Virus record (IMG/VR): IMGVR_UViG_3300018428_000086 | Span: 1-34,752 of that record | Strand: one strand, 5' to 3' | DNA: 34,752 nt | Origin: a virus | Part shown: piece by piece, positions 1 through 34,752 of the stretch | How positions within the stretch are numbered: position 1 is the first letter of the stretch | Layout of the letters: each line of letters begins with the position of its first letter | The notes under the pieces: generated by a model | The model's input: only the letters and a program-made list of their open reading frames with translations | What the model was told of the DNA's origin: nothing | Databases searched by the model: none | Made by a program: the position numbers and the translations under genes

Positions 1-138
1 ACCGACCGCACCTTGGTCATATGACCCACACTGGCCCAATACTGTGAGCGAAGCGTCAGTTTGGTAAAGAAAAATCCTAAGGATGGCAGGCATAGTTAAA
101 ATGCTCCATCGTCTCAGACCACCGTGCGGGCACCGTGT

Positions 139-146
139 GTTAAATA
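139..146 (+). promoter_or_regulatory. T4-type late promoter
   Basis: GTTAAATA followed by five bases and then the ATG at 152. In T4 the late element TATAAATA ends six bases before +1, so transcription should start on the A of that ATG. The same geometry recurs at many genes in this window. Confidence 0.6.
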
Positions 147-151
147 CTCGT

Positions 152-328
152 ATGCCCACCCAGAGAGAATACGAGCGACACAACCCACCAGAGATCAAGG
201 ACGAGCATCATCCAGCCAGACGTCCGCGGTTCCTGGACCGTGTGCCAGTGTGTTGGCCCTGCATCACTGTTCGTTCAGTCGTGTTGTATGCTTTGGCCCT
301 GTATGGCCTATATTCATTAATCTTCTAA
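152..328 (+). CDS. small C-terminal-anchored membrane protein
   Basis: A 58-residue protein, not recognised. The first 30 residues are charged and rich in Arg, His and Pro. Residues about 33-57 form one hydrophobic segment (VCWPC, then VVLYALALYGLYSLIF), so it is probably a single-pass inner-membrane protein. I chose the ATG at 152 because a late promoter places transcription start there. The frame also has an ATG at 83 with a weak AAGG ahead of it, which would add 23 residues. It stands alone, facing away from the minus-strand early operon that ends near 600. Confidence 0.5.
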   Translation: MPTQREYERHNPPEIKDEHHPARRPRFLDRVPVCWPCITVRSVVLYALALYGLYSLIF

Positions 329-464
329 CTGCTGTCTACTATATCGTTTCCGTCCATAAAGGCATATCAATCAAGCAATAGTATCTCGGGTATCAACGGT
401 TAGGCCTAGTCACGAGCAAAGGTAGGATAGGGTAGGCGAAGGTGTCAAAAATCGTCTTTACGCA

Positions 465-481
465 AATCTTCTGCGAAGATT
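465..481 (-). terminator. hairpin downstream of the tRNA operon
   Basis: Perfect 7-bp inverted repeat AATCTTC/GAAGATT with a 3-base loop. Read leftward, a run of five T follows about 14 bases after the stem, so it could end the minus-strand tRNA transcript. The T run is not adjacent, so this is weak. The remaining bases between 329 and 602 show no convincing gene. Confidence 0.3.
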
Positions 482-602
482 AGTTGGCATATCCCCCGAT
501 TACCAAAGCATATGAACCCCTTGAAATTTTTTGCGGACGCATCGTCTTCGACGCGGGTCGTTGCCTGCCTTACCAATTACCAGTTCTGTGTGTTGATTAT
601 TG

Positions 603-676
603 TGGTGCCACCAGCGAGAATCGAACTTGCGATTGACCCTTACCAAGGGCCTGTTATACCACTTAACTATGGCGGC
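603..676 (-). tRNA. tRNA-Thr (anticodon GGT)
   Basis: A 74-base cloverleaf on the minus strand including an encoded CCA tail. The acceptor stem GCCGCCA pairs with TGGTGGC, with one G-T pair. The D-stem is GTTA/TAAC, the anticodon stem GGCCC/GGGTC and the anticodon loop TTGGTAA, giving anticodon GGT for threonine ACC/ACT codons. The T-loop TTCGATT is normal; one T-stem pair is an A-C mismatch. Only four bases separate it from the tRNA-Leu gene, so the two are probably cotranscribed at the far end of the early operon. Confidence 0.92.
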
Positions 677-679
677 ACA

Positions 680-765
680 TGGTAGGGGAGAAAGGACTCG
701 AACCTTCACGCGGTTAAGCACTGGTTCCTAAGACCAGCGTGTCTACCAAATTCCACCACTCCCCC
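680..765 (-). tRNA. tRNA-Leu (anticodon TAG)
   Basis: An 86-base class II tRNA on the minus strand with an encoded CCA. The acceptor GGGGGAG pairs with CTCCCCT. The anticodon arm is CTGGT-CTTAGGA-ACCAG, giving anticodon TAG (leucine CTA, possibly other CTN codons). The long variable arm of leucine tRNAs is present, and the T-arm GAAGG-TTCGAGT-CCTTT is intact. It is paired with tRNA-Thr immediately downstream. Phage tRNAs usually supplement codons that are common in the phage and rare in the host. Confidence 0.95.
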
Positions 766-776
766 GTGTTGCTTTA

Positions 777-806
777 CGCCCTACACCGATTGCTCCGCAT
801 AGGGCG
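777..806 (-). other. hairpin upstream of the tRNA pair
   Basis: Inverted repeat CGCCCTA/TAGGGCG (7 bp, 16-base loop) just upstream of tRNA-Leu on the minus strand. It could be a processing site or attenuator between the protein-coding part of the operon and the tRNAs. No T-run follows. Confidence 0.3.
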
Positions 807-842
807 ATTCCTGGTTGAAGGGAGGTCCAACCGTATGGAATT

Positions 843-953
843 CTAGAATAGGTTCACCAGCCAGTACAGGGTCCAGACTGCCATGTCCAGGGCGAAGTAG
901 GCGAGAGTGAGTCCCGCCAACGCCAGGCCTGAGTAGTACAACAATTGGGTCAC
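843..953 (-). CDS. 36-residue single-pass membrane peptide
   Basis: A short frame starting with GTG one base after the AAA ATPase stop. Almost the whole product is hydrophobic (LLYYSGLALAGLTLAYFALD, then AVWTLYWLVNLF), with one or two membrane-spanning stretches. It is not recognised. Position and spacing suggest translational coupling to the ATPase gene. The only ribosome-binding candidate is AAGG inside the ATPase 3' end. The strong hydrophobic pattern in an otherwise dense operon supports it. Confidence 0.5.
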   Translation of the reverse strand: MTQLLYYSGLALAGLTLAYFALDMAVWTLYWLVNLF

Positions 954-954
954 G

Positions 955-2004
955 TCACGATGCCTTCATGCAGGTGTTCTCCGCCAGCATCTTGTACTTG
1001 TCCGGCGCCATCTTCCAGAGGTCAGCGATCTTCAGCACCATCCTCAGTGATATCTCCCGGAGTTTGTGTTTGTTGTCTAAGATGAACTGTATCAGGTCTG
1101 CTTCTGTCTCAGATCCCATCGCATACTTGTCCAGCATACCCGCCCGGCATATCTGCTTGATACGGAGCATTCTGTCCCGCATCGAATCAATTGTTAGATC
1201 CAGGTAGTGACATCTGCTCTGTAGGGCCTGTAAGTGGTCCTGCAACTTCTTGCTCTTCACATTGTCAAACTTGATGTTGGTGATGAATATCACACCGCCA
1301 TTGAACTCAAAACTGTTGGGCATACCCTCTGCCATCAGTGTTCGCGATTCCGTGTTCCAGTGTAGGGTCCTCCTCGGAGTCGTGTCCAGAGCGGCCTTGA
1401 GTAGATTCAAAGCCAGGTCATCGTACAGTATGGCGTCACAGTCATCGAAACACACCACATGACCCTTGCCTGAATGCTCGTACAACTTCTTGTAGAGCCC
1501 TATGGCACTCATGGCGCCCTTCACCATCTCGAAACGTCTCGACCTGCCCGCTATGTCCTCGAACATATTCTGCTTCTCCAGTGCCTTCTCAACACCGTAT
1601 GACTTGCCGATGCCTGGGGGTCCAGACACTATCATCGCTCGCACCTTGCTGGTGGCAACTGCATCCGCCATCTCGTCCAGGATACTGAATCTGGCCGCGA
1701 TCCGCTCTATGGCCTGTTCATCTGATTCTGTGTCTGCCGGTGTGTCTTGCGCCACCGTCTTCTGTAATTCATCACGGTGTGAGATGTAGGCACCTTCCGG
1801 TACTATCTGCACTTCCGCTATGCCAGGAACATTGATCCTTGCCTTGTCCAGTCCCTCGAAGCCATCGAACTCCGAGCAATCAACGGTGACGAAGCCACCT
1901 TCCTTGCCCGCGAATGCCTGGTAATCTTTAATGATTGGAAACACCCGACCGCTCATGTCCTGATTGCGATAGGTGCCTTGTTCTATTCTAATATACTTTT
2001 TCAA
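955..2004 (-). CDS. AAA-family ATPase
   Basis: A 349-residue protein with a standard AAA core. Walker A GPPGIGKS is near residues 128-135, Walker B VVCFDDCD near 183-190, and a sensor-1 stretch VIFITN near 238-243. About 100 residues precede the ATPase domain and show no known motif. Such proteins use ATP hydrolysis to remodel protein or nucleic-acid complexes; the partner here is unknown. The start is TTG, five bases after GGGAGG; no in-frame ATG lies near. A dedicated early promoter lies at 2032-2059 and a hairpin separates it from the upstream gene, so it can be expressed independently of the long operon. It is not the T4 clamp loader gp44, which would have neighbouring replication genes. 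Confidence 0.88.
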   Translation of the reverse strand: MKKYIRIEQGTYRNQDMSGRVFPIIKDYQAFAGKEGGFVTVDCSEFDGFEGLDKARINVPGIAEVQIVPEGAYISHRDELQKTVAQDTPADTESDEQAIERIAARFSILDEMADAVATSKVRAMIVSGPPGIGKSYGVEKALEKQNMFEDIAGRSRRFEMVKGAMSAIGLYKKLYEHSGKGHVVCFDDCDAILYDDLALNLLKAALDTTPRRTLHWNTESRTLMAEGMPNSFEFNGGVIFITNIKFDNVKSKKLQDHLQALQSRCHYLDLTIDSMRDRMLRIKQICRAGMLDKYAMGSETEADLIQFILDNKHKLREISLRMVLKIADLWKMAPDKYKMLAENTCMKAS

Positions 2005-2031
2005 AAAGTCCTCCCTTGTTTGTTTTCTACT

Positions 2032-2059
2032 ATTATAATGCCTTCTCGAACTCCGTCAA
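2032..2059 (-). promoter_or_regulatory. sigma70-like early promoter for the AAA ATPase gene
   Basis: Minus strand TTGACG, 16-base spacer, TATAAT. Core hexamers and spacer length match the other early promoters. It lacks the CCATG block that most of them carry just before the -10. Confidence 0.75.
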
Positions 2060-2080
2060 CTCCTTTTGGTAATCTAAGAC

Positions 2081-2118
2081 CGGGCGGGCGAGTTGAATGA
2101 GTTGAAAGTTCCCGCCCG
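2081..2118 (-). terminator. GC-rich hairpin between operon segments
   Basis: Perfect 8-bp inverted repeat CGGGCGGG/CCCGCCCG with a 22-base loop. It lies after the stop of the secreted-protein gene and before the ATPase promoter on the minus strand. No T-run follows, so it may be a weak or factor-dependent terminator, or an mRNA 3' stabiliser. Confidence 0.5.
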
Positions 2119-2131
2119 ATCATATCCGCCA

Positions 2132-2377
2132 TTACTCCGCGGAATTCTGTTTGAAAGGCCACTTGCTCTTGGCATCCGTCCAACTGTCCTGTTGGTACTG
2201 CTTGATGTCCTCGGCCTCGGATTTCACATGGTTGATGATCTTGCCCGGCACACTCGCCAAGGCAGACACGAAATCACCGAAAGTGGTCATGTCACTGTCC
2301 GCTTTCGCAACTCCGGTCATGATCATTATGGCCATCGCCATTATGGAAATCATGATGTACTCTTTTATCGTGTTCAT
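2132..2377 (-). CDS. small secreted (periplasmic) protein
   Basis: 81 residues with a clear signal peptide: Lys near the start, a Met/Ile/Ala-rich core at about residues 9-22, and an AKA-D cleavage site near residue 26. The mature part is a short amphipathic sequence ending in WPFKQNSAE. Function is not recognised. A strong AAGGAGGT site lies ahead of the ATG and is formed by the 3' end of the upstream gene (its last codons are AGG AGG TAA). An early secreted protein may act on the host envelope, for example in superinfection exclusion; that is inference. Confidence 0.75.
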   Translation of the reverse strand: MNTIKEYIMISIMAMAIMIMTGVAKADSDMTTFGDFVSALASVPGKIINHVKSEAEDIKQYQQDSWTDAKSKWPFKQNSAE

Positions 2378-2383
2378 CGTTGC

Positions 2384-2554
2384 TTACCTCCTTAATCCTT
2401 CTATCTGTTTCTCGATGTCGCTCTTGTTCTCGGTCTCCACCTTCTTCTTGGCCTGTGACCTGATGATGACGAATCCCGTGATCGCTATCGACATGGTCAC
2501 TGCCACGCCGAGGGCCAACATTCCAAATCCTGTTGCGACAGTAAAGGTTCCCAT
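2384..2554 (-). CDS. small membrane protein
   Basis: 56 residues. Residues 5-30 are a hydrophobic span (FGMLALGVAVTMSIAITGFV), followed by a highly charged tail rich in Lys and Glu. Probably N-out/C-in single-pass. The ATG overlaps the upstream stop as TAATG, and its last codons provide the ribosome-binding site of the next gene. Function unknown. Confidence 0.7.
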   Translation of the reverse strand: MGTFTVATGFGMLALGVAVTMSIAITGFVIIRSQAKKKVETENKSDIEKQIEGLRR

Positions 2555-2892
2555 TACACCTTCTCCTCGTTCAAAGCATGGATAGGGTCATCCTCGTATG
2601 GTTCCCATTCCAATTCATTGTCTGCCTGTAATTGGTACCACTGAGATTCTATCTCCCGGTACTCCTCTATCAGTTCCGAAGAGTCCATGTTATGGAAACC
2701 CTTGAACCCACCTTCCAGTATGTAGGTCAGTGTAGAGTAGTCCCCTTTCTGATAACTGTCATATATCTTCCACGCCTCAACCTGTAGGCATCTCTCCGCC
2801 ATCACATACGGAGTCAATGACATCGCGTGTTCGTCTTGCCAGAGCAGGTCTTCGTGCCTGTCAAAAATTATGTCTTTCAATCTAGTTCCCAT
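2554..2892 (-). CDS. hypothetical protein, 112 residues
   Basis: A soluble acidic protein with no recognised motif and many aromatic residues (W, Y) in the second half. The ATG shares a base with the upstream TAA (TAATG), and the stop shares a base with the next ATG, so it sits in a translationally coupled chain. It belongs to the early operon started at 3795-3822. Confidence 0.75.
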   Translation of the reverse strand: MGTRLKDIIFDRHEDLLWQDEHAMSLTPYVMAERCLQVEAWKIYDSYQKGDYSTLTYILEGGFKGFHNMDSSELIEEYREIESQWYQLQADNELEWEPYEDDPIHALNEEKV

Positions 2893-3332
2893 TAAAACGG
2901 TACCTCCGATAGGTTAGAGTTTTCAACTTTTTCTTCCTTCTCTTCCTGTGTCCATCTGTATTCATCTGATGTCCATTCAGGATCTTCATAATTGTCAAAA
3001 TGTTGGTCTGTGTCAGAGTCCCAATCTTCGTATGGAACACATTCAGCAACCTTCTTGGTGAAGTCACCGTTCTCTGAACTATAATCTGAATTCCAATCTG
3101 AGGCATACACTTCTACAGGCTCATCACCGTAGTATCCTTCTTGCCATTCAATCTTGTCAATACCGCCATGTTCTGATACAGCCGACTCTGCCTCTTCCTT
3201 GCTATTCGCGACCACATCATATTCAACATAGGCCGTATATGACTTTCTTACTCTGAATTTCTGCTTACCGATGTCCTGGTGTGGATCATCTTTCTTGAAT
3301 GTTCCGTCTATGATCTTTATTTCTTCTTTCAT
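2892..3332 (-). CDS. acidic hypothetical protein, 146 residues
   Basis: The start is the ATG at 3332 because AAGGAG precedes it at good spacing; the same frame remains open upstream but overlaps another gene. A sequence near residues 28-60 (FRVRKSYTAYVEYDVVANSKEEAESAV) resembles the small beta-alpha modules with EEA repeats common in phage early proteins. The C-terminal half is very rich in Asp, Glu, Trp and Tyr. Extreme acidity recalls DNA-mimic or host-takeover proteins, but nothing proves that. Confidence 0.75.
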   Translation of the reverse strand: MKEEIKIIDGTFKKDDPHQDIGKQKFRVRKSYTAYVEYDVVANSKEEAESAVSEHGGIDKIEWQEGYYGDEPVEVYASDWNSDYSSENGDFTKKVAECVPYEDWDSDTDQHFDNYEDPEWTSDEYRWTQEEKEEKVENSNLSEVPF

Positions 3333-3384
3333 CTCAACTCCTTTTCTTTTAATTTTAACATCATTTTGGGATCTGTCAACTGGC

Positions 3385-3567
3385 CTACAGTTCCTCCACG
3401 ATCCCCAGCACCTCCGCGATGCCAAAGAATACAGCCGTCGTCTGCAGGACCATGTTGCCCATGTCCTGGCCCACCAACCATAGTCCATAACAGGCACCAA
3501 GCCTGAAGATGCTCTTGAATATGGATATCCAGAAATGCTTCTTAGAACTCGATGCCTGTGGTTCCAT
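3385..3567 (-). CDS. small membrane protein, 60 residues
   Basis: Two hydrophobic stretches, about residues 19-33 and 39-57, after a polar Lys/Ser-rich start. The ATG overlaps the upstream stop (TAATG). Function unknown. A longer frame on the same strand covers this stretch but lacks a ribosome-binding site here. Confidence 0.65.
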   Translation of the reverse strand: MEPQASSSKKHFWISIFKSIFRLGACYGLWLVGQDMGNMVLQTTAVFFGIAEVLGIVEEL

Positions 3568-3713
3568 TAGAATCCCTCCGCGAGTAAAATCGTCGTCGCC
3601 TGTGGAAATCTAGACTCCACGATGCTCTTGGCCTCTATGGATGTTCTACCGTCCTCTGCGACCTTCATCGGTCCCTTGCCTGGTAGTGTCACCCAAAAAT
3701 AATAAGTCTTCAT
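3567..3713 (-). CDS. hypothetical protein, 48 residues
   Basis: First gene after the promoter at 3795-3822, with GGGAG about nine bases before the ATG. It begins MKTYYFWVTLPG and contains an EAKSIVESRFPQA helix, a layout I have seen in short marine-phage proteins of unknown role. Its TAA overlaps the next ATG. Confidence 0.7.
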   Translation of the reverse strand: MKTYYFWVTLPGKGPMKVAEDGRTSIEAKSIVESRFPQATTILLAEGF

Positions 3714-3794
3714 CTTTTGTTTCTCCCTTCATTTGTTATGGCGACTGTTTTGTTTTTTTCAGTCTGTCTAGTCCCGTCGCCTAAGACGAAATTC

Positions 3795-3822
3795 ATTATA
3801 ACATGGATTACCATATCGTCAA
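3795..3822 (-). promoter_or_regulatory. sigma70-like early promoter
   Basis: TTGACG, 16-base spacer, TATAAT with an upstream TG (extended -10) and the conserved ATCCATGT block in the spacer. It lies over the last codons of the gene ending at 3808 and reads into the gene starting at 3713. Confidence 0.85.
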
Positions 3823-4077
3823 CCTCGCATCTTGTAGGGCATTCTTTATGGCCTGATCCCTGTCTTTTGTGGTGTATCTGTAGGTCCAATCAATGCCATC
3901 TTCACCCAACTGCCTAGGATACACCTTTCCATTGATCCTGACCCTCCAACCATTCACCTCTACCGTTTCGATGTTGCCGTATTGGTCCTGGTTGGTGTAG
4001 ACATCTTCCGTCCAGTCACTCACTATCTTGAGTGGTAGTCCGTTGTCAGCGATCGCCCGCTGTGTCCTCTGCCTCAC
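3808..4077 (-). CDS. hypothetical protein, 89 residues
   Basis: GTG start overlapping the upstream stop by four bases (GTGA). The product has a KIVSDWTEDVYTNQD stretch and an NGWRVRINGKVYPR stretch suggesting a small beta-rich fold, then a C-terminal helix. Not recognised. The early promoter for the downstream operon is embedded in its last codons. Confidence 0.65.
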   Translation of the reverse strand: MRQRTQRAIADNGLPLKIVSDWTEDVYTNQDQYGNIETVEVNGWRVRINGKVYPRQLGEDGIDWTYRYTTKDRDQAIKNALQDARLTIW

Positions 4078-4328
4078 TTCTTGCCTTTCAGGTTCTTGAT
4101 TATGCTCTTCTGCTCCATGTCATAACTCATTGAATACCAGTGGTACAACATTCCCACAGGAACCACCACCGCCACGATAGGCAGGAACCAATCCCTTAGG
4201 TCAAAAGCGATCAATATCTTGATCAGGGCGATCATCGCCGTCGTCAAGAACACGCCCTTGATGAAAAATCTGTAATTCTTCTTTCCGTCTTTATAAATCT
4301 CTTTCATTATCCATTGTAGTCTGTTCAT
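4074..4328 (-). CDS. two-span membrane protein
   Basis: 84 residues starting at the ATG at 4328, which has AAGGAGG ahead of it. Hydrophobic spans lie at about residues 23-40 and 46-62, with a basic C-terminus (IIKNLKGKK). The pattern suggests an inner-membrane hairpin with both ends in the cytoplasm. Function unknown. Confidence 0.7.
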   Translation of the reverse strand: MNRLQWIMKEIYKDGKKNYRFFIKGVFLTTAMIALIKILIAFDLRDWFLPIVAVVVPVGMLYHWYSMSYDMEQKSIIKNLKGKK

Positions 4329-4339
4329 CTTGTCCTCCT

Positions 4340-4570
4340 TTAGTCCAATAGGACCATGTATTCCTTTGGATAGTGTTTCTGGAACCACTCGATCCCTTTT
4401 TCAACGATGTTGTAGTCCTCTATCATCTCCGCTCCCTTGATGCAATCATACACCGCGACAGCGATCGGCTCCAACATCACCTTCTCGCCTGAGAATGGGT
4501 TGGCAACCTCGACTGGCTTGGTGTCGATAACTTCGACCGGAAACGGTGGGTTCGGTTTCAATATGTCCAT
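4340..4570 (-). CDS. conserved phage hypothetical protein, 76 residues
   Basis: The product carries NPFSGEKVMLEPIAVAVYDC followed by a helical half ending KHYPKEYMVLLD. From memory, this layout is widespread in T4-like cyanophages and related marine phages; function is not known. Start overlaps the upstream stop (TAATG). Confidence 0.75.
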   Translation of the reverse strand: MDILKPNPPFPVEVIDTKPVEVANPFSGEKVMLEPIAVAVYDCIKGAEMIEDYNIVEKGIEWFQKHYPKEYMVLLD

Positions 4571-5016
4571 TACTTCCCCCTCTGGCTTTCTGCCTGTAGG
4601 TTCATCAGCACATCTAACTCTGCTTCTTCTTGCTCTGTTAGATCCGTTGCATCAAGTCCGAAGTCTGCTAGACCTTCTGCACTTGCCTCTGAGTAAGTTC
4701 CATAATCCATTTCAGTTGGATCCATCTCTTCTTTACCAGAGAACTGATCTTCTGAATATGGCTCAACGAAAACCGGAGTCTCCCTGTCTTCTGGAACGAA
4801 GTCAAAAGCGAACTCATCACCTACGGCGTACATATTCACGCCACCTGTGTTGTCAATTTCTTGCTTGAAAAAAGTTCTAAGTTCTCTATGGAAATCATCG
4901 AACCCTTTTGGATCCTTCAACTTCACATATAAACTACCGTGAACGATTTCTGCTCTTTCTGTTAGATTCGTGTCTTCTACGAAATCTAATATTAGCCTTT
5001 GTATTCTTTGCATCAT
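4570..5016 (-). CDS. acidic hypothetical protein, 148 residues
   Basis: First gene after the promoter at 5049-5076. The ATG at 5016 follows the AAAGGAGTTGAAA leader found at several early genes; a TTG six bases earlier is also in frame. The N-terminal half is an alpha/beta region with FDDFHRELRTFFKQ, and the C-terminal 60 residues are strongly acidic. Not recognised. Confidence 0.75.
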   Translation of the reverse strand: MMQRIQRLILDFVEDTNLTERAEIVHGSLYVKLKDPKGFDDFHRELRTFFKQEIDNTGGVNMYAVGDEFAFDFVPEDRETPVFVEPYSEDQFSGKEEMDPTEMDYGTYSEASAEGLADFGLDATDLTEQEEAELDVLMNLQAESQRGK

Positions 5017-5048
5017 TTTCAACTCCTTTTGTTAATGCTTATAGTTTC

Positions 5049-5076
5049 AGTATAACATGGATGGTAATACGGTCAA
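5049..5076 (-). promoter_or_regulatory. sigma70-like early promoter
   Basis: TTGACC, 16-base spacer, TATACT with extended -10 TG and the ATCCATGT spacer block. It drives the gene starting at 5016 and the operon to about 3808. Confidence 0.88.
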
Positions 5077-5095
5077 CCTGGCAAAACCTTCCATT

Positions 5096-5272
5096 TTATG
5101 GCAATAATTTGCCAATAGTGTCCTCGATCTCGTCAATTTCTTGCTCAATCTCCACCATTCTAACCATATTATTGGTGTAGGATAACATCTCCAACCTGTT
5201 CTGCAACTCGATCTTCTGTCTCTCCAGGTCTGCTATCCTGTCCTTCACGTCTTGCGTCATTGTCTGTACCAT
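5096..5272 (-). CDS. small coiled-coil protein, 58 residues
   Basis: AGGAGGAC lies directly before the ATG. The product is almost entirely heptad-like helix (RIADLERQKIELQNRLEML, later EIEQEIDEIEDTI), which predicts a coiled coil and oligomerisation. Function unknown. It ends just upstream of the next promoter, so it is the last gene of the operon starting near 8645. Confidence 0.65.
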   Translation of the reverse strand: MVQTMTQDVKDRIADLERQKIELQNRLEMLSYTNNMVRMVEIEQEIDEIEDTIGKLLP

Positions 5273-5282
5273 TTGTCCTCCT

Positions 5283-5501
5283 CTATTTGATGCTCTTCCT
5301 GTGGTTGGTTTGATTGTTCACGAACACCCTGATCAACCTGCTTAGGTCTACCTCTTCCTGCTGGAGTGACCTAGGATTTTTGAAAATAACTTTCGCCGTG
5401 TTCACTGGCATGAAGTTATCACCATTGGTCACGATTGCTTCATGTGTGTTCTTTCTCCAGTCGTGAGACGAATAGTTTTCTTCTACATTATTGTCTACCA
5501 T
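5283..5501 (-). CDS. hypothetical protein, 72 residues
   Basis: Start ATG overlaps the end of the upstream gene by seven bases (ATGGTAG). The middle has NFMPVNTAKVIFKN and the end is basic. Not recognised; it is supported by overlap coupling in a gene-dense operon. Confidence 0.6.
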   Translation of the reverse strand: MVDNNVEENYSSHDWRKNTHEAIVTNGDNFMPVNTAKVIFKNPRSLQQEEVDLSRLIRVFVNNQTNHRKSIK

Positions 5502-5725
5502 ATTTCCTCCACTTCTGATTCGATATCTTCATCCTCCCAACCAGTGATCTCTTCATTTTGGTACTGGCTGTTCTTGGCGCCACATCTGGTGCATTTATCA
5601 TCTGATTCCGTCATTGGACCGTGTTCACAATCCATGCAATACCAGTCGTCCACATACTCCTCCTTGACCTCATCCTTTTCTTCCTCTAGGTCAATGTTGG
5701 ATAATATTTCTGTGATCCTGTCCAT
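5495..5725 (-). CDS. small zinc-ribbon protein
   Basis: 76 residues with two CxxC knuckles, CMDC near residues 30-33 and CTRC near 45-48, typical of a zinc ribbon. Acidic segments flank it on both sides. Such small zinc-ribbon proteins often bind nucleic acid or polymerase subunits; the acidic flanks favour a protein partner. GGAGA precedes the ATG. Confidence 0.75.
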   Translation of the reverse strand: MDRITEILSNIDLEEEKDEVKEEYVDDWYCMDCEHGPMTESDDKCTRCGAKNSQYQNEEITGWEDEDIESEVEEIW

Positions 5726-5726
5726 G

Positions 5727-5945
5727 TTATTTCTCCTGTTCGTTGATCGCTTCTTTCAAGGCGTTGTTTAAGAATTGTCTGATGTTGTGTTCCAACTCCT
5801 GTTTGGAATTGTCATATCCCATCAATGGTATCATCACATTTGGATCTGGAAACACCTTGTCCTGCAACTGCTTCACAGCCACAGACAGGTAGATTAACAG
5901 AGCCAATATTGATAAATTGATTACCATGTTTATTTTGTTTGTCAT
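5727..5945 (-). CDS. single-pass membrane protein, 72 residues
   Basis: The ATG at 5945 follows GGGGAGG at proper spacing; an upstream in-frame ATG overlaps that site and is unlikely. One hydrophobic span at about residues 7-25, then a polar helical domain ending NNALKEAINEQEK. The start overlaps the previous gene by ATGA. Function unknown. Confidence 0.7.
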   Translation of the reverse strand: MTNKINMVINLSILALLIYLSVAVKQLQDKVFPDPNVMIPLMGYDNSKQELEHNIRQFLNNALKEAINEQEK

Positions 5946-6076
5946 ATAGATCCTCCCCATCTATTTTTGTAAAGGACTTTGATGCCCTTGTCATCGATGT
6001 AATATCCCTCAAGAACCCGATTGCTCTTTCTAGGCTTCTTACTTTTGGTTGGTTGTTTCTTTTTCTTCTTTGCCAT
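5942..6076 (-). CDS. very basic 44-residue protein
   Basis: Begins MAKKKKKQPTKSKKPRKS and ends in a short YYIDDKGIKVLYKNRWGG stretch. The Lys-rich tail suggests nucleic-acid binding. It lies between the DNA ligase (shared TAATG) and a membrane-protein gene (ATGA overlap), so expression is tied to the ligase. Confidence 0.7.
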   Translation of the reverse strand: MAKKKKKQPTKSKKPRKSNRVLEGYYIDDKGIKVLYKNRWGGSI

Positions 6077-7368
6077 TACAGTTTCTCCCCCTTATCAAAT
6101 CCTCTGAATCTTAGGAACCTAGGAAATCTAAGACTCCATTCATCAGTGGCGTTTTGATTCTGTGTGATTGCATCCGCTCTAATTTCTACAACTTGTCCGA
6201 TCAATTTGTCTTTGGATGTCCAAAATTCTTCTCTGTCTGCGTCACTCAAACCAGACCCAACATTGGTCTTGATGAACTTGCCGTCATCTGTGCCTTCAAC
6301 TATAAGAGCACCAAGTTTGCCTGAATTCCTGCCTGTTCCTTCTTCTGTGTCTGTCACTGTCAAAGATACTTCTATAAACGGCTTAACCTTCAACCAGAGG
6401 CTAGACCTTTTACACTCATAGACGCCCGCGATTGGTTTCACCATTATTCCTTCGAATCCTTTGTCTATACATAATTTGTTATAATCCGCGAACTGCTTCT
6501 GCCCATCGTCATCACTCAAATCCATTTTCACAACTTCAACCTTTGAGATGTTAGGACCAAATTCATATTGATCTAACCATTCTTTTCTTTGGCCCAAAGT
6601 GTTATTTGATCCACCTTCCTTGAAGTGTTCAAGTGGCATACAATCAAACAGGTTAAGCACCGCATCATCCGTCTTTGCACCACCTTTCCTGTGTATCTCT
6701 CTCATAAGAGTCTGGAAGTCATCACTCATCACCTCGCCATCGAACACCATGCTCTCTGACATCTGATCCAACATAGAATCAAATTGTTCTAGTATCCGAG
6801 GAAAGTTATTCAATTCTTTTCCGTTCCTTGAGAACATCTTTACTTCGTCCTTGTCCACATCACATATGGTGATCACCCTCACTCCATCTAGTTTGGGTTC
6901 AACATACACTTCACCCGTCATCTTCTTTTCGTGTTTCTTGGAATCGTCTGCCAACATACACTCAAACACAGGCACCTTCATTGTTGAGTGTTTATTGATT
7001 GTCTTGTGTGTGACACCACATCTTAGATCTTTGATTAAAATTCTTCTGTACCAATCGTTCCACTCTTCCATCTTAGATCTATTACACAAGTCTTCAATCT
7101 TATCTCTCATTTCATTACCTGTTAAAGTTCTTTCTTCTAATTTTTTAATAGTATCTAGGAATTCTGCTTCAGGTATGCCGGGTCCATCTTTTTCAGCAAC
7201 TGGAACCTTCTGAACACCAAATGTTCTAAATCCATCTAAAGCCATACAAGCACCATCAAAGAACCTAATATTATCTGCATCGGATTCTCTTCTAATAATT
7301 GCTTCTTTCTTCAATCGGCTGTTATCCGATTCCAGTTCTTGTATTATCTTCCATGGTCTGTTCATCAT
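6076..7368 (-). CDS. 30: ATP-dependent DNA ligase (T4 gp30 type)
   Basis: 430 residues, slightly shorter than T4 gp30. Nucleotidyltransferase motif I is EPKLDGVR with the adenylated Lys near residue 159. Motif III is FDGEV near 209-213, motif IV is GFEGIMVK and motif V is LWLKVKP. The C-terminal domain (about residues 340-430) fits the OB-fold. An N-terminal alpha-helical DNA-binding region of about 140 residues is present. It seals nicks during replication, recombination and repair by Lys-AMP, DNA-adenylate and phosphodiester steps. The start overlaps the upstream small membrane gene (ATGATG). Position in an early operon fits a replication role. Confidence 0.95.
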   Translation of the reverse strand: MMNRPWKIIQELESDNSRLKKEAIIRRESDADNIRFFDGACMALDGFRTFGVQKVPVAEKDGPGIPEAEFLDTIKKLEERTLTGNEMRDKIEDLCNRSKMEEWNDWYRRILIKDLRCGVTHKTINKHSTMKVPVFECMLADDSKKHEKKMTGEVYVEPKLDGVRVITICDVDKDEVKMFSRNGKELNNFPRILEQFDSMLDQMSESMVFDGEVMSDDFQTLMREIHRKGGAKTDDAVLNLFDCMPLEHFKEGGSNNTLGQRKEWLDQYEFGPNISKVEVVKMDLSDDDGQKQFADYNKLCIDKGFEGIMVKPIAGVYECKRSSLWLKVKPFIEVSLTVTDTEEGTGRNSGKLGALIVEGTDDGKFIKTNVGSGLSDADREEFWTSKDKLIGQVVEIRADAITQNQNATDEWSLRFPRFLRFRGFDKGEKL

Positions 7369-7493
7369 ATCACCTTCATTAAGATTATAACTTGGATCAC
7401 TAAAATTGCAACCGGCAGAATTGTTCTTATCAACTCCATCGTGTGGTTATACTCATCCAATTTTCTTTCAAGTCTATTTCTTCTCTTCTTCAT
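7365..7493 (-). CDS. small membrane protein, 42 residues
   Basis: A basic N-terminus (MKKRRNRLERKLDEYN) is followed by a strongly hydrophobic C-terminal span rich in Ile and Val. GGAGG lies before the ATG. Its TGA overlaps the ligase ATG, so it probably feeds ribosomes to ligase. Function unknown. Confidence 0.65.
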   Translation of the reverse strand: MKKRRNRLERKLDEYNHTMELIRTILPVAILVIQVIILMKVI

Positions 7494-7644
7494 TTTTCTC
7501 CTCCATAATTCCTATCACCTTGCATTCATATTCTGGTTTGAACCTGTCCAAGATGTTCTTGCCATCTGTGGAATACACGAATGTCTTGGTCAATCCCTTT
7601 GGCAATTTCAACTCTATCTCCCATTTCTTAGGTACCTGTTCCAT
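7474..7644 (-). CDS. hypothetical protein, 56 residues
   Basis: Starts at a TAATG junction with the SleB-type hydrolase gene and overlaps the next gene by 20 bases in another frame. The product reads KKWEIELKLPKGLTKTFVYS, then a short polar region ending in a Glu/Lys tail. Not recognised. Confidence 0.6.
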   Translation of the reverse strand: MEQVPKKWEIELKLPKGLTKTFVYSTDGKNILDRFKPEYECKVIGIMEEKNEEEKK

Positions 7645-8231
7645 TACCTGTCCCTCATGAATCTGTGATTACCTATCATAGCCGTCTCCTCGTACAACGC
7701 CCCCCAACCTGGGTTCGCGATGTGTGGGTTGTAGTAGAAGACAGCGCCGTCTGTTGGGTCAATCGAGTAGTCACCATTCATTATGAATAAAGCGACATGG
7801 ATTGAATCCCTCCAAGCCGTCATGTTTGATTCTATCACTTCACCGTTCATATATGTCGCCCAAACAATATCCTTCTGTCCATCACACCACCAACTGAATT
7901 GGCATCTGTTTTTAATTGGATAAAACTTTCTATCCTTGTCAGCCAGGGTGGGGTCTTTCTTTGTCTTCCAACTTTCCCTAACTGGTCCTTGATGCACCAC
8001 TCCACATATAGTATCTGGAAATCTGTCATCTTGAATTCTGTTCATAACCACATGGCCTATCGCGATCTTGCCCACCATTGGTTCCGCTCTACCTTCAAAG
8101 TAGATGTTCTCCGCCATACATTTCAATTCCGCTTCATCAACACTCACGCCTGTCTCGACTTCGTATGAAAGGGCGAGGGAGGCCATAACCCCCCTTGCCG
8201 TTTGTAATACGAATTCTAATGTCCCTTGCAT
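7644..8231 (-). CDS. SleB-type cell-wall hydrolase
   Basis: 195 residues. Signature of the Hydrolase_2/SleB fold (PF07486): CMAENIYFEGRAEP near residues 38-51 with the catalytic Glu near 47, then GKIAIGHVVMNRI near 54-66, and CQFSWWCDG near 110-118. SleB enzymes are lytic transglycosylases that cut the glycan strands of peptidoglycan. There is no clear cleavable signal peptide. The gene sits inside an early operon, TAATG-coupled to its upstream neighbour, which is unusual for a lysin that acts at the end of infection. It may still be the endolysin, or serve another envelope role. Confidence 0.88.
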   Translation of the reverse strand: MQGTLEFVLQTARGVMASLALSYEVETGVSVDEAELKCMAENIYFEGRAEPMVGKIAIGHVVMNRIQDDRFPDTICGVVHQGPVRESWKTKKDPTLADKDRKFYPIKNRCQFSWWCDGQKDIVWATYMNGEVIESNMTAWRDSIHVALFIMNGDYSIDPTDGAVFYYNPHIANPGWGALYEETAMIGNHRFMRDR

Positions 8232-8620
8232 TAGTCGGCTCTGCTTTCCGCATATACGGTCAAACCGTATTTTCTAAGTTCATCTCTGAATGCCTCCGTG
8301 GCAACTTCTTTGATGTCCAAAGACTGAGTGTGTCTGTATTGGTGGTCTTGTGGCATGATATCATAATAAGATATTCTCCAACCACCTCTATAACCATTTG
8401 AACCTATGTCCGCTTTCTTCATAAAAGAAACAAATCTGCCTCTTGCCGGATGAATAGAAACATTGGCGAAACCACAATACATTGGCTCCTCTTTATCTTT
8501 CATATAATCATCAACAGCCTTGATGGCAACTTTTCTCGCATTCAAGAACATATCTGCCGGATGTACTCCTTCTGCATTGAACTTCAAAAGGTCTTTGTTT
8601 TCTTCTATTGTTTTTTGCAT
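8231..8620 (-). CDS. hypothetical protein, 129 residues
   Basis: First gene after the early promoter at 8645-8672. The ATG at 8620 follows AAGGAGTTGAAA; an ATG 15 bases earlier is in frame and lies in the ribosome-binding site itself. Middle section GRFVSFMKKADIGSNGYRGG and aromatic-rich WRISYYDIMP are seen. Not recognised. Confidence 0.75.
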   Translation of the reverse strand: MQKTIEENKDLLKFNAEGVHPADMFLNARKVAIKAVDDYMKDKEEPMYCGFANVSIHPARGRFVSFMKKADIGSNGYRGGWRISYYDIMPQDHQYRHTQSLDIKEVATEAFRDELRKYGLTVYAESRAD

Positions 8621-8644
8621 TTTCAACTCCTTCATTTATACTTC

Positions 8645-8672
8645 ATAATAACATGGATACTCATACGGTCAA
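8645..8672 (-). promoter_or_regulatory. sigma70-like early promoter
   Basis: TTGACC, 16-base spacer, TATTAT with extended -10 TG and ATCCATGT block. Dyad-symmetric 18-bp elements begin nine bases upstream of its -35. Confidence 0.86.
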
Positions 8673-8681
8673 CCTCGATCT

Positions 8682-8730
8682 GATACTATATCTTGTGCCG
8701 ACCTCTTTTCTTGGCACTATATCTTGTGGT
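8682..8730. promoter_or_regulatory. pair of dyad-symmetric elements upstream of an early promoter
   Basis: Two imperfect palindromes, GATACTATATCTTGTGCC (8682-8699) and GGCACTATATCTTGTGGT (8713-8730), 31 bp apart from start to start. They overlap the last codons of the gene ending at 8686. Centres fall about 52 and 83 bases upstream of the predicted start of the promoter at 8645-8672, the usual place for an activator. Confidence 0.6.
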
Positions 8731-9099
8731 TTTTTGCGGTGCTCTGTCGTAGTCTATCCAAAGTTCACGAAGTTTCTTCCTTATTTCTTCCGGTGGTCCA
8801 CCGTTCTTGTCCACCCAATCCCTCAGTATCTTGAATCCTACATCATAGTCAGCAGGCCTAGAACTTCCCTTGTATCCTTTTGGACCTAAGGGTATTGAAT
8901 CTTTTATTGGTTCCTCTTTTTCTTTTTGTTTAATTGCTTTGACCACCTTTTTGCCTTCCAATTGGTTCTTAATGTGATTCAGGTCGAATGCAATCACCCT
9001 GGTAGGCTTACTTGAACCTTTAACCCATACCTGCCACACAAAAGGGCCAATAGACCCCTTTGGCATTCCAATGGTCCAAACTTTTTCTTTTTTAGGCAT
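8686..9099 (-). CDS. hypothetical basic protein, 137 residues
   Basis: Strong AAGGAGAAGG ribosome-binding site. The N-terminus (MPKKEKVWTIGMPKGSIGPF, then VWQVWVKGSSKPTRVIAF) looks like a small beta-rich domain. A Lys/Glu linker follows, and then DYDVGFKILRDWVDKNGGPP. The last residues (RYSAKKRGRHKI) are basic and are encoded by two copies of the dyad element. Function unknown; possible nucleic-acid binding. Confidence 0.75.
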   Translation of the reverse strand: MPKKEKVWTIGMPKGSIGPFVWQVWVKGSSKPTRVIAFDLNHIKNQLEGKKVVKAIKQKEKEEPIKDSIPLGPKGYKGSSRPADYDVGFKILRDWVDKNGGPPEEIRKKLRELWIDYDRAPQKTTRYSAKKRGRHKI

Positions 9100-9111
9100 T
9101 TAGCCTTCTCC

Positions 9112-9231
9112 TTATATGTTCAATTCAATGAATCCGATCGCCCAAAGAAATACCATTGTAGGTAAGACCGTGTACGATGCGAAAACACAGGCATCACCAA
9201 AAGATAATGCAACCGCTTTCACTTTACTCAC
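9112..9231 (-). CDS. small membrane protein, 39 residues
   Basis: A GTG start overlaps the upstream gene's last codons (GTGAGTAA), with AGGAG six bases ahead. Most of the product is hydrophobic (ALSFGDACVFASYTVLP, then VFLWAIGFIEL), probably one or two spans. Function unknown. Confidence 0.5.
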   Translation of the reverse strand: MSKVKAVALSFGDACVFASYTVLPTMVFLWAIGFIELNI

Positions 9232-9463
9232 TCATTCTCCTCTCTTCTTCTTCCATTCTGTAATTGGCCTCGCCTGCAGGTGTTCTCCAAATGTTAAAAA
9301 TTTGAACGCCTCTGCCTTTGAAGTCCTTGTAGAATTCTTTCAATACGACATGAAAAGGATGTTCTATATGAGTTTCAACCAAAGTGTATCCTCTAGTCAT
9401 TTTCTCATCTTTTAGATAGTCATCCTTCTCCTTTAGGAATCTGTATCTGATATGGACCGACAT
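9224..9463 (-). CDS. hypothetical protein, 79 residues
   Basis: TAATG coupled to the upstream gene. Basic N-terminus with RYRFLKEKDDYLKDEK and an acidic helical C-terminus (RMEEEERRMSE). Not recognised. Confidence 0.65.
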   Translation of the reverse strand: MSVHIRYRFLKEKDDYLKDEKMTRGYTLVETHIEHPFHVVLKEFYKDFKGRGVQIFNIWRTPAGEANYRMEEEERRMSE

Positions 9464-10005
9464 TACGCCACCCTCCTGTCTTCCATCATTTCTAATGTTC
9501 TCTTCAAGATGTCGATGTGTTCTAGTATCGCATATTTTTCTAATGGCTTGAAAGCGTCATCTATCACTTCCTTGCCCTGATCAGTGTATCTGCTCTCCAC
9601 ATAGTACCAAGTGAACTTCGGCTTGTTCAGGTAGTTCTTTTCACCTGTGTCCTTCAAAAGATATACATACTGTTCTCCTGATCTAAATCCTTCTCTGATG
9701 TATTCAGCCTCGTCCTTGTAGATCTTGTATCCACAATCCTTCTCGCCTCGATCTCTCATATAATAGCAATTCATATGCTCAAAGTCCGAACCATGTCTGT
9801 CTGCGTCGAAGTCATGCTTCTCACCTATGATCACTCCCCACTTGGATGAGTCACCTAGTTTGATTGCATCTGTGACCTTCTTTGGGTTCTCCCAATTTTC
9901 ACATAGGTTGTATCCTAGTCCTCCTGGGTATCCGTCCCAATGTTGGTACGATGCTATGATTCTTCCGCTCTTCTGTTTTATACCTATCCTCGCTCTAGTC
10001 GCCAT
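9463..10005 (-). CDS. conserved phage hypothetical protein, 180 residues
   Basis: Begins MATRARIGIKQKSGRIIASY followed by QHWDGYPGGLG. From memory this N-terminal pattern occurs in unknown proteins of many tailed phages. The middle is rich in aromatic and charged residues and the C-terminus is helical (EHIDILKRTLEMMEDRR). No catalytic motif identified. Coupled by TAATG at both ends. Confidence 0.78.
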   Translation of the reverse strand: MATRARIGIKQKSGRIIASYQHWDGYPGGLGYNLCENWENPKKVTDAIKLGDSSKWGVIIGEKHDFDADRHGSDFEHMNCYYMRDRGEKDCGYKIYKDEAEYIREGFRSGEQYVYLLKDTGEKNYLNKPKFTWYYVESRYTDQGKEVIDDAFKPLEKYAILEHIDILKRTLEMMEDRRVA

Positions 10006-10178
10006 TATACTTCCTCCGTTTCTATATGGTCTCTATATTCCCAATCTTCGTTTTCAACTTCACCTTCACCGGCGTATGCCTTGTCGTATGCCTCGTCTTC
10101 GTTCTCGGCTTCTACATAGAAAGTCTTTTGAACATCATAACTCAAAACAACTTTGAAGCCTTTATGTTCGTCTGCCAT
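10005..10178 (-). CDS. hypothetical protein, 57 residues
   Basis: Product runs FKVVLSYDVQKTFYVEAENE, then DEAYDKAYAGEGEVENEDWE. This strand-helix module with a repeated E-A/E-D helix resembles other short phage proteins here (for example 12286-12489). GGGAGG precedes the ATG, and both ends overlap neighbours by TAATG. Function unknown. Confidence 0.7.
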   Translation of the reverse strand: MADEHKGFKVVLSYDVQKTFYVEAENEDEAYDKAYAGEGEVENEDWEYRDHIETEEV

Positions 10179-10582
10179 TATTTTCCTCCCGTTGCCTTGT
10201 TAAGGTTCTTATTGATTAAATGTTGATCCCTAGCATCTGGAAAAGGCATAGGAGTTTCTTCTCTGCCTTGATGCTTATCCTCGCTCAACTCTTCTGCCAA
10301 CTTTGGTTCAACCTTGTAAGGCTTCTTGCCCTCTTCTCTTTCACTCTTACTAGGTTCAATCCAAATGCCTTTGTCTGGGTCATACTCACTGACCACATAA
10401 TTGTGGATCTCCAAAACCTTCTTCATGTTCTCCACAGCCTCCAACCTGTTAGTCCTTGTTGGAAAACTCGTATCGGACAGGTCCAACTTTATCTTGTTGA
10501 ACAAATCCATCAATTTGTCCACTTCTTTTTTTGAGAGATAGTCCTTGATATTGTATCTCATCTTATCACCTATATTTGACAT
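10178..10582 (-). CDS. hypothetical protein, 134 residues
   Basis: N-terminal helical region (DYLSKKEVDKLMDLFNKIKL) and a long polar Lys/Glu-rich C-terminal half. It is not recognised. The ATG shares its base with the upstream stop; an alternative ATG lies seven codons in. Confidence 0.7.
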   Translation of the reverse strand: MSNIGDKMRYNIKDYLSKKEVDKLMDLFNKIKLDLSDTSFPTRTNRLEAVENMKKVLEIHNYVVSEYDPDKGIWIEPSKSEREEGKKPYKVEPKLAEELSEDKHQGREETPMPFPDARDQHLINKNLNKATGGK

Positions 10583-10959
10583 TACGCCACCTCCTTAAAA
10601 CATTCAATAGCCGGTTCCCAGTCAATACCGTTGTCTGAATATTGCCAAGTACCTTTCATGAACAAGAACAAATGACCAACATTTTTTCTCATCTCTTCCT
10701 TGTTCCAACTTAAATTAGATTCAATAACATCACCAAATCCATCCACATACCAATAGTCGTCTTTTTTGAAAGTTGGCATAAGTGTTGGTGAGTCCACAAG
10801 TGATTGAGCCATTTCCTTTGAATTGTATTGACCCATCAAAACCTGTGTCATTGCTTCAGGTGTAGTCTTCCAACCTGTTTCAACGGCAACCACATTGTCA
10901 CTTCTGTCTATGTATCCAACCATGATTCCGTGTTTATTTGTATAGTCTATTTTTTGCAT
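10582..10959 (-). CDS. hypothetical protein, 125 residues
   Basis: First gene of the operon from the promoter at 10983-11010. AAAGGAGTTGAA precedes the ATG at 10959. An earlier in-frame ATG at 10977 falls close to the predicted transcription start and would add MNKGVE. The product has a beta-rich look (GIMVGYIDRSDNVVAVETGW; YWYVDGFGDVIE) and many aromatics. Not recognised. Confidence 0.75.
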   Translation of the reverse strand: MQKIDYTNKHGIMVGYIDRSDNVVAVETGWKTTPEAMTQVLMGQYNSKEMAQSLVDSPTLMPTFKKDDYWYVDGFGDVIESNLSWNKEEMRKNVGHLFLFMKGTWQYSDNGIDWEPAIECFKEVA

Positions 10960-10982
10960 TTCAACTCCTTTGTTCATAATTC

Positions 10983-11010
10983 AGTATAACATGGCTGGTA
11001 AAAGCGTCAA
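10983..11010 (-). promoter_or_regulatory. sigma70-like early promoter
   Basis: TTGACG, 16-base spacer, TATACT, extended -10 TG and CCATGT block. Dyad elements begin ten bases upstream of the -35. Confidence 0.87.
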
Positions 11011-11020
11011 CCTGGCAAAA

Positions 11021-11069
11021 ACCACAACATCTAGTGCCACAACCTGTGGTCGACACAAGATATAGTGCC
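11021..11069. promoter_or_regulatory. dyad-symmetric element array upstream of an early promoter
   Basis: ACCACAACATCTAGTGCC at 11021-11038 and GACACAAGATATAGTGCC at 11052-11069, again 31 bp apart and at the same distance from the promoter as the 8682 pair. Between them CCACAACCTGTGG is a shorter palindrome in step with a 15-16 bp repeat. Unlike the 8682 pair, this array is entirely intergenic. Confidence 0.65.
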
Positions 11070-11077
11070 ATTTCAAA

Positions 11078-11332
11078 TTATCTTTCATATATTGCGAATC
11101 TATCCGCGAACTCTTTATGGCAAAAAGCCGATGGCCTAGTGTATCCATATCTAGACTTGCCACGATACTTCTTCCTGATCTTGACGACCTTTGCCAATCT
11201 ACTCGCCATTTGGTGGTTCTCCAAACTATTTGGAATATCTTTGGCAAAGGCCGATTCATATGTAGGAGCCTTATATTGATCTAGCCATGCCTGTATGTCT
11301 TTGGGCAGGCAGAATTTTATCAGTCTATCCAT
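11078..11332 (-). CDS. basic hypothetical protein, 84 residues
   Basis: Overlaps the upstream gene by eight bases (ATGGATAG). Rich in Lys, Arg and Tyr, with VVKIRKKYRGKSRYGYTRP in the centre. I prefer this frame to an overlapping one because of the start overlap with the upstream gene. Function unknown. Confidence 0.6.
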   Translation of the reverse strand: MDRLIKFCLPKDIQAWLDQYKAPTYESAFAKDIPNSLENHQMASRLAKVVKIRKKYRGKSRYGYTRPSAFCHKEFADRFAIYER

Positions 11333-12014
11333 TCAATTTCTCTCCACAATTCACATAGAAACTTGAACTCTTGCCGGTGCTGTCTTCTTCTAGGTAATAG
11401 GCTTCACCGTCGTATTCCACTTCATTGAACACCTTGAATCCATCTGCATTGGTGTATCTGATCTTGAGTTTATCCATCTCAATGCCATCCGGTCCTGTCT
11501 TTATGATGTCTGGCGTGTGCCAACCACCCTTGTTGAAGTATTGTCCGAAGACATAGTATTCGTTCTCACAACTTTTTGAAGACGCATGATGCTCTTCATC
11601 ACATATGATTTCCGCTCCCAGGCTCTCGAAGTCCTCGAAGTCGTGCTGGATGTCCTGTACATAACCGCCATCTTCGTTTTCCAGAGGCTGGCCATCCTTG
11701 TCTATCTCCTCTATGTACATGGTCTGTGAGTCTGCCCATTCCGGTCCTGATAGATGACAGATATTGCTATACTCGTAGAATGGTCTGTCGAACTGTGCCC
11801 GTTTGGGTATCTCCTTGTTGGCCTCCTCGGCATCAAAGTCCACCTGGCCCATGTATTCTTCGAAGCCGTCATTGTCTGTCCAGTACTCGTATTGGTCCTT
11901 GGTTATCGTGCCCATTGCGACCTCTCCACCGTATCGGCTGAAGTTCAGTCGGAAGTACCTGACAGGATTCTTAATAGTCTTGATCAGTTTCTTTTTTTGT
12001 TCTAGTGTCGCCAT
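11325..12014 (-). CDS. acidic hypothetical protein, 229 residues
   Basis: N-terminal 45 residues are basic (MATLEQKKKLIKTIKNPVRY, then FRLNFSRYGGEVAMG). The rest is acidic and aromatic, with HHASSKSCENEYYVFGQYFN near the centre. No motif is recognised. TGATG coupling to the upstream gene. Confidence 0.75.
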   Translation of the reverse strand: MATLEQKKKLIKTIKNPVRYFRLNFSRYGGEVAMGTITKDQYEYWTDNDGFEEYMGQVDFDAEEANKEIPKRAQFDRPFYEYSNICHLSGPEWADSQTMYIEEIDKDGQPLENEDGGYVQDIQHDFEDFESLGAEIICDEEHHASSKSCENEYYVFGQYFNKGGWHTPDIIKTGPDGIEMDKLKIRYTNADGFKVFNEVEYDGEAYYLEEDSTGKSSSFYVNCGEKLNG

Positions 12015-12286
12015 CAGTCTCTATGTGAATTTAGAAAATGACCCAAATGGTCTGGTTCTCTGCCTTTCACAGGCTTGTGGCCTAGATAATTGTATCCTTC
12101 GTTGACCACCACAGGCTGTCCGTTGCCTATGTCACAGACCCAACCCATCGGTCCTATCATCACGGCCTTGGCCTTGCAGACCTGGCCAACATTGTTTTCA
12201 TACCAAACTTTGTCGCCCTTCTGTATCTCGTCAAACAACTCGTCCTCCCAAGCCTCGTCCTTTAATGGAAAATATTTCTCTGGCAT
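12014..12286 (-). CDS. hypothetical protein, 90 residues
   Basis: The central stretch IQKGDKVWYENNVGQVCKAK, followed by AVMIGPMGWVCDIGNG, reads like a small SH3-like or KOW-like beta-barrel. The ends are polar. Coupled by TAATG and TGATG overlaps to its neighbours. Function unknown. Confidence 0.7.
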   Translation of the reverse strand: MPEKYFPLKDEAWEDELFDEIQKGDKVWYENNVGQVCKAKAVMIGPMGWVCDIGNGQPVVVNEGYNYLGHKPVKGREPDHLGHFLNSHRD

Positions 12287-12489
12287 TAGACCGTCTCCTT
12301 TATGTAATATTGGGGTGATGTGTCATACTCCACATCGAAGTCTTCTTCCCAATCTAAGAATGGACCGACATTGCCATCATCCATCAGCATCTTGTGAGCC
12401 TCTTCTTTTGACTTTGCCTCAACCGTTGCTGTCTTGGTGCTGGTACCTGTCGTGATTCCGTGTCTTACCTTTATTAAAAATTTAGGCAT
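12286..12489 (-). CDS. hypothetical protein, 67 residues
   Basis: MPKFLIKVRHGITTGTSTKT leads into ATVEAKSKEEAHKMLMDDGN, a beta strand followed by an EEA helix, as in the 57-residue protein at 10005-10178. The end is acidic. Not recognised; coupled by TAATG. Confidence 0.68.
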   Translation of the reverse strand: MPKFLIKVRHGITTGTSTKTATVEAKSKEEAHKMLMDDGNVGPFLDWEEDFDVEYDTSPQYYIKETV

Positions 12490-13130
12490 TAGGCCTCCTC
12501 CCCTATGTTGATCTTATTGCCCTTCACATACTCATGGACGTCTTCTTTTTCTGCTTCTTGTTCTGCCTCCCACTCTGCCTTCGATTCAGTGATTCCAAAG
12601 TAGTCATCCAACTCCCATCCGTCTCCGCTTTCGAAGAACTTGCTGTCAGAATTGTAATTGCTAGGTTGATAACATCTGTCATCGCCATTTTCAAAGATTC
12701 CCATGAAGTCACATCCACCTTCGTAGTAATGCGCCTTTAAGGTACACTCCTCGTTCTTGGCAAGGAAATATTCATAAGCACCAATTGGTGGTGCCCAGGC
12801 TGAACTGAATGCGAATGAAATCATTGATTCGCCCTCACTCTGTTCTGTTAGATATTGTCTATCAACGCCATAGAACTCACACACCTCCCACTTGGTGCTC
12901 CAGTTATCACAGGCCCAACCGTACCAGTCTGAGTAGCCGTACTTCTTGATCAACTTCTTGTCTTCCTTGCCATCCGCCGTCGTGTCTCTCAACTCCTTAG
13001 GCATTGGATGGAAAAAATTAAGAAGACCTGTGTTCTTGTGACTGTCGTCTTCATTTACAATCTTCTCTATCTTGTCTATCACGGAGTTCGGCCCCGTGAT
13101 AGTGACTTGATTATCGCACCAATTAGGCAT
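12489..13130 (-). CDS. Api92/YubB ferredoxin-like domain protein
   Basis: 213 residues beginning MPNWCDNQVTITGP, the hallmark start of the Api92/YubB family found in phages and plasmids. The FFHPMPKELRD and DWYGWACDNWSTKWEV stretches also match the family pattern (F.P.P.EL, W..W....WG/STKW). The domain is ferredoxin-like in fold only; no iron-sulphur motif is present and the biochemical role is unknown. The C-terminal 40 residues are strongly Glu-rich. It overlaps the upstream gene by eight bases (ATGCCTAA). Confidence 0.82.
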   Translation of the reverse strand: MPNWCDNQVTITGPNSVIDKIEKIVNEDDSHKNTGLLNFFHPMPKELRDTTADGKEDKKLIKKYGYSDWYGWACDNWSTKWEVCEFYGVDRQYLTEQSEGESMISFAFSSAWAPPIGAYEYFLAKNEECTLKAHYYEGGCDFMGIFENGDDRCYQPSNYNSDSKFFESGDGWELDDYFGITESKAEWEAEQEAEKEDVHEYVKGNKINIGEEA

Positions 13131-13419
13131 TAATCGCCTCCTTGGATTTGATCAAAGTAAGATGAGATCCTGGAACATTCCATCTCTGACCCCTGTCAGT
13201 TCTAACCAACACATATTTGATCTTTACCTTTTCAACAGTACCATTCTCCGTGATACCGTGTCTGCCTTGGAACGAAACCCTGTCACCGAATTTTAGTGAG
13301 TGGGCGTCTTGGAAGTGTAATTGATTTCTTCTCAACTTCACTGCCTCTACAACTTGATTCAATTCATCGTTGTTCAAAACACCGATGTCTTCAATCATCT
13401 TTTTCATTTTCATATACAT
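13123..13419 (-). CDS. small KOW/SH3-like protein, 98 residues
   Basis: First gene after the leftward promoter at 13446-13473. The ATG at 13419 has AAAGGAG eight bases ahead; an in-frame ATG at 13440 lies near the transcription start. N-terminal helix (residues 1-35), then KFGDRVSFQGRHGITENGTV and EKVKIKYVLVRTDRG, which reads like a five-strand KOW/Tudor-type barrel, suggesting nucleic-acid or protein binding. The function is not known. Confidence 0.75.
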   Translation of the reverse strand: MYMKMKKMIEDIGVLNNDELNQVVEAVKLRRNQLHFQDAHSLKFGDRVSFQGRHGITENGTVEKVKIKYVLVRTDRGQRWNVPGSHLTLIKSKEAINA

Positions 13420-13445
13420 TGTTTCAACTCCTTTGTTCATAATTC

Positions 13446-13473
13446 AGTATAACATGGATGGTAATATGGTCAA
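13446..13473 (-). promoter_or_regulatory. leftward sigma70-like early promoter
   Basis: TTGACC, 16-base spacer, TATACT with extended -10 TG and ATCCATGT block. Its leader GAATTATGAACAAAGGAG is nearly the same as that at 10959-10982. Confidence 0.88.
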
Positions 13474-13515
13474 CCTCCGCTAGAAAGTCGCATAAAATGG
13501 AGGTTTTCTGCCACA

Positions 13516-13565
13516 CCCACAGGATGTAGTAGTTGGTCTCACAGGATGGCACAATTCATAGTCGG
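13516..13565. promoter_or_regulatory. degenerate dyad elements between the divergent early promoters
   Basis: CCCACAGGATGTAGTAGT (13516-13533) and GGCACAATTCATAGTCGG (13548-13565) keep the CAC...GTnn ends and a 32-bp step but match the consensus poorly. AT-rich TATATTATATAATATA follows at 13568-13583. The placement between two early promoters supports them more than the sequence does. Confidence 0.35.
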
Positions 13566-13595
13566 CATTATATTATATAATATACCACGGCCAGG

Positions 13596-13623
13596 TTGAC
13601 CGTAGTAGGATCCATGTTATTAT
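13596..13623 (+). promoter_or_regulatory. rightward sigma70-like early promoter
   Basis: TTGACC, 16-base spacer, TATTAT, with extended -10 TG and ATCCATGT. It mirrors the leftward promoter 120 bp away and drives the plus-strand early operon to 14927. Confidence 0.87.
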
Positions 13624-13628
13624 GAGTT

Positions 13629-13736
13629 ATGGATACAAGGTTGCAGATTCTTAAGACTACTTATAAAAGCCACATTCGTGGTCAGTACGAGGCGTCTGCG
13701 GTATCCTACAATAATAAAGGAGTTGAAAATGTATAA
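13629..13736 (+). CDS. possible leaderless 35-residue leader protein
   Basis: An ATG five bases after the -10 opens a 35-codon frame (MDTRLQILKTTYKSHIRGQY, then EASAVSYNNKG). It overlaps the next gene start by eight bases and contains that gene's ribosome-binding site. If translated it would be leaderless and coupled to the next gene. No similarity recognised; it may be untranslated leader. Confidence 0.35.
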   Translation: MDTRLQILKTTYKSHIRGQYEASAVSYNNKGVENV

Positions 13737-14016
13737 AGAGAGAGCAAGAAAAAGAGATGTGAATCCTTTCGCAATAAAGAAAGGCTTTTATATTACTGAA
13801 CTGAACATGGGTTATCTTCCAGGTGATGGATACGAACTTATATCTACTTCAGAAATCGCAGGACCTTTCAAGACTTTGGATAGAGCGAGAACGGTATTCA
13901 AAGAAATTATTTGTGGAGATGAGAACAGGAACCATTGGGACTTTGGAATCTGTGGTCCAGAACATAGACCAAACGGATATCCAACTCCATGGTACGGATT
14001 TAGGGAGGCAATATGA
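13729..14016 (+). CDS. hypothetical protein, 95 residues
   Basis: The ATG at 13729 follows AAAGGAGTTGAAA, the same leader as the minus-strand early genes. The product begins MYKERARKRDVNPFAIKKGF and has a FKTLDRARTVFKEI helix; the end is aromatic and Pro-rich. Not recognised. First well-supported gene of the rightward early operon. Confidence 0.75.
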   Translation: MYKERARKRDVNPFAIKKGFYITELNMGYLPGDGYELISTSEIAGPFKTLDRARTVFKEIICGDENRNHWDFGICGPEHRPNGYPTPWYGFREAI

Positions 14017-14234
14017 GATCAGAACATGATGAAATCAAACAGATATTAGAATTCCACAACATCACAGACGTGGACCAGATCGCATATGGTGATGAGTGCT
14101 ATGATGACCTATATGACTACTACGCCAACTCAGGCGAGATGCCATACGGTGTGATGAAGGCCAGAACGGGTATGCCGGATGAGTGGATAATTGAGAGAAT
14201 ATTAGAACTAGGTGTAATCGAGGAGATGGCATAA
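14013..14234 (+). CDS. acidic hypothetical protein, 73 residues
   Basis: ATGA overlap with the upstream gene. Acidic, Tyr-rich centre (YGDECYDDLYDYYANSGEMP) between two helices. Not recognised. Confidence 0.72.
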   Translation: MRSEHDEIKQILEFHNITDVDQIAYGDECYDDLYDYYANSGEMPYGVMKARTGMPDEWIIERILELGVIEEMA

Positions 14235-14491
14235 TGATGGGAGGACTAAAAACAAAATCAATTGAAGACATCTTCGAGGAGATGACTGAGACTTATATCA
14301 AGGGTGACTACCTGGAGGGCATGACACAATGGGGAGATGACGCCCTGATGTCACCTAAAACATTTGGCAAGAGATTCCACGATGTGTGCCTTGGATACGG
14401 GTACAGGGAGGCCGAGATCATACCAGCCAAGGAAGAGATCGAAGACTGGTGCCGTGAGCACCTATTACATTTGGAGAGTAAGTTCAGATGA
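14234..14491 (+). CDS. hypothetical protein, 85 residues
   Basis: Starts at a TAATGATG junction. Mostly helical, with SIEDIFEEMTETYIKGDYLE and a Cys-containing C-terminus (DWCREHLLHLESKFR). Not recognised. Confidence 0.72.
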   Translation: MMGGLKTKSIEDIFEEMTETYIKGDYLEGMTQWGDDALMSPKTFGKRFHDVCLGYGYREAEIIPAKEEIEDWCREHLLHLESKFR

Positions 14492-14700
14492 TATTAGAAA
14501 CTATATTTGGAATATTTCTTACAGTGGCAGGTGGTGGAGACCAGACAAGTCCAGATCCTGCTTCAGTGATCTACAAGGGCATCATTACCGCTGGCAAGAT
14601 AGAGCAGAAGACAAAAAACGAGGAGTGGGGACCTTCTTTCTATGAGGAGATTCACACATTAACAAAAGATTCAATCTACAAATTGGGAGGACTGAAATGA
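14488..14700 (+). CDS. hypothetical protein, 70 residues, hydrophobic start
   Basis: ATGA overlap. The first 15 residues are hydrophobic (ILETIFGIFLTVAGGG) and could be a membrane anchor or uncleaved signal. The remainder is polar. Function unknown. Confidence 0.7.
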   Translation: MILETIFGIFLTVAGGGDQTSPDPASVIYKGIITAGKIEQKTKNEEWGPSFYEEIHTLTKDSIYKLGGLK

Positions 14701-14927
14701 CAGAAACTCATAAACATCATTTCCAGGTTGCCGACATAGGTGACTGGGATCTAGACATGGACAGGAGCATCGTACCCAGCATCCATTCTAGCCTCAAGGC
14801 ATCGGGCATAACGGCAGTGGTGGACCAGGACGAGATGAACTCCGCTGGCTTCACGGTATGGACATATAGTCCGAGAGACGTGGTAGCCAAGGCCTTGGAG
14901 GATGATGGCATCAAACTAGACGACTAA
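14697..14927 (+). CDS. hypothetical protein, 76 residues
   Basis: Last gene of the rightward early operon, ATGA overlap with its predecessor. Contains WTYSPRDVVAKALEDDGIKL near the end; acidic overall. Not recognised. The stop lies 20 bases from the stop of the convergent gene at 14948 and no clear terminator is visible between them. Confidence 0.7.
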   Translation: MTETHKHHFQVADIGDWDLDMDRSIVPSIHSSLKASGITAVVDQDEMNSAGFTVWTYSPRDVVAKALEDDGIKLDD

Positions 14928-14947
14928 CCAAAATTTCCAAACTGTTC

Positions 14948-15454
14948 TTATTTCGGACGGACTATTTTTGATTTCACAGGAGCCTTGCCTTTCAACTTGC
15001 CCTTGAAACTTGGTCCTTTTTGGCTGGTTCTCTTGATCTGAGCACCCTTCAACCTCAACGAACCCGCACCTGATCTCTTGGTCTGGGCCAGTTTCTTGCC
15101 TGCTATCGCGGCCTTCTGTTTTCTTTTCCTTTTGATCTTACTACCCTTGACCGGATCCAATTTCTGGAAACAGGTGCTGGGTTTGGCTACGATACGACCT
15201 TTCCTAGGTCCGGAACTACATCTGAACCCTTTCTGAGGAGCACCGCCCTTCTTTCGTCTGAAGATTTGGCTGACGCCTTCCGCAATGGCGGAATGGTCTG
15301 GGTGTGATTCAATTTCACCATTCACCATTTCTGGCACGATATTTTGTGATACTATATCTTGTGTCTGGCCTCCTTTGATGGCACTAGATGTTGTGCCACA
15401 AGATGTAGTGTCTTTAGATTCTTTTGGTGCTATTACCAATTCTGCTATCTTCAT
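14948..15454 (-). CDS. highly basic phage protein, 168 residues
   Basis: A late gene with AATAAATA five bases before the ATG. The first 60 residues are low-complexity Thr/Ser/Ile-rich and are encoded by four copies of the dyad element. A short conserved-looking core follows, GFRCSSGPRKGRIVAKPSTC near residues 76-95, then a Lys/Arg-rich tail of about 70 residues. From memory the core resembles a family in marine T4-like phages of unknown function. The composition suggests DNA binding, for example in packaged-DNA condensation; this is inference. Confidence 0.75.
   Translation of the reverse strand: MKIAELVIAPKESKDTTSCGTTSSAIKGGQTQDIVSQNIVPEMVNGEIESHPDHSAIAEGVSQIFRRKKGGAPQKGFRCSSGPRKGRIVAKPSTCFQKLDPVKGSKIKRKRKQKAAIAGKKLAQTKRSGAGSLRLKGAQIKRTSQKGPSFKGKLKGKAPVKSKIVRPK
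15333..15412. repeat. four-copy cluster of the dyad-symmetric element
   Basis: GGCACGATATTTTGTGAT (15333), GATACTATATCTTGTGTC (15348), GGCACTAGATGTTGTGCC (15380) and GCCACAAGATGTAGTGTC (15395). Starts are 15, 32 and 15 bp apart. The third copy is nearly a perfect palindrome. The 17-base string CACAACATCTAGTGCCA recurs here and at 11023. The cluster lies inside the 5' part of a coding region. Confidence 0.7.
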
Positions 15455-15459
15455 ACTGA

Positions 15460-15467
15460 TATTTATT
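15460..15467 (-). promoter_or_regulatory. T4-type late promoter
   Basis: AATAAATA on the minus strand, then five bases (TCAGT) and the ATG at 15454. Confidence 0.75.
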
Positions 15468-15469
15468 GT

Positions 15470-15516
15470 ACCTTACACCTTACAACTAACCTTACAGCAA
15501 CTGATGTTAAACCTTA
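15470..15516. repeat. ACCTTA iterations in a divergent intergenic region
   Basis: ACCTTA occurs at 15470, 15477, 15489 and 15511. The region lies between two divergent late genes and next to the dyad cluster. It could be iteron-like or chance. Confidence 0.35.
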
Positions 15517-15596
15517 TACGCCTACACTTAAGACCTAAACGCACTACAGATCGCCTGCGTTGTCTTGCACTAGATCAACTCGACCCCAATAGATGT

Positions 15597-15604
15597 GTTA
15601 AATA
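15597..15604 (+). promoter_or_regulatory. T4-type late promoter
   Basis: GTTAAATA, eight bases before the ATG at 15613, leaving a leader of about three bases. Confidence 0.65.
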
Positions 15605-15612
15605 CAAGCACA

Positions 15613-15849
15613 ATGAGGATCTACGAAATTTACAACACAGACGAAAACATAGGACCTGCACCAAAGGGCGTGTGTTCCAAGCCCATGTCCAGCCTGCCCG
15701 CATCATGGGTCAGCAGTTGCAAGTCACAGGGCAAAATGAAACGCACCGGCAACCGCAAAGAGAAGGTGGGCGGCAAGACCATGAAGGTGTCGGGAAAACG
15801 TATCAAGGGCAAGAAGTACGGCGGACCTCTTCCAGACTACTCAAAATAA
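15613..15849 (+). CDS. small basic phage protein, 78 residues
   Basis: The start at 15613 (MRIYEIYNTDENIGPAPKG) is chosen because a late promoter lies just ahead; an ATG 18 bases upstream would fall inside the promoter. Two Cys (VCSKP and SSCKS) sit in the first half, and the second half is a Lys/Gly-rich tail (GGKTMKVSGKRIKGKKYGG). It resembles the basic protein encoded divergently at 14948-15454 in having a Cys core plus a basic tail. Function unknown. Confidence 0.68.
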   Translation: MRIYEIYNTDENIGPAPKGVCSKPMSSLPASWVSSCKSQGKMKRTGNRKEKVGGKTMKVSGKRIKGKKYGGPLPDYSK

Positions 15850-15869
15850 TCTAAAAAAATCAAAGGCCT

Positions 15870-15901
15870 AATAGCGAGCCAATAGCGAGCCATTAGCGAA
15901 T
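15870..15901. repeat. short tandem repeat between convergent genes
   Basis: AATAGCGAGCC occurs twice in a row, followed by a partial third copy ATTAGCGAAT that runs into the stop of the minus-strand gene. The last copy encodes part of that gene's end. Confidence 0.6.
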
Positions 15902-16492
15902 CTGTAAATAAACTTTGTCGGCCCACTGTTGATTCTGTTCTGCGGTCATGTGATTTATCGTGCCACGGCCCCAACTGTCTTTACCACCACTGAATGCAAA
16001 AATGCTCTCGTCTATGAACGTGCCAGTGGTTAGTTTGATTCCTGCGTCCTTGCCCGCTGTCTCGAATGGCCTGAAACTCCACATCTGTATAACCTCGCCC
16101 CGGACCTTGGATAGAACATGCTCGTCATAATGCCGTATTGAGTACTCGTAACTCATCTCATCCTTGTCATAACTGTGTAGGTACTTCCAGTAGTCGTCCA
16201 GTGCCTCGTACACCTTTGGGTCCACACCCTCCATGGGTTGGGTGTTGGCGCTCAGTATCAAACTGGGATGGTAAAGCCTGTAGGGTTCGGTCCAACAGAA
16301 CACGCTGACGTCCGGCACGCGATCCATCTTGATGAGATGATTGAAGTGCATGAAGGTGGACCATATGCTACGACCCGGTTGACCAAACCAGCGTGGCCTC
16401 GCACAACCCAACTTCTCCTGCAGGATGTTGCACCAGCTCTCGGGCTGGTTCCTGGCGCAGAAACTGTCTCCAAAGAATCCTATGGTCTTCAT
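15893..16492 (-). CDS. SGNH-hydrolase-like protein
   Basis: 199 residues from the ATG at 16492 (MKTIGFFGDSFCARNQPESW). GFFGDSFC is the block I Ser motif (GDS) of SGNH/GDSL esterases. A GQPGRSIW stretch follows near residue 40, and INHMTAEQNQQWADKVY near the end supplies a conserved His in the block V position. Such enzymes deacetylate or de-esterify carbohydrates or lipids. It might modify host surface polysaccharide or a virion glycan. The frame is open further upstream but with no initiation signal. A TAATTA element seven bases ahead of the ATG may be its late promoter. It is divergent from the amidinotransferase gene. Confidence 0.72.
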   Translation of the reverse strand: MKTIGFFGDSFCARNQPESWCNILQEKLGCARPRWFGQPGRSIWSTFMHFNHLIKMDRVPDVSVFCWTEPYRLYHPSLILSANTQPMEGVDPKVYEALDDYWKYLHSYDKDEMSYEYSIRHYDEHVLSKVRGEVIQMWSFRPFETAGKDAGIKLTTGTFIDESIFAFSGGKDSWGRGTINHMTAEQNQQWADKVYLQIR

Positions 16493-16561
16493 ACACTGGT
16501 AATTACCTGTGGTTGTCTTAGGTGGCAATAAAATCTTGCTTGTAGCACCAACTTGTGTTAT

Positions 16562-16569
16562 ATTAAATA
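16562..16569 (+). promoter_or_regulatory. T4-type late promoter
   Basis: ATTAAATA, five bases (CCAGC), ATG at 16575. Predicted +1 is the A of the start codon. Confidence 0.75.
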
Positions 16570-16574
16570 CCAGC

Positions 16575-17585
16575 ATGAAAATTTCCACACGCAACGAATA
16601 CGACAGATTGAAGTCTGTGATACTGGGCAGGCCACATGGAGCCAACTGGCCCACAGGAGACATCTTCTTTGACCGCCTGGCAGACTTGAACACGCACCCA
16701 GGCAAAATTTCCAAGGGACCGATATCGGGATCGGTCATTAAGGAGGCCAACGACGACCTACTGCGAATGAAGGATCTCCTGGAAGACAATGACGTAAAAG
16801 TTTTCCGTCCAGAAATCCTCGACTACAAAAGGACAGTGACTCACTACGAACATATGACCTCAGGTATGCACTCCTACTCTCCGAGGGATCTCATACTCAC
16901 TGTGGGCAACATGGCCATTGAATGTCCAACACCTTTCGTGAGTAGGTATAGGGAGTTTGATGCCTATGATGTGATAAAGCAGGAGGCCATGCGGGACGGA
17001 TGCAGATGGATCGCGGCACCACGAGCAAGGATGGAACCGGCGGAGTGCGTGATGGGCCTGAACAAGATAAAACTAACAGAGAGATATCCTATCTTTGACG
17101 CCGCCAATGTTTTGAAATTCAATGACAAACTGCTGTACATGAAGACCAGCACGTCAAATTACATAGGAGCCAAGTGGTTACAAAAAGTAGTTGGCAACGA
17201 GTTCGAAGTAATAGTGTGGGACAAGGTTTACACACATTCACACATCGATTCAACGCTGACGTCACTGAAAAAAGATTTAGTAATGATAAATGCAAGTAGG
17301 GTACAAAACACAAACCAACTGCCAGACTTCCTTAAATCATACAGGAAGATATGGTTGCATGACATGGCCGACGGTTCATTTTCACAATTTCCTTACGCAT
17401 CAAAATGGATCGGCATGAACATACTCAGCATAGACGAGGAGACCGTGATGATAGATCCCGTGCAGAAAGATTTGGTCAAACAACTGAGGGCGGAGGGATT
17501 CAACTGTATAGAAGTTCCGCTCACACAATCAAGGACACTGGGCGGTGGACCCCACTGCGTGACCTGTGACCTAGAAAGGGCATAA
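16575..17585 (+). CDS. glycine/inosamine amidinotransferase family protein
   Basis: 336 residues, pentein (guanidino-group-modifying) fold. The catalytic set is visible: Asp in YPIFDAANVLKF (D175), His in HSHIDSTLTS (H223) and Cys in LGGGPHCVTCDL (C328). The Cys attacks the arginine guanidino carbon and the amidino group is passed to an amine acceptor such as glycine or an aminosugar/aminocyclitol. Length is close to bacterial members. The start at 16575 is set by the late promoter; the frame is open 66 bases upstream. The stop overlaps the next gene (TAATG), tying it to a nucleotide-sugar dehydrogenase and suggesting that the acceptor may be a sugar. The acceptor cannot be read from sequence. 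Confidence 0.88.
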   Translation: MKISTRNEYDRLKSVILGRPHGANWPTGDIFFDRLADLNTHPGKISKGPISGSVIKEANDDLLRMKDLLEDNDVKVFRPEILDYKRTVTHYEHMTSGMHSYSPRDLILTVGNMAIECPTPFVSRYREFDAYDVIKQEAMRDGCRWIAAPRARMEPAECVMGLNKIKLTERYPIFDAANVLKFNDKLLYMKTSTSNYIGAKWLQKVVGNEFEVIVWDKVYTHSHIDSTLTSLKKDLVMINASRVQNTNQLPDFLKSYRKIWLHDMADGSFSQFPYASKWIGMNILSIDEETVMIDPVQKDLVKQLRAEGFNCIEVPLTQSRTLGGGPHCVTCDLERA

Positions 17586-18781
17586 TGGGAATACTGGACG
17601 ACTTCTTTGGACACAAAGTAATTTATGGCACAAAGATAGCCTTTGTTGGTTTAGGCAAGTTAGGCATGCCGTGTGCAGAAGCAATAGCACAAAAAGGATT
17701 TGATGTGACCGGCTATGACACCGAACCCAAGTCGGGCAAACTGATAAAGGTCAAGAATGACCTCAAGGAGGCTGTGCATGACAGAGACATCATTTTCATT
17801 GCGGTGCCAACTCCACACGAGGAAGGGTATGATGGCAGAGAACCGACCAGCCATAAAGAAGTAAAGGACTTCAATTATGATGCCGTCAAGAAAACTCTCG
17901 GCAGGATCAATGACGTCTGCCACAAAGATCAAATAGTCGTGTTGGTATCCACGGTGTTGCCTGGCACAATCCGTAGCCAGTTGTCACCACTGTGCAAAAA
18001 CGTGGGTTTGGTTTACAACCCTTACCTTATAGCGATGGGCACTGTTGCGAGTGATATGGTCAATCCAGAAATGATAATGATAGGCACAGAGATGGGAGAT
18101 AAAGGTCCCTTGTGCAGATACAGGACAGAAATACTGAAAAACTTCTACAACATGGTCTGTGAAAACTATCCTAGGATAGAGACAGGCACCTGGGAAGAAG
18201 TTGAAAGTATGAAAATATTCTACAACACTTTCATCAGCAACAAACTTGCTTTGGTCAACATGATACAGGACGTGGCAGAAAAACTAGGCAATGTGAATGT
18301 TGACGTGGTGACAGATGCACTTTCTAAAAGTTCTAAACGTATAACCAGTGATGCGTACATGAAACCAGGGATGGGTGACGGTGGCTCCTGCCATCCCAGG
18401 GATAACATTGCTCTAAGATGGCTGGCAAAGAAATTGGACCTCCAATATGATCTGTTTGGAAGCATAATGACAGCCAGAGAAAAGCAGGCCGAACACATGG
18501 CTCTGGCCATATTGAAACATGGAAAAAACATATGGTTCAGCTCAGATTCATACAAGCCGGACACGGACATGACCGATGGTTCGTATAGCCTGCTGGTGCA
18601 GTTTTACGTGCAAAAGCACGGTGGACAGATAGTAGAAGGATTTGACAACCCTGTGGAGGTGATTGTAAGGGTGCATGAAAGTGATAATTTCACCTGTGAC
18701 GCAAAAACCATCGTGTTTGATCCATGGAGATCATATCCCAAAGCGGATAATGTGGTGTATTATGGTAAATACAGCAAGTAA
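17585..18781 (+). CDS. UDP-glucose/GDP-mannose dehydrogenase family protein
   Basis: 398 residues. N-terminal Rossmann domain with FVGLGKLGMPCAEAI (residues 20-34) and an acidic residue after the next strand (GYDTE). STVLPGT near 122-128 and the ESMKIFYNTFISNK helix (208-220) with active-site Lys and Asn follow. The catalytic loop is PGMGDGGSCHPRDN with Cys269 and Asp273. These enzymes oxidise the C6 alcohol of a nucleotide sugar to a carboxylate in two NAD-dependent steps. The C-terminal domain (about 310-398) matches the usual layout in outline but is short. Translation is coupled to the amidinotransferase. Confidence 0.9.
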   Translation: MGILDDFFGHKVIYGTKIAFVGLGKLGMPCAEAIAQKGFDVTGYDTEPKSGKLIKVKNDLKEAVHDRDIIFIAVPTPHEEGYDGREPTSHKEVKDFNYDAVKKTLGRINDVCHKDQIVVLVSTVLPGTIRSQLSPLCKNVGLVYNPYLIAMGTVASDMVNPEMIMIGTEMGDKGPLCRYRTEILKNFYNMVCENYPRIETGTWEEVESMKIFYNTFISNKLALVNMIQDVAEKLGNVNVDVVTDALSKSSKRITSDAYMKPGMGDGGSCHPRDNIALRWLAKKLDLQYDLFGSIMTAREKQAEHMALAILKHGKNIWFSSDSYKPDTDMTDGSYSLLVQFYVQKHGGQIVEGFDNPVEVIVRVHESDNFTCDAKTIVFDPWRSYPKADNVVYYGKYSK

Positions 18782-18798
18782 AACGGAGTTTTAAAAAT

Positions 18799-19176
18799 AT
18801 GCCAAATTCAGATAACCTATTCGGTACATATAACAAAAATACCAAAATAATCAGTCAACCTAGTCATGATTGGGCGACAAAACAATCTTTCGCAGACACA
18901 GATGCGGCGAAGACATTCTTTTTTACAGACGAGGCATTGGCAGTGATAGACGAATGTTGCACTAATGTGCAATGGGCTCTGGTCGCTGACGACAACGGAG
19001 ACAACACTCAGTTGAAATATACCTTCGATTTTGGAACTAAAGGTGCTGGGACGGCTCCAGGCGATGATTGGGCCGAACAATACAACACCAGGAAAACTGC
19101 ATTGATTAATTCCAATGGTTGGATTAAGCCCGGTGTTGAAAGTATCTTCACAGACGATTCAAATCATCTGTTCTAA
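18799..19176 (+). CDS. hypothetical protein, 125 residues
   Basis: CGGAG lies ahead of the ATG. The product is acidic and Asn/Thr/Asp-rich, with QWALVADDNGDNTQLKYTFD in the centre, reading as a beta-rich virion-type protein. It follows the dehydrogenase gene by 17 bases and may share its late transcript. Not recognised. Confidence 0.65.
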   Translation: MPNSDNLFGTYNKNTKIISQPSHDWATKQSFADTDAAKTFFFTDEALAVIDECCTNVQWALVADDNGDNTQLKYTFDFGTKGAGTAPGDDWAEQYNTRKTALINSNGWIKPGVESIFTDDSNHLF

Positions 19177-19211
19177 TTTCTACTTTTTTTACCAAAGTAT
19201 TTAACGGCCAC

Positions 19212-19233
19212 AAAAAAAGGGCGATAGTCGCCT
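19212..19233 (-). terminator. intrinsic terminator after the cold-shock gene
   Basis: Minus strand: GGCGA-CTA-TCGCC stem, then C and seven T. A textbook intrinsic terminator placed 25 bases after the cold-shock stop. The hairpin may also slow plus-strand transcripts from 19176. Confidence 0.85.
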
Positions 19234-19256
19234 ACCACCCCTTTTATACTCTAAAT

Positions 19257-19457
19257 TTACGCTACTGATAGATTCACAGCACTAGGTCCTTTAGGACCAT
19301 CCTGTGTTTCAAACGTAATAGTGTCACCTTCATTCAACGAGTTCAGGCCTGAGGCCTCCACTGCTGAGATGTGTACGAAGACATCCTTGTCTTCGCAGGC
19401 GATGAATCCAAAACCCTTTGAGGCGTTGAACCATTTCACTGTTCCTTGATTGCTCAT
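19257..19457 (-). CDS. cold-shock protein (CspA family)
   Basis: 66 residues, the normal family length. Both RNA-binding motifs are intact: RNP1 KGFGFI (residues 14-19) and RNP2 VFVHI (26-30), in the [20 protein letters not shown] context. It is an OB-fold single-stranded RNA/DNA-binding protein acting as RNA chaperone. No clear ribosome-binding site precedes the ATG. The reading frame is open for 46 further codons upstream without a usual start codon. It is flanked by two terminators, so it is probably monocistronic. Confidence 0.95.
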
Positions 19458-19584
19458 GTTTGTTCTTTCGTTATTGTTAATTTTATGAGGTAGTCTGTAT
19501 CTAAAATAGGGCGGGAGGTTTGTTATGTCTTCTGCGTCTTGTCTTGTTACTCTTGTCTCATCTTTACTTATGTCTTTAAAGAGA

Positions 19585-19604
19585 GGGCGATATTGCTATC
19601 GCCC
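19585..19604 (-). terminator. hairpin terminator after the gene at 19630-20001
   Basis: Perfect 8-bp repeat GGGCGATA/TATCGCCC with a 4-base loop. Read leftward it is followed by TCTCTTT, a modest U-rich tail. It lies 25 bases after the stop at 19630. Confidence 0.7.
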
Positions 19605-19629
19605 ACTCCAACAACTTAACTATTGGGAA

Positions 19630-20001
19630 TTAAGCAGAGTAGTTGATTACTTTTCTGCCTGATTTCTTTAATAAAGAAATGATGTTTGACTTCATAGTCA
19701 ACGCAGAGTTCTTAGGTGCAACACCTAAAACTTCTACTGTAAAATCAATACCTTTAGATAACAACTTGTTAGTCGCTGTCTTTCTTGCAGTGTTTTTTAC
19801 TGCTAGGTTTTTGAACTTGATTTTACCACCGTGTACTTCACCATTCACTTTGTATGAAGAAGCCGGCTCGGCGAATACACCAATCTGCTTCGCTCTTGAT
19901 CTGAAGTTTCTTGTGTATACAACGTATTGAGTTGAGTTTGCCATGGTTTTATTTTCCTTCTTAGTAGTTGGAAAAAGTGTATTAAACATACCTTTTAGCA
20001 T
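19630..20001 (-). CDS. basic hypothetical protein, 123 residues
   Basis: The ATG at 20001 has AAGAGGAAC ahead of it. A second candidate ATG at 19944 (MANSTQYVVYTRNFRSRAKQ) also has AAGGAAAA and could be the true start, giving 104 residues. Rich in Lys, Asn and Ala; ends SLLKKSGRKVINYSA. Not recognised. A sigma70-like promoter lies at 20079-20107 and a terminator follows, so it is a single-gene early unit inside the late region. Confidence 0.72.
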   Translation of the reverse strand: MLKGMFNTLFPTTKKENKTMANSTQYVVYTRNFRSRAKQIGVFAEPASSYKVNGEVHGGKIKFKNLAVKNTARKTATNKLLSKGIDFTVEVLGVAPKNSALTMKSNIISLLKKSGRKVINYSA

Positions 20002-20078
20002 ATTGTTCCTCTTTCCTTGTTTGTTAATTTACGATGCGCCGGAGTTTCAATCTCTGTTATCCTACGAATCATGCTACA

Positions 20079-20107
20079 ATTATATACTAAGAAGTGTATA
20101 AAGTCAA
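20079..20107 (-). promoter_or_regulatory. sigma70-like promoter
   Basis: TTGACT, 17-base spacer, TATAAT on the minus strand, reading into the gene starting at 20001. It lacks the CCATG spacer block. Confidence 0.72.
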
Positions 20108-20135
20108 CCGGCTAGGAAAGCCAGTGTTCTTGCGA

Positions 20136-20576
20136 CTAATTGTCTTTGACCTTGGGCACCGCGAACAGGTCTATGCCTTCATTTGTTAATTCAGTGACTT
20201 CCTTCTTTGTGGGTTTGCCATAGAACTCCAGATTCCTTTCACCATTGTGTGCCTTTCTGGCCTCCCGAGCAAACTTTTTACCAACGTTCTCGAAATTTTT
20301 CTCCACATGATTCTGTATCTGCTTCAGCAGTGTCCGGGCCTGTCCTCCCATAACCATCTGATCTCCTGTGAGCTCTTCCATTTTGGCCTTGCCTCGTTTT
20401 CTCGCCGTGGACTTTTTACCAACCGCGGGTGCCATTATGTCTTTACGCACTCGGGTGCTGTCGCACATGGGACATAACAACTGTCCCTTTGCCAACTGGT
20501 TTTCGTAGTCTTCGTTGCTTGGGAACCAGCCTTCGAACTTGGCGGAACATTCACACTTGAGGGCGAACTTGATCAT
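20136..20576 (-). CDS. DUF1178 family protein
   Basis: 146 residues. MIKFALKCECSAKFEGWFPS, then EDYENQLAKGQLLCPMCDST and IMAPAVG match the DUF1178 pattern (PF06676), a small family common in alphaproteobacteria. Two Cys pairs (C8/C10 and C35/C38) probably bind zinc. The end GIDLFAVPKV also fits the family. Role unknown. TGTAAATA lies five bases before the ATG, so expression is late and leaderless. A host gene captured by the phage is the likely origin. Confidence 0.85.
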   Translation of the reverse strand: MIKFALKCECSAKFEGWFPSNEDYENQLAKGQLLCPMCDSTRVRKDIMAPAVGKKSTARKRGKAKMEELTGDQMVMGGQARTLLKQIQNHVEKNFENVGKKFAREARKAHNGERNLEFYGKPTKKEVTELTNEGIDLFAVPKVKDN

Positions 20577-20581
20577 ATTTG

Positions 20582-20589
20582 TATTTACA
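20582..20589 (-). promoter_or_regulatory. T4-type late promoter
   Basis: TGTAAATA on the minus strand, five bases (CAAAT), ATG at 20576. It lies only nine bases from the rightward early promoter's -35. Confidence 0.6.
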
Positions 20590-20598
20590 TTATACAGG

Positions 20599-20626
20599 TT
20601 GACGATAATTGTGTCTACTATATAAT
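20599..20626 (+). promoter_or_regulatory. sigma70-like early promoter
   Basis: TTGACG, 16-base spacer, TATAAT. The ATG of the next gene is six bases after the -10, so the transcript should be leaderless. Confidence 0.8.
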
Positions 20627-20632
20627 AACAAC

Positions 20633-20776
20633 ATGGCTATACACAACACATCTGGATACACACCAGGAAGACCCAAAAAGACTTCACAAGGCAAGAACAA
20701 GAGTCGAATAAAAATGAGCTCTATGAACAAGCACAAGAAGAGATCTTACAAGTCTTATAGGGGACAAGGCAAATAA
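20633..20776 (+). CDS. very basic 47-residue protein
   Basis: Starts at the predicted +1 of an early promoter. The product is rich in Lys, Arg and Ser (YTPGRPKKTSQGKNKSRIKM; ends YKSYRGQGK). From memory, short proteins with RPKKT...G and a YRGQG end are common in marine T4-like phages; function unknown, nucleic-acid binding likely from charge. No ribosome-binding site is possible ahead of the ATG if the start prediction is right. Confidence 0.68.
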   Translation: MAIHNTSGYTPGRPKKTSQGKNKSRIKMSSMNKHKKRSYKSYRGQGK

Positions 20777-20795
20777 ATTTAATATTTTTCGCCAT

Positions 20796-20803
20796 GTTAA
20801 ATA
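20796..20803 (+). promoter_or_regulatory. T4-type late promoter
   Basis: GTTAAATA, five bases (ATTCC), ATG at 20809. It overlaps an upstream in-frame ATG at 20794, which is why that ATG is rejected as the start. Confidence 0.75.
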
Positions 20804-20808
20804 ATTCC

Positions 20809-21927
20809 ATGGGAATGAATAGAGACACATATTGTTCGCTGGCTACAGCAGGGTTTGACTACCGACAAGGGCACGTGTGTTGTCACATAAAATCTCAAAA
20901 CAAATTTGACAGCCATCATGCACTGAACAACGACAAGGAGTTAAAGACTCTCAGGGAAGATCTCGCGAATGGTATCAAAAATCCACTCTGCGATTTCTGT
21001 TGGACCTGTGAAAAAAACGGTGTTGTGTCTAAAAGACAGCAATTTTCAAAACACAAAACAGAAAGTGAGACAGAGGAGGAGAACCAAAGTAAACAATTGA
21101 AGCACCTCGTGATAGATTCCGGCAACGTATGCAACCTTGCCTGCAGAACCTGTCAGCCAGAAATCAGTTCTGGCTTGTGGATCGAGTTTCAAGCCAAACT
21201 TGGTGACAAGATGCTAGACAAAAAACCATACAAAAGGACTCCGGTAGAATCGATACTGGCTAACGACCTGACGCACCTAGAAACAATAGAGGTGCTGGGA
21301 GGCGAGCCCTTCAAAAACTTTGACCACTTGAATGTACTCGAACATCTAGTAGAGAAAGGCATGTCTAAAAAAATAAGCCTGGCCTACGTCACCAACGGGA
21401 CCGTGCCTGTGCCGGACAAGCTCAAAGAAATCTCCACGCATTTCAACAAGATAGATTTGTGTCTAAGCATTGACGCAACTGGTGACCTTTTTGAATATAT
21501 TAGGTCAAACGGCAGGTGGCACGACGTCGAAGAAAATTTGAAAGAAATGAAGGCACTCCAGAAAGAATCATGCTTCACTTTAATGATTGCACCCTCTATC
21601 AGTTGCCTAAACGTACTGCACCTACCCAAGCTCACAGAATGGTTGATGCAGAACAAGTTGGTATGGATGCTGAATTTTGTGGACACCCCACAGCATTACT
21701 CTTTCTCGATTTTTAATGCAGGACAGAAGGAATTCATAAAAGAAAAGTTGAGTGATCTCAAAATTGGCAAGGACACCGTGTGTAAGAAATTAGACGACTC
21801 TACCTTTGATAAAGGTGCAAGGGATAGATTCTACAAAGAGTTGGATTTTACAAAATCATTCAAAAAACTAGATCATGAAGTGTATCTTCAGGAACTATTA
21901 CATCTATTAAAAAACAAAGGAGGATAA
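20809..21927 (+). CDS. radical SAM protein with N-terminal Cys region
   Basis: 372 residues. The 4Fe-4S/SAM motif CNLACRTC gives Cys108, 112 and 115 in the CxxxCxxC spacing. GGEP near 164-167 is the SAM-binding glycine motif. An N-terminal region with CC near 24-25 and CDFCWTC near 61-67 could hold a second cluster, as in the phage proteins annotated as twitch-domain radical SAM. These enzymes make the 5'-deoxyadenosyl radical; the substrate is unknown. The gene is followed directly by a small coiled-coil gene. It is one of three such proteins in the window. Confidence 0.88.
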   Translation: MGMNRDTYCSLATAGFDYRQGHVCCHIKSQNKFDSHHALNNDKELKTLREDLANGIKNPLCDFCWTCEKNGVVSKRQQFSKHKTESETEEENQSKQLKHLVIDSGNVCNLACRTCQPEISSGLWIEFQAKLGDKMLDKKPYKRTPVESILANDLTHLETIEVLGGEPFKNFDHLNVLEHLVEKGMSKKISLAYVTNGTVPVPDKLKEISTHFNKIDLCLSIDATGDLFEYIRSNGRWHDVEENLKEMKALQKESCFTLMIAPSISCLNVLHLPKLTEWLMQNKLVWMLNFVDTPQHYSFSIFNAGQKEFIKEKLSDLKIGKDTVCKKLDDSTFDKGARDRFYKELDFTKSFKKLDHEVYLQELLHLLKNKGG

Positions 21928-22089
21928 ATGGAAGACCTACAACAAAAAATAAGAATGCTAGAAGGAGAAGTAGGCAATCTCCAGGTACAGGTAAGCGAGT
22001 ACCAACAGATCGTCAAGGAACTTTCAGACAAGTTAAAGTTGTATGACCAAGTTCATGGTGCTGTTTTCATGCCTAGCACTAAGAAATAA
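21928..22089 (+). CDS. small coiled-coil protein, 53 residues
   Basis: The ATG is at 21928, with AGGAGG ahead formed by the 3' end of the radical SAM gene. The product is heptad-rich (LQQKIRMLEGEVGNLQVQVS, then EYQQIVKELSDKLKLY), predicting a coiled coil. It overlaps the convergent gene's stop by 11 bases. Possibly a partner of the radical SAM protein; inference only. Confidence 0.68.
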   Translation: MEDLQQKIRMLEGEVGNLQVQVSEYQQIVKELSDKLKLYDQVHGAVFMPSTKK

Positions 22090-22522
22090 CATTAGTGAGT
22101 CCAAAGTATACCGCGTCTTTCTTCTTGCGGAACTTGATCTGTTCGTAGTCGACTATGAACACGTTGAACTTGCCCCCATACTTCTTATAGATGGCCTCCT
22201 CGTCGAGTGGCCTGATAGTGATCCGACTTTGGTCTGGCAATTTGACCTGGTACCCCCAAAACATGGGCCACCAGTGCAATGGATTGAGACTGTTATAAAG
22301 TTCTTTCATAATGATAACCAAAAACAACGGTATAATAGTGAAAGGTTCCGCCCACCATGGAATCTTATCGAAGGTCAGATAGTCTATCAAATGCACCAAC
22401 GCTGTCCACAGGCCAAGTATAGTGGCCAATATACCCATCATTGGCCAAAACTCGCCCTCCATGTCAATATCTGGGTCAGGATGTGAATACATACGCCGGA
22501 ACAGTTGTTTTTTTGAATACAT
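22079..22522 (-). CDS. two-span membrane protein, 147 residues
   Basis: Basic N-terminus, then hydrophobic spans at about residues 25-48 (FWPMMGILATILGLWTALVH) and 57-72 (PFTIIPLFLVIIMKEL). An amphipathic region and a polar C-terminal domain ending KKKDAVYFGLTNVIS follow. TATAACTA seven bases before the ATG may be a weak late promoter. Not recognised; it could be a holin-like protein but lacks specific evidence. Confidence 0.68.
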   Translation of the reverse strand: MYSKKQLFRRMYSHPDPDIDMEGEFWPMMGILATILGLWTALVHLIDYLTFDKIPWWAEPFTIIPLFLVIIMKELYNSLNPLHWWPMFWGYQVKLPDQSRITIRPLDEEAIYKKYGGKFNVFIVDYEQIKFRKKKDAVYFGLTNVIS

Positions 22523-22598
22523 TGTAAATTAGTTATAGGACGAACGCATTTAAACAAAATAACCAGTAGACATTTGCTTTAATTGTAGTACAATTGAT

Positions 22599-22606
22599 AG
22601 TAAATA
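22599..22606 (+). promoter_or_regulatory. late promoter candidate
   Basis: AGTAAATA, eight bases before the ATG at 22615. Confidence 0.5.
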
Positions 22607-22614
22607 CCATTAGA

Positions 22615-22914
22615 ATGCAAAAACATACTAAAAGTTTATTAGAAGAGTTGAGTTCTATGCCTTTGAAAAGAGACAAAGAAGAAGTGGTCGAGAGCCGTGC
22701 CTCACACATCTTAGACTCAGCAATTAGGCTAATGACCTACATTCGCGAAAACTTTGACCAGGACACCGCATTCAAATTAGAGAAAAAATTCTATTCATCG
22801 ATGAAAGCCATGGACAGCTCAAAATTCTCAAAAGGAGTGGCTAGAATCAAGGAGAACAAAGACATCAAGAAAAATGTCCTCAAGACAATTGACGGTGAAT
22901 ACAACGAGGACTAA
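22615..22914 (+). CDS. helical hypothetical protein, 99 residues
   Basis: The start is the ATG at 22615 (MQKHTKSLLEELSSMPLKRD) rather than an upstream TTG, because the promoter lies between. The product is nearly all helix, with SRASHILDSAIRLMTYIREN and a Lys-rich end. It lies two bases ahead of the KWDG-protein gene, so the two form an operon. Function unknown. Confidence 0.7.
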   Translation: MQKHTKSLLEELSSMPLKRDKEEVVESRASHILDSAIRLMTYIRENFDQDTAFKLEKKFYSSMKAMDSSKFSKGVARIKENKDIKKNVLKTIDGEYNED

Positions 22915-22916
22915 TT

Positions 22917-24131
22917 ATGCTCATCGAAGACGTCCTTACTGAATTTAAAAGGACCCATCTAGAACACATAGAAGACATCATCATTACCGATGGTTACGAA
23001 GGTGGCAAGGCCGTTGTGGAGTATTTCAGAGGACTGTTGCTTACATTGAAGGGGACCAGTTCAGAAGCAATGAGCGTGTCCGTGAAGTGGGACGGAGCAC
23101 CTGCTGTGGTCTGTGGAACCAATCCTGCAAATGGAAAATTTTTCGTTGGCACAAAGTCAGTGTTTGCTCAGAATGCCAAAATCAATTACACTAAAAAAGA
23201 CATCGCTAAGAATCACGGAACCGAAGATCTTGGCCAGAAGTTGTTGAAGTGTCTCGTTCATCTAAAGAAACTGAACATCCGAGGAGTTGTGCAAGGTGAT
23301 TTACTTTTCACAGACGAAGACATAGTTAGGAAAAATGTAGACGGCAAACCCCACATAACATTTACGCCGAACACGATCACTTATGCAGTACCTGAACAAG
23401 GAAGCCTCGGGGCACAGGTAGACAGAGCGAAAGTTGGAATTATATTTCATACAAGTTATGTTGGCGACTCTTTGGCTGACATGAATGCTCAAGCAGGAGC
23501 GGACGTTGATTCATTCACAAAAAGTCCTGACGTGTTCTTTGACAATGCAACCTACAAGGATGTGTCTGGCAGTGCAAAATTTACAAACGACGAGACCAAG
23601 AAGTTCTTTAGCGGTATAGAAAAATTAGAAACGTTGCTGAACGCAGTGCCTACGAACTTATCAAGCGTGTTAGGACAGAATCAAGACTTTGTTCCCATGT
23701 TCCAGATGTATATCAATGCAATGGTCAAACAAGGGCAGTTGCCTGGCAACGTCAATCAGTTCCTACAGGGATTCAAAAAATTCTACGCAGATAGGATGCA
23801 ACAGCAGATATCTGGACTCAAGGCCCAGAAAGCCCTGCAGTTAAGGCAAGATAAAATGAAGCAGATGCCTGTTTTCCTGAACAGGGCTAAGAAACCTTTG
23901 CAGGCAATGTTGACTTTTTATAAGGCAGTGCAGACGATGAAGGCCTTTGTGTTGAAGAAGATGAACCAAGCACAGGCAATAGGATCTTTCCAACAAACGG
24001 ACGGTGGCCTAGAAGTCACAGAGCCTGAAGGATTTGTTGCCGTGGACAAGACAGGTAATGCCGTGAAACTTGTAGATAGATTAGGATTCTCAAGAAGGAA
24101 CTTGACTGCTGTCAGCAAATTCAAGAAATAG
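22917..24131 (+). CDS. phage protein with ligase-like KxDG motif (resembles DUF6267)
   Basis: 404 residues. SVKWDGAPAVVCG (Lys57) followed by GKFFVGTKS resembles motif I and Ia of covalent nucleotidyltransferases (DNA/RNA ligases and capping enzymes). GVVQGDLLF near 123-131 resembles motif III (DGEL-like). A clear motif IV (EGxVxK) or V is not visible, and the C-terminal 200 residues are helical and Gln/Lys-rich. From memory it belongs to a family in T4-like marine phages annotated as unknown (DUF6267). It may be a divergent or inactive nucleotidyltransferase. It overlaps the convergent gene's stop by about 40 bases. Confidence 0.72.
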   Translation: MLIEDVLTEFKRTHLEHIEDIIITDGYEGGKAVVEYFRGLLLTLKGTSSEAMSVSVKWDGAPAVVCGTNPANGKFFVGTKSVFAQNAKINYTKKDIAKNHGTEDLGQKLLKCLVHLKKLNIRGVVQGDLLFTDEDIVRKNVDGKPHITFTPNTITYAVPEQGSLGAQVDRAKVGIIFHTSYVGDSLADMNAQAGADVDSFTKSPDVFFDNATYKDVSGSAKFTNDETKKFFSGIEKLETLLNAVPTNLSSVLGQNQDFVPMFQMYINAMVKQGQLPGNVNQFLQGFKKFYADRMQQQISGLKAQKALQLRQDKMKQMPVFLNRAKKPLQAMLTFYKAVQTMKAFVLKKMNQAQAIGSFQQTDGGLEVTEPEGFVAVDKTGNAVKLVDRLGFSRRNLTAVSKFKK

Positions 24132-25163
24132 ATCTAAAGTTTTATTAATTTCTTTCGACATTTTATCTTTATCGAATAATGTATTGTAATTGTGTTGGCG
24201 TAGTGATTGTGTCTGCAAATATAGATCCTGCCAATTGATTGAAAGTAGATCTTTACATAGATTTACTATCTTGTCTATTCTCTTGTCTTGATCTTGTTCT
24301 AGGTCATAAGTCTCGTCAAAGTAAGATCCAAAAGTTTTGAATCCGATCTCCTTTAATTTTTGTAGGTAAAGATGGTTCCCATGCACCACGAAAGGATGTT
24401 GCGCCATGATAGGTTTCCATATTTTTTCTGTCATAAAGACTTCGTTGTTTGAGTCGTTGGTCTCTGACACCAGCGAACACGCAGTATCGTTGTATGGTGG
24501 CTCATAGATGTCTTGATCTTTGCCCCACCTCGGATAGTCTGCTGGATCTATTCCAGGCAACTCGTATTTTTTATCCAGTCGTCTTGGTGGCACACGTTCT
24601 ATGAAAGTGTGTATGCTGTTATCGAGTACGCCAGTGGACAAGAGTTTGTCATACAGTTTTACTCTGTGTGCCCTCGCACCCTTATTGAGATACAAGAAAT
24701 CATGTGTCTTGTGCCGGTGTGTGAATTTCAATGAGTTGGCATGATGCTTGTCATACATGTAATACCAGAACCATGACACGCCTCCGGTCCATGTCATGTA
24801 GGGATAAGGAATATCAACTTCGGGCATAGGCTTGCCTGCAAGGAATGTATTTGTGTCTATGTTTTCCTGCGACTCCCATGGGCAGGCCTTTATGAATACA
24901 AAACCCTGTTGGTGCAACAACTCTAGGCGCCTGGCAAGGTCATCCTTGTATGCTTGATTGCCTATCATCCTGTCATTGTGTATCTGCGAGTCTATGAACG
25001 CAAACCTACGATCGTAACTGTCTAAGTCAAAACCATGCAGTGTGTAATACTCACCTGTGTAGTCAAACTTCTGTCCTTCCATTGTGTTGTAGTCAATGAA
25101 TCTTTCGTATGACAGGTGATCTCCTGTCTTCATCACGTCGGTCAATATAAAGTTACGTTGCAT
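24090..25163 (-). CDS. glycosyltransferase-like protein
   Basis: 357 residues from the ATG at 25163 (MQRNFILTDVMKTGDHLSYE); the frame is open 108 bases further but that region belongs to the divergent gene. The most telling stretch is SLVSETNDSNNEVFMTEKIW, then KPIMAQHPFVVHGN. A conserved Glu followed by TEKI..P...HPFV..G is the nucleotide-sugar-binding pattern of GT-B enzymes such as GT10/GT47-like families. FLYLNKGARAHR lies upstream of it. The acceptor is unknown; it could glycosylate a virion protein, DNA or host surface. It is distant from canonical members, so the assignment is tentative. Confidence 0.58.
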   Translation of the reverse strand: MQRNFILTDVMKTGDHLSYERFIDYNTMEGQKFDYTGEYYTLHGFDLDSYDRRFAFIDSQIHNDRMIGNQAYKDDLARRLELLHQQGFVFIKACPWESQENIDTNTFLAGKPMPEVDIPYPYMTWTGGVSWFWYYMYDKHHANSLKFTHRHKTHDFLYLNKGARAHRVKLYDKLLSTGVLDNSIHTFIERVPPRRLDKKYELPGIDPADYPRWGKDQDIYEPPYNDTACSLVSETNDSNNEVFMTEKIWKPIMAQHPFVVHGNHLYLQKLKEIGFKTFGSYFDETYDLEQDQDKRIDKIVNLCKDLLSINWQDLYLQTQSLRQHNYNTLFDKDKMSKEINKTLDLFLEFADSSQVPS

Positions 25164-25169
25164 GTCGTC

Positions 25170-25177
25170 TATAAATA
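25170..25177 (+). promoter_or_regulatory. perfect T4 late promoter TATAAATA
   Basis: TATAAATA, five bases (TGTGT), ATG at 25183. The reverse complement TATTTATA sits six bases before the divergent ATG at 25163, so it may also serve that gene. Confidence 0.8.
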
Positions 25178-25182
25178 TGTGT

Positions 25183-25749
25183 ATGCTAACACCATTTCTT
25201 AAGTATGTATCTGAGGGTAAAGTGATAAGACGGCATAATGACTTGCAGAGATTCACTTTTCCCGAAGTCACAGAGAGAATTTATCTGAGTTTCCTAGCAC
25301 TGGCCTTGATGAGTCAGTTGAAACAGACACAGTCTTTTACCAAAATGTACGCAGACCAGACAATGGCAAAGGGCACCTTTGACCAGGTGAGGATGATCAA
25401 CAATGATCTTGCAAACATGATGGCAATAGTGTCGGGAGACCCTGAAATCACTAAAAAACTCAAGAACAAGAACCAGGCACAGGCCATGAGGCAAAGGCAA
25501 ACATTGCCCGTGATGGCCGTGAGAAGATACCTCAGAAGTTTCGAAGATCATTATAGTAACCTTTCCATGCTGGAGAGGTCATTGAACATAAACGACGCCA
25601 ACTATCGTAACCTGCGCAGATCGGTGGCCAACTATGGTAATCTAGACAAACGGACAAAAAAACAAGTGATCGACAAAATAAATCAATATCTCAAATCAAA
25701 GTTGCCCAACACAGACATACAAAGAAAATTCAAGGAGATCAATGCCTAA
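25183..25749 (+). CDS. helical hypothetical protein, 188 residues
   Basis: The start at 25183 (MLTPFLKYVSEGKVIRRHND) is fixed by the perfect late promoter; a longer frame would overlap that promoter. The product is helical and basic, with many Gln, Asn, Arg and Met residues (KNKNQAQAMRQRQTLPVMAV). Not recognised; composition fits a virion or scaffold-associated protein. Its stop overlaps the first Cys-rich mini-gene (ATGCCTAA). Confidence 0.72.
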   Translation: MLTPFLKYVSEGKVIRRHNDLQRFTFPEVTERIYLSFLALALMSQLKQTQSFTKMYADQTMAKGTFDQVRMINNDLANMMAIVSGDPEITKKLKNKNQAQAMRQRQTLPVMAVRRYLRSFEDHYSNLSMLERSLNINDANYRNLRRSVANYGNLDKRTKKQVIDKINQYLKSKLPNTDIQRKFKEINA

Positions 25750-25873
25750 GAGAGAAGAACGATGCCACAGGTGTTCTTGTGAGCGGCACTGTGATGAAGA
25801 ATGCAAGAACTGTGAGAACTGTGAGACCTGTGACTGTTTGAAATGTTTGCAGAGATTCAACCCTGTGGGGTAG
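25742..25873 (+). CDS. Cys-rich metallothionein-like mini-protein 1
   Basis: 43 residues with ten Cys. From residue 11 it follows the spacing CxCExHCx3CxxCxxCxxCxCxxC, shared exactly with the next mini-protein. The remainder is charged (Lys, Glu, Arg). Dense Cys in CxC and CxxC steps with almost no hydrophobic core is typical of metal-binding (Zn/Cu/Cd or Fe-S) peptides. The ATG overlaps the upstream stop, so it is translated by coupling. Alternatives are a disulphide-rich peptide or a zinc-knuckle regulator. Confidence 0.72.
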   Translation: MPKREERCHRCSCERHCDEECKNCENCETCDCLKCLQRFNPVG

Positions 25874-25880
25874 TTAAATA
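25873..25880 (+). promoter_or_regulatory. T4-type late promoter
   Basis: GTTAAATA, five bases (ACAGC), ATG at 25886. It begins on the last base of the upstream stop codon. Confidence 0.75.
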
Positions 25881-25885
25881 ACAGC

Positions 25886-26002
25886 ATGATTGAATGTGTA
25901 TGTGAATGTGGTTGTGAACACCACTGTGAGAGATCGTGTGCAGAGTGCCTCGATTGTCCTGACTGCATGTGTAAATGCTGTAAAGAAGAACAAAAATCCT
26001 AA
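25886..26002 (+). CDS. Cys-rich metallothionein-like mini-protein 2
   Basis: 38 residues with twelve Cys, including CVCECGC near the start and CMCKCC near the end. Aligns with mini-protein 1 over 25 residues without a gap, matching every shared cysteine plus the E and H of CxCExHC. Has its own late promoter at the leaderless spacing, so its dosage can differ from mini-protein 1. Function not known; metal binding is inferred from the cysteine pattern. Confidence 0.72.
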   Translation: MIECVCECGCEHHCERSCAECLDCPDCMCKCCKEEQKS

Positions 26003-26030
26003 TATTAGCGGTTAATTTACCAAATTTGCC

Positions 26031-26038
26031 AATAAATA
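26031..26038 (+). promoter_or_regulatory. T4-type late promoter with long leader
   Basis: AATAAATA. Unlike most late promoters here, it leaves a leader of about 58 bases before the ATG at 26102, containing a hairpin and a strong AAGGAGG. Confidence 0.72.
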
Positions 26039-26046
26039 CATTTAAC

Positions 26047-26067
26047 GTGATGTCTGAGCGACGTCAC
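26047..26067 (+). promoter_or_regulatory. 5'-terminal mRNA hairpin
   Basis: GTGATGTC-TGAGC-GACGTCAC, 8 bp with one G-T pair, beginning about three bases after the predicted transcription start. A stem at the very 5' end is a known way to protect mRNA from RNase E, fitting a highly expressed transcript. Confidence 0.6.
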
Positions 26068-26101
26068 AGTCATTGTAATCAGATAAAAAGGAGGATTAAA
26101 A

Positions 26102-26512
26102 ATGGCAATAAGTGAAAACAACACAACTCACGTAGCATCAGGTGAATTTTTAGGTAAAGACCTTGAGTTCTTGAACCAAACATTCCCAAGTTCTGTTGCG
26201 GCTAAGACGGCCAAAGACAGCACCATTGATGTGGTTGAGAAAACAATCCAAATCTACGCAAACATCGTAGGTGCGGGTCCGTTGGTTAACTCAAACGTAG
26301 AAAAGAACTACATAATTGAGGGCACTGACCAATTCGTAGGATCACCAGCAAGTGCAGGTGGTACTTTTACATTAACAACAAGTTCTGCAAACGCAACAGC
26401 AGGAACTTTGGCCACAGCAGTACAGGCCTTAGGAACTGTTGACTCTATCGACATGGGTTCAGAAACGTCTTTCGTTACTAACCTTGCGATGAGAAAAGCG
26501 ACGTTAGAGTAA
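26102..26512 (+). CDS. abundant late protein, paralogue 1 of 3
   Basis: 136 residues with AAGGAGG ahead. Begins MAISENN and has FLGKDLEFLNQTF near residue 16. The rest is Ala/Thr/Ser/Gly-rich with few charged or aromatic residues and no Cys, like a virion surface or fibre protein. The strong promoter, 5' hairpin, good ribosome-binding site and terminator suggest high expression. The same N-terminal plan recurs in the next two genes. Structural role is inference; it is not a recognised T4 protein. Confidence 0.72.
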   Translation: MAISENNTTHVASGEFLGKDLEFLNQTFPSSVAAKTAKDSTIDVVEKTIQIYANIVGAGPLVNSNVEKNYIIEGTDQFVGSPASAGGTFTLTTSSANATAGTLATAVQALGTVDSIDMGSETSFVTNLAMRKATLE

Positions 26513-26534
26513 TTTTAGTAAGGAGACATAGACA

Positions 26535-26933
26535 ATGCCAATTTCTAAAAATAACTTTGCAATTAACTTGAACAACGAGTTTGAGGGAGTAGATGTTGCA
26601 TTCTTAACAGTTGACTACATCAATCCCATGAACGCGGAGACTACTGATCCATTAGCAACTGCCAACACGGCCGGCCTTGCGTTAGTCGAAGAGGCAATCC
26701 AAAACCAAGGTGTGAACATCATTGGTAAGGGTGGTCTTGCTGTCGGTAACACAGAGGTGACTTACATGGTGAGAGCGGACGCTCTTGACACTATAAGTTC
26801 AACGACTACTGTGGCGGCTATCCAATCAGCGATCCAGGCGCTTAACTCAAACTCAAAAATCACAGCAACTATTTCAAGTGCAACAGTGACATCGAACACA
26901 ACAGGTGCTTCGGACACTGGTGTAAATGCTTAA
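26535..26933 (+). CDS. abundant late protein, paralogue 2 of 3
   Basis: 132 residues, AAGGAGAC ahead. Begins MPISKNN with FEGVDVAFLTVDY in the place of FLGKDLEFLNQTF of paralogue 1. Ser/Thr/Ala/Asn-rich C-terminal half (STTTVAAIQSAIQALNSNSK). Separated by 22 bases from paralogue 1 and 26 from paralogue 3, each with its own ribosome-binding site. Confidence 0.72.
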   Translation: MPISKNNFAINLNNEFEGVDVAFLTVDYINPMNAETTDPLATANTAGLALVEEAIQNQGVNIIGKGGLAVGNTEVTYMVRADALDTISSTTTVAAIQSAIQALNSNSKITATISSATVTSNTTGASDTGVNA

Positions 26934-26959
26934 TAGTTTAGTATAGGAGGAGAAAAAAA

Positions 26960-27484
26960 ATGCCTATTACACAAAACAGATCAACTGACTTGACGAGAAG
27001 ACAGTCTTTCAATGGTAAAGGTTTGACTTTCATCGAGGTTATCTTTGACAACGCCATCACGGCTTCGGCTACTACGCCAGAAGCTCTTGACAGTGCTTTC
27101 GACAAAGTGACAAAGGTTGTAAACAGAAACGGTACCCTACTTGGCGCTTCTTACAGATTAGCGGCAAAGGCCACTGTCAATGATGCGGCGGAAGTTGCGG
27201 CGATCGAAGCCAACGACTCAATCGACTCATACCAGTTCGTATGCGAAGGTACACCGGGACAGTTCAACGCGGCTGACTCTGCAGGTGACATCAACATGGA
27301 CGTTGACGCAACTGTGGTGGGTGACGCTGAGGCTGACCTAGAGACAGACATCCTAGCAACACTTGATATCAGTGACTCGGCTGGTAACGTACACGTTAAA
27401 GTGAGAACGTTATTACCTGAAGGTCACGTGAACGGTGACGCTGACACTTTCGTCGGAATGTTCGACCAAAGAGGTGATGCATAA
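26960..27484 (+). CDS. abundant late protein, paralogue 3 of 3
   Basis: 174 residues, AGGAGGAG ahead. Begins MPITQNR with FNGKGLTFIEVIF at the shared position. It has an extra acidic Asp/Ala-rich C-terminal domain (DINMDVDATVVGDAEADLET) of about 60 residues absent from the other two, which could bind cations or act in assembly. Followed by an intrinsic terminator. Confidence 0.72.
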   Translation: MPITQNRSTDLTRRQSFNGKGLTFIEVIFDNAITASATTPEALDSAFDKVTKVVNRNGTLLGASYRLAAKATVNDAAEVAAIEANDSIDSYQFVCEGTPGQFNAADSAGDINMDVDATVVGDAEADLETDILATLDISDSAGNVHVKVRTLLPEGHVNGDADTFVGMFDQRGDA

Positions 27485-27502
27485 TATCTAATTGATATTA
27501 CC

Positions 27503-27539
27503 AAAGGGCGGATCTATATTCTAGGTTCGCCCTTTTTTT
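27503..27539 (+). terminator. intrinsic terminator
   Basis: AAAGGGCG/CGCCCTTT stem with a 17-base upper part, then a run of seven T. It closes the three-gene late operon 19 bases after the stop. The next late promoter begins four bases later. Confidence 0.9.
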
Positions 27540-27542
27540 ACG

Positions 27543-27550
27543 ATTAAATA
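27543..27550 (+). promoter_or_regulatory. T4-type late promoter
   Basis: ATTAAATA, five bases (ATCGC), ATG at 27556. Confidence 0.78.
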
Positions 27551-27555
27551 ATCGC

Positions 27556-28218
27556 ATGCCAACACCAATAGAACAAACCCTGGCCATCATAAATTCGCCA
27601 GACAGTAAACTCAGAGACATCACTCCAATAATCTACAGATTGGATGACTCGCACCCAGCACACATCACAAGGTTCAGGTACCTGGACCAGACCTGCTGTG
27701 CCAGTGGAACCATGAGGAACTGGCTGTCCACGGAGTATGGGACAGAGGGATGGCACATGCATACTGACCAAAAAGATGACTCACCAATTTTTGCCCTGGT
27801 GAGGAACCCACAAGAACGCTGGTGGTCGGGTGTGAGATCGTGGATGAATAACCTTCCTTGGTACTCTTGGTGGGAGAACGAGCAACTGATGGAAGACTAT
27901 TTCCCTCACTTTAACAGGTTCACTACGAGCCAGTGGCAGATACTAGATCAAGTCAAGGTAGATCACTTTATCAAGGTGGACAGTGATCTGGCAGATAGGT
28001 TCGCAAACTTCTGTAGGAAACAGAAATTATTACAGTATGGCAGGTTAAAGAAATTCAAAAATCATAGGCATCAAGATGAAAACGTCAGAAAGATGGAAAA
28101 CAAGGGCAAAGCCCAACTAGAGAAGTTCCTAAGGCAAAACAAGAAATGGAAGCAAAGGCTCGAAGAGTTTCTGGCACCAGATTACCTGTATTGGGACAAA
28201 GTAAGTGGACAAGCATAG
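27556..28218 (+). CDS. sulfotransferase-like protein
   Basis: 220 residues. FALVRNPQERWWSGVRSWM (Arg83, Arg88, Ser91) matches the RNPxxRxxS element that binds the 3'-phosphate of PAPS in sulfotransferases. An upstream QTCCASGTMRNWL is at about the place of the phosphosulfate loop but lacks the usual Lys. A later DHFIKVDSDLADRFANFC helix and a Lys-rich end fit the family in outline. It may transfer sulphate to a glycan or be a diverged relative. The start at 27556 is set by the late promoter; it is cotranscribed with the next gene, which starts one base after its stop. Confidence 0.66.
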   Translation: MPTPIEQTLAIINSPDSKLRDITPIIYRLDDSHPAHITRFRYLDQTCCASGTMRNWLSTEYGTEGWHMHTDQKDDSPIFALVRNPQERWWSGVRSWMNNLPWYSWWENEQLMEDYFPHFNRFTTSQWQILDQVKVDHFIKVDSDLADRFANFCRKQKLLQYGRLKKFKNHRHQDENVRKMENKGKAQLEKFLRQNKKWKQRLEEFLAPDYLYWDKVSGQA

Positions 28219-28689
28219 ATGTATGAATATAGGATACATACCCTGGTAGACATCACGGACAATGGTAACCTCAAACAGCAGTTCCCGTTCAAGACGCCAG
28301 CAGGTGATGTGATACACGACAAACATACCCTGGCCACTGCGAGAAATCAAAACAGCAACTTCAGTACCATGGTGCAACTGCTCCAGATAAGGACCAACAT
28401 CACATGGGAGAAGCCGCCCATGAGGATCAACGACACTCTGGGAAATTCCGGTTTTGGTTCATTTTACGAGGGCTCACACAATTCATGGCACTTCCAATTT
28501 TTTGTTGAACAGACCGGCATATACGGTGATGAGACGGATCCAGTTTTAGAACTTGTAGGAGACTTCCACCAGGTGCCGATAGTGAGTTTCTGCAAGGAGA
28601 CTGCAACTTTTCCGTTCAGCACTTTTGACACACAGAATCTAAACACTTTAAACACATACTTTTCATACGCTGGTTTTTCAGATAAATAA
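28219..28689 (+). CDS. hypothetical protein, 156 residues
   Basis: The ATG follows the upstream TAG directly. Beta-rich and aromatic, with GNSGFGSFYEGSHNSWHFQF in the middle and many Thr/Asn residues, similar in feel to neck or tail proteins of marine phages. Not recognised with confidence. Confidence 0.7.
   Translation: MYEYRIHTLVDITDNGNLKQQFPFKTPAGDVIHDKHTLATARNQNSNFSTMVQLLQIRTNITWEKPPMRINDTLGNSGFGSFYEGSHNSWHFQFFVEQTGIYGDETDPVLELVGDFHQVPIVSFCKETATFPFSTFDTQNLNTLNTYFSYAGFSDK
28681..28688 (+). promoter_or_regulatory. late promoter candidate
   Basis: GATAAATA overlapping the stop of the preceding gene, leaving a leader of about 42 bases before the ATG at 28736. Confidence 0.5.
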
Positions 28690-28735
28690 TATTTGATTAA
28701 GGCACTTTAACCTAAAACAAAGGCTCACATAGGCG

Positions 28736-29041
28736 ATGACACAGGCTCATTTACAGGCTCTAATATTCGAGGTACGCAACCTCAAAAATGAGATAAAAAA
28801 CTATATGAGTACAACAGATTTAGAGAAACAGAACTTAGAAGCACACGTGGACCTTTGCTCAGAGAGATACAAAGGATTACACGATAGACTGAGTGCTATA
28901 GAACTTCGTCTAGGCAAAATGAACGAAGAAATGACAGCAGGTCACAAATCACAGACAAAAACAATCATTGCCACAGCGGGCACTGTGGTCGCAGGATTAT
29001 TATCAACAGTAGTTGTGATCCTGATGAAGATGCCGGGCTAA
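28736..29041 (+). CDS. coiled-coil protein with C-terminal membrane anchor
   Basis: 101 residues. Residues 1-75 are heptad-rich (LIFEVRNLKNEIKNYM; LHDRLSAIELRLGKMNEEM). Residues about 77-97 form one hydrophobic span (IIATAGTVVAGLLSTVVVIL) with a short end. This layout occurs in phage lysis accessory or spanin-like proteins and in holin-associated proteins, but there is no lipobox or partner evidence. Confidence 0.68.
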   Translation: MTQAHLQALIFEVRNLKNEIKNYMSTTDLEKQNLEAHVDLCSERYKGLHDRLSAIELRLGKMNEEMTAGHKSQTKTIIATAGTVVAGLLSTVVVILMKMPG

Positions 29042-29071
29042 TCATAACTACTTTTACCAATCCAAAAATAT

Positions 29072-29302
29072 ATGTACATTCAGATAGCACCTAGGGTGAA
29101 AGTTTACGTAACCGACGCAGAGATGCGTTTCATAGAACAGCATTGGAGCCTCACATTCAAGGCCAGCCAACTCACACCGGAACTGCAGGACCAGGCCAAG
29201 CGACTGGCGGACAAGGCCGTCTTTGTAAGGAAAAAACTTGACACGGATACTCAATATGCTTTAAATAGACGCATAAGGATCGTGCGGAATGTCAAAAAAT
29301 AA
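29072..29302 (+). CDS. hypothetical protein, 76 residues
   Basis: Basic and helical after a short strand (MYIQIAPRVKVYVTDAEMRF, then QLTPELQDQAKRLADKAVFV). The C-terminus overlaps the next gene by 14 bases. No good ribosome-binding site is visible. Not recognised. Confidence 0.6.
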   Translation: MYIQIAPRVKVYVTDAEMRFIEQHWSLTFKASQLTPELQDQAKRLADKAVFVRKKLDTDTQYALNRRIRIVRNVKK

Positions 29303-29789
29303 CACAGAACTGGTAAGACAGATAGAGGCCTATGGCCTCAAGAACAAGTTACAAGACCTTGCCCGCAAAGAAGAGGCAAAGAGACCTTTCCGCCATCTAC
29401 CAAAACAGTTTTCCAAAGGCATACTGATAGGCAACATAGCCATTGTCCCCAAGAAGTGGACAGGCACTAGGTACGTTTATGTCATAGCAGACATGATGGA
29501 GGCTAACATACTGTATGAAGATATCAATCTCAAACAGAGCGCAATATTGGTCGCACACCATCTAGCAGATAATAAACCAGTGCCACAAAATTTGATGGAC
29601 CTCGACACCAAGTTTGCAAGCCAACTGTTTGACATCCAGAGTGCCAAACGCATGATAAAGGAGGCACAGAAGGACAAGGACGAACTGACAGAAGATGTTT
29701 ACTGGGACAGATTAGACGTCGCAAACCGCCTAGCGGACGAATGCAAGTCTAGAATACAGCAGATTTTCAACGACACGTTCGGTGCATAG
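29289..29789 (+). CDS. hypothetical protein, 166 residues
   Basis: Helical ends flank a beta-rich centre (FSKGILIGNIAIVPKKWTGT, then RYVYVIADMMEANILYEDIN), followed by a long helix ending RIQQIFNDTFGA. From position beside other virion candidates it may be structural. Not recognised. Start overlaps the upstream gene. Confidence 0.7.
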   Translation: MSKNNTELVRQIEAYGLKNKLQDLARKEEAKRPFRHLPKQFSKGILIGNIAIVPKKWTGTRYVYVIADMMEANILYEDINLKQSAILVAHHLADNKPVPQNLMDLDTKFASQLFDIQSAKRMIKEAQKDKDELTEDVYWDRLDVANRLADECKSRIQQIFNDTFGA

Positions 29790-29791
29790 AT

Positions 29792-29799
29792 AATAAATA
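29792..29799 (+). promoter_or_regulatory. T4-type late promoter
   Basis: AATAAATA, eight bases before the ATG at 29808. Confidence 0.65.
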
Positions 29800-29807
29800 A
29801 ACACAGT

Positions 29808-30662
29808 ATGAAGAGCTTAGAACTTACAAAACCACTTACAACAGAGTCATTGCTATCAGAATTTGAATCAAGATTTAATCAAACGCTTGATGTGAGCAGA
29901 TACACCAAAGAAGAGTTAGAAGACACGGCCAATCACATCAGGACGAAGATACACAACATCACACAGAACACCCACTTTGGACAGGAACTTAAGAACGAAG
30001 AGTATCAGAAAAGCCAAATGATGCTTGACATCGTTAATCAAGCCATTAATGAATATGGCTCGGGTGAGATGAAGTCAGATCCCAAGACTAAGGCCTTAGT
30101 CAAAAAGATACAAGACGCACCTGGCATACAGGACAAGGACAAGAAAGAGATCATAGGAGACATAGTGACTGACAATGAAAAGATCAAAGAAGGTGTTGAA
30201 GAACAATCAGAATTAATACTAGCGGCCAAGGACATGATGGACAAGGTCACAGGTTACCTAGAAGATCTAGCATCTATGAAGACAGAAGGAATGCTAGAAC
30301 TGGCAGACAGAATCAGAGACGAGATGGGAGCAGACAAGGCAGATGCTTTCATGCAAAAGATCCAACCAGCGATTGAACAGGCAGAAGCGACTTTAACGAC
30401 AACTAGACAAGAGCTAGACAACGGTGTAAGAATATTGACCGGAGAAGAAGTTGCCTCAGAACCCATGGGAGCCGATGACACGATGGACATGGACACAGAT
30501 CTAGACTCACTGGACTCAGAAGGCGGCGAAGAAGAGACAGATGAGTTTGGAGCCTCTGATGCCGAAGCAGGTGGCACGGAACCAGAAGGCAGAGAGCAGA
30601 GAGAATCAAGAGAAGTATTCGAGACTTCAAACAGACTGTACAGCAAATTAGCGGGGAAGTAG
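29808..30662 (+). CDS. acidic coiled-coil virion or scaffold candidate
   Basis: 284 residues. Mostly helical to residue about 200, with repeated Lys/Glu/Gln heptads and no Cys. A 50-residue Asp/Glu-rich stretch (TMDMDTDLDSLDSEGGEEET) and a basic RREQRE-like end (EGREQRESREVFE) follow. The layout resembles prohead scaffolding proteins, which combine helices with acidic linkers, but no T4 gp22 signature is seen. It has its own late promoter. Structural role is inference. Confidence 0.68.
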   Translation: MKSLELTKPLTTESLLSEFESRFNQTLDVSRYTKEELEDTANHIRTKIHNITQNTHFGQELKNEEYQKSQMMLDIVNQAINEYGSGEMKSDPKTKALVKKIQDAPGIQDKDKKEIIGDIVTDNEKIKEGVEEQSELILAAKDMMDKVTGYLEDLASMKTEGMLELADRIRDEMGADKADAFMQKIQPAIEQAEATLTTTRQELDNGVRILTGEEVASEPMGADDTMDMDTDLDSLDSEGGEEETDEFGASDAEAGGTEPEGREQRESREVFETSNRLYSKLAGK

Positions 30663-30666
30663 TCCC

Positions 30667-31023
30667 GTGAGATTTAACGAATTCAAGAACACGGACGGCG
30701 ACATGGAAGCGGCACTGATCAACGTGCTGATGAACATGAAGGGCGACGCTGACGAGAAGGACCAACCATCAGACATCAGCATGGACGCAGTGAAACAAAT
30801 CATGAGCAACACGGGTTACCCGGCGTTCAACTATGACGTGTTCAAAAGGATCTATGACCAGGACGGTGACCTGCAGAACGTAGTAGCAGACTTTGACCAA
30901 GAGAAGATAGTGATCAAGACCGACGCAGAAGCAGAGAAGGATCCTGCCATGGACTTCGACAACCAAGGGTCGACAGACGTGGTTAAGAAGATGGCCAAGT
31001 CAGCCATGAACAGACGAAAGTAA
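30667..31023 (+). CDS. hypothetical protein, 118 residues
   Basis: GTG start five bases after the upstream stop with GGGGAAG as ribosome-binding site. Acidic N-terminus, a central SMDAVKQIMSNTGYPAFNYD stretch followed by FKRIYDQDGDLQNVVADFDQ, and a basic end (KKMAKSAMNRRK). From memory the centre resembles a recurrent unknown in marine T4-like phages. Cotranscribed with the acidic coiled-coil gene. Confidence 0.68.
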   Translation: MRFNEFKNTDGDMEAALINVLMNMKGDADEKDQPSDISMDAVKQIMSNTGYPAFNYDVFKRIYDQDGDLQNVVADFDQEKIVIKTDAEAEKDPAMDFDNQGSTDVVKKMAKSAMNRRK

Positions 31024-31025
31024 AC

Positions 31026-31033
31026 AATAATTA
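31026..31033 (+). promoter_or_regulatory. variant late promoter candidate
   Basis: AATAATTA, five bases (CTTAC), ATG at 31039. Sequence departs from TTAAATA, but spacing is exact and the same TAATTA core occurs at 34047. Confidence 0.45.
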
Positions 31034-31038
31034 CTTAC

Positions 31039-31455
31039 ATGGATAAATTGATAGAGCTCGAGCTCGAGACGTATGCGACGGGACTGATATCATCGGACCA
31101 ATACCATGGCAAACCCGTTGTGGTTTTCAATTCTGCAAGTTTTTGTGGATTCACAAACCAGATAGAAAATTTCCAACAAATGTTTTCTCAAGGACAAATT
31201 GTGCCTGTGGCCCTCCCCACAAACGAATTTGGGGGTCAGGATCCAGGTGACAATTACGAAATACAGCAATTTCTACAGAACAGGTATGCGGTGCAGTTTC
31301 CTGTCTGTCTTAAGACTGATCTCAACCATGTACTGTTTCAAAAATATGGAAAGCCGGACTGGAATTTTAACAAGTATCTATTTGATCGAGAACACAACTT
31401 TGTTGCAAAGTTTGAAAGCAATACCACACCCGAGGAACTACTGACTCATGTCTAA
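31039..31455 (+). CDS. glutathione-peroxidase-like protein
   Basis: 138 residues, somewhat shorter than the usual 155-165. KPVVVFNSASFCGFTNQIEN holds the peroxidatic Cys36 in the ASxCGxT setting. TNEFGGQDPGDNYEIQQFL replaces the usual CNQFGGQEPG, so the active-site Gln is Glu63. DWNFNKYLFDR keeps the active-site Trp108 and Asn109. Family members reduce hydroperoxides using glutathione or thioredoxin. Cys90 might be a resolving cysteine but is not in the usual place. The stop overlaps the radical SAM gene by eight bases (ATGTCTAA), so the two proteins are probably made together. Confidence 0.85.
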   Translation: MDKLIELELETYATGLISSDQYHGKPVVVFNSASFCGFTNQIENFQQMFSQGQIVPVALPTNEFGGQDPGDNYEIQQFLQNRYAVQFPVCLKTDLNHVLFQKYGKPDWNFNKYLFDREHNFVAKFESNTTPEELLTHV

Positions 31456-32740
31456 TACACCAAAAACTTTTTGTAACTATCCTTGGAAGCATCTGTACGT
31501 TCAGACCACAGGACACTTTAAGGTGTGTTGCCTGTCTCCGGAACACATCACAAAGAACGACGGGTATCACCAATACAACCTGTCAAAAGATAAAATTTCA
31601 GACAGTTGGAACAGCAATTACATGATAGAAACCAGAAAGAAAATGCTGGCGGGTGAAAGGCTAGATATCTGTAAGAGGTGCTATGACCTCGAGGACAGAG
31701 GTATCAAAAGCATGAGAAACGTGAAAGACTACGAACATTACAATGCAATCACAGTGGATGGCAAAGTCAATAACAAAATAGAACAACTAGAACTACACTT
31801 TGGAAATGTTTGTAACCTTGCCTGCAAGATGTGTAGCCAGCAATACAGTCACAAGATAGGAGAAGAGTTATTAAAGATAGGTGACAAAGAGCCCGGATTT
31901 GTTGAATGGCTCAAGAAGCAAGGTGGTGTGGTGAACAACTGGACATCTGAATTGGGAATAGTTTATGACTGGTTCAAAAACCCAAAAACAAAGAATGACA
32001 TCTTCAACTACGTAAGTGATAATGTCAGTGACCTCAATGTTGTTGGCGGCGAGCCAACTGCAATCAAGGAGTTCTATGAATTGTTGGAATTTTGTTTTCA
32101 AAAAGACACTCTACAAAAAAAGACAGTCACCTTGACGACTAATCTGACCAACACCAATCCAAAAATGATCACTTGGCTGAAGAAAGTTAAAATGATGGGC
32201 ATTTATGGTAGTGTGGACGGAATAGGAGATGTCAATGACTACATCCGCTACCCTTCAAAATGGCCAGTTATTGAAAGGTCTTTGAAGTTCTACGCTGACA
32301 TTATGAAAACTAATGACAGGTGCAGGATGACCATAGGACCAACCTTTCAGTCGCTTAACATACACAGCGTGGTTGACACAGTGCATTACGTGGAACAGTT
32401 CGAAAAGCAACATGATATTGCGGTGGATGTATGGTGGACCGGTGTAGTGACTGGGCCTCGGATCTGTGACTATTCTGTTTTGCCTGACGAGTACAAGAAG
32501 TCCGTGGCAAAAAAACTACAAGATTCACTACATAAAGTGGATAAAGTTGACAACAAAAAACAAATTGAATCGCATATTAAATCTTTACACGAAAGCAACG
32601 ACAAGTCAATGCCATTCAAAAAAGAGACCTTACAGAGTTTCATCAAATACAACGACCTACAAGACAAACATCGTGCCGGGATCACCTGGAGAAACTTGCT
32701 CCCTGGTCTTGAAAAATCGATAGATAGTTTTTTAGGCTAG
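31448..32740 (+). CDS. twitch-type radical SAM protein
   Basis: 430 residues. CNLACKMC gives Cys122, 126 and 129 for the 4Fe-4S cluster, and GGEP is at 200-203. An N-terminal module FCNYPWKHLYVQTTGHFKVC with CC at 27-28 and CKRC at 75-78 is the kind found in phage proteins annotated twitch-domain radical SAM, and may hold an auxiliary cluster. Substrate unknown. Its coupling to a thiol peroxidase is the strongest clue. The stop overlaps the convergent gene's stop in the shared CTAG. Confidence 0.9.
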   Translation: MSNTPKTFCNYPWKHLYVQTTGHFKVCCLSPEHITKNDGYHQYNLSKDKISDSWNSNYMIETRKKMLAGERLDICKRCYDLEDRGIKSMRNVKDYEHYNAITVDGKVNNKIEQLELHFGNVCNLACKMCSQQYSHKIGEELLKIGDKEPGFVEWLKKQGGVVNNWTSELGIVYDWFKNPKTKNDIFNYVSDNVSDLNVVGGEPTAIKEFYELLEFCFQKDTLQKKTVTLTTNLTNTNPKMITWLKKVKMMGIYGSVDGIGDVNDYIRYPSKWPVIERSLKFYADIMKTNDRCRMTIGPTFQSLNIHSVVDTVHYVEQFEKQHDIAVDVWWTGVVTGPRICDYSVLPDEYKKSVAKKLQDSLHKVDKVDNKKQIESHIKSLHESNDKSMPFKKETLQSFIKYNDLQDKHRAGITWRNLLPGLEKSIDSFLG

Positions 32741-34041
32741 AGGTTTTCTAAAAGTCTTGCTATCTGAGGGTATATTTTAGTGAAATCAGTTCCACGCCTG
32801 CGGTCAAGTTCGGTTAGGTATATCTTGAACTGCTTCTGTCGTTCAAGGCTTGGTTCACGTTGATCAAATTCTATCATGTTTCCCTGCATGAACTTTTTGT
32901 GGTTCTGCTTCACTGAATCCTCAAAGCCGTCTGTCTTCGTTTCAAACATATCTACTGCTTCTCTGAGTCCCCAGTCATTGATCTTACTGCCAAAGATGCC
33001 CGGATACATGTAAGGCCTGGGCGGTTGGTCATGTTGGTTTGCTTTCATCATGCTCCAGTAGATAGGTTTGACTTCCTTGGACCACTTGTTGATGTGCCTG
33101 ACCATCTCTGGCATTCCAGGCACGGCGGTCACAGTCAGTGCAGAGTTGATTGCCTGGTCTATGTCTGTGTTGTACAGCAGATGTTTGAAATTACCCAGGG
33201 CCACATTCAAGTCTAGTCCTGTCCTGACGTACTCACCTTCTTTGCCAAATGCATCACAACTGAAGAAAATTTGTACCTTGTCCAGCCTGCCACTTTTGTT
33301 GAGTCTGTCCAGCCTGTCCGTCCAGTTCTTGAACCTTTCGGATTCGATGTTGTGGTTGCTGAAAAAGACCAGAGTAAGGTCTGGATAATTGCCTTTCTCC
33401 AGAAGTTCTATAAATCTGAAAGTTTCTTTTTGTAAGAAAGGCTCTCCCCCCATAACAAACACCTTGTGTAGGTGCTGTAGATTTTTGTCTAACCATTTGA
33501 ACAACAACTCTGTATGCTCCTCGATCTTTGGATTCATCCGCCAGTTGTCGTAGTCCAGGTACACCCCGTCTTTCTTGAAGTAACCAAATCTCTTTTCTTC
33601 TTGATGTATCATGGAACTGTAGTGTGCGTCGCAGTATATACATTTTTGGTTGCAAGTGTTACCCCAGTATATTTCCAACTGCCTTGGTGTAACGTCGACC
33701 GCCTCCAGATCATTATCAAGCTCGGGCGGTGCTGTGGTCCCCTCGAGGTTAAGGTGTATCATTCTGTCGCTTGTTCCACCAGCATCTTCGATGTGTTTAC
33801 AGTGTTCACACCCATTGCCCGGCCATTCACCGCGCAACATCTTTCGCCTGGCCTCTAACTTGGCAGGCAGGTTATGGAAATTCAACTCACCATTACGAAC
33901 TTCAAGTGGATCCTGATTGACCCTATGGCAACTTGAACTGCCACCATCGGTAAGGTACACCGTGCTATGTGTCCACTTGAGCTGGCAAGGAAGTCCTTTT
34001 TTGATGGGAAAAGGTTTAGGGGGTTGATCTGATATACTCAT
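32737..34041 (-). CDS. radical SAM protein
   Basis: 434 residues from the ATG at 34041 (MSISDQPPKPFPIKKGLPCQ); the frame is open well upstream but covers the divergent nuclease gene. CNQKCIYC gives Cys130, 134 and 137, followed by FVMGGEPFLQKE as the SAM-binding GGEP. The N-terminal Cys at 19 and 38 and CEHC at 78-81 parallel the other two proteins. Substrate unknown. Its late promoter element at 34047-34054 is shared with the divergent nuclease gene. Confidence 0.9.
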   Translation of the reverse strand: MSISDQPPKPFPIKKGLPCQLKWTHSTVYLTDGGSSSCHRVNQDPLEVRNGELNFHNLPAKLEARRKMLRGEWPGNGCEHCKHIEDAGGTSDRMIHLNLEGTTAPPELDNDLEAVDVTPRQLEIYWGNTCNQKCIYCDAHYSSMIHQEEKRFGYFKKDGVYLDYDNWRMNPKIEEHTELLFKWLDKNLQHLHKVFVMGGEPFLQKETFRFIELLEKGNYPDLTLVFFSNHNIESERFKNWTDRLDRLNKSGRLDKVQIFFSCDAFGKEGEYVRTGLDLNVALGNFKHLLYNTDIDQAINSALTVTAVPGMPEMVRHINKWSKEVKPIYWSMMKANQHDQPPRPYMYPGIFGSKINDWGLREAVDMFETKTDGFEDSVKQNHKKFMQGNMIEFDQREPSLERQKQFKIYLTELDRRRGTDFTKIYPQIARLLENL

Positions 34042-34046
34042 TATTG

Positions 34047-34054
34047 TATAATTA
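34047..34054. promoter_or_regulatory. shared bidirectional late promoter
   Basis: TATAATTA on plus and TAATTATA on minus are the same eight bases. Rightward, five bases (TCTAC) lead to the ATG at 34060. Leftward, five bases (CAATA) lead to the ATG at 34041. Confidence 0.6.
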
Positions 34055-34059
34055 TCTAC

Positions 34060-34752
34060 ATGAAAATACCCGAAAACGTTCTTAAGAACAAAGGCATAGC
34101 CTACGTTCAGAAGTATCCATATGGTGAGCTCAACAGGCAGAGCAAGAACGGCAAGCGACATTACCAAACGCCCGACGGCAGGTTGGTGCCCAGCGTGACC
34201 ACGGTGTTGAGCGCCACAAAAGACATGACACATCTCAACGCATGGAAAAAACGCATAGGAGAGGCAAAAGCACAACAGATTGCAACAGAGTCGGCCAACA
34301 TAGGAACCGTGATGCACCGTAGCCTCGAGAAGCATGTGAAAGGCGAGGACAGGACCCCGGGATCGAATCTCATACAGCAGAAGGCACACACGATGGCCAA
34401 TGTGATAATTGACAATGGATTAAAGGACATCAGTGAGGTATGGGGATCAGAAGTGTCATTACACTACCCAGAACTGTACGCTGGAACGACAGATCTAGTT
34501 GCGGTTTACAAGGGCCAACCGGCCATATGTGACTTCAAACAGTCGAGGAAGCTCAAGAAGAAGGAGTGGATAGAAGATTACTTCATGCAGTTGGTCGCCT
34601 ACAGCGAGGCACACAACAAGGTGTATGACACCAACATCAAGGCCGGACGTGTGTTTATATGCACACAGAACAACGAATTCCAGACATTCGAGATAGACAA
34701 CTACGACCACTGGACCAGCGAGTGGTACAAGAAGTTGGAGCAATACTACAAG
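34060..34752 (+). CDS. PD-(D/E)XK nuclease, 3' truncated by window edge
   Basis: 231 codons to the edge with no stop. GTVMHRSLEKHV near residues 82-93 is the alpha-helical motif of RecB/Cas4-like nucleases, and YAGTTDLVAVYKGQPAICDF followed by KQS carries the Asp and D-x-K catalytic residues. YFMQLVAYSEAHN (QxxxY-like) completes the pattern. Such enzymes act as DNA exonucleases in replication, recombination or host DNA breakdown. Start chosen from the shared late promoter. Late expression would be a departure from typical recombination exonucleases. Confidence 0.85.
   Translation, partial: MKIPENVLKNKGIAYVQKYPYGELNRQSKNGKRHYQTPDGRLVPSVTTVLSATKDMTHLNAWKKRIGEAKAQQIATESANIGTVMHRSLEKHVKGEDRTPGSNLIQQKAHTMANVIIDNGLKDISEVWGSEVSLHYPELYAGTTDLVAVYKGQPAICDFKQSRKLKKKEWIEDYFMQLVAYSEAHNKVYDTNIKAGRVFICTQNNEFQTFEIDNYDHWTSEWYKKLEQYYK

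Follow-up and report, generated by a model that had tools for sequence, protein, structure and literature searches.

A four-box array of probable NrdR operators inside a marine T4-like phage late gene suggests a link between viral gene expression and the cellular dATP level

Within the 34.75-kb virus record that was analyzed here over its whole length (hereafter the window), we identified four dyads in a single late gene that are almost certainly NrdR boxes, the operator type of the bacterial ribonucleotide-reductase (RNR) repressor NrdR, as judged from their sequence. Together with further box pairs at early promoters, they suggest that the phage ties its own gene expression to the dATP level of the cell. 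The operator itself is a known one. What seems to be new is that a T4-like phage uses it, outside the nrd loci and in the form of four boxes arrayed within a gene; we found no description of NrdR boxes in phages in the literature searched, which lay mostly outside subscription journals. The source of the window is a marine T4-like phage. The 404-residue protein encoded at 22917 shows about 40% identity to proteins from Pelagibacter phage HTVC008M, T4-like cyanophages and Methylophilales phages.

The dyads lie in the minus-strand open reading frame 14948-15454, with 14-mer starts at 15335, 15350, 15382 and 15397, and are spaced by 15, 32 and 15 bp. A preliminary description of this DNA had correctly recognized the four dyads, their rhythm and their placement in this coding region; however, its positions (15333, 15348, 15380 and 15395) were about 2 bp off, and the boxes span codons 15-40 rather than a 60-residue stretch. 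The motif CACWANATNTWGTG, allowing at most one mismatch, occurs nine times in the window as against a mean of 0.58 and a maximum of three in shuffled sequences, and eight of these matches fall either in the array or in two further pairs with a 31-bp step (8684/8715 and 11023/11054). The elements of the array and its gene are:

14948..15454, minus strand: late gene for a 168-residue basic protein, carrying the array in its N-terminal part
15334..15349: putative NrdR box IV, GCACGATATTTTGTGA; variable, and absent from the relatives L025, L026 and L421
15349..15364: putative NrdR box III, ATACTATATCTTGTGT; inner pair with box II
15381..15396: putative NrdR box II, GCACTAGATGTTGTGC; forms the canonical 32-bp pair with box III
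15396..15411: putative NrdR box I (numbered in gene order), CCACAAGATGTAGTGT
15460..15467, minus strand: T4-type late promoter core, AATAAATA, with the ATG of the array gene 5 nt downstream

The inner pair II-III is separated by 32 bp, or about three helix turns, with an outer box 15 bp off on each side, so that boxes I and IV stand 62 bp, or about six turns, apart. Given this symmetry, two nested pairs in helical phase would be possible.

We take the NrdR box to be the 16-bp palindrome acaCwAtATaTwGtgt, a consensus checked against the E. coli loci and published papers. The phage dyads conform to this palindrome with its conserved C and G nine positions apart, and their steps of 32 bp (II-III) and 31 bp (the promoter pairs) correspond to two boxes with a 14-17 bp spacer. 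This agrees with published work, in which NrdR sites are palindromes of 16 bp that have a G/C pair conserved at a distance of nine and are separated by spacers of 14-17 bp (PMC12051234, PMC9110341, PMC12176259), and with the finding that NrdR needs two palindromes about three helix turns apart, its dATP-loaded tetramer bending the DNA sharply (PMC9110341, PMC12051234). It is this combination of dyad motif and 31/32-bp rhythm that suggests the identity. A matrix trained solely on the boxes of the array, as found in the window and its relatives, was also scanned over four E. coli MG1655 loci: its top pair at the nrdA, nrdH and nrdD loci was the known NrdR pair, at 31 bp in each case, while no pair was found at the nrdR locus. 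At nrdAB the matrix selects boxes 1 and 2, the pair established as the true NrdR site by a correction in 2025 (PMC12176259). The phage sites share palindrome, C/G distance and 31-32 bp spacing with the NrdR boxes known from nrd operons of bacteria (E. coli nrdAB, nrdHIEF and nrdDG; Streptomyces nrdRJ). Unlike these, they lie off the nrd genes: some precede early promoters, and four form the array within a late gene. The phage clade does encode an NrdA with its own ATP-cone; however, its gene and the arrays are separated by well over 10 kb. A reading of the boxes as elements of the phage nrdA promoter was accordingly rejected.

Searches with the whole protein recovered 26 relatives of the array gene, and those with its C-terminal domain recovered 43 viral loci with identities down to 56%. 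In the 43 viral loci encoding the gene the array is recognizable with its 32-bp step kept, and in all 22 aligned relatives the 15/32/15 spacing is invariant. The mean match of boxes I-IV in the aligned relatives is 10.8, 11.6, 11.7 and 10.9 out of 12, as against 7.6, 7.6, 8.9 and 8.5 after synonymous recoding; in each of the 22 relatives, none of 2000 recodings reached the observed four-box total. The best-conserved boxes are those of the canonically spaced inner pair. Among the most diverged orthologs (L426 and L427, 56-57% identity) the tail is shorter and its boxes number three, at 32/15, with a weak first box, and in L417 the rhythm is kept with weak boxes.

Since a step of 32 bp is not divisible by three, one and the same DNA word falls into two reading frames, yielding TTSSG/TTSSA at boxes I-II and TQDIVP/PQDIVP at boxes III-IV. 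That one word is translated in two frames and surpasses all the recodings tested indicates that selection acts on the DNA. These peptide repeats are the one point in favor of a low-complexity protein repeat that resembles a DNA dyad by chance. Such a repeat would hardly give two different peptides from one word, outdo every synonymous recoding, or recur as the same word in non-coding promoter regions, and we regard this explanation as ruled out for practical purposes. The pattern set beforehand as speaking against a DNA element, namely a peptide kept while its DNA drifts, was found in reverse: motif and spacing hold constant against a drifting peptide, and the motif occurs in two reading frames. 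Nor is there support for the recombination-spread element that had been proposed, as the array occupies the same place of the same gene in every relative.

The 168-residue basic protein belongs to no family in Pfam or PHROGs. Its residues 1-72 are predicted to be disordered, and the AlphaFold2 model (mean pLDDT 52) is informative solely for this disordered N-terminus. The late promoter core preceding the gene is often TATAAATA in the relatives. Across the clade contigs, 149 of 357 NTAAATA sites are followed by an ATG at 5-8 nt, which suggests that the late mRNAs are probably leaderless; on a leaderless transcript the array would be placed at about +44 to +121. Further late promoter cores occur in the window at 16563, 140 and 27544. 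Between two divergent late promoters, at 15467-15560, are variable tandem TAAGGT/TAAGCATCAG repeats, which are present at the same place in most relatives with differing copy number; the neighboring ACCTTA repeat reported earlier thus indeed adjoins the array.

Elsewhere in the window, canonical box pairs are found at early promoters:

8645..8673, minus strand: early promoter, TTGACC ... TGTTATTAT, preceding genes for a cell-wall hydrolase and an ATP-dependent DNA ligase, among others
8683..8729: putative canonical NrdR box pair (31 bp), centers at -54.5/-85.5 of the promoter at 8645-8673
10983..11011, minus strand: early promoter, TTGACG ... TGTTATACT
11022..11068: putative canonical NrdR box pair (31 bp), centers at -55.5/-86.5 of the promoter at 10983-11011
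13517..13532: weak single NrdR-like box, CCACAGGATGTAGTAG, near the plus-strand early promoter at 13595

These pairs are helically phased to the -35 element of the early promoters. In the clade contigs the centers of the promoter pairs fall at -54.5/-85.5 or -55.5/-86.5, and two contigs have the pair displaced outward by one turn (-64.5/-95.5 and -65.5/-97.5); some other pairs of the clade are more than 100 bp upstream or without a recognized promoter. Because few ancestral loci gave rise to the promoter pairs, the phasing rests on few independent events. It argues for NrdR regulating phage transcription. Comparison of the promoters bore out the earlier remark that the array itself adjoins no early promoter, for which reason its role is less certain than that of the promoter pairs.

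Taken together, we consider it probable, with modest confidence, that these elements are dATP-gated operators for the host NrdR, with the array likely acting as a roadblock or silencer and the promoter pairs forming a phage NrdR regulon. Motif identity, spacing, DNA-level selection, early-promoter phasing and phage contigs without a detected NrdR are computed results; the binding of host NrdR, the direction of its effect and its trigger we infer. NrdR forms a DNA-binding tetramer only with dATP plus ATP or ADP. At high dATP the host protein would occupy the array and bend the DNA, probably blocking the late transcription unit from its position at +44 to +121, and the block would lift once phage replication lowers dATP; it is the location of the array just inside a leaderless late transcript that favors such a dATP-gated roadblock. 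The array and the phased early-promoter pairs would thus couple phage transcription to the dNTP pool. Neither upstream positions of -55/-86 nor an array within a gene at +44 to +121 is usual for NrdR, and activation rather than repression is therefore conceivable at the early promoters. The earlier suggestion of a titration or silencing site was of the right kind, though it did not recognize the probable binder.

We surveyed the wider distribution of exact pairs in 2.9 million viral contigs of IMG/VR, which are fragments, some of them perhaps misclassified host DNA, and found a 31-bp step in 57 stretches and a 32-bp step in 110, whereas the half-turn-off control distance of 26 bp gave none. 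In bacterial genomes 55 of 81 pairs have an E. coli-type nrd homolog no more than 2.5 kb away, a lower bound because the class II NrdJ was not among the queries, and the four-box layout is absent from the 81 bacterial pairs checked. Outside the clade, an nrd homolog was seen at three viral loci of the 32-bp set and at none of the 31-bp set. An NrdR pair with TTGAC in its spacer directly precedes the portal and protease/capsid genes of one unrelated phage family (L178:6450-6495 and its relatives L162, L206 and L180). Eight NrdR-like boxes in a row with three- or four-turn spacings are found intergenically in the unrelated viral contig L081 (1369-1640).

The main rival to dATP-gated operators is that the boxes are decoys, titrating host NrdR as phage genomes multiply and thereby derepressing the host RNR genes; the array would then be the strongest sponge and its genic place incidental. 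The array is box-rich without an adjoining early promoter, other phages have multi-box arrays far from nrd genes (L081 with eight boxes, L090 with four), and RNR (PF02867) is encoded in only four of the 50 non-clade viral contigs with pairs, all as would be expected of decoys. Further, lytic infection by a pneumophage strongly upregulates the host NrdR regulon (PMC6755750). However, no box pair above chance was found in that pneumophage, SpSL1 (L378), so host nrd derepression occurs without decoys, which weakens the argument. Decoys also need no phasing, whereas both of the other box-bearing loci in the window keep helical phase with early promoters, and the clade phages carry an RNR of their own. 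E. coli NrdR binds at about 100-190 nM (PMC12176259), at which affinity a few sites per genome would titrate it only late in infection. Finally, the frequency of extra boxes near viral pairs does not significantly exceed that near bacterial pairs (19/99 versus 11/78, p = 0.42), and an excess of multi-box arrays in viruses was accordingly rejected. On balance, we consider decoys unlikely.

It is improbable that the boxes serve a phage regulator sharing the recognition sequence of NrdR: the boxes are indeed phased to early promoters and the phage genomes are incomplete, but both recognition sequence and 31/32-bp phase coincide with those of NrdR, and the 15 clade contigs, all of them fragments, encode neither an NrdR Zn-ribbon nor an ATP-cone outside NrdA. 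A phage-encoded NrdR was rejected as the binder, none being found in these contigs. Still less probable is an array functioning as a replication origin, as had been raised earlier, or as an initiation-control site dNTP-gated by NrdR. Divergent late promoters, the variable TAAGCATCAG/TAAGGT repeats and a nearby coding-strand switch would suit an origin; however, GC skew, when checked, tracks coding direction with nothing specific to the array, and no known origin element was identified, leaving the proposal without positive evidence.

NrdR has been described as a dedicated repressor of RNR genes. Phage-conserved operators off the nrd genes would extend its regulon to viruses and would tie the phage transcription program to nucleotide supply in a direct and testable way. 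In the array, moreover, we have a clear example of a disordered protein tail whose peptide is dictated by a regulatory element in the DNA. Comparable are the stoperators of mycobacteriophage L5, repressor sites scattered through the genome and in part within transcribed regions; the sites described here differ in being symmetric, host-type operators in helical phase, with no NrdR-type phage repressor found in the 15 clade contigs, in a phage not known to be temperate. Phage GIL01 uses the host LexA and LexA boxes (PMC4551915, PMC6182141). The phage studied here would similarly place its promoters under a host stress or metabolite sensor, though this would be NrdR and dATP rather than LexA and DNA damage, in a T4-like phage and with an intragenic array.

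More tentatively, it is possible that diverse phages, including this T4-like clade, independently recruited the host NrdR as a dATP gauge, with operators at early and structural-gene promoters and the intragenic four-box array timing phage transcription, and perhaps replication, to a dNTP pool that the phage itself depletes. No close cultured relatives of the clade were found, and HTVC008M, Melnitz-3, S-CAM9, S-PRM1, T4 and three other phages contain unpaired near-matches only. In two other viral contigs (L092:3917 and L093:3759) NrdR box pairs are located 58 bp upstream of small XRE-type regulators. The window further encodes a cold-shock domain protein (Pfam CSD; 19257-19457, minus strand) and, on its late side, CxxxCxxC proteins at 20794-21927, 31448-32740 and 32737-34389, two of which match radical SAM families.

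Follow-up and report, generated by a model that had tools for sequence, protein, structure and literature searches.

Genes A and B and the unit they belong to

We analysed a viral DNA sequence of 34,752 nucleotides (IMG/VR record IMGVR_UViG_3300018428_000086), referred to in its whole length as the window. It contains two adjacent genes, A and B, encoding very short proteins in which 23-32% of the residues are cysteines (Table 1). In A, these occupy positions 8, 11, 13, 17, 21, 24, 27, 30, 32 and 35. The frame CxCExHCx3CxxCxxCxxCxCxxC runs through both open reading frames without a gap, at an overall identity of the two proteins of 34%, as the initial annotation of this sequence had described. 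A scan of the window with a shortened version of the frame returned two matches on the + strand, none on the - strand and, as a control, none when the pattern was read backwards. The first cysteine lies close to the initial methionine (residue 8 in A, residue 4 in B), leaving little space for a signal or leader peptide; proteins of this kind are probably cytosolic.

Table 1. Features of the A/B locus, in coordinates of the window
Feature	Position	Strand	Remarks
TATAAATA, T4-type late-promoter-like box	25170..25177	+	5 nt before the ATG of the upstream gene
Upstream gene	25183..25749	+	188 aa; start chosen by alignment with homologues
AAGGAG, ribosome-binding site of A	25732..25737	+	Within the 3' end of the upstream gene
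Gene A	25742..25873	+	43 aa; 10 Cys and ligand His16; subfamily A
Gene B	25886..26002	+	38 aa; 12 Cys, ligand His13; subfamily B

Coupling of A to the gene upstream, likewise proposed before, was confirmed: the two overlap by 8 nt, and AAGGAG, retained in many relatives, ends 4 nt 5' of the ATG of A. Only 12 nt separate the stop codon of A from the start of B, and the upstream gene is the first gene of a coupled unit with both. Its product has no Pfam or PHROG match above the cut-off and no tblastn match among 50,697 phage records.

The box TATAAATA is found at the same distance before the upstream gene in 78 of 80 loci retrieved through that gene. These loci comprise 44 distinct upstream sequences, so that the box is kept while its surroundings vary; within the window, near-matches to it are no more numerous than expected by chance. 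The box is the probable promoter of the unit formed by the upstream gene, A and B. Transcripts starting from it would be nearly leaderless. B had been credited with a late promoter of its own, which our data do not support. The sequence preceding B, GTTAAATA, differs from TATAAATA by more than one mismatch, and no box precedes B in any of 18 tandem loci. Since the box stands before the upstream gene and none stands before B, the simplest reading is that the pair belongs to a single late, coupled unit.

Family size and distribution

Neither A nor B alone is long enough to serve as a query. We therefore searched IMG/VR with degenerate DNA patterns of the frame, which was also the check that the initial annotation had suggested. 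After removal of poly-Cys matches, at least 302 copies in at least 265 loci were found. Two of the three patterns required the histidine codon; the pattern without it was swamped by low-complexity cysteine runs. A pattern for a further subfamily gave 100 stretches, and a later tally, in which some contigs are counted twice, reached at least 371 copies and 190 different cores.

A search of 84,980 cellular genomes yielded a single true member (L294), on a short phage-like contig within a Betaproteobacterium MAG, where the neighbouring genes are the same too. Of 18 contigs from the genome collections, 16 were dismissed as low-complexity or unrelated (Actinomadura) and one because it holds no readable frame. 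In the collections searched, IMG/VR and cellular genomes, the exact frame is thus restricted to phages. When B- and D-type proteins were compared by tblastn with the 50,697 phage records no match was obtained, a search in which the low-complexity filter may mask cysteine-rich queries. Members are mostly 33-62 residues long (about 35-60), and some longer proteins of subfamilies D and W contain less than 20% cysteine overall. The family is large, previously unnamed and phage-restricted.

Conservation of the ligand frame

In an alignment of 141 diverse members, only eleven columns are invariant, ten of them cysteines and one a histidine, at a mean column identity of 31%. The family frame reads C-x(1,2)-C-x-C-x2-H-C-x3-C-x2-C-x2-C-x2-C-x-C-x2-C. 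Nine of the cysteines and the histidine are imposed by the search pattern, and their invariance in members found by pattern proves nothing. The first cysteine lies outside the pattern, and yet 217 of the 218 different proteins have it.

The 80 loci retrieved through the upstream gene provide an unbiased test. One or two family genes occupy the slot in 61 of them, whereas 19 lack these genes precisely. No ligand is lost in any of the 61. The sole change is a one-residue insertion in A (x3 to x4), which occurs in six loci, within one A subclade. Neither a lack of homologues nor a disrupted frame was found, and the earlier view that selection acts on the cysteine frame of these tandem paralogues is borne out. 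A profile search of the fetched loci added seven sequences outside the strict frame, five of them with the same insertion in A. The sixth is a related variant (L096) that has this insertion too, in another setting, and the seventh, the distant relative L506, carries histidine for one cysteine and one lengthened spacing.

We conclude that A and B are real genes sharing an exact frame. The frame is no product of chance, since it recurs in hundreds of phage contigs, includes an invariant cysteine outside the search pattern and is also found in loci fetched through the upstream gene.

Between the ligands, F, I, V, M and L each make up mostly about 1% of the core or less, leaving almost no hydrophobic core. 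Aromatic residues do occur, namely a conserved Trp in W, a Tyr in D and others in the flanks. Subfamily A has a median net charge of +1, and the medians of B, D and W are negative. Flanking motifs are conserved inside subfamilies (MDDYxxYKRxT in D, LQRFxxDG in A, MIKYI in B). The near-absence of hydrophobic residues from the core and the first ligand close to Met1, together with the Cys-to-His replacement in L506, which is an exchange between metal ligands, point to metal-thiolate clusters.

Ancient paralogues as accessory genes

On a tree of the 141 short sequences, A and B fall into separate groups (support 47 for A, 100 for B and 98 for W), indicating that the duplication predates these phages; judged by their sequences, A and B are ancient paralogues. 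In relatives the two genes usually overlap or almost abut, an arrangement of translational coupling; L104 and L197 have a fusion of both in a single frame.

The slot of the A/B type has a regular order: a virion protein (phrog_11854), DUF6267, a gene on the opposite strand, the upstream gene, A and B, usually followed by an FkbM-type methyltransferase and repeated small genes. The name FkbM-type was read from the sequence, and the gene matches a PHROG methyltransferase. It is missing from the window and present in all 19 loci devoid of the cysteine-rich genes, which marks the latter as accessory cargo. The methyltransferase was considered as a partner of A and B and rejected, because it is present with or without them and merely shares the slot. 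In seven loci (L058, L139, L171, L175, L195, L207 and L223), an A-type cysteine domain is in frame with an FkbM-type methyltransferase-like protein. Directly after B, the window holds tandem paralogues of another kind (cluster 0; 26102-26512 and 26535-26933), which recur in 92 fetched loci, often in several copies. No Fe-S gene was found in the slot of the A/B subfamily.

Genomic contexts of other subfamilies

Other subfamilies reside between head and tail genes or near nuclease genes. Many of the contexts belong to structural modules: the family gene has a head protein (phrog_11591) on one side and a tail sheath or sheath stabiliser (phrog_11196, phrog_227) on the other, is close to a head-closure gene (phrog_218), or is only a few genes away from a virion protein and DUF6267. 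Such placement would suit a late component of the virion or of its assembly, which is packaged or aids folding of a structural protein, and so would the late-promoter-like box. We consider this role improbable: the gene is accessory, as its precise absence from 19 of 80 loci demonstrates, it is found flanked by nrdA and nrdB and next to IscU as well, and a place among late genes reflects timing rather than function. The gp23 gene was detected in 4 of 12 long records searched, none of them of the A/B type.

A different association emerged with genes of iron and Fe-S metabolism. In L124, the family gene is located between nrdA and thioredoxin-nrdB; Dps-like genes lie near it in L147, L196, L205 and L262; and IscU or A-type carriers adjoin it in several arrangements. 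IscU and A-type carriers were verified by Pfam search of whole records, as was nrdA in other records, while thioredoxin, nrdB and Dps-like are names read from sequences.

Adjacency was assessed in 32 long records with a distance limit of 1.5 kb. A family gene lies within this limit of IscU in 4 of the 6 records holding IscU (0.39 expected); for A-type carriers the count is 13 of 16 (0.99 expected), and for either gene it is 14 of the 17 records that contain one or both of them. Ten of the 13 records with a neighbouring A-type carrier have the same gene arrangement and were counted as a single lineage. After collapsing by lineage, 4 of 7 remain for either gene against 0.45 expected, with p about 0.0006. 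This value is optimistic, because some contexts were already familiar when the records were selected manually by length, and a few contigs that were about as long were omitted. As controls, PhoH and RNR genes were within 1.5 kb of a family gene in 0 of 5 and 0 of 10 records, respectively.

Radical SAM genes, the third control, were as near in 0 of 22 records, against 3.2 expected. This bears on another option listed in the initial annotation, that A and B are precursor peptides for the radical SAM enzymes, which would make them RiPP-like, of the sactipeptide type. Such enzymes are at hand in the window, one identified by Pfam (20794-21927) and two that cluster with it in sequence (31448-32740 and 32737-34389), and in L066 three open reading frames of the radical SAM cluster directly follow the family gene. 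Nevertheless, besides the missing adjacency, there is no leader peptide, the frame is retained in full whatever the context, and fused and duplicated forms exist, all of which makes a precursor role very improbable.

Seen from the side of IscU, the link is weak: among 80 phage loci with this gene, L506 alone has a family member at a distance of up to 4 kb, and IscU is thus not dependent on the family. Phage C48C1 possesses IscU with no family gene nearby. An IscU record labelled 'Acinetobacter phage' was set aside, its isc operon being bacterial-looking. At least about 600 viral contigs encode IscU near the phage type, and the aligned phage-type sequences keep the LPPVK motif, by which IscU binds HscA.

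In L170, L351 and L352, IscU is situated between the gene families represented in the window at 30667-31023 and 34060; between these flanking families, L170 and L351 have A-type carriers as well. The same position in the window (31039-34752) is filled by radical SAM genes and a glutathione-peroxidase-like gene. The window region and its counterparts in the three loci represent a single cargo slot, in which redox genes are exchangeable.

A putative metal-thiolate protein

The reading we favour, with modest confidence, is that the family comprises phage-specific, metallothionein-like metal-thiolate proteins with eleven ligands, which may handle metal in the late phase of infection, perhaps on behalf of iron or Fe-S enzymes. 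Several metal ions, with Zn(II), Fe(II) or Cu(I) as candidates, would be wrapped by the ten thiolates and the imidazole, and eleven ligands would suit a four-metal cluster. The metal could then be buffered or handed over late in infection. Iron or Fe-S proteins would probably be the clients in those subfamilies that adjoin IscU, A-type carriers, ribonucleotide reductase or Dps-like genes. Metal binding, its stoichiometry, the identity of the metal and delivery are predicted here from sequence and neighbourhood.

A more specific version, in which the protein is a metallochaperone of T4-like and related phages that holds iron or an Fe-S cluster and passes it to phage IscU, A-type carriers, radical SAM enzymes and ribonucleotide reductase, seems to us rather unlikely. 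Neighbourhood gives some support to an Fe-S or iron role in certain subfamilies; the slot of the A/B subfamily, devoid of Fe-S genes, lends it none for the pair. Of the metal or Fe-S role envisaged earlier for A and B, the probable involvement with metal stands and the Fe-S adjacency holds for other subfamilies, while for the pair itself an Fe-S link would be conjectural.

We thus regard the family as real, new and phage-restricted, and most likely metallothionein-like in its action. A common, unannotated family with an invariant ligand frame would mean that many phages bring along a metal-handling protein in addition to their metalloenzymes. Should its clients be Fe-S or iron proteins, phage replication would be tied to trace-metal supply. 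The frame also offers a search signature for tiny genes missed by profile libraries.

Comparison with known families and structures

The 141 members have no convincing match in Pfam, PHROG or NCBIfam, in agreement with the earlier statement that they fit no known zinc-finger or metallothionein consensus. The best PHROG match (E 0.0066) is to a family hit by two members, and the family profile matched PDB sequences at E 0.23 or worse. AlphaFold models are of moderate quality (pLDDT 79 for A and 70 for B) and display a short C-terminal helix and no metal geometry; Foldseek and VIA-align searches with them gave no usable fold match.

T4-like marine phage genomes have an established set of phage IscU, A-type carrier and up to 12 radical SAM genes (PMC5332604). 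The text of that study does not mention cysteine-rich proteins or metallothionein, and our literature search yielded no paper joining metallothionein with viral auxiliary genes. The phages concerned are similar, and such genes adjoin some members of the family, which is itself neither IscU nor an A-type carrier. Bacterial-type ferredoxins differ as well: in place of their CxxCxxCxxxCP the family has CxxCxxCxxCxC, and none of the 141 members matches the Pfam ferredoxins.

A partial resemblance exists to the CCHC zinc knuckle, whose spacing CX2CX4HX4C is present in subfamilies A and W and in most of B. It suggests a structural zinc mini-domain of zinc-knuckle or treble-clef style with extra cysteines, binding protein or nucleic acid, for example as a small regulator or assembly factor with the flanking motifs as docking parts. 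Weak PDB profile matches to zinc knuckles (E 0.3-0.7), flanking motifs conserved per subfamily and the seven A genes in frame with a methyltransferase-like protein are consistent with it. Still, the spacing is broken in most of D, where the first pair is CxC, and in B of the window; no member matches the zf-CCHC profile of Pfam at E 0.1 (0 of 141); and there is no fold match. Seven additional cysteines are conserved, bringing the ligands to eleven, more than would be required for one or two zinc sites. Nor is the majority of members basic, their net charges being unlike those of typical nucleic-acid binders. A zinc mini-domain is therefore, in our view, a doubtful explanation.

The metal-thiolate reading finds its nearest parallel in metallothioneins, such as the SmtA type and the vertebrate alpha and beta domains. 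Against it stands that no member matched any metallothionein family by sequence (141 members against Pfam and NCBIfam), and we know of no metallothionein with this ligand spacing. With sequence membership failing and metal binding only putative, the family is not filed as metallothionein. A and B of the window nonetheless fall within the size and cysteine limits used for metallothioneins (<100 residues, >=20% Cys) and share with them tiny size and CxC/CxxC pairs. The family as a whole has almost no hydrophobic core, and its non-ligand residues vary freely. Cyanobacterial SmtA binds a four-metal cluster with eleven ligands, and eleven, the number generally given for four-metal metallothionein clusters, is also the number of conserved ligands here. 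What sets the family apart from metallothioneins is its restriction to phages, its conserved flanking motifs and its tandem coupled paralogues.
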